A DNA stretch of 39,247 nt from the NCBI GenBank assembly GCA_030524205.1, contig JAUNGZ010000023.1:1-39247 (forward strand), in the 5' to 3' direction. Shown in pieces: positions 1 to 39,247 of the stretch. The stretch comes from Eubacteriales bacterium (GTDB taxonomy: Bacteria; Bacillota; Clostridia; Oscillospirales; Butyricicoccaceae). The position numbers and the translations under genes were made by a program. The notes beneath the pieces were generated by a model that was not told where the DNA came from, did not search any database, and worked only from the letters and a program-made list of their open reading frames with translations. Position 1 is the first letter of the stretch; each line of letters starts with the position of its first letter.

Positions 1-303
1 AACCAGTGCGAGAACCTTTTTCTGATGGCGCGAGAGGGAACGAAAAAACGCTGATTAGTGCCATATGACGCTTAAAAGAGCGGCTGCTCGGCATTTTTTC
101 AAAAATCGAGCAAAAACAAAAAACCTTCGCCTGTTCTGCGCTCGGCACAAAAGCCCTATTTGCGCACGTAGAAAAATACTGCTTCTATTTGTGAATTCTG
201 CCAAAAGCGATTCTGCTGCGTCAATATAGCCAAAAGGGGAAAGATAAAATTGTGAAAAACCACCTGAGCAATTGGCGGTTTTTATGATTTCGCGCAAAAC
301 CCC
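1..303. other. Gene-free stretch before the first gene
   Basis: No convincing gene is visible here. Frame 1 is open from the window edge to a TGA at 52-54 and frame 3 is open to about 65, so up to 20 codons could be the 3' end of a + strand gene cut by the window. Frames this short occur by chance, and the terminator-like hairpin at 255-283 is the only other support for incoming + strand transcription. Confidence 0.3.
255..283 (+). terminator. Possible terminator of an upstream transcript
   Basis: AAAAACCACC (255-264) pairs with GGCGGTTTTT (274-283) with one A-C mismatch and a 9-nt loop. The T-run forms the 3' arm. It would end transcription entering from the left, just before the mutase promoter. 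Confidence 0.4.
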
Positions 304-331
304 TTGCATTGACACACAGATATTGTATAAT
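304..331 (+). promoter_or_regulatory. Sigma-A promoter of the phosphosugar mutase gene
   Basis: TTGCAT (304-309), a 16-nt spacer and a perfect TATAAT (326-331). A TTGACA at 309-314 is also present but lies only 11 nt from the -10 box, too close to serve as its -35. The expected start is near 338, giving a leader of about 38 nt. Confidence 0.7.
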
Positions 332-375
332 TTACATAGTGGCTTCGGCCAAATTTCAGGATGAGGTGAAAACAT

Positions 376-2103
376 ATGGATTATATGTCGGAATACAAGC
401 GTTGGCTGGCGTGCCCCGCGCTTTCGGAGGCGGAGCGTGCGGAATTGCAGTCCGTCGAGGGCAATAACGAGGAAATCGAAAGCCGCTTTTTCGCACCGCT
501 GTCGTTCGGCACGGCGGGCCTGCGCGGCGTGCTGGGAGTCGGTCTCAACCGCATGAACCGTTTTACCGTCGGCCAAGCGGCGCAGGGGCTGGCAAACCTG
601 ATCGTTTCTAACGGCAAGCCCGCGATGGACCGCGGCGTTGCGATCGCGTATGACAGCCGCCATTTTTCGCCCGAGTTTGCCAAGCAGTCGGCGTGCATCC
701 TCGCCGCGAGCGGCATCAAAACGCTGCTGTTCGACGAGCTGCGCCCCACGCCCGAGCTGTCCTTTGCGATCCGCCACTATGGCTGCATCGCGGGCATTAA
801 CATCACCGCGTCCCACAACCCCAAGGAGTACAACGGCTACAAGGTGTATTGGGAGGACGGCGCGCAGCTTCCGCCCGCCGAGGCCGACGTGGTGGCCAAG
901 GAAATGGCCGCAACCGATATCTTCACCGGCGTACGCACGGGCGACTATGATGAATTTGTCAAAAACGGCATGATCCGCATTCTGGGTGCGGAGACCGACG
1001 AGGCCTATCTGGCCGAGGTGCTAAAAGTTGCGGTCAACCCGGACTGCGTCAAACAGGTCGCGGACGAGTTTAAGCTGGTCTACACGCCCTTCCACGGCGC
1101 GGGCTACCGTCTTGTGCCCGAAATTTTAAGGCGGCTGGGCTATCAGCATATTCTCTGCGAACCCGAGCAGATGAAGATCGACGGCGATTTCCCGACCGTC
1201 AAGAACCCGAACCCCGAATATAAGGAGGGCTTCAATCTCGCTATCGAGCTGGCAAAGCAGAACAACGTCGACCTGATCATCGGCACCGATCCGGACGCAG
1301 ACCGCACCGGCATCGTGCTCAAGGACAAGACCGGCGAATACGTCACGCTGTCCGGCAATCAGGTGGGCGTGCTGCTGACCGACTATATCATCACCGCCAA
1401 AAAGCTGACCGGCACCATGCCGGCGCATCCGGCGGTGCTGAAGAGCATCGTCACCACCGAGATGGCGCGCGCCGCCGCGGTCAAAAACGGCGTGGACTGC
1501 TTCGATACGTTCACCGGCTTTAAGTTCCTCGCGGAAAAGATCAAGCAGTTTGAAAAGACCGGCTCGCACGAATATATTTTCGCGTTTGAGGAGAGCTACG
1601 GCTACCTGTGCGGCGATTACGCGCGCGACAAGGACGCCGTGACCGCCTCCATGCTGATCGCCGAGATGGCGGCCTATTACCGCACGCAGGGCAAGACGCT
1701 GTACGACGCGATGGAGGAAATGTACGAAAAGTACGGTTATTACTGCGAAAATACCATTTCGATCACCATGCCGGGCGTGTCCGGCCTGACCCGCATGAAG
1801 GAGCTGATGCAGGAGCTGCGCGACGAGCCGCTCACGCAGATCGGCCCGGACGCGGTCGATTTTACGCGCGACTATCTTGCCGGCACGCGCACCTGCATGG
1901 CGGACGGCAAGGCGGAGCAGATGGAGCTTTCCGGCCAGAACGTGATGTATTACGAGCTGGCGGGCGGCACGACGTTCATTATCCGCCCGTCGGGCACCGA
2001 GCCCAAGGTCAAGGTCTATATCATGGCCAAGGGCGCAGATAAGGCCGACGCGGCCGCCAAGGTCGACGCGCTGGCCGCCGCGGCGAAGGAAATCGTAAAA
2101 TAA
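376..2103 (+). CDS. pgcA: Phospho-sugar mutase (phosphoglucomutase/phosphomannomutase family)
   Basis: This 575-residue enzyme belongs to the alpha-D-phosphohexomutase superfamily and should interconvert hexose 1- and 6-phosphates (glucose and/or mannose) in the cytoplasm, feeding glycogen and cell-envelope sugar synthesis. All four signature loops are present: the phosphoserine loop TASHNPKEYNG (Ser146), the metal loop GTDPDADR (303-310), the sugar-specificity loop FEESYGYL and the C-terminal phosphate-binding loop RPSGTEPKVKVY. The length matches the Firmicutes PgcA form. The ATG at 376 follows GAGGTG. It is monocistronic: its own promoter lies upstream, and a modular hairpin block with a terminator follows. 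Substrate preference cannot be read from sequence, so the symbol is by family resemblance. Confidence 0.93.
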   Translation: MDYMSEYKRWLACPALSEAERAELQSVEGNNEEIESRFFAPLSFGTAGLRGVLGVGLNRMNRFTVGQAAQGLANLIVSNGKPAMDRGVAIAYDSRHFSPEFAKQSACILAASGIKTLLFDELRPTPELSFAIRHYGCIAGINITASHNPKEYNGYKVYWEDGAQLPPAEADVVAKEMAATDIFTGVRTGDYDEFVKNGMIRILGAETDEAYLAEVLKVAVNPDCVKQVADEFKLVYTPFHGAGYRLVPEILRRLGYQHILCEPEQMKIDGDFPTVKNPNPEYKEGFNLAIELAKQNNVDLIIGTDPDADRTGIVLKDKTGEYVTLSGNQVGVLLTDYIITAKKLTGTMPAHPAVLKSIVTTEMARAAAVKNGVDCFDTFTGFKFLAEKIKQFEKTGSHEYIFAFEESYGYLCGDYARDKDAVTASMLIAEMAAYYRTQGKTLYDAMEEMYEKYGYYCENTISITMPGVSGLTRMKELMQELRDEPLTQIGPDAVDFTRDYLAGTRTCMADGKAEQMELSGQNVMYYELAGGTTFIIRPSGTEPKVKVYIMAKGADKADAAAKVDALAAAAKEIVK

Positions 2104-2254
2104 AATTCGTTTGAAGCGTACAGCTTCAAACGAGGGGACGGCATCGTCGGACTGCGTCCGAGCATGCCTATTGCAGAGAGACCCGCCGAAAATTTCGATT
2201 TTCGGCGGATCCCTCTGTTTGTCAAAAAAGACCGGGCAAAGCTCGGTCTTTTTT
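2104..2254 (+). repeat. Modular hairpin block after the mutase gene
   Basis: A chain of hairpins in transcript orientation follows the stop codon. Module A (2108-2132) has a 10-bp perfect stem and 5-nt loop; the same 25 bases recur exactly at 14784-14808. Module B is TCGGAC-tgc-GTCCGA (2147-2161). A CTATTGCA linker follows, then module C (2183-2208), an 11-bp stem with a TTCG loop, then TTTGTCAAAA and the terminator at 2224-2254. The same order of modules follows the genes ending at 14778, 15252 (minus strand) and 28772. Short ORFs reading through it are not credible genes. Confidence 0.75.
2224..2254 (+). terminator. Intrinsic terminator of the mutase transcript
   Basis: AAAAAAGACCGGGC (2224-2237) pairs with GCTCGGTCTTTTTT (2241-2254) around a 3-nt loop, with one G-T pair, and the 3' arm ends in six Ts. 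Confidence 0.8.
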
Positions 2255-2283
2255 GGACAGCGCGGGCGTTCGCTCGCGCTGTC

Positions 2284-2567
2284 TAGTATATGGCGAGCAC
2301 CGGCGCGGAGACGGGGAAAGGGCGCGCTGCATTTTGCAGCGCGCCCATTCGGCGGGTTTGCCAAAAATCCCCCCGCCGCCGCGCGAATATCAAAGAAAAC
2401 GGCCGTGAAACGGCCGTTTTCATAAAATCCCGCGACAGGTGCGCGGGATTTTATACAGGACGCCGCAAAAGTTTCGCGTGTCGGAACTTTTGCGGCGCGG
2501 GGCCTTCTCCGCGCGAAGCGCGGGAAGGCCCTCTTCGATTGGAACCGTGGTTCCAATCGAGAATGTT
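2284..2567 (-). repeat. Modular hairpin block after trkH, facing the mutase block
   Basis: Read on the minus strand, trkH is followed by a GATTGGAACC/GGTTCCAATC hairpin (near 2535-2560), a GGGCCTTC/GAAGGCCC hairpin (near 2503-2532), a GCCGCAAAAGTT/AACTTTTGCGGC hairpin (near 2462-2498), then two strong terminator-like hairpins (2396-2454). The module order resembles the other 3' blocks, although stem sequences and linkers differ. Together with the mutase block this fills the whole convergent interval between the two genes. Confidence 0.6.
2396..2454 (-). terminator. Tandem terminator hairpins of trkAH
   Basis: On the minus strand transcription first meets a 13-bp perfect stem (arms 2422-2434 and 2442-2454, 7-nt loop) ending in an ATTTTAT arm. 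An 11-bp perfect stem follows (2396-2406 and 2410-2420) ending in TTTTCTTTG. Both stems are symmetric enough to act on either strand. Confidence 0.75.
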
Positions 2568-4013
2568 TTATCGGTTCCGCCGCCAGGTGCCCGGCGTGAA
2601 CAAGAGCAGCATCGGGAACAGCTCCAAGCGGCCCGCGAGCATGTCGAACATCAGCACGACCTTGCTCAGCGGTGTGAAAAAGCTGAAATTGCAGGTTGGG
2701 CCGACCAGCTCCAGACCCGGGCCGACGTTGTTGAGCGTCGCGGCGACGGCGGTGAAGTTGGTGATCAAATCCTGATTGGTCAGCGACAGCGCAAGCACGG
2801 ACAGAATGAACAGCAGCATGTACGCGATCAGGAACACGTTGACCGAGCGCACCACCTCGTGCTGCACACGGCGGCCGTCCATGCAGTTGGCGCGGATCGA
2901 GCGCGGATGGATCAAAAACTGCATCTCCTTTTTCACGCTCTTGCACATCAGCAGGATGCGCGAGCATTTGATGCCGCCGCCGGTCGAGCCGGCGCACGCG
3001 CCAATGAACATCAGCAGCACCAAAATGCATTTGGAAAACGCGGGCCATTGGTCGAAGTCCGCCGTGGAAAAGCCGGTCGTCGTGATGATCGAGGCGACCT
3101 GAAACAGCGCGTGGTGCAGGCCGTCGAAAAAGCCCGAGAACAGGTGCCGGATATTAAAGGCGATCAGCAGCGCCGAGGCCGCGATCACGCCGAGGTACAG
3201 CCGCAGCTCCTCGATGCGGAACGCCTGCTTCAGCTTTTTGGTGAGCAGCAGGAAATACACGCTGAAGTTAACGCCGAACAGGATCATGAACACCGATATG
3301 ACGCCCTGCAAATAGTAGCTTTGATAATGCGCGATCGAGTCGTTCCAAACGCCGAAGCCGCCCGTGCCCGCGGTCGCCAGCGAGGTGTTCACGGCGTCGA
3401 AAAACGACATGCCGCCCGCCAGCAGCAGCACGATCTCGCACACGGTCAGGCCGAGGTAGATCGCGTACAGGATAAACGCCGTGTCCCGGATATGTGGCGA
3501 CAGCTTGCCTACCGACGGCCCCGGGCTTTCCGCCCGCATCAGGTAGATCGTGTGGCCGCCCGCCAGCGGCAGGATGGCCAGCATAAACACCAGCACGCCC
3601 ATGCCGCCCACCCAGTGGGTCAGGCTGCGCCACAAGAGCGAAGCGTGCGAAAGCGCTTCGACGTCGGTCAGGATGGTCGCGCCGGTCGTCGTAAAGCCCG
3701 AGATCGTTTCAAACAGCGCGTTCACCACCGAGGGGATCTCGCCGCTGAACAGAAAGGGCAGCGCGCCGGTCAGCGCGAGCGCGATCCAGCCCATCGCGAC
3801 GGTTACAAAGCCCTCGCGCGCGTAAAAGCGGGTATTTTCCGGCCTGCGGCGGCAGAACAGGAACGCGAAGGCCAGACAGACCGCCGCCGCCGCCAAATAA
3901 GCGGCGACGACGGCTTCGCCGTAGATAACGGCGGTCAGCGCGGGCAAAAGCAGAAAGGCCGCCTCGATGCCGAGGATCCAGCCGATCAGGTACCGCACCA
4001 TTGCGTGATTCAT
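2568..4013 (-). CDS. trkH: Potassium uptake channel subunit, TrkH family
   Basis: This 481-residue integral membrane protein forms the K+ pathway of a Trk/Ktr-type uptake system. The sequence shows the repeated membrane-pore-membrane plan of TrkH: hydrophobic helices from residue 5 onward and pore-type segments including [19 protein letters not shown] and [10 protein letters not shown], which carry the filter glycines. [13 protein letters not shown] is a typical TrkH stretch. The start ATG overlaps the trkA stop as ATGA (4010-4013), so translation is probably coupled and the two subunits are made together. A hairpin-rich block and tandem terminators follow. Whether uptake is driven by Na+ or H+ cannot be told from sequence. 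Confidence 0.93.
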
Positions 4014-5383
4014 GGCTGCCGCGCCTCCGATTCCTTGTTTTCAAAAATGTCCTGCAAATCGCTCATGCCCTTGCGGGTGGAAACGACGATAACCGTGTCG
4101 CCCTCGCGCAGCACGTCCTGCCCGCGCGGGATGATGCGCGTGCCCTTGCGGTTGATGCAGCACAGCAGCACGTCGGGCCGGATGGGCATGTCCTGCAGCG
4201 GCACGCCGGTCAAGTGATGCGCCGCGACGCGGAATTCGAGCGCCTCGGCGTCGCCGAGCTGGTGCAGCGTTTCGACGTTCGAGCCCATCGAGTTCTGCAT
4301 CGCGCGGATATACTGCGAGATCAGCTCGGCGGTCGTCTGCTTGGGCCGGATGATCGTGCCGATCGGCAGGCTTTCGATGACCTCTTCAAAGTTGACGCGG
4401 TTGATCTTGGTAAACAGCTTTGCCTTGGAGTGGCGGCCGGCGTGCAGAGACAGCAGGATGTTTTCCTCGTCCATGCCGGTCAGCGAGGCGAAGGCCTCGC
4501 AGGAGGAAAGCCCCTCCTCCTCAAGCAGGTCGCGGTCTGTGCCGTCGCCGTAAATGATGGTGGCGCCGGGCAGCAGCTCGGACAGCAGCTCGCAGCGCTC
4601 AAGCCGGTTTTCGATAATTTTAACCGAGATGCCCGCGTCGAGCAGCATGCCGGCGAGGAAAAACGAGATTTTACCGCCGCCGATCAGCATAGCCGAGCCG
4701 ATATGGTCGTTGGGCATGCCGATCTGCTGGAAAAAATCGACCTGCTCGCGCGGGGGGATAATGACCGTGATGCCGTCGCCCGCGCGCAGGATGAAGTCGC
4801 CCTTGGAGATAAAGGTCTGGCCGTCCCGGTGCACCATGCAGAGCAGCACGTTGACGTGCAGCAGCGAATTGATCTCACACACAGCCATGCCGTCGAGGCG
4901 GGAGTGCTCGGGAATGCGCAGGTCAAGCAGCTCGATGCGGCCCTTGGCGAAGGTGGACACGCCGATGGCTGACGGAAAGCGGATCAGGCGCGAAACGACG
5001 CGCGCGGTCGACAGCTCGGGGTTGATGACCATGGAAAGGCCGAGCTCGTCCCGGATGAAGCCGACCTCGGAAACGTATTCCGGATCGCGCACGCGCGCGA
5101 TGGTATGGCAGCCCGACGCCTTGCGCGCGATCAGGCAGGACAGCAGGTTGATCTCGTCGTGCGCGGTGACGGCGATCAGCAGGTCGGCGTGCTGCACGCC
5201 GGCTTCCTGTAAGATATGGTAGCTGGTGCCGCTGCCGGCGACCGAGTCGACGTCCAGCGCGGTCGTCAGCTCCCCCAGACGGCGTTCGGACAGGTCGACG
5301 AGCGTCAGGTCGTGCCCCTCGGCGGCAAGCTGCTCCGCCAGCGCCGCGCCGACCTTGCCGCAGCCTACAATAATGATGCGCAT
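4010..5383 (-). CDS. trkA: Trk system regulatory NAD-binding subunit TrkA
   Basis: This 457-residue cytoplasmic protein gates TrkH in response to nucleotide binding. It has the duplicated TrkA plan of RCK_N Rossmann fold plus RCK_C, twice: the first fold opens at MRIIIVGCGKVG and the second near residue 230 with IGGGKISFFLAG. Acidic residues end the second strand of each fold (LVDLSERR, IIENRLER), as expected for NAD(H). An in-frame start exists 31 codons upstream, but the ATG at 5383 has a GGAGG site at good spacing and begins exactly where family members begin. It is first in the trkA-trkH operon. Confidence 0.93.
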   Translation of the reverse strand: MRIIIVGCGKVGAALAEQLAAEGHDLTLVDLSERRLGELTTALDVDSVAGSGTSYHILQEAGVQHADLLIAVTAHDEINLLSCLIARKASGCHTIARVRDPEYVSEVGFIRDELGLSMVINPELSTARVVSRLIRFPSAIGVSTFAKGRIELLDLRIPEHSRLDGMAVCEINSLLHVNVLLCMVHRDGQTFISKGDFILRAGDGITVIIPPREQVDFFQQIGMPNDHIGSAMLIGGGKISFFLAGMLLDAGISVKIIENRLERCELLSELLPGATIIYGDGTDRDLLEEEGLSSCEAFASLTGMDEENILLSLHAGRHSKAKLFTKINRVNFEEVIESLPIGTIIRPKQTTAELISQYIRAMQNSMGSNVETLHQLGDAEALEFRVAAHHLTGVPLQDMPIRPDVLLCCINRKGTRIIPRGQDVLREGDTVIVVSTRKGMSDLQDIFENKESEARQP

Positions 5384-5455
5384 ATCGCGCCTCCGATCTA
5401 TTATTCTTTCTCTTTTTGCCGTGTCCCTCGGTAAAATGCGATACGGCACAAAGCG

Positions 5456-5484
5456 ATTATAGCCGCTTATGCGCAAAAAAGCAA
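5456..5484 (-). promoter_or_regulatory. Sigma-A promoter of trkAH
   Basis: On the minus strand, TTGCTT (5479-5484), a 17-nt spacer and TATAAT (5456-5461). The start is expected near 5449, about 65 nt before the trkA ATG. It supports the ATG at 5383 over the longer reading, whose start would lie upstream of the transcript. Confidence 0.7.
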
Positions 5485-5695
5485 TATCTTTAGCACCGAT
5501 TGCGCGCTTTTACGACAGAATGAACGGCTCGGCGGGAACGGGACCGCGCCGCGCCGGGGCGAGGGCCGCAAAAAAGGGCGCGCGGACGGCAAACATCCCC
5601 CTGAATCCGCTTTGCTTTTTTTGCGTACTGTGGTATGATAAAAAGTATAATATCGGTGCGGAAAGCGAAAAGGGCTGACGGGTCAGGAGGAAATC

Positions 5696-6448
5696 GTGGA
5701 CTTTGTTTTGGAGGCTTGCGTCGATTCGGTCGAATCGGCGGAAAACGCGGCGCGCGGCGGCGCCACGCGGCTGGAGCTGTGCGCCAATCTGGTGATCGGC
5801 GGCACGTCGCCGGACGAGGACCTGTTCCGCATGGTGCGCGAGCGGGTGGATATTCCGGTCCGCGTGCTGCTGCGGCCGCGTTTTGGCGATTTCCTGTATA
5901 CGAGCGATGAATTCGAGCTGCTGAGGCGGCAGGTAAAACGCTTTGCCGCCCTCGGGGCGGACGGCGTGGTCATCGGCGTGCTGAATGCGGACGGCACGGT
6001 GGACGAGGCGCGCATGGCCGAGCTGATTTCGCTCGCGGGCGGCCGGGGGATCACGCTGCACCGTGCGTTCGATCTGTGCCGCGATCCGTTCGAGGCGCTG
6101 GACTGCGCCCGCCGTCTGGGCGTGGACACCATCCTGACCTCGGGCCAGCGGGCAAGCTGCGCCGAGGGCGCGGGGCTTTTGCGGGAGCTGGTTCAAAAAA
6201 GCGGGGATAGGCCGCAGATCCTGATCGGCGCGGGCGTGAACGCGGAGGTGATCCGCGCCCTCCAGCCGGCAACAGGGGCGCGCGCCTTCCATCTGTCCGG
6301 CAAGCGCACGGAAAACAGCCGCATGGCCTACCGGCGCGCAGGCGTGCCGATGGGGCTGCCCGGTATCAGCGAATACGAGGTATGGCGGTGCGGCGAGACC
6401 GCCGTGCGCGCGGCGCGGCAGGCGCTGGAGGCGCTTTGCGGCGCGTGA
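5696..6448 (+). CDS. cutC: CutC family protein (putative copper homeostasis)
   Basis: This 250-residue TIM-barrel protein belongs to the CutC family, historically linked to copper tolerance although its biochemical role is unsettled. Family hallmarks are visible: an N-terminal EACVDSVESAENAARGGATR, then LELCANLVIGGTSP, the RPRFGDFLYTSDE segment, GVVIGVLNADGTVD, HRAFDLCRDP and LTSGQRASCAEG. It starts at GTG 5696 behind AGGAGG. Possible -10 boxes are TATGAT (5634-5639, with TTGCTT at 5612-5617) and TATAAT (5646-5651). It lies 18 nt ahead of the LicT-like gene, so the two are probably cotranscribed, but the PTS theme of the region gives no obvious reason for copper. Confidence 0.88.
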   Translation: MDFVLEACVDSVESAENAARGGATRLELCANLVIGGTSPDEDLFRMVRERVDIPVRVLLRPRFGDFLYTSDEFELLRRQVKRFAALGADGVVIGVLNADGTVDEARMAELISLAGGRGITLHRAFDLCRDPFEALDCARRLGVDTILTSGQRASCAEGAGLLRELVQKSGDRPQILIGAGVNAEVIRALQPATGARAFHLSGKRTENSRMAYRRAGVPMGLPGISEYEVWRCGETAVRAARQALEALCGA

Positions 6449-6466
6449 ATAAGGGGGAATGTGGAT

Positions 6467-7306
6467 ATGCAGATCCAAAAGGTACTCAACAACAACGTGG
6501 TCGTCGCGCTGGATGAAAACGGCGCGGAGACCGTGCTGATGGGCCGCGGGCTGGGCTTCGGACGGCGGACGGGGGACGACGCGCCGCCCGCGCAGGTGGA
6601 AAAGCGCTTCACCCTGCACAGCGACCAGCTTTCGGGCAAGTTCCAGCAGCTGATGACCAGCATCCCGATGCCGCACTTTTTGATGAGCGAGCGCATCATC
6701 AACCACGCCAAGATCGCGCTGGGCAAGGAGCTGTCCGACAGCATTTACGTGACCCTGCCCGACCATATTTCGGCCGCCATCCAGCGGTATAAGGAGGGCA
6801 TCCGTCTGCCCAACCCGCTGCTTTGGGATATCCGGCAGTTTTACGCGGACGAATACGGCGTCGGCCTGAAGGCCAATGAAATCGTCAAAGAGGAAACCGG
6901 CGTGGACTTCACCGAGGACGAGGCCGGCTTTATCGCGATGCATTTTGTCAACGCGCAGGTGGGCGGCGAGATCCGCGATGTGTACGATATGACCTACCTG
7001 ATGCAGGAGGTGTTCCGCATCGTGCGCGAGGCGTTCGGCACCGAGCCCGACCGCGATTCGATCGACTACTACCGCTTTGTCACGCATCTGAAATTCTTTG
7101 CCCGCCGCATTGTCAGCGGCCAGCAGTATGGGGACGACGCTTCCGACCTGCTCGAGGTGGTGCGGTTCAAGTATCCGCGCGCGTATGAATGCGCCAAAAA
7201 GGTCTGCGCCTATGTCAAGCGGGAAAAGGGGTTCCATTCGGGGCAGAACGAGCTGCTCTATTTGACCATACATATCGCGCGCGTCATGTGCGCGCCGGAG
7301 GACTGA
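6467..7306 (+). CDS. licT: BglG/LicT family transcription antiterminator
   Basis: This 279-residue RNA-binding regulator has an N-terminal CAT domain (residues 1-55, starting MQIQKVLNNNVVVALDENG) followed by two PTS regulation domains. All four PRD histidines are present in recognisable contexts: LPDHISAAIQR and GFIAMHFVNA in PRD1, RFVTHLKFFARR and LLYLTIHIARV in PRD2. Proteins of this family bind a RAT hairpin in a nascent leader and block an overlapping terminator, depending on phosphorylation by HPr and the EIIB of the target PTS. A near-perfect RAT site lies 0.6 kb downstream, ahead of the GlcNAc PTS genes, making that operon the obvious target. ATG 6467 is preferred over GTG 6461 because the AGGGGGA site is better spaced. 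Confidence 0.93.
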   Translation: MQIQKVLNNNVVVALDENGAETVLMGRGLGFGRRTGDDAPPAQVEKRFTLHSDQLSGKFQQLMTSIPMPHFLMSERIINHAKIALGKELSDSIYVTLPDHISAAIQRYKEGIRLPNPLLWDIRQFYADEYGVGLKANEIVKEETGVDFTEDEAGFIAMHFVNAQVGGEIRDVYDMTYLMQEVFRIVREAFGTEPDRDSIDYYRFVTHLKFFARRIVSGQQYGDDASDLLEVVRFKYPRAYECAKKVCAYVKREKGFHSGQNELLYLTIHIARVMCAPED

Positions 7307-7310
7307 AAAA

Positions 7311-7343
7311 GCGCCCCGCCGCACTTCATGTGCGGCGGGGCGC
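7311..7343. terminator. Bidirectional terminator between licT and the Cys-rich gene
   Basis: A 14-bp perfect GC-rich stem (7311-7324 with 7330-7343) and 5-nt loop is flanked by A and T runs on both sides, so it serves both converging genes. The TGA of the minus-strand gene (7326-7328) sits inside the loop. Confidence 0.85.
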
Positions 7344-7697
7344 TTTTCGCTTATTCGCAGCCGCAGCAGCCGTCGCAGCAGCCGGCGCGGCCTGCTCGGC
7401 CGCTTTGCGGTCCTCGTAATCGCGCAGCGTGCCCTCGGTGAGGTGCGAGAGCGCCGCGATGCGCTCGTTCACCATGTCCCACAGGCACATGGGCAGGTGG
7501 TCGCGGTGCCCGCGGTGGATGGTCACGCATTCAAAGCAGTTGCCGTGGTGGATGCACGCCTCGCGGCAGGGGCAGTGGTCGCCCGCCTCGCGCACCTGCT
7601 TTAAAAACTCCTGCTTGATTTTCATGGCCTCGTCCTTGAAGCCGTCGCGGTCAAGCCGGTCCTGTAAAATTGCCAATTCATTGCCGTCGATCTGCAT
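7326..7697 (-). CDS. Small Cys/His-rich protein of unknown function
   Basis: This 123-residue protein has a helical N-terminal half and a dense cluster of possible metal ligands at residues 41-71: six cysteines (42, 44, 48, 54, 57, 71) and six histidines (41, 50, 51, 61, 64, 67). The stretch HHGNCFECVTIHRGH followed by LPMC resembles short clostridial Cys-rich hypothetical proteins. The tail is low-complexity (AAPAAATAAAAANKRK). The frame is open further upstream, but a good promoter (7729-7757) places the transcript start inside it, so the ATG at 7697 is chosen. Zinc or Fe-S binding is plausible but unproven. Confidence 0.75.
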   Translation of the reverse strand: MQIDGNELAILQDRLDRDGFKDEAMKIKQEFLKQVREAGDHCPCREACIHHGNCFECVTIHRGHRDHLPMCLWDMVNERIAALSHLTEGTLRDYEDRKAAEQAAPAAATAAAAANKRKAPRRT

Positions 7698-7728
7698 CGT
7701 CAGCGCCTCGCTTTCGGTTGTTTGGTAC

Positions 7729-7757
7729 AGCATAGCAAATTTGACCGAATTCGTCAA
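7729..7757 (-). promoter_or_regulatory. Promoter of the Cys/His-rich protein gene
   Basis: On the minus strand, TTGACG (7752-7757), a 17-nt spacer and TATGCT (7729-7734). The -35 lies within an imperfect palindrome, TTTGACCGAATTCGTCAAA on the plus strand (7740-7758), which could be an operator. Confidence 0.6.
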
Positions 7758-7852
7758 ACCGGCGGACAAAAAACAGGGTGCGCAGCCGATTTCTGTGCGT
7801 TTGCACAAAAACAAGAAGGTTTTTTCTTGCAATATTACGATATAAAATGGGC

Positions 7853-7881
7853 TTGCGAAAATGTGAACAGTTTGTTACAAT
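7853..7881 (+). promoter_or_regulatory. Sigma-A promoter of the GlcNAc PTS operon
   Basis: TTGCGA (7853-7858), a 17-nt spacer and TACAAT (7876-7881). Transcription should start near 7888, giving a leader of about 180 nt that contains the RAT and terminator. Confidence 0.7.
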
Positions 7882-7917
7882 ACAGGTGTTAAGTGAATAG
7901 CGTCCTCCTGATAAATT

Positions 7918-7946
7918 GGATTGCTACCGCATTTGCGGGCAAAACC
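7918..7946 (+). promoter_or_regulatory. RAT site (ribonucleic antiterminator) for LicT
   Basis: The 29 bases match the LicT/SacY-type RAT closely: it opens GGATTGCTACC, has the central ACCGC/GCGGG pairing with asymmetric internal loops and ends GGCAAAACC. Its last bases (7942-7946) are also the first bases of the 5' arm of the terminator that follows, the mutually exclusive arrangement seen in bgl and lic leaders. The match to known sites is from memory of the consensus; the overlap is directly visible. Confidence 0.92.
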
Positions 7947-8006
7947 AAATTTCTCGTAAACGGGCCGGAAACGGCTGTATGTTTGCGGAGAAGTTTGGTT
8001 CTTTTT
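7942..8006 (+). terminator. Leader terminator controlled by the RAT site
   Basis: AAACCAAATTTCTC at 7942 pairs with GAGAAGTTTGGTT ending at 8000, with one irregular position, and is followed by CTTTTTC. The 5' arm shares bases with the RAT, so folding of one prevents the other. Without bound antiterminator, transcription should stop about 60 nt before the first gene. Confidence 0.88.
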
Positions 8007-8066
8007 CGTTTTTGGGATAAATTATGCGTGCGGAGGACATACTTGTCGAAAAAAGGACGTGATTTG

Positions 8067-8561
8067 ATGTTTGGGAAATTGAAGGGTTTGTTTGGCGGCG
8101 CTTCGGGCGTCGCGGTCGCCGCACCGGTTTCCGGCACGGTCGTTCCGCTCGCGGACGTATCCGACCCGACGTTCGCGCAGGGCATCCTCGGCCAAGGGGC
8201 CGCGGTTCTGCCGAGCGAAGGGCGCATCGTCGCCCCGGCGGACGGCACGGTCGACGTAATGTTCGACACCGGCCATGCGGTCAGCATGACCACGGCGGAC
8301 GGCGCGGAGCTTTTGATCCACGTCGGCATCGACACGGTGCAGCTGAACGGCCAGCACTACAAGGCCTGCTGCAAGGCGGGCGAAAAGGTGACCAAGGGAC
8401 AGACGCTGATCGAATTCGACCCCGAGGCCATCAAAGCGGCGGGCTACGATACCGTTACGCCGGTGATTGTGTGCAACAGCGACGCATACGCCGCGGTCAA
8501 GCTGGAGGCGTCCGGCGCGGTTGCCGCGGGGGACGCGCTGCTCAGCCTGCAGCAGAAGTAA
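8067..8561 (+). CDS. crr: PTS glucose-type EIIA component
   Basis: This 164-residue free-standing EIIA of the glucose family passes phosphate from HPr to the EIIB domain of the PTS permease. The core reads APVSGTVVPLADVSDPTFAQ, then GRIVAPADGTV, and the active-site histidine lies in LLIHVGIDTVQLNG. The open frame extends back to 7893 through the terminator, but the ATG at 8067 follows AAAAGGACG and gives the standard length. It is the first gene of the operon crr-ptsH-nagE-nagB-nagA; a separate EIIA agrees with the EIICB downstream lacking a fused one. Confidence 0.93.
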   Translation: MFGKLKGLFGGASGVAVAAPVSGTVVPLADVSDPTFAQGILGQGAAVLPSEGRIVAPADGTVDVMFDTGHAVSMTTADGAELLIHVGIDTVQLNGQHYKACCKAGEKVTKGQTLIEFDPEAIKAAGYDTVTPVIVCNSDAYAAVKLEASGAVAAGDALLSLQQK

Positions 8562-8602
8562 GTCAACATTTTATAGCTGGGATAGAAAGGAAAACTGCCA
8601 TT

Positions 8603-8860
8603 ATGAAAATTGTAGAGTACACGATCACCGATGCGCTCGGCATCCACGCGCGTCCGGCCGGCATGCTGGTCAAGGAGGCGGCGAAGTTCCAATCCGATAT
8701 CAAAATCGCGTCCCCGAAGAAGGAAGTGGACGCTAAGCGCATTATGGGCGTGATGAGCCTCGGCGCAAAGCAGGGCGATCTGGTCAAGCTCACGATCGCG
8801 GGCGGGGACGAGGCCGAGGCTGCGGAAGCGCTCGAGCTGTTCCTCAAGCAAAACCTGTAA
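8603..8860 (+). CDS. ptsH: HPr phosphocarrier protein with Arg at position 46
   Basis: This 85-residue HPr carries phosphate from enzyme I to EIIA. The active-site motif GIHARPAG places His15 correctly. The position phosphorylated by HPr kinase in Firmicutes, Ser46, is arginine: VDAKRIMGVMSLG instead of the usual KSIMGVMSLG. This HPr should be competent for sugar transport but unable to act as the Ser-phosphorylated co-repressor of CcpA. It sits inside the GlcNAc operon rather than beside ptsI, suggesting a dedicated carrier. A good site, AAAGGA, precedes the ATG. Confidence 0.95.
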   Translation: MKIVEYTITDALGIHARPAGMLVKEAAKFQSDIKIASPKKEVDAKRIMGVMSLGAKQGDLVKLTIAGGDEAEAAEALELFLKQNL

Positions 8861-8987
8861 AACGGTTTCATTCCGCCCGGGTGGGCGGTGAAATATGGCG
8901 CTTTCCCTCCGTTCGGCTCGGAGGGCGGGCGCCGCTACACAGCGGCCGCCTCACGGCGGCCAACAAAAAAGAGGAGGGGAATCTCTT
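8861..8987 (+). other. Structured spacer between ptsH and nagE
   Basis: These 127 nt hold a CCCTCC/GGAGGG hairpin (8905-8925) and a GGCCGCC-tcac-GGCGGCC hairpin (8944-8961) ending just before the GAGGAGGGG ribosome site of nagE. Neither has a T-run, so they look like RNA processing or translation-tuning structures rather than terminators. Confidence 0.45.
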
Positions 8988-10487
8988 ATGATGAAACAAG
9001 TACAAAGACTTGGCAAGGCGTTGATGCTCCCCGTCGCGGTGCTGCCGATTTGCGGTATCCTGATGGGCATTGGCTACGCTCTGGCTCCCGGCGCGATGGC
9101 GGCGGGCGGCGACTATGCAACCAGCGGTTTTGCATACACCATCGGCTTCTTCCTGATCAAGGCGGGCGGCGCGCTGATCGACAATATGGCGCTGCTGTTT
9201 GCGGTCGGCGTCGCGGTCGGTCTGGCTAGGGATAAGGACGGCACGGCGGGCCTCGCCGGTCTGGTATCCTGGCTGATGATGACCAAGCTGCTGGCTCCCA
9301 GCGTGGTTTCCGTTATCATGCCTTCGATTGCCGAGCAGGAAATCAAAATGCTCGCGTTTGCCAAGATCGAAAACGCGTTTATCGGTATTCTTGCTGGTAT
9401 TATCGGCGGCGCGTGCTATAATAAGTTTAAGGACACCAAGCTGCCCGACTGGCTGTCGTTCTTCTCGGGCAAGCGCTGCGTCGCTATCGTCACGGGCGTT
9501 ATCTCGATCGTCGTGGCGGCTATCCTGCTGTTTGTCTGGCCGGTTATCTTCGGCGTGCTGGTCGCCATCGGCGAAGCGATCGTCGGTATGGGCGCGGCCG
9601 GCGCAGGCCTCTATGCGTTCCTCAACCGTCTGCTTATCCCAACCGGTCTGCACCACGCGCTGAACAACGTGTTCTGGTTCGACACGATCGGCCTCGGCGA
9701 CCTGCAGAATTTCTGGGCCGGCATGCAGACCGGCGACGTCGGCACCACCGGCAACGTCATCAACTGGAGCCTCGGCATGTATATGTCCGGCTTCTTCCCC
9801 TGCATGATGTTCGGTATCCCGGGCGCGGCGCTGGCCATGGTGCACACCGCCAAGTCCAACAAGAAAAAAATCGCCATCGGCATTGTGGCTTCGGCCGCTA
9901 TCTGCGCGTTTATCTGCGGCGTTACCGAGCCGTTTGAATTCGCGTTCATGTTCCTCGCTCCCGCACTGTACGTGGTTTACGCGCTGCTGTACGGCCTGTT
10001 CACCGTCGCGGTCGCGCTGCTCAACTTCCGCGCGGGCTTCTCGTTCTCGGCCGGCCTTACCGACCTGATCTTCTCGTCCACGCTGCCCGCGGCGAGAAAT
10101 ACGTGGCTGATCATTCCGCTCGGCCTTGCGGCGTTCGTCATCTTCTACGTGGTGTTCCGCTTTGCGATCACCAAGTTCAACCTCAAGACCCCCGGCCGTG
10201 AGGACGACGACGAGGACGACGACAGCGGCGCCGTTCTCGCGGGCGACGACTACACCGCCATCGCGGCCACCGTTCTCGAGGGCCTCGGCGGCAAGGACAA
10301 CGTCGCCGTGCTCGACAACTGCATCACCCGCCTGCGTATCGAAGTGAAGGACTACTCGCTGGTGGATGAAAAGAAGATCAAATCCGCGGGCGTTGCGGGC
10401 GTGATGCGTCCGTCCAAAACTGCGGTACAGGTTATTGTGGGAACCAAGGTGCAGTTCGTAGCCGACGAAATGCATAAGATGCTGTAA
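8988..10487 (+). CDS. nagE: PTS N-acetylglucosamine-type EIICB permease
   Basis: This 499-residue membrane permease takes up and phosphorylates its sugar, most likely N-acetylglucosamine given the neighbours. The EIIC domain (about 1-395) opens KQVQRLGKALMLPVAVLPICG and contains LLIPTGLHHALNNVFWF and GVTEPFEFAFMFLAPALY, typical of the glucose/GlcNAc family. An acidic linker (GREDDDEDDD) leads to the EIIB domain, whose phosphorylated cysteine is in LDNCITRLR. There is no EIIA domain, which crr supplies in trans. Two ATGs stand in tandem (8988 and 8991) behind GAGGAGGGG. Glucose specificity cannot be excluded from sequence alone. Confidence 0.92.
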   Translation: MMKQVQRLGKALMLPVAVLPICGILMGIGYALAPGAMAAGGDYATSGFAYTIGFFLIKAGGALIDNMALLFAVGVAVGLARDKDGTAGLAGLVSWLMMTKLLAPSVVSVIMPSIAEQEIKMLAFAKIENAFIGILAGIIGGACYNKFKDTKLPDWLSFFSGKRCVAIVTGVISIVVAAILLFVWPVIFGVLVAIGEAIVGMGAAGAGLYAFLNRLLIPTGLHHALNNVFWFDTIGLGDLQNFWAGMQTGDVGTTGNVINWSLGMYMSGFFPCMMFGIPGAALAMVHTAKSNKKKIAIGIVASAAICAFICGVTEPFEFAFMFLAPALYVVYALLYGLFTVAVALLNFRAGFSFSAGLTDLIFSSTLPAARNTWLIIPLGLAAFVIFYVVFRFAITKFNLKTPGREDDDEDDDSGAVLAGDDYTAIAATVLEGLGGKDNVAVLDNCITRLRIEVKDYSLVDEKKIKSAGVAGVMRPSKTAVQVIVGTKVQFVADEMHKML

Positions 10488-10719
10488 GTGCTTCGCGTGT
10501 GATAAGATAATTGCGCGGCGCGCAACGGAAAGGCGGGCGCTTTGCTCGCCTTTCCTGTTTGGGCGCTCCTGCGGGGGAGCGTGCAGACGCGGCCGCGCGC
10601 GTTCCGGCGGTTTGCCGGGCTTGCCCCCTCGCAGGGGCGAGCAGTGTCCGCTTTTCCAAGCGGGCAGTGCTTACCCTTGCGGGAAAGAGTGGAAAAATAT
10701 TTATATAGAGGTGTTGAAT
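10488..10719 (+). other. Hairpin-rich spacer between nagE and nagB
   Basis: The 232 nt contain no gene. A 12-bp hairpin (10527-10538 with 10544-10555) is followed by a short TGTTT and could act as a leaky terminator lowering expression of nagBA. GCCCC/GGGGC (10623-10638) and CCGCTT-ttcc-AAGCGG (10648-10663) hairpins follow. The style resembles the hairpin blocks after other genes in the window, but the conserved linkers are missing. Confidence 0.5.
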
Positions 10720-11460
10720 ATGAAAATTATCCGTGCGAAAGACTATAGCGACATGAGCTGCAAGGCGGCTTCGATTCTGAGCGCGCAGGTCATCCTCAAG
10801 CCCGACTGCGTGCTGGGGCTGGCGACCGGCTCGTCCCCCATCGGCCTGTATAAGGAGCTGATCCGCCAGTATGAGGCGGGCCTGCTCGATTTTTCCGCGG
10901 TGCGCACCGCCAATCTGGACGAATACCGCGGCCTGCCGCAGACCAATGACCAGAGCTATTACTATTTCATGCGGGAGCATCTGTTCCGCCATATCAACAT
11001 CTGCGAGGAAAACCTGAACATCCCGAACGGCGAGAATCCGGACGCGGCGGCGGAGTGCGCGCGCTACGACGCGAAAATCCGCGAGCTGGGCGGCGTAGAC
11101 CTGCAGCTGCTGGGCATGGGGCACAACGGCCATATCGGCTTCAACGAGCCGGCCGACGCCTTCACGCTCGGCACCAACTGCGTCGACTTGCAGCCCTCGA
11201 CGATCGAGGCCAACAAGCGCTTTTTTGCCTCGGCGGACGATGTGCCGCGCCAAGCCTATACGATGGGCATTGGCACGATCATGAGAGCAAAGCGCATTGT
11301 CGTCATCGTTTCGGGCGAGGACAAGGCGGAAATCGTGTCCAAGGCGTTCTTCGGGCCGATCACGCCGCGCGTGCCCGCATCCGTTTTGCAGCTGCATCCG
11401 AACGTGACGGTCGTGGCGGACGAGGCCGCGCTTTCCAAATGCGGCGATTTGCTGAAATAA
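10720..11460 (+). CDS. nagB: Glucosamine-6-phosphate deaminase
   Basis: This 246-residue cytoplasmic enzyme converts glucosamine 6-phosphate to fructose 6-phosphate and ammonia. Family motifs are GLATGSSPIGLYKEL (phosphate loop), NLDEYRGL with the catalytic aspartate, and LGMGHNGHIGFNEP with the catalytic histidine. The length matches the short Firmicutes form without the allosteric tail of the E. coli enzyme. The frame is open upstream, but the ATG at 10720 follows AGAGGTG and the protein begins MKIIRAKDYSDMS as expected. nagA begins 16 nt later. Confidence 0.95.
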   Translation: MKIIRAKDYSDMSCKAASILSAQVILKPDCVLGLATGSSPIGLYKELIRQYEAGLLDFSAVRTANLDEYRGLPQTNDQSYYYFMREHLFRHINICEENLNIPNGENPDAAAECARYDAKIRELGGVDLQLLGMGHNGHIGFNEPADAFTLGTNCVDLQPSTIEANKRFFASADDVPRQAYTMGIGTIMRAKRIVVIVSGEDKAEIVSKAFFGPITPRVPASVLQLHPNVTVVADEAALSKCGDLLK

Positions 11461-11476
11461 AAGAAGGGAAAACGCA

Positions 11477-12586
11477 ATGGAGTTTAAAAATCTGAAGGTC
11501 TTTCAGCCGGACGGCACGTTCCAGACGGGCGGCTTGACCATTTCGGGCGACCGCATCACGGCGGCGGCCCCTTCGGCGGACGCGGCCGATATGGACGGCC
11601 TGTACGCCGTGCCCGGTCTGGTCGACGTGCATTTCCACGGCTGCGTGGGCTATGATTTCTGCGACGGCACGCACGAGGCCATTTCGGCCATCGCGCGGTA
11701 TCAGGCAGCCAACGGCGTGGCCGCTATCTGCCCGGCGACCATGACGTACCCGGAGGATAAGCTGTCCGCCGTGGCGGAGGCTGCGGCGTCCTATCAGGTC
11801 GAAAGCAAGGACGCGGCGCTCGTGGGCATCAATATGGAAGGCCCCTTTATTGCCGGGGCCAAAAAAGGCGCGCAGAACGCGGCTTATCTGCACGCGCCGG
11901 ACGCTGAGATGTTCCGCCGCCTGCAAAAGAAGGCAGGGGGACTGTTCAAGCTGTGCGATCTGGCGCCCGAGCTGCCCGGCGCGATGGAGACCATCGAGGC
12001 GCTCGCGGGCGAGGTGCGCCTGTCCATCGCGCATACCGAGGCGGATTACGACACCGCGTGCGAAGCCTTCCGGCGCGGCGCGCGGCAGGTGACGCACCTG
12101 TACAACGCCATGCCGCCGCTGTCGCACCGCGCGCCCGGCGTGATCGGCGCCGCGGCGGATAACGACGAGGTCGCGGTCGAGCTGATCGCGGACGGCGTGC
12201 ATGTGCACCCGGCCGTCGTCCGGGCGACGTTCCGTATGTTCGCGGGCCGCGTCATATTGATTTCGGACAGCATGATGGCCACCGGCCTGACGGACGGCGA
12301 GTATTCGCTCGGCGGGCAGGCGGTCACGGTCAAGGGCAACCGCGCCACCCTGCACGACGGCACGATCGCCGGCTCGGCCACCAACCTGCTCGACTGCATG
12401 CGCAGCGCGGTCAAAATGGGCGTTCCGCTGGGCGAGGCCGTCCGCTCGGCTTCGACCAACCCCGCGCGCGCGATCGGCGTTTCGCACGATTACGGCACGC
12501 TCGAGCCGGGCAAGCTGGCAAACGTCATCCTGCTGGACGAAGAACTGAACGTCCACACCCTGATCCTGCGCGGACAGGTGATTTAA
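11477..12586 (+). CDS. nagA: N-acetylglucosamine-6-phosphate deacetylase
   Basis: This 369-residue amidohydrolase removes acetate from GlcNAc-6-phosphate, supplying NagB. The metal-site motif HFHGCVGYDFCDG is near the N-terminus (about residue 53), followed by CPATMTYPED, NMEGPFIAGAKKGAQN with the metal-binding glutamate, HTEADYDTA, THLYNAMPPLSHRAPG and the catalytic aspartate in LISDSMMATGL. The ATG follows AAGAAGGG. It is the last gene of the operon, closed by a strong terminator, so uptake, phosphorylation, deacetylation and deamination of GlcNAc are encoded together. Confidence 0.95.
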   Translation: MEFKNLKVFQPDGTFQTGGLTISGDRITAAAPSADAADMDGLYAVPGLVDVHFHGCVGYDFCDGTHEAISAIARYQAANGVAAICPATMTYPEDKLSAVAEAAASYQVESKDAALVGINMEGPFIAGAKKGAQNAAYLHAPDAEMFRRLQKKAGGLFKLCDLAPELPGAMETIEALAGEVRLSIAHTEADYDTACEAFRRGARQVTHLYNAMPPLSHRAPGVIGAAADNDEVAVELIADGVHVHPAVVRATFRMFAGRVILISDSMMATGLTDGEYSLGGQAVTVKGNRATLHDGTIAGSATNLLDCMRSAVKMGVPLGEAVRSASTNPARAIGVSHDYGTLEPGKLANVILLDEELNVHTLILRGQVI

Positions 12587-12611
12587 CACCGACCGACTCC
12601 CCCCATATCGA

Positions 12612-12646
12612 GGCGCCCCGGGCCATCGCGGTCCGGGGCGCCGTTT
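12612..12646 (+). terminator. Terminator of the nag operon
   Basis: GGCGCCCCGG (12612-12621) pairs with CCGGGGCGCC (12633-12642) and GTTTTGG follows. Confidence 0.8.
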
Positions 12647-12672
12647 TGGTCCGCCCCGGCGCGCAAGTCCGC

Positions 12673-12702
12673 TTGACCCGGCAGGCCTTTGTGTGCTAGG
12701 AT
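12673..12702 (+). promoter_or_regulatory. Promoter of the AraC-type regulator gene
   Basis: TTGACC (12673-12678), an 18-nt spacer and TAGGAT (12697-12702). The start codon lies only 24 nt further on, so the leader is very short. Confidence 0.55.
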
Positions 12703-12725
12703 AAAAGAAAAAAGGAGGGCGCGGC

Positions 12726-13577
12726 GTGATCCAGTGCTTTGTCAAAAAAGAATACGAGCCGCCGTTCGGCCTTACCGCCATGCCGCGCCTGTTCTCGGTC
12801 AGCCGCACGGACGAGCAGGCCTCCGCCCACCCGCGCGTCATGCACGCGCATGGCGATTTGGTCGAGGTGGTGCTCGTGCGCGGCGGGGAGAGCCGGTATT
12901 TCGTCGGCGGCACGCCGTACGACGCGCGCCGCGGCGACCTGTTTATCTACAACAGCGGCGTTGTGCACGACGAGCCCTCCGGCCCCGACCGGCCGGTCGC
13001 CACGGCCAGCCTTGCGCTCGGCGGGCTTTTGGTGCCCGGGCTGCGCGAAAACGCGCTGATTCCCGAGGACGCCTCGCCCGTCTGCCATCTGTCCGAGCCG
13101 CAGACCGTTCGGCTCGAGCGCCTGTACGATGTGCTGTACGACGAGCTGACCGCCGGCAACGACGACGGCGCGCACCATTTGCTGCTGGCGCTTTTATCGC
13201 TTGTGCAGCAGTACCGCGCGGCGGCGGCCGACGGCTGCACAGCCGAGGAGAACGCGCTGTCCCGCCGCATCAAGGAGTATATCGACCGTCACTTCGCCGG
13301 GGAGTTTTCCTTGCAGCAGATGGCCGAAAGCCTGCGCGTCAGCCCCTATTATCTGGCGCACGTGTGCAAGGACGCGACCGGGTACTCGCCCCTGCAATAC
13401 GTGCTGCGCCGCCGCATCGGCGAGGCGCAGACCCTGCTGATCACCACGGACCTGCCGATCACGCGCGTCGCCGCGCAGGTCGGGTACGACAATGTCAGCC
13501 ATTTCAACGCGCAGTTTTTGAAGGCGGTCGGCATGTCGCCGCGCACCTTCCGCAAGGAATACGTCGTTCATAAGTGA
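12726..13577 (+). CDS. AraC family transcriptional regulator with cupin sensor domain
   Basis: This 283-residue regulator has an N-terminal cupin-like ligand domain (about 1-165, with VMHAHGDLVEVVLVRGGESRYFVGG and RRGDLFIYNSGVVHDE) and a C-terminal AraC helix-turn-helix pair (about 185-283: LSRRIKEYIDRHFAGEFSLQQ, VSPYYLAHVCKDATGYSP, ITRVAAQVGYDNVSHFNAQF). Such proteins usually control sugar or glycoside genes. It starts at GTG 12726 behind AAAGGAGGG. It lies between the nag operon and a sugar-type dehydrogenase, either of which could be a target; nothing in the sequence decides. Confidence 0.9.
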   Translation: MIQCFVKKEYEPPFGLTAMPRLFSVSRTDEQASAHPRVMHAHGDLVEVVLVRGGESRYFVGGTPYDARRGDLFIYNSGVVHDEPSGPDRPVATASLALGGLLVPGLRENALIPEDASPVCHLSEPQTVRLERLYDVLYDELTAGNDDGAHHLLLALLSLVQQYRAAAADGCTAEENALSRRIKEYIDRHFAGEFSLQQMAESLRVSPYYLAHVCKDATGYSPLQYVLRRRIGEAQTLLITTDLPITRVAAQVGYDNVSHFNAQFLKAVGMSPRTFRKEYVVHK

Positions 13578-13603
13578 GCAGCGCAAGAATCCGAAAGTTT
13601 GTT

Positions 13604-13634
13604 AAAACAGCCGCGCAAGCGCGGCTGTTTTTTT
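13604..13634. terminator. Terminator after the AraC-type gene
   Basis: A 13-bp perfect stem (13604-13616 with 13619-13631) runs into a run of eight Ts. The two bases between the arms mean the innermost pairs open to form the loop. Confidence 0.85.
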
Positions 13635-13758
13635 GTGTACAAAACGCAAGAACGCTCTGGTTTTTCTCCGGCGCGGGCAGTACAATAGTACCATGATGAG
13701 CGGGGCGGAAAGCCGCTCCCGAAAGAGGAAATCACGAGAGAAAAAGGAGAAATGCGCC

Positions 13759-14778
13759 ATGAAAACTGTTAAAATCGGTTCGGTCGGTCTGGGTCGTCTG
13801 GGGTATGAGCACGCCTGCAACCTCGCCACGCAGGTGCCCGGCTGCGAGCTGTTCGCCATCTGCGACGCGGACGAGAAGCGCGTTAAGGAGGTCGCCGAGG
13901 AGCTCGGCGTCAAGAATACTTACACCGATTTCGAGGAGATGTGCAAGAACCCCGAGATCGACGCCGTGACCATCGTTACCCCGTCCTTCCTGCACTGCCA
14001 GCAGATCGAAATCGCGATGAAGCATGGAAAGCACGTGTTCTGCGAGAAGCCGCTCGGCACGGACGTCGCCCAGTGCAAGGAGGCCGAAAAGGTCGTCGAG
14101 GCCCATCCCGAGCTGATCTTCCAGCTGGGCTTTATGCGCCGCTTTGACAAGTCCTACGCCGAGGCCAAGCGCAAGATCGAAAACGGCGACATCGGCAAGG
14201 TTGTGCTCGTCCGCTCCTACACGCAGGACCCTCGTACGACGATCGAGTCCACCCTCAAGTTCGCGCCGCACTCGGGCGGCCAGTTCCTCGACATGTGCGT
14301 GCATGATATCGACCTGATCCGCTGGTTCACCGGCTCGGACGTGAAGAACGTGTGGGCGATCGGCGGCGTGTTCGAGTTCGACCTGTACAAGGAGCTGAAC
14401 GACGCCGACAATGCGGCCGCCACCGTCCAGATGGACAACGGCGCAATGGGCTTTATGTTCACCAACCGTACCCACGCGGCCGGCTCGAACGTCGAGACCG
14501 AGATCATCGGCACGCACGGCACGCTGCGTATTGCAAACGTCGGCGCGAAGAACCTGTTAAACATCGTCGACGAGCACGGCTCGCGCGAGGAGTACTATCC
14601 GGACTTCATGAGCCGCTGGCACGAGGCCTTCGTCGCAGAAATGGTCGCGTTCACCGGCCACGTGCGCGAAAACACCAAGCCGAGCGACCTGACCGTATAC
14701 GACGGCACCGCCGTTTCCGAAGCCGCATACCGCTGCAAGGAATCCTTTGAGTGCGGCAAAATGCTTGCGATTCGCTAA
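13759..14778 (+). CDS. Gfo/Idh/MocA family oxidoreductase (inositol dehydrogenase-like)
   Basis: This 339-residue NAD(P)-dependent dehydrogenase acts on a sugar or cyclitol. It has the N-terminal Rossmann motif GSVGLGRLGYEHA, the family signature EKPLGTD with the conserved lysine, and DMCVHDIDLIRWF containing the catalytic Asp/His pair. The overall match is closest to myo-inositol 2-dehydrogenases (IolG), but no other iol gene is present, so the substrate is open. The ATG at 13759 follows AAAAAGGAGA; a TACAAT at 13681-13686 lacks a good -35. A modular hairpin block follows the stop. Confidence 0.9.
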   Translation: MKTVKIGSVGLGRLGYEHACNLATQVPGCELFAICDADEKRVKEVAEELGVKNTYTDFEEMCKNPEIDAVTIVTPSFLHCQQIEIAMKHGKHVFCEKPLGTDVAQCKEAEKVVEAHPELIFQLGFMRRFDKSYAEAKRKIENGDIGKVVLVRSYTQDPRTTIESTLKFAPHSGGQFLDMCVHDIDLIRWFTGSDVKNVWAIGGVFEFDLYKELNDADNAAATVQMDNGAMGFMFTNRTHAAGSNVETEIIGTHGTLRIANVGAKNLLNIVDEHGSREEYYPDFMSRWHEAFVAEMVAFTGHVRENTKPSDLTVYDGTAVSEAAYRCKESFECGKMLAIR

Positions 14779-15013
14779 AGCGTCGTTTGAAGCGTACAGC
14801 TTCAAACGAGGACGGGGGTTCAGCCTATGGCTGAACCCCCTATTGCGCCGAAAGGCCGCCGGAATTTCGATTCCGGCGGCCTTTCGGCTTTGTATCAAAT
14901 GCACGGGCGAAGCGCGCGCTTTTGATGAAAATGGCAGGGCCATTTTCGGATTGCATGCGCTGCGGCGGGGACGGGGGACAGTCGCGCCGCCACGGCGCGG
15001 GGCAGGACGAGGG
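14779..15013 (+). repeat. Modular hairpin block after the Gfo/Idh gene
   Basis: Module A (14784-14808) is identical base for base to 2108-2132. Module B is a GGTTCAGCC/GGCTGAACC hairpin (14818-14837). A CCTATTGC linker is followed by module C, a 19-bp perfect stem with a TTCG loop (14847-14888), then TTTGTATCAAA, module D (GCGCGGGCGAAGCGCGC-like), and module E, AATGGC-agg-GCCATT near 14930-14946. A 39-base G-rich unit at 14975-15013 recurs twice near 29 kb. The long stem of module C probably also works as terminator. Confidence 0.75.
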
Positions 15014-15251
15014 ATGGGAGATGTTCGCGCCGCAGGCACGCTTTTCGCGGAGCGAAGCGGAGCATTTTCAAAAGGCGGACGGGCGCGCAGCGTCCGTTCG
15101 CCAAAAAATCGGGAGCATGCATCACGATTTTTTCACAAACAAAGCAAAGCTGCCGGAATCGCAATTCCGGCAGCTTTGCTTTGCAATAGGTATTCCCTGC
15201 GAAGCAGGCGATACCGTTCCTCGATTCGGACTGCACGTCCGAATCGACCCT
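15014..15251 (-). repeat. Modular hairpin block after the NSS symporter gene
   Basis: Read on the minus strand from the symporter stop: module A is a 10-bp stem with 5-nt loop (15222-15246), module B a GGTAT/ATACC hairpin with inner CCTGC/GCAGG (15189-15215), then the CCTATTGC linker (15183-15190), module C a 19-bp perfect stem with a TGCG loop (15141-15182), then TTTGTGAAAA. The plan matches the plus-strand blocks, and it faces the block of the converging Gfo/Idh gene. Confidence 0.75.
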
Positions 15252-16625
15252 TTATATTTTCATGACCCCCGTCACGTCCAGAATCTGCCCCGCGAGGATG
15301 CAGACGATCAGGATGGGCGCGATCCAGCGCACCATTACCTCAAACAGGCGCTTGCGGTGGAAGGGGAAATTGCGCTCGACCTCGTCGGACACGGTTTTGG
15401 TGCCGACGAACCAGCCGATCAGGATGCAGGTGAAGAACGCCACGATCGGCATGAGCACCGAGTTGGAAATGAAGTCGAAGAAGTCGAGGAACTGCATGCC
15501 GAGCAGCTCGACGCCGGCGAGCGGGCCGTAACCCAAGCAGGACGGGATGCCCAGCAGGCAGACGCCCACGGTCACGGCGACCGTGGCGGGCTTGCGGCCC
15601 ATGTGCAGCTTGTCGCCGACGATGGAAACGACCGTCTCCATCAGCGAGATAGACGAGGTGAGCGCTGCGAACAGCACCAGCAGGAAGAACACCGTGCCCA
15701 CAATATGGCCCGCCCACATTTTTTCAAACACCTTGGGCAGCGTGCCGAACATCAGGCCGGGGCCGGCGTTGATGCCCTCCGCGCTGCCGCCGTTGAAGGC
15801 GACGACCGCCGGCACGATCATCAGGCCGGCGATGAAGGCGATCGCCGTGTCGAAAATTTCGATCTGGCCGACCGAGCGCTCCAAATTGGATTCCTTGGGC
15901 ATATATGAGCCGTAGGTGATCATAATACCCATGGCCAGCGACATCGAATAGAACATCTGGCCCATGGCGGCGAGCACGGTTTTGATCGAAAAATGGCTGA
16001 AATCCGGAATAAAGTAGAACTTCAGACCCTCGACCGCGCCCGGCATGGTCATTGAGAATACCGCAACGACGATGCTCAGCAGCACGAGCACGGGCATCAT
16101 GACCTTGGAAACCTTCTCGATACCCTTTTCCACGCCCAGCAGCACGACCACCGCCGTGACCAGCACATAGACAAGGAACCAGAACAGCGGTGTGGACAGC
16201 AGGCCGCCGTCCGCAAAGCCGATGAAATTGCCGAAATAGCTGTCCCCCGCGAGTGCGAGGCCGTTGCCGGAGATGTATTCGAAGAAATACTTCATTACCC
16301 AGCCGCCGATGACGCAGTAATACGGCGTGATGATGACCGGCACCAGCGCGGCCAGCCAGCCGAGCGCGCCGAAGCGTTTATCGAGCGATTTGTACGCGCC
16401 GATGCAGGACAGCCCGGTTTTGCGGCCGATGGCGATTTCGGTGATCATCAGCGCAAAGCCGAAGGTGACGGCAAGGATCAGGTAGACCAGCAGGAAAATA
16501 CCGCCGCCGTACTTTGCCGCAAGATAGGGAAAGCGCCAGATGTTGCCCAGCCCCACCGCCGAGCCGGCAGCCGCCAGCACAAAGCCGATGCGGCTGGAAA
16601 AACTGCTTCTCTTTTTCTTTTCCAT
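15252..16625 (-). CDS. Sodium-dependent neurotransmitter:sodium symporter family transporter
   Basis: This 457-residue integral membrane protein belongs to the NSS (SNF) family, which takes up amino acids or related amines with Na+. The signature first helix with its unwound Na+/substrate site is clear: GFVLAAAGSAVGLGNIWRFPY (the run starts near residue 14). YYCVIGGW and later FFLLVLFAALTSSISLMETVV fit transmembrane helices 3 and 8. The length fits bacterial members with 11-12 helices. It lies 51 nt downstream of the FUSC-like gene on the same strand and may be cotranscribed with it. Substrate unknown. Confidence 0.93.
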   Translation of the reverse strand: MEKKKRSSFSSRIGFVLAAAGSAVGLGNIWRFPYLAAKYGGGIFLLVYLILAVTFGFALMITEIAIGRKTGLSCIGAYKSLDKRFGALGWLAALVPVIITPYYCVIGGWVMKYFFEYISGNGLALAGDSYFGNFIGFADGGLLSTPLFWFLVYVLVTAVVVLLGVEKGIEKVSKVMMPVLVLLSIVVAVFSMTMPGAVEGLKFYFIPDFSHFSIKTVLAAMGQMFYSMSLAMGIMITYGSYMPKESNLERSVGQIEIFDTAIAFIAGLMIVPAVVAFNGGSAEGINAGPGLMFGTLPKVFEKMWAGHIVGTVFFLLVLFAALTSSISLMETVVSIVGDKLHMGRKPATVAVTVGVCLLGIPSCLGYGPLAGVELLGMQFLDFFDFISNSVLMPIVAFFTCILIGWFVGTKTVSDEVERNFPFHRKRLFEVMVRWIAPILIVCILAGQILDVTGVMKI

Positions 16626-16676
16626 ACGTTAATTTGAACTCCCTTACAATTTCTCTTTTCCCCGATTTCAAAAATG

Positions 16677-17570
16677 CTATTCTATCAGATTGAATTCGCT
16701 CAGATATTGATAGGCGCCCAGCAGGCTGCGCAGATGGTAGTTGCCGACGACGTCCGCGTCGGTGCGGGAGGGCGCGGGAAGGGCTTCGGGCACGGCCAGC
16801 CCCAAAAGCGCCAGACCCTCGGCGTTCTGCGGCGAAAGGGTGCCGCGCTCGTCCATTGCGCAAAGCGCGGTCAGCTCCTGCAACAGCGTGTGCGCGAGCT
16901 GCTCGCAGCCGCGCAGAAAGGCGGCCTGACCGGCGTGGTCGGGTTTGCGGAACACATTTTGCTTTTCAAAAACCGAAAGCTCCTCCGAAATGCGCCGGAG
17001 CTGCTTTCGCAGCGGCGACAGGTCGGGATAACGGCCATGCAGCACGCGTTCGTCCACATAGGACGGCACGGCCTGCAAAAAATGCGTGATCATCTGCGCG
17101 ATCTGCGTGCGGTTGTTATACGGCTTGACCGCAATATTGACCGCGAGCGCCGTGCCCAGACCGATCGCGGTGTCGAGCAGGCGGTTTGCGCCGTAGAGGA
17201 AGGCGCCGTCCGCCGGCGACAGGCAGATGGAGACGAACACGATGCACGCCAGCGGCACCGCGAACTGAAGCTTCAGCTCGACGCACAGCAGGATCAGCCC
17301 GATCATGCCCAGTCCAACGCCGATATAGCGGAAATCGTCGAACAGGGTGACGAACACCGCGCCGAAGCCCGCCCCCAGCAGGATGCCGAAGCACTGTGTC
17401 AGGCAGGATTGGAACGCGTCGCCTATCGTGCGGTTCATCGCGACGATCGCGCCGATTGCCGCGAAAATCGGCGCGGGCGAGCCCCGCAGGTCGGCAAACA
17501 GCAGCGCAAGAGCGACCGCAAGCGCGGTTTTCACCGTCCGCAGGCCGATGTGCGGAATAAGCCGTACCAC
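16677..17570 (-). CDS. Aromatic acid exporter/FUSC-like membrane protein
   Basis: This 297-residue protein has about six hydrophobic helices in its first 150 residues (from IGLRTVKTALAVALALLFADL) and a cytoplasmic helical C-terminal half, the plan of the aromatic acid exporter (ArAE/DUF939) proteins of Firmicutes. GSPAPIFAAIGAIVAMNRTIGDAFQS matches the conserved loop after the second helix. The start is GTG 17570, preceded by GGAGGCGAGG. Transport of aromatic acids is known only for distant relatives, so export is inference here. Confidence 0.8.
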   Translation of the reverse strand: MVRLIPHIGLRTVKTALAVALALLFADLRGSPAPIFAAIGAIVAMNRTIGDAFQSCLTQCFGILLGAGFGAVFVTLFDDFRYIGVGLGMIGLILLCVELKLQFAVPLACIVFVSICLSPADGAFLYGANRLLDTAIGLGTALAVNIAVKPYNNRTQIAQMITHFLQAVPSYVDERVLHGRYPDLSPLRKQLRRISEELSVFEKQNVFRKPDHAGQAAFLRGCEQLAHTLLQELTALCAMDERGTLSPQNAEGLALLGLAVPEALPAPSRTDADVVGNYHLRSLLGAYQYLSEFNLIE

Positions 17571-17602
17571 TGGGCCTCGCCTCCGGAAATCAGAATGAAG
17601 CT

Positions 17603-17631
17603 ATTGTACCACGAAAAAGCAATTTTCACAA
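17603..17631 (-). promoter_or_regulatory. Promoter of the FUSC-like gene
   Basis: On the minus strand, TTGTGA (17626-17631), a 17-nt spacer and TACAAT (17603-17608) with a TGG ahead of the -10. It is back to back with the proC promoter; the two -35 boxes are 5 nt apart. Confidence 0.65.
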
Positions 17632-17636
17632 GGCAT

Positions 17637-17665
17637 TTGCGCAGAAAAGCGGGCTGTGCTATAAT
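17637..17665 (+). promoter_or_regulatory. Promoter of proC
   Basis: TTGCGC (17637-17642), a 17-nt spacer and TATAAT (17660-17665), with TG two bases before the -10 box giving an extended -10. Confidence 0.7.
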
Positions 17666-17704
17666 GTTTTCAATACAATAAAATGATAAAGGAGTGCATA
17701 TTCG

Positions 17705-18514
17705 ATGAAAACCTACCGTTTCGGCGTGCTGGGCGCGGGCAATATGGGCACGGCGATCGCAGAGGGCGCGGTGCGCGCCGGCCTGTTCGCGCCCGCGCAG
17801 GCGCTTTTGTTCAACCGCAGTGAGGAAAAGCGCGCCGCGCACGCGGCCAAGGGCTATGCCGTCACCGGCGATTTTACCGCCGTGTACCGCGAGTGCGAGA
17901 CCGTGCTGCTCGCGGTAAAGCCCCAGAATTTCGATGAAATCCTGCCCGCGCTGGCCGCGTGCGGCGGCGAAAAGCCGCTGGTCGTGTCGATCGCGGCGGG
18001 CGTGACCTTTTCCAAGCTCGAAGCCGCCCTCGGCGCGGACGCCGCGATCATCCGCGTGATGCCGAACACGCCGCTCATGCTGGGCGAGGGCGCGGCGCAG
18101 CTCGTCAAAAACGCCGCCGCGACAGACGAACAGCTCGCCTCGGTGCGCGCGCTGTTCGACACCATGGGCGTGACCGTCGTTTTTGAAGAGGAAAACATGC
18201 TCAACGAGGTCATTCCCTACGCAGGCTCCGCGCCGGCGTATATTTACGCCTTTGCCGACGGCATGGTGCGGTCGGCGGCGGCGCACGGCGTCGGCGCGGA
18301 CGACGCGCTGACGCTGTTCTGCCAGACGATGATCGGTTCGGCCAAGATGCTGCTGCGGCGCGAGAAAACGCCCGCCGAGCTGATAAACGCGGTGCGCTCG
18401 CCCGGCGGCACGACGGTCGAGGCGATGAAGGTGCTCGAAGCGCGCGGTTTATGCGATATTTTGGCGGAAGCGTGCGATCGGTGCATCGAGCGGGCCTATG
18501 AGCTGGGCAAATAA
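17705..18514 (+). CDS. proC: Pyrroline-5-carboxylate reductase
   Basis: This 269-residue enzyme catalyses the last step of proline synthesis, reducing pyrroline-5-carboxylate with NAD(P)H. It shows the N-terminal dinucleotide fold FGVLGAGNMGTAIAEG, the middle RVMPNTPLMLGEGA and the C-terminal signature GSAPAYIYAFADGM through MLLRREKTPAELINAVRSPGGTT. Length is normal. The ATG follows AAAGGAG. No proA or proB is nearby. Confidence 0.95.
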   Translation: MKTYRFGVLGAGNMGTAIAEGAVRAGLFAPAQALLFNRSEEKRAAHAAKGYAVTGDFTAVYRECETVLLAVKPQNFDEILPALAACGGEKPLVVSIAAGVTFSKLEAALGADAAIIRVMPNTPLMLGEGAAQLVKNAAATDEQLASVRALFDTMGVTVVFEEENMLNEVIPYAGSAPAYIYAFADGMVRSAAAHGVGADDALTLFCQTMIGSAKMLLRREKTPAELINAVRSPGGTTVEAMKVLEARGLCDILAEACDRCIERAYELGK

Positions 18515-18527
18515 CCGGCGCCTGCCA

Positions 18528-18556
18528 TTGACTTTGCGGGTCGCGTATGGTAAAGT
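18528..18556 (+). promoter_or_regulatory. Promoter of the small anchored protein gene
   Basis: TTGACT (18528-18533), a 17-nt spacer and TAAAGT (18551-18556), just after the proC stop. Confidence 0.55.
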
Positions 18557-18599
18557 AAACATAAATATTCCGCATCACTTTTGAGAGGAAGTGGATATC

Positions 18600-18920
18600 G
18601 TGAAAAAATCGACAAAATTCAAGACGGGTCTGCTGCTGACCAGCCTTGCCTGCGCGGCAGGCGCCACGGCGGCGCTCGTTCTGCTTCAGAAAAAGCGCGA
18701 GGAAGAAGTGTACCACGAAGCCGAGCTGAAAGCGATGGACGAGCTCGAGGAAATGATGCGCACCGAATCCGAATGCGCCTCCTGCGCCTGCGCCGAGGAA
18801 TGCTCGTCGGCGGACACCTCCTATCAGGATACGTTCGACGAAGCCGTTCCCGAGGACGACGAGCCCGAGCCGGACGAAAACGCGGAGCAAGGCGAGCAAG
18901 AAGACGAAACCGAAGAATAA
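18600..18920 (+). CDS. Small membrane-anchored acidic protein, unknown function
   Basis: This 106-residue protein starts with a basic segment (MKKSTKFKTG), then one hydrophobic helix (LLLTSLACAAGATAALVLL), then KKREEE. It ends in a long acidic tail rich in Asp and Glu, with a small Cys cluster (ECASCACAEECSS) between. It looks like a single-pass protein; topology is unclear, and the KKR after the helix fits a cytoplasmic tail. GTG 18600 is preferred to GTG 18591 because the GAGAGGAA site is too close to the latter. No family recognised. Confidence 0.7.
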   Translation: MKKSTKFKTGLLLTSLACAAGATAALVLLQKKREEEVYHEAELKAMDELEEMMRTESECASCACAEECSSADTSYQDTFDEAVPEDDEPEPDENAEQGEQEDETEE

Positions 18921-18925
18921 ACAGA

Positions 18926-18957
18926 AGCGGGCGGAGACAAAACCCTCTCCGCCCGCT
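18926..18957 (+). terminator. Weak terminator after the small anchored protein gene
   Basis: AGCGGGCGGAG (18926-18936) pairs with CTCCGCCCGCT (18947-18957). The following TGCTATTT is a poor T-run, so readthrough to the radical SAM gene is likely. Confidence 0.6.
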
Positions 18958-19001
18958 TGCTATTTCCGCCGCGTTCCGGCGTGCAAGACAGGAGAGAGAA
19001 C

Positions 19002-19874
19002 ATGATCGAATACGAGGGCCGTGTGTTCCGGCCGCCTTCCGAGGCGTACAGCCTGATCGTACAGGTGACCATCGGGTGCAGCCACAATAAGTGCACCTTC
19101 TGCGATATGTATAAGGAAAAACAGTTCCGCGTGCGTAAGCTGGAGGACGTCAAGCGCGATTTCGACATTGCGCGCCGCCAGTACCGCCGCGTCGAGCGCA
19201 TCTTTCTGGCCGACGGCGACGCGCTGATGTGCCGCGCCGCGCATATGGCCGAGATCCTGCGCTACATCAAGCAGGTGTTCCCCGAGTGCGAGCGGGTGAC
19301 GAGCTACGGCTCGCCCGCGTCCATTCTGGTCAAAAAGCAGGAGGAGCTGGACCTGCTGCACGAGCTGGGTCTGGAAATGATCTACCTCGGCCTCGAATCC
19401 GGCTCGGACGAGGTGCTCCGGCGCGTTAACAAGGGCGAAACGGCCGACGAGATCGTCCGCGCGGGTCTGATGGTCAAACAGGCCGGCATGAAGCTGTCGG
19501 TCACCTGCATCGCGGGCCTCGGCTCGACCGAGCTGTCCGAAGAGCACGCCGTCAAGACCGCCGAGGCGCTTTCCCGCATGAAGCCGGACTATATCGGCCT
19601 GCTGACGCTTTTGTTCGAACTGCCGACCCCGCTCATGCGCGATTGGCAGGAGGGGCGGTTCTACCTGATGAACCCCGTCGAGATCGCGCACGAAACGCTG
19701 ATCCTGCTGGAGCATATCGACGCCGAGGGCTCGGTGTTCCGCGCCAACCACGCCTCGAATTACGTCAACCTCGCCGGCACGCTGAACCGCGACCGCGAGG
19801 CCATGTGCGCCCGGCTGCGGCAGGCGCTTGAGGGCAAGGTGCAGTTCCGGGGCGAGGCGTTCCGCGCCAGATAG
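19002..19874 (+). CDS. Radical SAM protein with CX4CX2C cluster motif
   Basis: This 290-residue protein is a radical SAM enzyme related to the Elp3/MiaB-type fold. The cluster cysteines lie in IGCSHNKCTFCDMYK (Cys26, Cys31, Cys34), spaced CX4CX2C rather than the usual CX3CX2C. Further fold landmarks are FLADGDALM, SYGSPASI and MIYLGLESGSDEVLRRVNKG. There is no B12-binding, TRAM or SPASM domain. The ATG at 19002 follows AGGAGAGAG. It belongs to a family common in Clostridia; the reaction is not known to me. Confidence 0.88.
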   Translation: MIEYEGRVFRPPSEAYSLIVQVTIGCSHNKCTFCDMYKEKQFRVRKLEDVKRDFDIARRQYRRVERIFLADGDALMCRAAHMAEILRYIKQVFPECERVTSYGSPASILVKKQEELDLLHELGLEMIYLGLESGSDEVLRRVNKGETADEIVRAGLMVKQAGMKLSVTCIAGLGSTELSEEHAVKTAEALSRMKPDYIGLLTLLFELPTPLMRDWQEGRFYLMNPVEIAHETLILLEHIDAEGSVFRANHASNYVNLAGTLNRDREAMCARLRQALEGKVQFRGEAFRAR

Positions 19875-20051
19875 CAAAATACTGGTTAAATAAATGACAG
19901 ATTCCTCCAAATAGAACCGTGTTTTATGTCAATCTAATGAAATTTTGATGAAACACGAGACAGCGGCAAAATTGTGTGGTATACTGTTGATGATTTGAGA
20001 GCTAAGAAACCGTTAAGAAAATAGATCGCTTTTTCGGCTGGAGGGCTGTTG

Positions 20052-20651
20052 ATGGATTCCGTATCCCATGTTCGTGTCGCGCATCTGCTGCTGGACTATG
20101 TCGAGCAGACCTGCGGCGTGACGTTTGACCAAAGCGGCTTTGTCTATGGCAATTTGAAGCCCGACCTGACTGGTACTTACTTAACCAAGCGCCATTATCC
20201 CTCGCTGATGATGGACGAGGTGATGGAAAAAATCCGCGCGTTTGCGGAAAAATACACCATCGGACCGGTGAACGGACATGAGCTGTCGGTCGATCTCGGC
20301 GAGATCTGCCACTTTATCACCGATTTCTTCACCTATCCGCATAACGATGATATTTACGACCACAACCTGCTGGCGCATTATGTGTATGAAAAGCGCATCG
20401 CGCTGGTGATCCGCCGCCGCGTGACCGAGTCCCGGTTCGGCGAATGGGTAAACCCGATTCTGCCCCCGCTGTCGGTGGACGCGCTGATCCGCCGTGTCGG
20501 CACGATGCACGAGGAGTACCGCGCCGAGGGCCGCAAGCACGGTATCGACGACGACCTGCTGCACATCTGCCGCGCCACGGCGATGGTGGTGCTTTCGATC
20601 ATCAGCATTGTTTACGAGCAGGTGGACGCGCCTGTGGCCGCGCTTGCATAA
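20052..20651 (+). CDS. Zinc-dependent phospholipase C-like protein
   Basis: This 199-residue helical protein resembles the zinc-dependent phospholipase C/S1-P1 type domain found in many clostridial proteins. Likely metal ligands are spread as expected: SHVRVAH near the N-terminus, ICHFITDFFTYPHND in the middle and HNLLAHYVYEKR after it. There is no signal peptide, so it acts in the cytoplasm, unlike secreted phospholipases. ATG 20052 is chosen over TTG 20049 because of spacing from GGAGGGC. TATACT at 19980-19985 could be the -10 box. The function is unproven. Confidence 0.8.
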   Translation: MDSVSHVRVAHLLLDYVEQTCGVTFDQSGFVYGNLKPDLTGTYLTKRHYPSLMMDEVMEKIRAFAEKYTIGPVNGHELSVDLGEICHFITDFFTYPHNDDIYDHNLLAHYVYEKRIALVIRRRVTESRFGEWVNPILPPLSVDALIRRVGTMHEEYRAEGRKHGIDDDLLHICRATAMVVLSIISIVYEQVDAPVAALA

Positions 20652-20662
20652 TAAAAAAACCG

Positions 20663-20697
20663 AACCGCCCGGAGTCTAAGGCTCCGGGCGGTTTTTT
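20663..20697. terminator. Bidirectional terminator
   Basis: AACCGCCCGGAG (20663-20674) pairs with CTCCGGGCGGTT (20682-20693), with six Ts on one side and an A-run on the other. It serves the phospholipase-like gene and the small Cys-rich gene. Confidence 0.85.
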
Positions 20698-20701
20698 GCG
20701 T

Positions 20702-20863
20702 TCAGCGCTTTTGCTCGAATTTGTCGCAGGCCTTGGAGTAGGGCAGGCGGGTTTTCACGCGCCTTTCGGTGCAGTGGCCGCATCCGGCTTTGGCGAACTC
20801 GCCGCCACAGCGGACATAATGCTGTTGAAAATATTTGCAGTTTAAACAGATCATTTCAACCAT
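20702..20863 (-). CDS. 53-aa six-cysteine protein, unknown function
   Basis: A short gene coding for 53 residues that opens MVEMICLNCKYFQQHYVRCG. Cysteines at 6, 9, 19, 28, 31 and 46 form two CxxC pairs (CLNC, CGHC) plus two singles, a zinc-ribbon-like layout. Support: a GAGGTG ribosome site 8 nt before the ATG, a good promoter (20884-20912) and a terminator after the stop. It is divergent from an XRE regulator, which may control it. The reading is in none of the usual protein families I recognise. Confidence 0.7.
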   Translation of the reverse strand: MVEMICLNCKYFQQHYVRCGGEFAKAGCGHCTERRVKTRLPYSKACDKFEQKR

Positions 20864-20883
20864 AAAATATCACCTCTTCATTA

Positions 20884-20912
20884 TTTTATATACAAACACA
20901 TATAAAGTCAAT
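20884..20912 (-). promoter_or_regulatory. Promoter of the six-cysteine protein gene
   Basis: On the minus strand, TTGACT (20907-20912), a 17-nt spacer and TAAAAT (20884-20889). The spacer contains TATAT/ATATA arms (20888-20905) that could be bound by the divergent regulator. Confidence 0.65.
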
Positions 20913-20932
20913 ATATTCGTTTGGATATAGAA

Positions 20933-20944
20933 TAAGATCTTATC
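20933..20944. promoter_or_regulatory. Palindrome before the XRE gene, possible operator
   Basis: ATAAGATCTTAT is a perfect 12-bp palindrome directly ahead of the GAGGTG ribosome site of the XRE gene. It lies where an autoregulating repressor would bind. Confidence 0.45.
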
Positions 20945-20957
20945 AAGAGGTGAAAAA

Positions 20958-21161
20958 ATGCAGTATAAAAGACTTAAAGATATGCGTGAAGATGCAGACT
21001 TAACACAAGCTGCGCTCGCAAGTGAATTAAAGATTTCACAGCCGCAATATCACATGTATGAAACAGGAAAACGCGATGTACCAACCGATATTTTGATTGC
21101 ATTAGCAAAACGGTATCATACGTCAGTGGATTATCTGCTGGGTCTGACAGATCAAAAATAA
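20958..21161 (+). CDS. XRE family HTH transcriptional regulator
   Basis: This 67-residue protein is a single helix-turn-helix of the Cro/C1 type: MREDADLTQAALASELKIS with recognition helix around QPQYHMYETGKRD, then IALAKRYHTSVDYLLGLTD. It lacks any sensor domain. The DNA is clearly richer in A and T (about 40% GC) than the flanking genes, suggesting recent transfer. It is divergent from the six-cysteine gene with a shared 94-nt control region. Confidence 0.88.
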   Translation: MQYKRLKDMREDADLTQAALASELKISQPQYHMYETGKRDVPTDILIALAKRYHTSVDYLLGLTDQK

Positions 21162-21172
21162 TCTGTTATAAT
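21144..21172 (+). promoter_or_regulatory. Promoter of rnhA
   Basis: CTGACA (21144-21149), a 17-nt spacer and TATAAT (21167-21172). The -35 lies inside the end of the XRE coding region. Confidence 0.7.
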
Positions 21173-21197
21173 AAGAAAAAACGGTTTGGGAGACACT

Positions 21198-21635
<438 letters not shown>

Positions 21636-21647
21636 CGGAGGCGCTTT

Positions 21648-22304
21648 ATGAAACGGATGCGCGCGGCGCGAAACGGCATGCTGGTTTTTTATTATGTGTT
21701 CACGTCCTGCGCGGTGGCGTTCCGCCTGCGGCGGGACGCTTCGGTATATAATCTGCTGCTCGCCGTAGCGGCGCTTGCGCTGCCGGCGGTGCCGCTTTTG
21801 CTGTACCGCGTGCTGCGGCTGCGCCCGGTGCCGCTGCTCGAAATCGTGTTCGACGCGTTCGTGCTGGCGGCCGTGCCGTTCGCCAGCCTGTTCGGCGGCT
21901 ATGATTTCATCCCGTGCTGGGATAAAATCCTGCACTTCCTGTCGGGCTTTCTGTTCGCGGCGCTGGGCATGGTGGTTTATTTCAGCCGCAAGCCCGGCCA
22001 CGCGCTCGACCCGGCGGACGCTTTCAACGCCGCCGCGTTTTCGTGGATGTTCGCCGTGTGGACGGCGGCGGTTTGGGAAATCTGGGAATACGTTGTTTCG
22101 TTTTCGGGCGCCGATCCCCAGCAAGTCGCGCTGACCGGCGTGGGCGACACCATGCAGGACATCATCGTGTGCACCGTCGGCGGGCTGCTCACCGCGCTGG
22201 CGTGCTGGCGGTATCTGCGCCATCCGGGCGAAAACCGCCGCAAGGGGCTGATGATGAGCCTGTTTGAGGCGTATTACCGGGAAAATATCGGGCCGAAAGC
22301 ATAA
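21648..22304 (+). CDS. YjdF-like (DUF2238) membrane protein
   Basis: This 218-residue protein has about five to six transmembrane helices. Conserved polar residues inside them, DKILHFLSGFLFA, VWEIWEYVVSF and GDTMQDIIV, match the Asp/His/Glu pattern of the YjdF/DUF2238 family. The role of that family is unknown. The ATG follows GGAGG and the gene is probably cotranscribed with rnhA. A 17-bp terminator follows directly. Confidence 0.75.
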   Translation: MKRMRAARNGMLVFYYVFTSCAVAFRLRRDASVYNLLLAVAALALPAVPLLLYRVLRLRPVPLLEIVFDAFVLAAVPFASLFGGYDFIPCWDKILHFLSGFLFAALGMVVYFSRKPGHALDPADAFNAAAFSWMFAVWTAAVWEIWEYVVSFSGADPQQVALTGVGDTMQDIIVCTVGGLLTALACWRYLRHPGENRRKGLMMSLFEAYYRENIGPKA

Positions 22305-22341
22305 AGAAAACGTCCGGGAGCAGTGCTCCCGGACGTTTTCT
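22305..22341. terminator. Bidirectional terminator
   Basis: A 17-bp perfect stem (22305-22321 with 22325-22341) with a 3-nt loop and T-rich 3' arms on both strands lies between the YjdF-like gene and the convergent 43-aa gene. Confidence 0.9.
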
Positions 22342-22362
22342 TTTATGGAGAAGCGGGGCTTA

Positions 22363-22494
22363 TCAGCCGCGCTTGGACTTGGCTCGACCGGAGACCTCGC
22401 CGCCGTAGGTGCGGATCAGGCCGCGAACGTAACCGTCGCTCTCCATTGTAGATTCACTCATTTTGACAAGCGCTCTAACAAAGCTATTCATCAT
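22363..22494 (-). CDS. 43-aa basic protein, unknown function
   Basis: The gene codes for 43 residues starting MMNSFVRALVKMSESTMESD and ending in a basic tail (GRAKSKRG). An AGAAGG site sits 5 nt before the ATG, a strong promoter (22526-22554) precedes it and a shared terminator follows, so it is a well-formed small transcription unit. I recognise no family. It might instead be the coding part of a small regulatory RNA. Confidence 0.6.
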   Translation of the reverse strand: MMNSFVRALVKMSESTMESDGYVRGLIRTYGGEVSGRAKSKRG

Positions 22495-22525
22495 TGAGGC
22501 CTTCTTTCTTTTATGATTTGTATAT

Positions 22526-22554
22526 ATTATACGCCTTATTTTTGTGCAAAACAA
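22526..22554 (-). promoter_or_regulatory. Promoter of the 43-aa protein gene
   Basis: On the minus strand, TTGTTT (22549-22554), a 17-nt spacer and TATAAT (22526-22531). Confidence 0.7.
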
Positions 22555-22615
22555 GAGAATGATTGTATGAAATATACAAATAGATAAGAAAGAAATTGTG
22601 CAATATAAATATAAA

Positions 22616-22807
22616 TCAGCCTTCGGTGTGAATAACGGATACCGGACAGCCGCCCGCGGCCTCCTGCGCGCCGGCTTCCTGCGCGGCGTCGTCGGGCTGG
22701 TGGTGCACCTCGGCGAGGCCGTCGTCAGCGATGCGGAAAACCTCAGGGCAGGTGCCCTCGCACAGGCCGCAGGAAATGCAGCCGTCGCGGTCGATTTTGA
22801 CCTGCAT
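22616..22807 (-). CDS. Ferredoxin, single [4Fe-4S] type
   Basis: This 63-residue electron carrier has CISCGLCEGTCPEVF (Cys10, 13, 16, 20) and a distant GGCPVSVI that supplies the fourth ligand, the pattern of a monocluster clostridial/thermophile-type ferredoxin; Cys20 may be free or in a disulfide. An Ala/Glu-rich linker (DDAAQEAGAQEAAGG) replaces the second cluster. ATG 22807 follows AAAGGAG. Partners are not evident from its neighbours. Confidence 0.93.
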   Translation of the reverse strand: MQVKIDRDGCISCGLCEGTCPEVFRIADDGLAEVHHQPDDAAQEAGAQEAAGGCPVSVIHTEG

Positions 22808-22819
22808 AAACAAACACTC

Positions 22820-23201
22820 CTTTCTGTTCCATCAGTATGTACCGAACAAAAGAAAAATATAACCGTTCCGATTGGAAGCACGCTTCTCGATCGGAAGCAC
22901 GCTTCCGATCGAAATTCCGCCTCCGAACCGCGCCTTTCAGGCACAGTTCTCCGACGGTTTGTGCTCATTATATTCGCGCAAAGCGTGAGAATAAGGATAG
23001 CGGCCTACGGGCAATAAAAAGCACGGGCAAAGCTCGCGCTTTTTATGAGGCCGAAGCCCTCTATCTGCTTTCCGCCGCCGTGCGGCGATTCAATGAGAGC
23101 AATGGCGGCATGGCCGCCGTTTTCTATTTTAAGCGCGCTGCGGCGCGGGGACTTTTTGAAAAATGAGAAAACGGACGCGTGCGCGTCCGTTTTTATATCC
23201 C
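22820..23201 (-). repeat. Hairpin-rich stretch between asparaginase and ferredoxin genes
   Basis: No gene is visible. On the minus strand after the asparaginase stop comes a 12-bp terminator (23168-23193), then AAAACGGCGGCCATGCCGCC-like and GCGCGAGCTTTGCCCGTGC hairpins near 23105-23135 and 23018-23050. These resemble modules of the other 3' blocks in a different order. Further on is an 11-bp palindrome (22888-22898 with 22901-22911), with a direct repeat GGAAGCACGCTTC at 22874-22886 and 22893-22905. Confidence 0.5.
23168..23193. terminator. Terminator after the asparaginase gene
   Basis: AAAACGGACGCG (23168-23179) pairs with CGCGTCCGTTTT (23182-23193). T-runs on both strands allow either orientation; the asparaginase gene is the one that needs it. 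Confidence 0.8.
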
Positions 23202-24110
23202 TCATATTTCCCCGCACATGATCGCCGCGAGCGCGTCCTCGGTTGTGCGGTGGCCGAGCGAGATCGCGCCCATCGCCTCGGCGCGGCGGCCGACCTCGTA
23301 TTTGTGCAGGTTGGTCTCGCCCTCGATGCACTGGCTGGTCAAATACACCTTGGTGCCGCTCAAAATGAGCTTTTGCACCACCTTTTCCAGCCGCTGCGGG
23401 ATGCCGCCCGAGCCGAAGCCCTCGATAATGACCTTGGGGTAGCGGCTGAGGAAGTCGATGATCGACGGATCGAGGTCGGGCACCAGCTTCATCAATACGA
23501 TGCGCGGGTCAACCTGCTCGATGAAGGACGGCTCGCCGCCGAGCAGCGGCACGATTTTGAGCCAGACGCGCCCGCTTTCGTCCACCGTGCCGGCGAGCGG
23601 CGCGCCGACCGAGCGGAAGGCGTTGACGTCGGTCGTGTGCATTTTGACGACGTGGTTGCCGCGGATGATCTGGCCGTGCAGCACGGCGGCCACGCCCACG
23701 TAGCCCGCCTCGATCACGCGGAAGGCGTCGAGCAGGTTGCGTTCGGCGTCCGAATCCGGCTCGCCCACCGGCTTCTGCGAGCCGGTGATGATGACCGGCT
23801 TGTTCAGGTTGCGCAGCACGTGATACAGCAGCGCCGCCGTGTAGGACAGCGTATCGGTGCCGTGCGCGATCACGAAGCCGTCGTAGCGGTCGTAATTCTG
23901 CCAAACGATCTCGGCCAGCCGCATGCGGTCGGCGGCGGTCATGTCGGTCGAGTCGACGCTCATCGGATTGTCGACCACAACCTTACAGATCCGGGCCAGC
24001 TCGGGCAGGAATTCAAGCAGCTCCTCGCCGGTCAGCGACGGCGCGAGGCCGTGGCCGGTCTGCCGGCTGGCGATAGTGCCGCCGGTGGCCAGCATCAGCA
24101 CATGTTTCAT
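23202..24110 (-). CDS. ansA: Type I L-asparaginase
   Basis: This 302-residue cytoplasmic enzyme hydrolyses asparagine to aspartate and ammonia. Both catalytic motifs are present: ATGGTIAS with nucleophile Thr12, and AHGTDTLSY with Thr85-Asp86. The lack of a signal peptide indicates the cytoplasmic type I enzyme. It starts 39 nt after the alcohol dehydrogenase stop on the same strand, so the two probably share a transcript and any leader control upstream. A terminator follows. Confidence 0.93.
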   Translation of the reverse strand: MKHVLMLATGGTIASRQTGHGLAPSLTGEELLEFLPELARICKVVVDNPMSVDSTDMTAADRMRLAEIVWQNYDRYDGFVIAHGTDTLSYTAALLYHVLRNLNKPVIITGSQKPVGEPDSDAERNLLDAFRVIEAGYVGVAAVLHGQIIRGNHVVKMHTTDVNAFRSVGAPLAGTVDESGRVWLKIVPLLGGEPSFIEQVDPRIVLMKLVPDLDPSIIDFLSRYPKVIIEGFGSGGIPQRLEKVVQKLILSGTKVYLTSQCIEGETNLHKYEVGRRAEAMGAISLGHRTTEDALAAIMCGEI

Positions 24111-24149
24111 CGGAATAGGTCCCCCTTGTTGTAAGCGGAAAGCGCGGTT

Positions 24150-25307
24150 TTAACGGCAGCTTTCCTGTAAAATTTCAATGATGTCCCCGCGCGAAAGCGG
24201 ATGCGGGTCGACGCGGAACAGGCCGCCCATGGTGTCGATCGCATTGTCCGCGATTTTGCCGAAATCCTCGGGCGTGACGCCGTAGCCGGACAGGCGCAGC
24301 TCGTGCACGCCGCACTGCTTCTGGAGCGCGCAGAGCGCGTCGATGAAGTCCTCGGGCGTTTTGGCGTCGGTTTTGCCAAGCGCCTTCGCCAGCGCGACCA
24401 GCCGGCCGCCCGACGAAGCGAAAAAGCGGCTCCAGTACGCCTTGGAGATCATGATCAGGCCCGCGCCGTGCGGCAGCTCGGGGTGGTAGGCGGAAAGCGC
24501 GTGCTCGATGGCGTGCTCGCCCGTGCAGCTCGACAGCGTCTCGACAAAGCCCGCCAGCGTGTTTGCCAGCGCAACGTCGGCGCGCGCGTCGGCGTTGCCG
24601 CCGTCGTGCACGGCGGTGGGCAGGGACTTGCCGATCAGCTCGACCGCGCGCAGCGAAAACATTTCGCTTATCGGATTGGCGCAGGAGGCCAGATAGCCCT
24701 CCGCCGCGTGGAAGAACGCGTCGAAGCCCTGATAGGCCGTCAGGTGCGGCGGCACGGTCATCATGAAATCCGGGTCGACGACCGAGATTGTCGGAAAGCA
24801 CTTTTCCCCGCCGCCGCCGATCTTTTCCTCGCCGTTGGTGATGACGGTGAAGGGGTCGGCCTCGGTGCCGGTGCCCGCGGTGGTCGGCACCGCGACGATG
24901 GGCAGCGCGTCCTTTGTGATGCGCTTGCCGCCGCCCGAGCCGCCGTGGATGTAGTCCCACCAGTCGCCGTCGTTCGTCGCCATGACCGCGACCGCCTTGG
25001 CGGTGTCGATCGACGAGCCGCCGCCGAGGCCGACGACGAACGAGACGCCCTCCTCCCGGCAGATGGCCGCGCAGGCGCGCACGCCCTCGATCGTCGGGTT
25101 GGGCTGCACCTTATTATATACAAGGGTTTCGTGGCCGGCTTCGAGCAGCGCGTCCGCCACCCGGTCGACATAGCCGAGCCGCGTGGTCGAGGTGCCGCCG
25201 GTGATGATCAGCCCCTTGCCCTCCGGCAGGCGGGCCTTGCCCAGCTTTTTGACGGCGCCGCTGCCGAAATATAAGCGCGTGGGCATATAGAAGCTAAAAA
25301 TATCCAA
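24150..25307 (-). CDS. Iron-containing alcohol dehydrogenase family protein
   Basis: This 385-residue NAD(P)-dependent group III dehydrogenase has the cofactor-binding FVVGLGGGSSIDTAKAVAV, VPTTAGTGTEADPF and metal ligands Asp and His in GFDAFFHAAEGY and further histidines in EHALSAYHPELPHGAGL. Such enzymes interconvert aldehydes or ketones and alcohols in fermentation. TTG at 25307 is chosen because GGAGG stands 8 nt upstream; the later ATG (25286) has no ribosome site. The leader contains an intrinsic terminator (25323-25347) immediately before the ribosome site, pointing to attenuation. Confidence 0.92.
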   Translation of the reverse strand: MDIFSFYMPTRLYFGSGAVKKLGKARLPEGKGLIITGGTSTTRLGYVDRVADALLEAGHETLVYNKVQPNPTIEGVRACAAICREEGVSFVVGLGGGSSIDTAKAVAVMATNDGDWWDYIHGGSGGGKRITKDALPIVAVPTTAGTGTEADPFTVITNGEEKIGGGGEKCFPTISVVDPDFMMTVPPHLTAYQGFDAFFHAAEGYLASCANPISEMFSLRAVELIGKSLPTAVHDGGNADARADVALANTLAGFVETLSSCTGEHAIEHALSAYHPELPHGAGLIMISKAYWSRFFASSGGRLVALAKALGKTDAKTPEDFIDALCALQKQCGVHELRLSGYGVTPEDFGKIADNAIDTMGGLFRVDPHPLSRGDIIEILQESCR

Positions 25308-25322
25308 ATTTTTATCCTCCTC

Positions 25323-25347
25323 AAAAAAAGGGAGTCCAAAGACCCCC
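25323..25347 (-). terminator. Intrinsic terminator in the alcohol dehydrogenase leader
   Basis: On the minus strand GGGGGTC (25341-25347) pairs with GACTCCC (25330-25336), with one G-T pair and a 4-nt loop, followed at once by seven Ts (25323-25329) and then the GAGGAGG ribosome site. As it lies between promoter and start codon it should act as a conditional stop. The antiterminator structure is not evident. Confidence 0.75.
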
Positions 25348-25406
25348 GAGACGATTGATTGACTATCCCAATTCCGAAGGGCGCCTATAACACACCCAAC
25401 AATATC

Positions 25407-25435
25407 ATTATAGCAAATTGCAGCATACATGAAAA
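25407..25435 (-). promoter_or_regulatory. Promoter of the alcohol dehydrogenase-asparaginase operon
   Basis: On the minus strand TTTTCA (25430-25435), a 17-nt spacer and TATAAT (25407-25412) with TG before it (extended -10). It gives a leader of about 90 nt. Confidence 0.65.
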
Positions 25436-25503
25436 GAGGAAAAATGCTGAAAAGAAAAACTAAATTTAATGCAAAATCACCATAAAAAAACGATAATTTA
25501 CCC

Positions 25504-25532
25504 TTGACGTTGTGCAAAGTTGATGATATTAT
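25504..25532 (+). promoter_or_regulatory. Strong promoter of the large non-coding RNA
   Basis: TTGACG (25504-25509), a 17-nt spacer and TATTAT (25527-25532). TATAAT at 25530-25535 overlaps but would need a 20-nt spacer. The 60 bases before the -35 are very rich in A and T with A-runs, like an UP element, so activity may be high. Start expected near 25540. Confidence 0.75.
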
Positions 25533-26368
25533 AATGGCACAGAAAAGAAAAGGGCAAACACCAAGGACGCAGGACAGGGGTCCTGCGAGAAGGCGCAACC
25601 CGATCCTATTCTGGAAGGGCTGGCAATGAAAGCCAAATGATACCGGAGAAAGGGGTGAGTCCAATGGTATCAGAAGAAACATCCTACCAGTTCGCGGGAC
25701 TCGCCGCGGCGCTGTAACCGAAACGATAAAGGTGATAGCTATAAAAAAGAGCGAGTTCCATATCGAAACAACGAACCGCCTGAAAAGCGCGATCGGCTTC
25801 TGACAAGTAGGAACGGCACCTTTGAGGAAGCTATCCTCGTGAAACGAAAACCGTGCAACATACTGATGCGAAAAAGCGGATCGAGGCAGCAGGAAAGCAA
25901 GGTTCAAGCATGACAGAACCCTGAATGATGCGTTGGCGAATGACTAAGTATCCGTACGATACCTGCCAAATGCCAAAAATAGTGCGCACCCATTGGCCGA
26001 TGGGCATACTGATGAGTATGGTGCCGCAAAAGCGAACCAGAGAAGAACCCCGCGATCATATCAAAGATTCCTGAAAGTGGTTCGGGCAGCGCAGGAACAG
26101 AATCGAACGATCACCCGCCGAGAAGTGACGCATCCAGAAATTGATATAGAGTTCCCGAATGTGACGGTAAACTGTCTTTTGTGGATACAAAGCGTTAAAA
26201 CAAGACAAGCGGCTGCAAGCTTTACCGCAGCCGGACACTTACCAATATGAATCGCAGCCGGGCGGCTCCCGCGGACGTTAGGATAAAGGAAAACAAGCGA
26301 AAAATACGGAAGGATCAATCAAAAATAGACCTTGCAGCAGGAAAAATCCCGCTGAGAAAAGGAATTGT

Positions 26369-26386
26369 ATGAAAATCTGGAAGTAA
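26369..26386 (+). CDS. Possible five-codon micro-ORF at the end of the RNA
   Basis: ATG-AAA-ATC-TGG-AAG-TAA, reading MKIWK, follows AAAAGGA at 6-nt spacing just before the terminator stem. It may be chance, but it is the only start with a proper ribosome site in the RNA. Confidence 0.15.
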   Translation: MKIWK

Positions 26387-26413
26387 AAGGCCTCGTCGGG
26401 TGACGGGGCCTTT
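26386..26413. terminator. Terminator of the large RNA, shared with tepA
   Basis: A 12-bp stem (26386-26397 with 26402-26413, one T-G pair) with a GGGT loop ends in TTT and is followed by GTTGTTG. On the minus strand it also ends in a T-rich run, so it can close the convergent tepA transcript. Confidence 0.85.
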
Positions 26414-26443
26414 GTTGTTGTCTGCCAGTGTGCGGAGGCGGGA

Positions 26444-27142
26444 TTATTTTTCGCCTTCCGTTTGCGGACGTGCCGCGGCAATCATATCATACAGCGCGTC
26501 GAGCGCGTCGGACAGCGTGCCGACAGCATTTATCAGCCCCAGCTCGACGGCCTGTCTGCCGGAGATAACCGTGCCGATATCGGCGGTAAGCTGGCCGGTC
26601 TCGCGCATGAGCTGCTGCAGGCGGCCGGCCGAAATCGCCGAATGCGCCGTGATAAAGTCGACGATCCGCTCTTGAATTTTCGCCAAGTATTCAAACGCCT
26701 GCGGCACGGCGATGATCGTCCCGTTCATGCGCACCGGATGGATCGTCATCGCCGCGGAAGCCGCGATAAAGCTCTTTTTCGCGGCGACCGCCATGGGCAC
26801 GCCGATGGAGTGCCCGCCGCCGAGCACGAGCGACACGGTCGGCTTTTTCATGCCCGCGATCAGCTCCGCGATGGCAAGGCCGGCCTCCACGTCGCCGCCG
26901 ACCGTGTTGAGCAGAATCAGCATGCCGTCGATCTCCTCGGCCTGCTCCACCGCGGTGATCTGCGGGATCAGATGCTCGTATTTTGTGGTTTTGTTCTGCG
27001 AAGGCAGCTCCATGTGGCCCTCGATCTGGCCGACGATCGTAATGCAGTGCACGGTGCCGCGCGAGGTTTTTGCCGTAATCGAGCCGGTTTCCGCGATGCT
27101 GTTTTCTTCTGGCGCCTTAATAGGCTGGGTATCTTCCGCCAT
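26444..27142 (-). CDS. tepA: TepA-type ClpP-like serine protease
   Basis: This 232-residue protein is a ClpP/crotonase-fold protease of the TepA (translocation-enhancing protein) group of Firmicutes. The nucleophile context GGGHSIGVPMAV, the preceding NTVGGDVEAGLAIAELI and AAMTIHPVR with the catalytic-type histidine are visible. TepA proteins have been proposed to degrade signal peptides or aid secretion. ATG 27142 follows GGAGG; upstream in-frame codons lack support. There is no signal peptide or membrane helix. Confidence 0.88.
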   Translation of the reverse strand: MAEDTQPIKAPEENSIAETGSITAKTSRGTVHCITIVGQIEGHMELPSQNKTTKYEHLIPQITAVEQAEEIDGMLILLNTVGGDVEAGLAIAELIAGMKKPTVSLVLGGGHSIGVPMAVAAKKSFIAASAAMTIHPVRMNGTIIAVPQAFEYLAKIQERIVDFITAHSAISAGRLQQLMRETGQLTADIGTVISGRQAVELGLINAVGTLSDALDALYDMIAAARPQTEGEK

Positions 27143-27298
27143 GGTGATCCTCCTTACTTTTGCAGAAATACCTGCAAACAAAGTGTGCCGCACAGCCGCG
27201 TGCTTCATTCGTGTTTTTCCGCTTTTTGTATAAAATATAACTAAGCGTAAACGCCCCGCGCCGATAATAAGCCTGTTTGCGGACGGAAATACAAGAAG

Positions 27299-27363
27299 TT
27301 ATCCACTTTGTGCACAGAGTTATCCCCACACAGCCTGTGGAAAGCCGTGTGTATAAAGTGGAT
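27299..27363. promoter_or_regulatory. Symmetric cluster of DnaA-box-like sequences
   Basis: Against TTATNCACA: TTATCCACT (27299-27307, 8/9) and TTATCCCCA (27320-27328, 8/9) point forward; TGTGGAAAG (27336-27344, 7/9 on the reverse) and TGTGTATAA (27348-27356, exact reverse match) point back. The arrangement is an imperfect palindrome: outer arms ATCCACTTT (27301-27309) and AAAGTGGAT (27355-27363) are perfectly complementary, as are inner CCACA (27326-27330) and TGTGG (27336-27340). It resembles DnaA box clusters. No dnaA gene is nearby, so it need not be the origin. Confidence 0.6.
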
Positions 27364-27417
27364 TTATTTGTGAAAAAGGTCGGATTTTGGCTGGAGTTTT
27401 CATTATGGAAACAACTC

Positions 27418-27446
27418 TTGCTGTTTGCGCGTAGTTTTGATACAAT
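27418..27446 (+). promoter_or_regulatory. Promoter of the cyclophilin gene
   Basis: TTGCTG (27418-27423), a 17-nt spacer and TACAAT (27441-27446), 55 nt downstream of the DnaA-box-like cluster. Confidence 0.65.
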
Positions 27447-27495
27447 ATAAACAAATATACGCAGGCTTATGCGTTCATGATGGAGTGGTAAGGTA

Positions 27496-28014
27496 ATGAG
27501 CAATCCGATCGTCACGATAGAGATGGAACAGGGCGGCACGATCCGCGCTGAGTTATATCCCGAGGTAGCGCCCAATACGGTGCGCAATTTTATTTCCTTG
27601 ATTCAAAAAGGGTTTTACGACGGCACGATCTTTCACCGCGTGATTCCGGGCTTTATGATTCAGGGCGGCGACCCCGAGGGCACCGGAACCGGCGGCCCGG
27701 GATATGAGATCCGCGGCGAATTCACCGCGAACGGCTTCCAGAACGATTTGGTGCACACGCGCGGCGTGCTCTCGATGGCGCGCACGATGGCGCCCGACTC
27801 GGCCGGCAGCCAGTTCTTCATCATGACGGAGGATTCGCCCCATCTGGACGGCCAGTACGCCTCCTTCGGCATGGTGACCGAGGGGATGGATGTTGTCGAC
27901 GCGATCGTCAACACCCCGCGCGACTGGAAGGACCGCCCCCGCCAGCAGCAGAAAATGAAAACGGTCACCGTTGACACGATGGGCGTGGACTACGAGGCGC
28001 CTGAGACCCTGTAA
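27496..28014 (+). CDS. ppiB: Cyclophilin-type peptidyl-prolyl isomerase
   Basis: This 172-residue cytoplasmic isomerase speeds proline cis-trans changes in folding proteins. Active-site residues appear in order: Arg in FHRVIPGFMIQGGDP, SMARTMAPDSAGSQFFIM with the conserved Gln-Phe-Phe, and HLDGQYASFGMVTEGMDVVD. No signal peptide. The ATG at 27496 follows GGTAAGG. The GDPD-like gene starts 20 nt later, probably in the same transcript. Confidence 0.95.
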   Translation: MSNPIVTIEMEQGGTIRAELYPEVAPNTVRNFISLIQKGFYDGTIFHRVIPGFMIQGGDPEGTGTGGPGYEIRGEFTANGFQNDLVHTRGVLSMARTMAPDSAGSQFFIMTEDSPHLDGQYASFGMVTEGMDVVDAIVNTPRDWKDRPRQQQKMKTVTVDTMGVDYEAPETL

Positions 28015-28034
28015 GCGGAAAGAAGGGGACGGTA

Positions 28035-28772
28035 TTGTATTATACCAATAAAGAGGTATTCGTCCTGTCCGCGGTCGGCTGCATGGATACCGAGCCGGAT
28101 GGGCTGGAATCCATTCTCGCCGGCAATGAGGAAGGCGCCAAGGGCTGCTGCCTGTCGGTCGATATGACGGCGGACGGCATCGCCGTGCTCTCGTCGGACG
28201 GCTACTGCACGTCGAACGACGGCGCGCGCATGAATATCAGCGATTACAGCTATGCCGAGCTGCATCAGGCGGCGCCGCAGCTTGTCCCGGCGGGACAGGC
28301 CATCGAGCTGGCGCGCACCTGCCAAGCGAAAATCGCAATTACGGTACATAACCAGACGCTGCTGCCGCAGCTTCGCATGACGCTGCGCCACGCCGAGTAT
28401 CTGGACGAGACGATTTTTGTCGGCCTCGGTTTGGTCGAGGCGGCGCGTATCGCGGTCGCCAATCCCGATCTGCACATTATGGGCGAGCTGCCCGCGCTGC
28501 CCGATAATATCGACGCGCTGGTGCGCGCCGCGCAGACGACCGGCCTGTTCGGCCTGCGCGCGGCGCCGGGCGATTTGACGCCGCAGCTCATTGCTGCCTG
28601 CAAGCGCACCGGACTGTTCACCATGAGCCTGCCGACCAATAACGAGCGCACGCTGGCCGCGCTGCTGCACAGCGGCGTTAACTTCATCGAAACCGCGCGG
28701 CCGGACATCTCCTCGATGCTGCTGCCCGCGGGCGAGGCGGAGCCGCATCAGATTCCGCTGATGAGATACTGA
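28035..28772 (+). CDS. Glycerophosphodiester phosphodiesterase-like protein, likely inactive
   Basis: This 245-residue TIM-barrel protein follows the GDPD plan (first strand, SILAGNEEGAKGCCLSVDMTADGIAVLSSDG, then a helix-strand series ending NFIETARPDISSML). The catalytic residues are gone: the usual HRG is AVG, the HD pair reads SD, and the metal-binding glutamate of the ExD motif is missing. It may bind a ligand without hydrolysis or have a structural role. The start is TTG 28035, preceded by GAAGGGGA; no ATG is better. It lies 20 nt after the cyclophilin gene and is followed by a modular hairpin block. Confidence 0.7.
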   Translation: MYYTNKEVFVLSAVGCMDTEPDGLESILAGNEEGAKGCCLSVDMTADGIAVLSSDGYCTSNDGARMNISDYSYAELHQAAPQLVPAGQAIELARTCQAKIAITVHNQTLLPQLRMTLRHAEYLDETIFVGLGLVEAARIAVANPDLHIMGELPALPDNIDALVRAAQTTGLFGLRAAPGDLTPQLIAACKRTGLFTMSLPTNNERTLAALLHSGVNFIETARPDISSMLLPAGEAEPHQIPLMRY

Positions 28773-29110
28773 AAATTTGATCGAAACCACGCTTTCGAAC
28801 GAGGGACGCCCTTCGGGCGTTCAAACCGGACGTACAGTCCGGTTTGAGGGCGGCGTTCCGGCCTTTGGCCGGAGACGCCTGTTGCAGGAAAACGGCCACG
28901 GAATTGCGATTCCGTGGCCGTTTTCCTGTTTGTATCAAAAGACCGGGCGGAGCTCGGCCTTTCGATGGAAATGGCAGCGCCATTTCCGGATGGAAGAGCG
29001 TCTGCGGACGGGGAGGGGGGACGGTCGCGCCCACGGGGCGCGGGGTAGGACGGGGGACGGGGGACGAAGGGACGGTCGCGCCGCGACGGCGCGGGGTAGG
29101 ACGGGGGCGA
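28773..29110 (+). repeat. Modular hairpin block after the GDPD-like gene
   Basis: Modules in order: an imperfect hairpin near the stop, GCCCTTCGGGC (28809-28820), CCGGAC-gta-GTCCGG-type stem (module A/B), a GGCCtttGGCC hairpin, the CTGTTGCA linker, module C as a 20-bp perfect stem with TGCG loop (28885-28928), TTTGTATCAAA, module D (GACCGGGC/GCTCGGCC) and module E (AATGGC-agc-GCCATT). Two copies of a 39-base G-rich unit follow at 29018-29056 and 29069-29107, 51 bases apart; a third is at 14975-15013. The rest, to 29216, holds the ABC-F promoter. Confidence 0.7.
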
Positions 29111-29166
29111 GAGGACGAGGGGACGGAAGGGATTTTGCTTTCCGGCTTTTCGAGCGGGAAAAAATG

Positions 29167-29175
29167 TGCTATAAT
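29167..29175 (+). promoter_or_regulatory. Extended -10 promoter of the ABC-F operon
   Basis: TATAAT at 29170-29175 preceded by TGC (extended -10). The -35 at the expected place is a weak TTTTCG (29147-29152). Confidence 0.6.
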
Positions 29176-29216
29176 AGCAGTATTCTTTTGGAAACGTAAC
29201 GAAAGGGGCTCCTTCC

Positions 29217-31138
<1,922 letters not shown>

Positions 31139-31142
<4 letters not shown>

Positions 31143-31912
31143 AGGAACGCAAATTCTGGCTGGCGCTCGCGCTGCCGTGCGCGGCGCTGGGTCTGGCGCA
31201 GCTGCCGTTCCGGCCCTCGCGGTTCGGCGGGGTGTTTTTTCTGGCGCTGGCGCTGGGCTGCGCGGGCGAGTGGCTGATGCTGAAAAACCGCGAGAGATCA
31301 AAGGTCTGCCGCGTGCTGTCGGTTGCCGGGCGCGTGCTATTTACGCTGTTCGTGCTGTCGTTTGCGTATATCCAGCTTTTTGTGATCGGACAGGGCATGC
31401 GCACCGACCCGGAGGCGGAAAACGCCGACTATATCCTCGTGCTCGGCGCGCTGGTCAACCCCGACGGACAGCCCTCCGCCGCGCTGGCTGCGCGGTGCGA
31501 CACGGCGGTCGATTTCCTGACGGCGCACCCGGACGCGAAAGCCCTGCTGTGCGGCGGTCAGGGCGGCAACGAGCCGCGCGCCGAGGCCGACGCGATGTAC
31601 GACTATATGTCGGCGCGGGGAGTCTCGCCGGATCGGCTGATTCGTGAGGATCAGTCGACCAACACCATACAGAATATCCGCAACGCCCGCGCGCTGATCG
31701 AAACACAGCGGATGCTTACCGCGCCGGACAGCGTGCGGACCGCCGTTATCACCAATGACTACCATCTAGCGCGCGCCCGCGTGCTGATGGCGGACGGCGG
31801 GCTGGACGCCTGCGGCATTCCCGCGCCGACGCCCTATCCGCCGCAGTGGATTGCGGTGCGCTGCCGCGAATACTGCTCCATTCTGGGGCTGATGCTGACC
31901 GGACGCTGGTAA
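31139..31912 (+). CDS. YdcF/SanA-like (DUF218) membrane protein
   Basis: This 257-residue protein has two to three N-terminal membrane helices (about residues 5-75) and a YdcF-type domain: [39 protein letters not shown] and [12 protein letters not shown] with the conserved acidic and histidine residues. Relatives (ElyC, SanA) influence envelope and vancomycin sensitivity in E. coli; the enzymatic role is uncertain. GTG 31139 overlaps the ABC-F stop as GTGA, implying coupled translation. Confidence 0.85.
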
Positions 31913-31952
31913 CCTCTGGCCGGCGGCGTCAAACAGAAAAGGAAGTACGCCT

Positions 31953-33017
31953 ATGTTTGAAAAACTGAAAACGCTGTCTGCCCGGCTGGACGAGCTGGAA
32001 ATGCGTCTGTCCGCGCCCGACCTGTACGACGATCCCGCCCGCGCGGCAAAGCTGCTGAAGGAACGGGGCGAGCTGGAGCCGATCGTGACCGCGTACCGCG
32101 CCTATGAGCGGGCGCGGCAGGCGATCGCGGAGGCTGTCGAGCTGCTGTCCGACCCGGATATGAAGGAGCTGGCGCAGGAGGAGCTGCAGCGGGCCAAGGC
32201 CGATGAGGCGCGTCTGACCGACGAAATCAAGCTCTTGCTGCTGCCCAAGGACCCGAACGATGGCAAAAACATCTTTGTCGAGATCCGCGGCGGCGCGGGC
32301 GGCGAGGAAAGCGCGCTGTTCGCGGCCGACCTGTACCGCATGTACACCATGTACGCGGCGGGGCGCGGCTGGCAGACCGAGGTGATGAGCGCGTCCGAAA
32401 CCGAGCTGGGCGGCTATAAGGAAATCGTGTTCCGCGTGGCGGGCGAAATGGTATATTCGCGGCTCAAATTCGAGTCGGGCGTGCACCGCGTGCAGCGCGT
32501 GCCCGAGACCGAGAGCCAAGGCCGCGTGCATACCTCGACCACGACCGTCGCCGTGCTGCCCGAGGCCGAGGAGGTCGATTTCTACCTCGACCCGAACGAT
32601 CTGCGCATCGACACCTTCCGTTCGTCCGGCGCGGGCGGGCAGCATATCAACAAAACCTCGAGCGCCATCCGCATCACGCACATTCCGACGAACACTGTCG
32701 TCGAGTGTCAGGATGAGCGCAGCCAGCACAAGAATAAGGACAAGGCCCTGCGCGTGCTGCGGAGCCGCCTGTACGAGGCTGAGGTGGAAAAGCAGCAGGC
32801 GTCTATCGCCGCCGACCGCAAAAGTCAGGTCGGCACGGGCGACCGGTCGGAGCGCATCCGCACCTATAATTTCCCGGAAAACCGCGTCAGCGACCACCGC
32901 ATCAAGCTGACGCTGTATAAGCTCGACCAGTTTTTGAACGGCGATATGGACGAAATCCTCGACGCGCTGATCGCCGCCGACACGGCGGAAAAGCTGCGTG
33001 CGCAGGGAGAGGGATGA
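31953..33017 (+). CDS. prfA: Peptide chain release factor 1
   Basis: This 354-residue factor ends translation at UAA and UAG. The GGQ motif is at 228-230 ([19 protein letters not shown] region) and the stop-codon-reading tripeptide PxT is PET in [16 protein letters not shown], which distinguishes RF1 from RF2. The ATG follows AAAGGAAG. Its methylase gene prmC, often next door, is absent. Confidence 0.97.
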
Positions 33018-33073
33018 GCCGTCGGAAATGCGGCTTTATTCACTTAATATCCCCACAGAAAGAAGAATTACAC

Positions 33074-34102
33074 TTGAAAACATTGCTGTTGTCCCCACAA
33101 GATGATGAAAATGCAGTAAAAACCGCCGCGCGCTTAATTTTGGCCGGAGAAGTAGTGGGTATGCCCACTGAAACGGTGTATGGCCTTGCTGCAAATGCCC
33201 TGAGTGGGGAAGCGGTGGCAAAAATTTTTGCTGCTAAGGGCAGACCGCAGGATAATCCGCTGATCGTCCATATCGCGGATTTTGCGGAGATTTACGGCTT
33301 GTGCCCCGCCGTGCCCGAGATGGCGGAATGCCTTGCGGAGGCGTTCTGGCCCGGGCCGCTGACCATGATCGTGCCCAAGGGGGACCGCATTCCGGACGAG
33401 GTCTCTTGCGGGCTGGATACGGTGGGCGTGCGCCTGCCGTCGCACCCGATCGCGCGCGCGCTCATCCGCGAAAGCGGCGTGCCGCTGGCCGCGCCCTCAG
33501 CGAACACGTCGGGACGGCCGTCCACCACGACGGCCGCGCATGTCCTGCGCGACATGGACGGCAGAATCGCCGCCATTCTGGACGGCGGGCCGTGCGGCGT
33601 GGGTGTGGAATCGACGGTCGTTTCGCTTGTGGGCGCGAGGCCGCGCCTGCTGCGGCCGGGCGGCGTGACGCTCGAGCAGCTCGAAACCGTTTTGGTCGAG
33701 GTCGAGGTCGACCGCGCGCTGTATGAGAAGATCGGGGACGACGTCAAGGTATCCGCGCCGGGCATGAAATACCGCCATTACGCGCCTAAGGCGCCCGTGA
33801 CGGTCGTGTGCGGAGACCCACAAAAGGCGGCGGAATACATCCAAAATCGGGCAGACAGCTCCACTGGTGTGCTTTGCTTTGACGAATACCGGGAGAGTTT
33901 CCCCACTTGCACGGTAAAATGCTTTGGCTCCCGATTCGATCTGGCCGCACAGGCGCGCGAGGTGTTCGACGCGCTGCGCGCGTTCGACGAAACGGACGTG
34001 ACGAAAATCTACGCCCAGTGCCCGCCCGACGAGGGGCTGGGTCTGGCGGTCGCCAACCGCATCAAAAAAGCGGCGGGGTTTGTGGTGGTTGACATAAAAT
34101 AG
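33074..34102 (+). CDS. tsaC: L-threonylcarbamoyladenylate synthase (Sua5/YwlC type)
   Basis: This 342-residue enzyme makes threonylcarbamoyl-AMP for the t6A modification of ANN-decoding tRNAs. The YrdC domain fills the first 200 residues (GMPTETVYGLAANA, KGRPQDNPLIVHI, LPSHPIARALI, APSANTSGRPS) and a C-terminal Sua5 domain follows (APGMKYRHYAPKAPV). TTG 33074 gives the usual N-terminus. An ATG at 33014 overlapping the prfA stop as ATGA is a serious alternative adding 20 residues. The first 150 bases are more AT-rich than the rest. Confidence 0.93.
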   Translation: MKTLLLSPQDDENAVKTAARLILAGEVVGMPTETVYGLAANALSGEAVAKIFAAKGRPQDNPLIVHIADFAEIYGLCPAVPEMAECLAEAFWPGPLTMIVPKGDRIPDEVSCGLDTVGVRLPSHPIARALIRESGVPLAAPSANTSGRPSTTTAAHVLRDMDGRIAAILDGGPCGVGVESTVVSLVGARPRLLRPGGVTLEQLETVLVEVEVDRALYEKIGDDVKVSAPGMKYRHYAPKAPVTVVCGDPQKAAEYIQNRADSSTGVLCFDEYRESFPTCTVKCFGSRFDLAAQAREVFDALRAFDETDVTKIYAQCPPDEGLGLAVANRIKKAAGFVVVDIK

Positions 34103-34113
34103 AGGTATCCAAA

Positions 34114-34995
34114 TTGAACGGGCCTTACTGTAAATATATCGCGGCGCTGCTGCTTTTCGGCTCAAACGGTATTGTCGCGGCGCATATCGCGCTGAACAGC
34201 TACGAAATCGTACTTTTGCGGACGATGATCGGCAGTCTGCTGCTGGCGGCGATCTTTCTGTTGACAAGGCAAAAAATAACGTTTTCCCGCAGCAAAAGCG
34301 ATTTTGGCATGATCGTGCTGTCCGGCGCGGCTATGGGCGCAAGCTGGATGTTTTTGTATGAGGCATATGCCCAAATCGGTGTGAGCATCGCGTCCCTTGT
34401 CTATTACTGCGGCCCGGTTATTGTGATGGCGCTGTCGCCCTTTTTGTTCCGGGAAAAGCTGACCCTAGACAAGCTGGCGGGCTTTGCCGCCGTGCTGTGC
34501 GGTATTATGCTGGTAAACGGGCAGGCGATGCGAATGGGCGGAAATGTCTGGGGGCTGTTCTGCGGCGTGATGTCCGCGGTGATGTACGCCGTAATGGTAA
34601 TCTGCAATAAAAAGGCCGCGCGTGTAACCGGAATGGAGAACGCCGCGCTGCAGTTGATTGCCAGCTTTTTAACCGTCGCGGTGTTTGCCGGCGTCAAAAC
34701 GGGATACGCGTTCACGGTTCGGCCGAGCGATTGGGGCTGGATTCTGCTGCTTGGCCTTGTGAATACGGGCGTCGGCTGTTATTTTTATTTTTCGTCCATC
34801 GGACGGCTGCCTGTGCAGACGGTTGCGCTGTGCGGCTATTTGGAGCCGCTGTCGGCAGTGCTGTTTTCGGTGCTGCTGCTGGGGGAAACCATGCTGCCGC
34901 TGCAAATTTTGGGCGCGGCGCTGATTATCGGCGGCGCGGTGCTTGGAGAGTGCGTTTCGGCAAAGTCAAGGAATAGCGGAGCAAAGGGAGGGTAA
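34114..34995 (+). CDS. DMT superfamily (EamA) transporter
   Basis: This 293-residue membrane protein has ten hydrophobic helices in two EamA repeats (about 5-135 and 145-280). SLVYYCGPVIVMALSPFLFREKLT and GYLEPLSAVLFSVLLLGE are the paired end-of-repeat signatures. It probably exports or imports a small metabolite; the substrate cannot be inferred. The start is TTG 34114 with GAGGT 7 nt upstream. It lies 11 nt after the Sua5 gene and 1 nt before coaE. Confidence 0.9.
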   Translation: MNGPYCKYIAALLLFGSNGIVAAHIALNSYEIVLLRTMIGSLLLAAIFLLTRQKITFSRSKSDFGMIVLSGAAMGASWMFLYEAYAQIGVSIASLVYYCGPVIVMALSPFLFREKLTLDKLAGFAAVLCGIMLVNGQAMRMGGNVWGLFCGVMSAVMYAVMVICNKKAARVTGMENAALQLIASFLTVAVFAGVKTGYAFTVRPSDWGWILLLGLVNTGVGCYFYFSSIGRLPVQTVALCGYLEPLSAVLFSVLLLGETMLPLQILGAALIIGGAVLGECVSAKSRNSGAKGG

Positions 34996-34996
34996 A

Positions 34997-35587
34997 ATGA
35001 GAATCATAGGCCTGACCGGCGGCAGCGGCGTGGGCAAGGGCGCGGTTGCCGCGCGCATGCGCGCGCTCGGCGCGGGCTGGGTGGACGCGGACGCGGTTTA
35101 CCGCAGCCTGTGCCAAGCAAACGGCGAAATGCTCGCCGCGCTGGACGCGGCCTTCAGCGGTGTTTTGACCGAAAGCGGCGCGCTCGACCGCCCGAAGCTT
35201 GCGCGAATCGTGTTTGCCGACGCCGCGAAGCTGCAAAAATTGAACGAAATCACCGTTCCCTATATCCGCGCGGCCTCGCTTGCGGAAATCGAACGGCAAA
35301 GCGGCCGCCCCATCGTGCTGTACGACGCGCCGACCCTGTTTGAGGCGGGCGCGGACGAGTTCTGCGATAAAACGGTCGGCGTGCTGGCCGGGCGGGCCGC
35401 GCGCGTCCGCCGCGTGATGGAGCGCGACGGGCTGACGGAAGAGGCTGCGCGCGCGCGCATCCTCGCCCAGCCGGACGATGCGTTTTACCGCGGGAAATGT
35501 GATTATATCATCGAAAACAACGGCGACCTTGCCGCGCTTTGGCGGGAAACCGATGCTTTATATCAAATTCTCAGTAAAGGAGATTGA
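34997..35587 (+). CDS. coaE: Dephospho-CoA kinase
   Basis: This 196-residue kinase performs the last step of coenzyme A synthesis. It has the P-loop GLTGGSGVGKG (Lys14), the DADAVYRSL substrate loop, LDRPKLARIVF and a lid with R-x-x-x-R (RRVMERDGL). Unusually, the P-loop lysine is followed by Gly-Ala where most CoaE have Ser/Thr. The ATG follows GGGAGGG. The M18 peptidase gene starts 3 nt after the stop. Confidence 0.92.
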   Translation: MRIIGLTGGSGVGKGAVAARMRALGAGWVDADAVYRSLCQANGEMLAALDAAFSGVLTESGALDRPKLARIVFADAAKLQKLNEITVPYIRAASLAEIERQSGRPIVLYDAPTLFEAGADEFCDKTVGVLAGRAARVRRVMERDGLTEEAARARILAQPDDAFYRGKCDYIIENNGDLAALWRETDALYQILSKGD

Positions 35588-35590
35588 AAT

Positions 35591-36985
35591 ATGACTTCCG
35601 AACAGCTTTTCTATGACAAAAAGACCGGCTTCGACCGCCTGACAAGCGGCGACAAAAAGGCCCTGCAAACCTACGCCGAGGGCTACAAGGCCTTTCTCGA
35701 CGAGGGCAAGACCGAACGCGACGCGGTGAAGGAAATGGTGCGTCTGGCCGAAAGCAAGGGCTTCCGCGCGTGGAAGCGCGGCGACGCGCTCAAAAGCGGC
35801 GACAAGATCTATCAGATCAACCGCGAAAAGGGGATTACCCTTGCCGTGATCGGCAAAAAAAGCCTCGCGGACGGCGTGCGGCTGACCGCCGCCCACCTCG
35901 ACGCGCCGCGCGTCGACATCCGCACCGTGCCGCTCTATGAGGACGGTGAAATGGCTTATTTCAAGACCCACTATTACGGCGGCATCAAAAAGTACCAGTG
36001 GACGGCCATTCCGCTTGAGTTGCGCGGCGTGGTCTGCGTCTGCCACAACGGGCAGGTGAAAAAAGTCGAGGTGCGCGTCGGCGACAAGCCGGACGACCCG
36101 AAATTCGTCATCACCGACCTGCTGCCCCACCTTGCCACCGAGCAGATGAGCAAAAAGGCGACCGAGGTCGTGAAGGGCGAGGGGCTGAACGTGCTTGTCG
36201 GCTCCGCGCCGTCGGACGCCGCGGAGGAAAAGTGCGCCGAAAAGGTAAAGCTCGCCGTGATGGAGCACCTGAACCGCGCCTACGGCATGACCGAGGCGGA
36301 TTTCCTGTCCGCCGAGCTGTGCTGCGTGCCCGCGTTCGGCGCGTGCGACATCGGCTTTGACCGCTCGTTCGTCGGCGCGTACGGGCACGACGACCGCGTG
36401 TGCTCCTACACCGCCGCGACCGCGCTGCTCGACCTGAAGGGCGCGCCCGGCCACACCTGCGTCTGCCTGCTGGTGGACAAGGAGGAAATCGGCTCCGAGG
36501 GCGTGACCGGCATGCAGTCCCGCGCGTTCGACACGTTTATGGCCGACCTGTGCCGGTCGCAGGATGTGCTGCCCGAGGAATGCTATGAGCATTCGGTCTG
36601 CCTGTCGGCGGACGTGTGCAACGCATTCGATCCCAATTTCCCCGAGGTATCCGAAAAGCGGAACGACGCCAAGGCGAACTGCGGCTTCGCGCTGGTCAAA
36701 TACACCGGTTCGCGCGGCAAATCCGGCACGTCGGACGCATCCGCCGAGCTGATGGCGCGCATCCGCTGCATTTTCGACAAGGCGGGCGTGATCTGGCAGA
36801 CCGGCCAGCTCGGAAAGGTCGATCAGGGCGGCGGCGGCACGGTGGCCATGTATCTGGCCAACCGCAATATCGACACGGTCGACGCGGGCGTGCCCGTGCT
36901 GTCCATGCACGCGCCGTTTGAAGTCATCGCCAAGCTCGACCTTTATATGGCTTACAAGGGCTTTTCCGCGTTCTACAAGGATTGA
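35591..36985 (+). CDS. M18 family aspartyl aminopeptidase
   Basis: This 464-residue zinc aminopeptidase removes N-terminal (often acidic) residues from peptides and usually forms dodecamers. Metal and catalytic residues are in AAHLDAPRVD, YGHDDRVCSY, VDKEEIGSEG, CLSADVCNAFD and LSMHAPFEVIAK, all in the expected order. The ATG follows AAAGGAG, only 3 nt after coaE. It is the last gene of the operon, before a strong terminator. Confidence 0.95.
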   Translation: MTSEQLFYDKKTGFDRLTSGDKKALQTYAEGYKAFLDEGKTERDAVKEMVRLAESKGFRAWKRGDALKSGDKIYQINREKGITLAVIGKKSLADGVRLTAAHLDAPRVDIRTVPLYEDGEMAYFKTHYYGGIKKYQWTAIPLELRGVVCVCHNGQVKKVEVRVGDKPDDPKFVITDLLPHLATEQMSKKATEVVKGEGLNVLVGSAPSDAAEEKCAEKVKLAVMEHLNRAYGMTEADFLSAELCCVPAFGACDIGFDRSFVGAYGHDDRVCSYTAATALLDLKGAPGHTCVCLLVDKEEIGSEGVTGMQSRAFDTFMADLCRSQDVLPEECYEHSVCLSADVCNAFDPNFPEVSEKRNDAKANCGFALVKYTGSRGKSGTSDASAELMARIRCIFDKAGVIWQTGQLGKVDQGGGGTVAMYLANRNIDTVDAGVPVLSMHAPFEVIAKLDLYMAYKGFSAFYKD

Positions 36986-36998
36986 TTTTGGGCAAAAC

Positions 36999-37031
36999 AA
37001 AACCGCGTTCCGTTTGGAACGCGGTTTTTTT
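36999..37031. terminator. Bidirectional terminator after the M18 peptidase gene
   Basis: AAAACCGCGTTCC (36999-37011) pairs perfectly with GGAACGCGGTTTT (37016-37028), and more Ts follow. It ends the long operon and, on the other strand, the SLH gene. Confidence 0.9.
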
Positions 37032-37040
37032 CTGCTTTTT

Positions 37041-37784
37041 TTACTTGCTGATCAGCTTGAGGCCCTCATATGCTTTCTCAACAAAGGATTGCTCCAGATT
37101 GAACAGGATCTGCGCCATTTCGGCACGGGTCACATTGCCCTTGGGGTTAAAGGAACCATCCTTGTTGCCCTTGAGCATGCCGGCGTTGACACAGAACTGC
37201 AGCTCCTCGTGCGCCCAGGTCTGGATGTCGGCGTAGTCGGTGAACTCCTTGATGGCCATGCCGGAATCGAGGTCGGCGTCGGTCTTGACCAGATACTTAT
37301 AGTAGCGGGTCAGCACGGCGGCAAGCTCCTCGCGGGAAATCATCGCGTCGGGATGGAGCTTCTTCTCGTTGTCGCCCGCCATGATGCCGGTGTAGTAGCA
37401 GAACGAGGCGGCGGGCAGGTAGGTTTCGTCGATATCCGCATAATCCGCCAGTTCCTTGAAGGACATGCCGGCGTCCCCGTCGACCGAAGCAACGTCGCGC
37501 GCGGTCGCGTCGCGGAAAATGCTTTCGGCGATGGCCTGACGGCTCAGGAACGCATCCGGCTGGAAGCTGGCGGCGCCGTCGATTTCAACGGCGTCCATCA
37601 GCTTGTGTTCAAGCACGTAGTCGGCGGCTTCGGCATACCAGCCGGTAACGTCGGCCGGACGGGTGTAGACCGGCGCGGTCTGGTTGGTGTCCGTCTTGGG
37701 GTCGGTGTCTTCAGCGGCGAACGCAGTCGCGCCCAGACTGACCGTCATGGCTGCGGCGAGCAGCAGAGAAATTGTTTTTTTCAT
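37041..37784 (-). CDS. Secreted S-layer homology (SLH) domain protein
   Basis: This 247-residue exported protein has a signal peptide (MKKTISLLLAAAMTVSLGA, cleavage near TAFAAED) and then only SLH repeats: about 46-105, 108-168 and 176-240. Typical stretches are DYVLEHKLMDAVEIDG, ADIDETYLPAASFCYYTGIM and VTRAEMAQILFNLEQS. Three repeats are the unit that binds pyruvylated wall polymer, but no other functional domain is attached, so it may be a wall-binding adaptor or S-layer filler. ATG 37784 follows AAGGAGA. Confidence 0.9.
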   Translation of the reverse strand: MKKTISLLLAAAMTVSLGATAFAAEDTDPKTDTNQTAPVYTRPADVTGWYAEAADYVLEHKLMDAVEIDGAASFQPDAFLSRQAIAESIFRDATARDVASVDGDAGMSFKELADYADIDETYLPAASFCYYTGIMAGDNEKKLHPDAMISREELAAVLTRYYKYLVKTDADLDSGMAIKEFTDYADIQTWAHEELQFCVNAGMLKGNKDGSFNPKGNVTRAEMAQILFNLEQSFVEKAYEGLKLISK

Positions 37785-37872
37785 TTTCTGTCTCCTTACT
37801 TTGCGGTCGGACTGCGCCCGGCCCTGTATTCTAAAAAAGTATACCATAAAGTGGCAGGGAACGCAAGTTTTG

Positions 37873-38940
37873 TCATAAAACGGAAAATTCGATTTCCTCG
37901 AGCGTAAATTCCTCTTCCAGAATCATCGGAGCGTGCAGGTTATGGTCGGCAAGGGACGCGGGCAGATGGGCGATCGACAGATGCAGCTCGCTGCCGCCGC
38001 CCTCGCGCGGCGAGAGCAGCAGGCTGCCGCCGTGCAGCAGCGCGATGCGCTGCGTGATCGGCAGGCCGAGGCCGAGCGCCGCGCCCTGCCGGGCCAGCGC
38101 CAGATAATCGTCGAGCGGGACGGAGCGCTGCCAGCCGGCCAGCAGCGTGCCGAACAATGCCGCGTCAAGCCCGGGGCCGCGGTCTGCCACGGTGACGGTG
38201 ATAAACGCGCCGTCGTCGTGCAGCGAAAGGGCAATATCGCCGTCCGCCTTGGTGACGGATACCGCGTTGGCGAGCAGGTTGCACAGCGCAATGCGGATCA
38301 GCCGTGGTTCAACCAGCGCGGTACAGCTTTCGGCTGCCGCGACCGTGACCGGCGTTTGGGTGCGGGCGGCGGCTTCTCTGGCTTCGCTGCGGCAGATTTT
38401 GCCGAGGTCGCAGTAGGTCAGCCGCAGCTGTTCGGTCAGCGGGGGGTCGTGCAGGAAATCCGAATGCGTCAGTATGCGGTGCATGCGCAGGCACTGCTTG
38501 CGCAGGTTTTCGGACAGCGCGCCGTCCTCCAGCCGCCGGATGTCCGACATAAGCGCGCCCAGACACTGCGCGCTTTTGGCATGGAGCACGCGCAGGCTGC
38601 CGTCATAGGAAGCGCGGTCGTCGCGCAGGAAGGCGAGCAGCGCGCCGTCCCGGTGCGGCACGAGCTCGAGCCGGTATTCGGCGCCGTCAAGCTCCTCGTA
38701 CAGCGTGCGCGGCGTTTGACGGGCGATGCAGTCGCGCAGCGCGGCGACAGCGGCTTCGCTGAGCAGCTGGTCCACCCGTTCAAGCGGGCGAAGGCCGGTC
38801 AAGCGCGCCGCCGCTTCGCTGTGGCTTTCAATATGCAGTGTCGGTCCGACTGTGAGGAGCGCAGCGCCGTTCAGCGCAGTGCGTTCCAGCAGGGCGCGCA
38901 GTGCCGCGTCGTCCAGCCCAGAGAAAAATGTGTCCGCCAT
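37873..38940 (-). CDS. Orphan sensor kinase-like protein (PAS + HATPase)
   Basis: This 355-residue protein, without membrane helices, has an N-terminal PAS-like region (about 20-110: LLTVGPTLHIESHSEAAARLTGL), a helical middle with LRVLHAKSAQCLGALMSDI where a DHp domain would be, and a C-terminal HATPase: N box CNLLANAVSVT, G1 ADRGPGLD and G2 GAALGLGLPITQRIA. The middle lacks the common HE-L-RTPL H-box; the lone histidine in VLHAKSAQ could be the phosphoacceptor. No response regulator lies beside it. ATG 38940 follows GGAGG. A tail (EEEFTLEEIEFSVL) is acidic. Confidence 0.8.
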   Translation of the reverse strand: MADTFFSGLDDAALRALLERTALNGAALLTVGPTLHIESHSEAAARLTGLRPLERVDQLLSEAAVAALRDCIARQTPRTLYEELDGAEYRLELVPHRDGALLAFLRDDRASYDGSLRVLHAKSAQCLGALMSDIRRLEDGALSENLRKQCLRMHRILTHSDFLHDPPLTEQLRLTYCDLGKICRSEAREAAARTQTPVTVAAAESCTALVEPRLIRIALCNLLANAVSVTKADGDIALSLHDDGAFITVTVADRGPGLDAALFGTLLAGWQRSVPLDDYLALARQGAALGLGLPITQRIALLHGGSLLLSPREGGGSELHLSIAHLPASLADHNLHAPMILEEEFTLEEIEFSVL

Positions 38941-39028
38941 CTCTATCCTCCGAAACGCTGATCTTTCTGTTTTTTGTGAGTATAAGGCCGGCCAGCGGCT
39001 GCAATACTATATTTTGTGTGATGTGTTT

Positions 39029-39058
39029 ATTATACCACCAGAGCGGAGTGCTTTGCAA
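39029..39058 (-). promoter_or_regulatory. Promoter of the orphan kinase gene
   Basis: On the minus strand TTGCAA (39053-39058), an 18-nt spacer and TATAAT (39029-39034). Confidence 0.65.
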
Positions 39059-39114
39059 AGAAAAATATACAAAAACCCCGTCTATAATGACAAAAATTTC
39101 ACAAATATTACACC

Positions 39115-39144
39115 TTGCGGCAGCTCGCCCGTTTAGTGTATAAT
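39115..39144 (+). promoter_or_regulatory. Promoter of the gap gene
   Basis: TTGCGG (39115-39120), an 18-nt spacer and TATAAT (39139-39144), divergent from the orphan kinase promoter. Confidence 0.7.
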
Positions 39145-39193
39145 AAGACCATCGACTGAGACAATTGTCAAAATTTGAGGAGGAACACTGCAA

Positions 39194-39247
39194 ATGGCTA
39201 TCAAAGTAGGTATCAATGGCTTTGGCCGTATCGGCCGTATGGTTTTC
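39194..39247 (+). CDS. gap: Glyceraldehyde-3-phosphate dehydrogenase, 5' end only
   Basis: The first 18 codons read MAIKVGINGFGRIGRMVF, the unmistakable NAD-binding start of glycolytic GAPDH. The gene runs off the window. The ATG follows GAGGAGG. Such genes usually lead a glycolytic operon (pgk, tpi), which cannot be seen here. Confidence 0.93.
   Translation, partial: MAIKVGINGFGRIGRMVF

Follow-up and report, generated by a model that had tools for sequence, protein, structure and literature searches.

A conserved structured RNA of Butyricicoccaceae and other families with a predicted ribosome-binding hairpin and a short reading frame

The locus and its transcription unit

The window, i.e., the whole stretch of 39,247 nucleotides from a Eubacteriales bacterium of the family Butyricicoccaceae (contig JAUNGZ010000023.1), harbours a putative RNA gene between a divergent Fe-ADH gene and a gene for a ClpP-family protein. 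The features that define the unit are as follows.

25431..25500, + strand: conserved region upstream of the promoter, seen in the alignment, between the RNA promoter and the divergent Fe-ADH gene
25504..25532, + strand: promoter TTGACG-17-TATTAT (TTGACG 25504-25509, 17-base spacer, TATTAT 25527-25532), from sequence and conservation
25535..26413, + strand: RNA of about 0.88 kb, its start inferred from the promoter and its end set by the terminator
26163..26320, + strand: variable 3' domain, its length varying among species
26386..26413, + strand: terminator hairpin with T-rich tail, kept in the genus alignment, from sequence and conservation

The predicted promoter and terminator lie where they had been placed at first. 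Promoter bins (25500-25539) are 82% to 89% identical to the window copy among 24 copies of the genus, and TTGAC...TA-type promoters precede the core of the RNA at 19 of 20 loci in two other families. After 26162, the genus copies become variable, and conservation returns in the terminator region. The same terminator is also able to serve the opposite-strand ClpP-like gene, which ends at 26444. Two copies (L014 and L015) have a gap between 5' part and terminator that is several hundred nucleotides longer than in the window copy. Judged from sequence and its conservation, we take this unit of promoter, RNA of about 0.88 kb and terminator as real, with near certainty as regards the conserved RNA.

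The conserved region at 25431-25500, lying between divergent promoters, is possibly the site of a regulator. Both here and at the equivalent place in other genera, an inverted-repeat appearance was noticed by eye (GAAA...TTTC, TTTTTTGTACA). When a 22-base pattern from this region was searched with up to three mismatches in six genomes, the upstream place was matched in two (G000 and G012), and single matches elsewhere were obtained in G012, G017 and G170. An element common to other promoters was rejected, the other places being only single.

With regard to coding potential, ORFs of at least 80 residues from a mechanical list overlap the stretch. The 85-residue plus-strand frame at 25993-26250 is open over 25993-26160 in 3 of the 24 aligned genus copies, and on the minus strand some frame across 25535-25907 is likewise open in 3 of 24; because of these counts, both were rejected as genes and no long conserved gene is seen. 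A second small ORF (ATGAGCGAGTT...) was discarded since 11 of the 24 genus copies have its start and the window copy does not. The same applies to an ORF at CCGATGGGC, which in the genus of the window has no Shine-Dalgarno (SD) sequence and, by eye, meets an early stop in some copies (L003); in genus g5, its length ranges from 18 to 42 codons.

Occurrence

The element is present in a single copy in its own genome, and its core pattern was found in none of the viral contigs, on which grounds a viral element was rejected. A DNA search of 60 genomes, including its own, gave matches in 26, namely, 24 of the 25 genomes of the genus and two from other genera of the family. In the genus, G013 carries the 3' part alone, where the contig ends, and G024 yielded no copy by the DNA search or by covariance model R1. 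A pattern scan of named contigs returned 20 matches, all labelled Agathobaculum, Butyricicoccus or Eubacteriales bacterium; the genus of the window is probably Agathobaculum, which NCBI places, like Butyricicoccus, in Butyricicoccaceae. One draft genome, G011, has two copies on different contigs (L002 and L027), perhaps from mixed strains.

Covariance models extended this distribution. Under stricter filters, R1 detected the core block in 42 of the 87 family genomes and in 6 of the 15 genera. R2, run on 391 genomes of the class, matched five, i.e., the own genome, a second genome from the family, and three spread over two other families; searches within families matched 15 of 197 genomes in f26 and 6 of 200 in f23, and at the level of the order 38 of 394 genomes had an R3 match, partly the same genomes as in the other searches. 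Training of the models used subsets of the copies (A5, 20 of the 32 then known; A10, 50 of 66). In all, the SD-hairpin/ORF1 core described below is present in four families, the fourth (f14) being represented by two matches in one genome, with promoters and 16-codon frames, one of which starts from GTG, at scores of only E 4e-4 and 9e-4. These two core copies (L151 and L152, in G072) differ from each other.

One R3 match, L150 (G012:C2:889335-889399), was taken as a false positive, corresponding to the start of a long reading frame. In this frame, which belongs to the same genus, the start codon follows the same long SD, GGAAAGGGGTGAGTCCCATGG, and the element may therefore be used by an ordinary gene as well.

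The neighbours differ between genera, which argues for a self-contained unit: by Pfam, the left neighbour is Fe-ADH in the window, DUF1292 at L119 and L121, asparaginase at L111 and D-Ala ligase at L109, while downstream a GIY-YIG protein (L046) or an RNase R-type OB domain (L109) is encoded; other neighbours were assigned by eye. In families f23 and f26, a 6S RNA gene lies 0.5-1.1 kb upstream on the opposite strand, hence divergently, at 13 of 20 loci (L119-L139), i.e., 6 of 6 in f23 and 7 of 14 in f26; at L119 and L121, the DUF1292 gene is on this side too. The own genome has its 6S gene on another contig.

Known RNA families and literature

None of the Rfam 15 covariance models matched the window at the gathering score, the best match near the RNA having an E-value of 0.62; the models for OLE, ROOL, GOLLD, HEARO and raiA, proposed earlier as a check, were all without a match. 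Among 26 distinct loci of relatives, Rfam recovered only the 6S genes and one tRNA. Three housekeeping RNAs were discarded as identities of the element, also in a diverged form: 6S RNA (no RF00013 match in the window and a separate 6S gene in 6 of 6 genomes), RNase P RNA (no RF00010 match in the window; found elsewhere in 5 of 6 genomes) and tmRNA (no RF00023 match in the window; over the cut-off elsewhere in 7 of 8 genomes). In the own genome (G000, 82% complete), RNase P RNA was not found and tmRNA gave a sub-threshold match only. No earlier description of the RNA was recognised among the literature matches listed, most subscription papers being outside their scope, and the main text of PMC11109978 does not contain the names Agathobaculum, Butyricicoccus or Oscillospir.

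Fold and covariation

The fold was derived from an alignment (A1) of 24 copies from 23 genomes, covering 641 nt in the window; a copy at a contig edge (L024) and two records of loci already included (L025 and L026, the same as L043 and L048) were left out. The helices, outside that of the SD hairpin, are listed below.

25569..25586, + strand: 7-bp hairpin, five pairs with double compensatory changes (helix 2)
25711..25739, + strand: 8-bp helix spanning the ORF1 stop and the bases behind it (helix 5 of the alignment fold)
25787..25887, + strand: 11-bp helix (25787-25799/25874-25887) enclosing a hairpin at 25824-25838 (helices 8 and 10)
25927..26134, + strand: long-range helices (25927-25938/26116-26134) closing a second domain, double changes in 6 of 12 pairs (helices 12 and 13)
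25986..26024, + strand: 5-bp helix enclosing tandem hairpins, three pairs with double changes (helices 14-16)
25996-26005, + strand: tandem hairpin 1, GCC-GAUG-GGC, inside the 5-bp helix
26006-26019, + strand: tandem hairpin 2, AUACU-GAUG-AGUAU, compensatory changes in 2 of 5 pairs across three genera
26033..26084, + strand: helices 26033-26039/26078-26084 and 26045-26048/26067-26070, double changes in 8 of 11 pairs (helices 17 and 18)

RNAalifold predicts 106 pairs, 30 of them with double compensatory changes; 500 shuffles average 10.8 such pairs and slid controls give 7-15, the latter comparison leaning towards the structure, which comes from this very alignment. On the plus strand, the consensus energy amounts to -106.1 kcal/mol, on the minus strand to -77.9 kcal/mol, and the plus-strand fold is far beyond its column-shuffled counterparts (mean -40.8 kcal/mol, sd 4.8, 20 shuffles). 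Single-sequence folding favours the other strand, with z-scores of -2.87 on the plus and -6.44 on the minus strand. A pairing of GUCCNAUGG with CCGAUGGGC, given by RNAalifold on eight copies, was set aside since these motifs are mutually similar and half-palindromic. Taken together with the homologues and the lack of a match in Rfam, the covariation upholds the initial reading of the stretch as an unclassified structured RNA that has a promoter and a terminator of its own.

ORF1 and its Shine-Dalgarno hairpin

The most widely conserved element of the RNA is, as judged from sequence comparison, a hairpin that holds an SD followed by an ORF of 16 to 18 codons. In the window it comprises the following parts.

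25647..25662, + strand: extended Shine-Dalgarno AGAAAGGGGTGAGTCC, with near-complete, bulged pairing to the assumed 16S tail (duplex -21.7 kcal/mol)
25652..25707, + strand: stem holding the SD, GGUGAGUCC with GGACUCGCC plus inner pairs (helix 3, 100% paired, 10 of 13 pairs invariant)
25664..25717, + strand: ORF1, 17 codons, MVSEETSYQFAGLAAAL, stop TAA, from the first-family comparison

A conserved block, GAAAGGGGTGAGTCCAATGG, comprises the SD and start codon of ORF1, and GGUGAGUCC within it pairs with GGACUCGCC inside ORF1. According to the first-pass annotation, no frame of more than five codons followed a ribosome site; this is corrected by the 17 codons of ORF1, which has the strongest SD-like site. 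A reading of the RNA as noncoding is not fully borne out, in view of the predicted ribosome-binding hairpin with its 16-18-codon ORF and of the ORFs of two or three codons found in relatives from another family and one sister genus.

Among 46 copies from six genera of the family, ORF1 has 16-18 codons in 44 (20 and 25 in the other two) and ends with TAA (32), TGA (12) or TAG (2). The distance from the 3' arm of the stem to the stop is 17-22 nt in 44 of 46, with the arm in frame 1, 2 or 0. These counts are not independent, because the search models span ORF1 and the members are related; four copies of genus g9 with the arm in frame 2 came from a tandem-hairpin pattern instead. Glu occupies codon 4 in 41 of 46 copies, and codon 3 is mostly Ser or Thr (TCA, AGT, TCG, ACA, ACG). 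A test for synonymous changes did not single out the ORF1 frame (34 vs 21.7 expected; next frame, 31 vs 22.1), so protein-level selection on ORF1 is unsupported, and by eye, with the hydrophobic toxins of type I toxin-antitoxin systems in mind, the peptides do not have the look of membrane helices. Across genera and families (50 copies), compensatory changes in the stem affect three pairs and 11 cells, compared with a mean of 3.2 cells after shuffling and at most three pairs and four cells in slid controls; within f23 and f26, a gapless stem score was no better than the null.

The strength of the site was estimated by pairing with the 3' tail of 16S rRNA, which we take to be GGAUCACCUCCUUUCU, although the tail of the genomes themselves may differ. 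The median duplex with this assumed tail is -19.6 kcal/mol for 66 ORF1 sites and -13.6 kcal/mol for 53 secondary modules, two sets that were partly found via SD-like sequence, and it is -4.8 kcal/mol for 1490 other ATGs and -5.8 kcal/mol for 22 hand-picked starts of large ORFs of the window. The UCC replacement costs the duplex about 4.3 kcal/mol. Counted without AUG selection, strong sites for the assumed tail reach, per kb, 4.24 in g5 (shuffled 1.52, left flank 0.88), 3.03 in g9 (1.06, 0.88), 2.58 in g10 (1.14, 0.31), 3.14 in f23 and f26 together (1.22, 2.05) and 1.67 in the genus of the window (6 of 24 copies; 1.21, 0.29). A general excess of SD-AUG combinations had p < 0.05 in only 1 of 13 RNAs (L110, 0.04).

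Minigene modules in relatives

Some relatives carry further start sites, defined here as modules when an AUG other than that of ORF1 is preceded by an SD-like word and CCN, and as minigenes when the ORF has two or three codons. The f26 match L128, which has no promoter and looks coding, was left out of the counts of modules, duplexes, site densities and stem scores. In f26, 14 loci contain 39 modules, of which 31 open ORFs of two or three codons; for other AUGs the count is 36 of 320, and for those with the SD word only, 8 of 64; with one locus per genus, the ratio is 23 of 31 versus 29 of 275 other AUGs. At least one minigene is present in 12 of the 14 loci and at least two in 10, the remaining two having none. 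The sister genus g10 shows 6 of 11 modules with such ORFs (8 of 132 other AUGs; 0 of 25 with the SD word only), distributed over three of six loci, two of which have two or more, with none in the other three. By comparison, there is no array in f23, because its six loci have only three further modules, two of them of two or three codons, and in five other genera of the family, including that of the window, none of 14 modules is a minigene (40 loci). The genus of the window has one SD-AUG module; the window's own RNA has no minigene, its SD-AUG frames being of 17 and 5 codons.

The second codons are varied (MC, MY, MR, MK, MT, MA, MG, MNC and MGR among others). In L134, upstream of the core, the units seem to be tandem duplicates, with MNC/MC pairs repeated, and by eye some RNAs (L121, L122) carry modules lacking the AUG. 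The motif CCNATGG occurs two to five times in each of 12 relatives' RNAs, against shuffle means of 0.07-0.36 (p <= 0.02 in 11 of 12), and twice in the window's RNA, the latter count standing without a shuffle for comparison.

Proposed mechanism and alternatives

Because some distant relatives carry rows of two- or three-codon ORFs, we propose that the RNA probably works by engaging ribosomes; that it acts through them, as a switch or decoy, has in our estimate an even chance of being right. The 30S subunits would bind the SD when exposed or melted, and translation of ORF1 would open the stem and alter the fold behind it. The RNA would thereby report on ribosome supply or on the state of translation, with little role for the peptide itself. 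Given the strength of the SD and the brevity of the ORFs, the ribosome might stay or restart on the RNA, so that initiation-competent ribosomes or initiator tRNA would be held back, much as polymerase is by 6S RNA, whose counterpart in translation the RNA would then be. The genus of the window lacks the array; there, a large folded body surrounds a single predicted docking site. The narrower proposal of a ribosome trap, in which the docking hairpin and, in some lineages, rows of strong-SD minigenes hold back translation capacity in a 6S-like manner, appears unlikely to us.

In favour of ribosome engagement we counted the geometry of ORF1, the duplexes with the 16S tail, the two- and three-codon modules, the covariation of the stem, the neighbours and the divergent 6S gene. 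Against it we counted the genus of the window, with its single SD-AUG module and no minigene, the lack of an array in f23, the high site density in the left flanks of f23 and f26, the synonymous test, which is not specific to ORF1, the gapless stem score at the null level in f23 and f26, and the tandem GAUG hairpins along with the greater part of the folded body, which are left unaccounted for.

An alternative that we consider doubtful, yet worth keeping in mind, is a structural RNA similar to OLE, ROOL or GOLLD, i.e., a scaffold or ribozyme in which GUGAGUCCNAUGG and CCGAUGGG would serve as binding sites and any translation would be incidental. Much of the RNA outside ORF1 is folded with covariation in the genus, CCNATGG is enriched in relatives, and the tandem GAUG hairpins find a place here, as do the AUG-less modules, for which a binding motif is the better fit. 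However, a protein site needs neither a stop after two or three codons nor a constant ORF length, and it requires no changing stop codons and no complementarity to the 16S tail.

The length of the RNA, its one small ORF and many hairpins also recall a dual-function regulator of the RNAIII type, with the ORF1 peptide and base-pairing domains acting separately. A conserved peptide would be in line with Ser or Thr at codon 3 in most copies, encoded by varied codons, and with Glu at codon 4, but the arm shifts frame among copies while the geometry stays constant, and the synonymous test is not frame-specific, making this explanation improbable. We judge it more improbable still that the short ORFs are inhibitors like those of lambda bar, which would provoke peptidyl-tRNA drop-off and sequester tRNAs during stress: ORFs of two or three codons with many second codons occur, and the expression of bar is toxic when Pth is deficient (PMC8012679), but no second codon is common to them and the genus of the window has no minigene. 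Finally, attenuators commonly have a small ORF whose SD is covered by a stem, but a cis-acting leader or attenuator of a neighbouring gene is very improbable, given that the next gene in the window is on the opposite strand, that neighbours vary between genera, and that terminator-like hairpins follow in the copies inspected by eye.

Significance

The RNA adds a large structured class, without a match to Rfam at the gathering score, to gut bacteria of the Agathobaculum-Butyricicoccus group, which are butyrate producers. If the ribosome-engaging reading is true, this bacterial RNA would influence the ribosome pool by way of minimal reading frames, a mode of action for which we are aware of no precedent, and its adjacency to 6S RNA in other families would turn paired decoys of polymerase and ribosome into a directly testable idea.

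Comparison with known systems

The RNA resembles OLE, ROOL and GOLLD in its length of hundreds of nucleotides, its elaborate conserved fold and its own transcription unit, and differs from them in that its core is a predicted ribosome-binding hairpin with a mini-ORF, accompanied in some relatives by ORFs of two or three codons. RNAIII-type dual-function RNAs are also long RNAs with one small ORF, as here, whereas in the present case the length of the ORF and its place relative to the stem are conserved, and not the whole peptide. Lambda bar minigenes consist of an initiation site, one or two further codons and a stop, an arrangement shared by the f26 and g10 relatives; unlike bar, these have varied second codons, several can be present per RNA, the chromosomal RNA also carries a hairpin ORF, and the window copy has none of them. 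With 6S RNA (RF00013), the proposed logic of holding back a core machine would be common, but the gene and family are separate. Extended Shine-Dalgarno start sites of S. aureus, described for mRNAs and leader ORFs in PMC13009471, share the long SD-anti-SD pairing near the start codon and the small ORFs, whereas here they would belong to a free-standing structured RNA.
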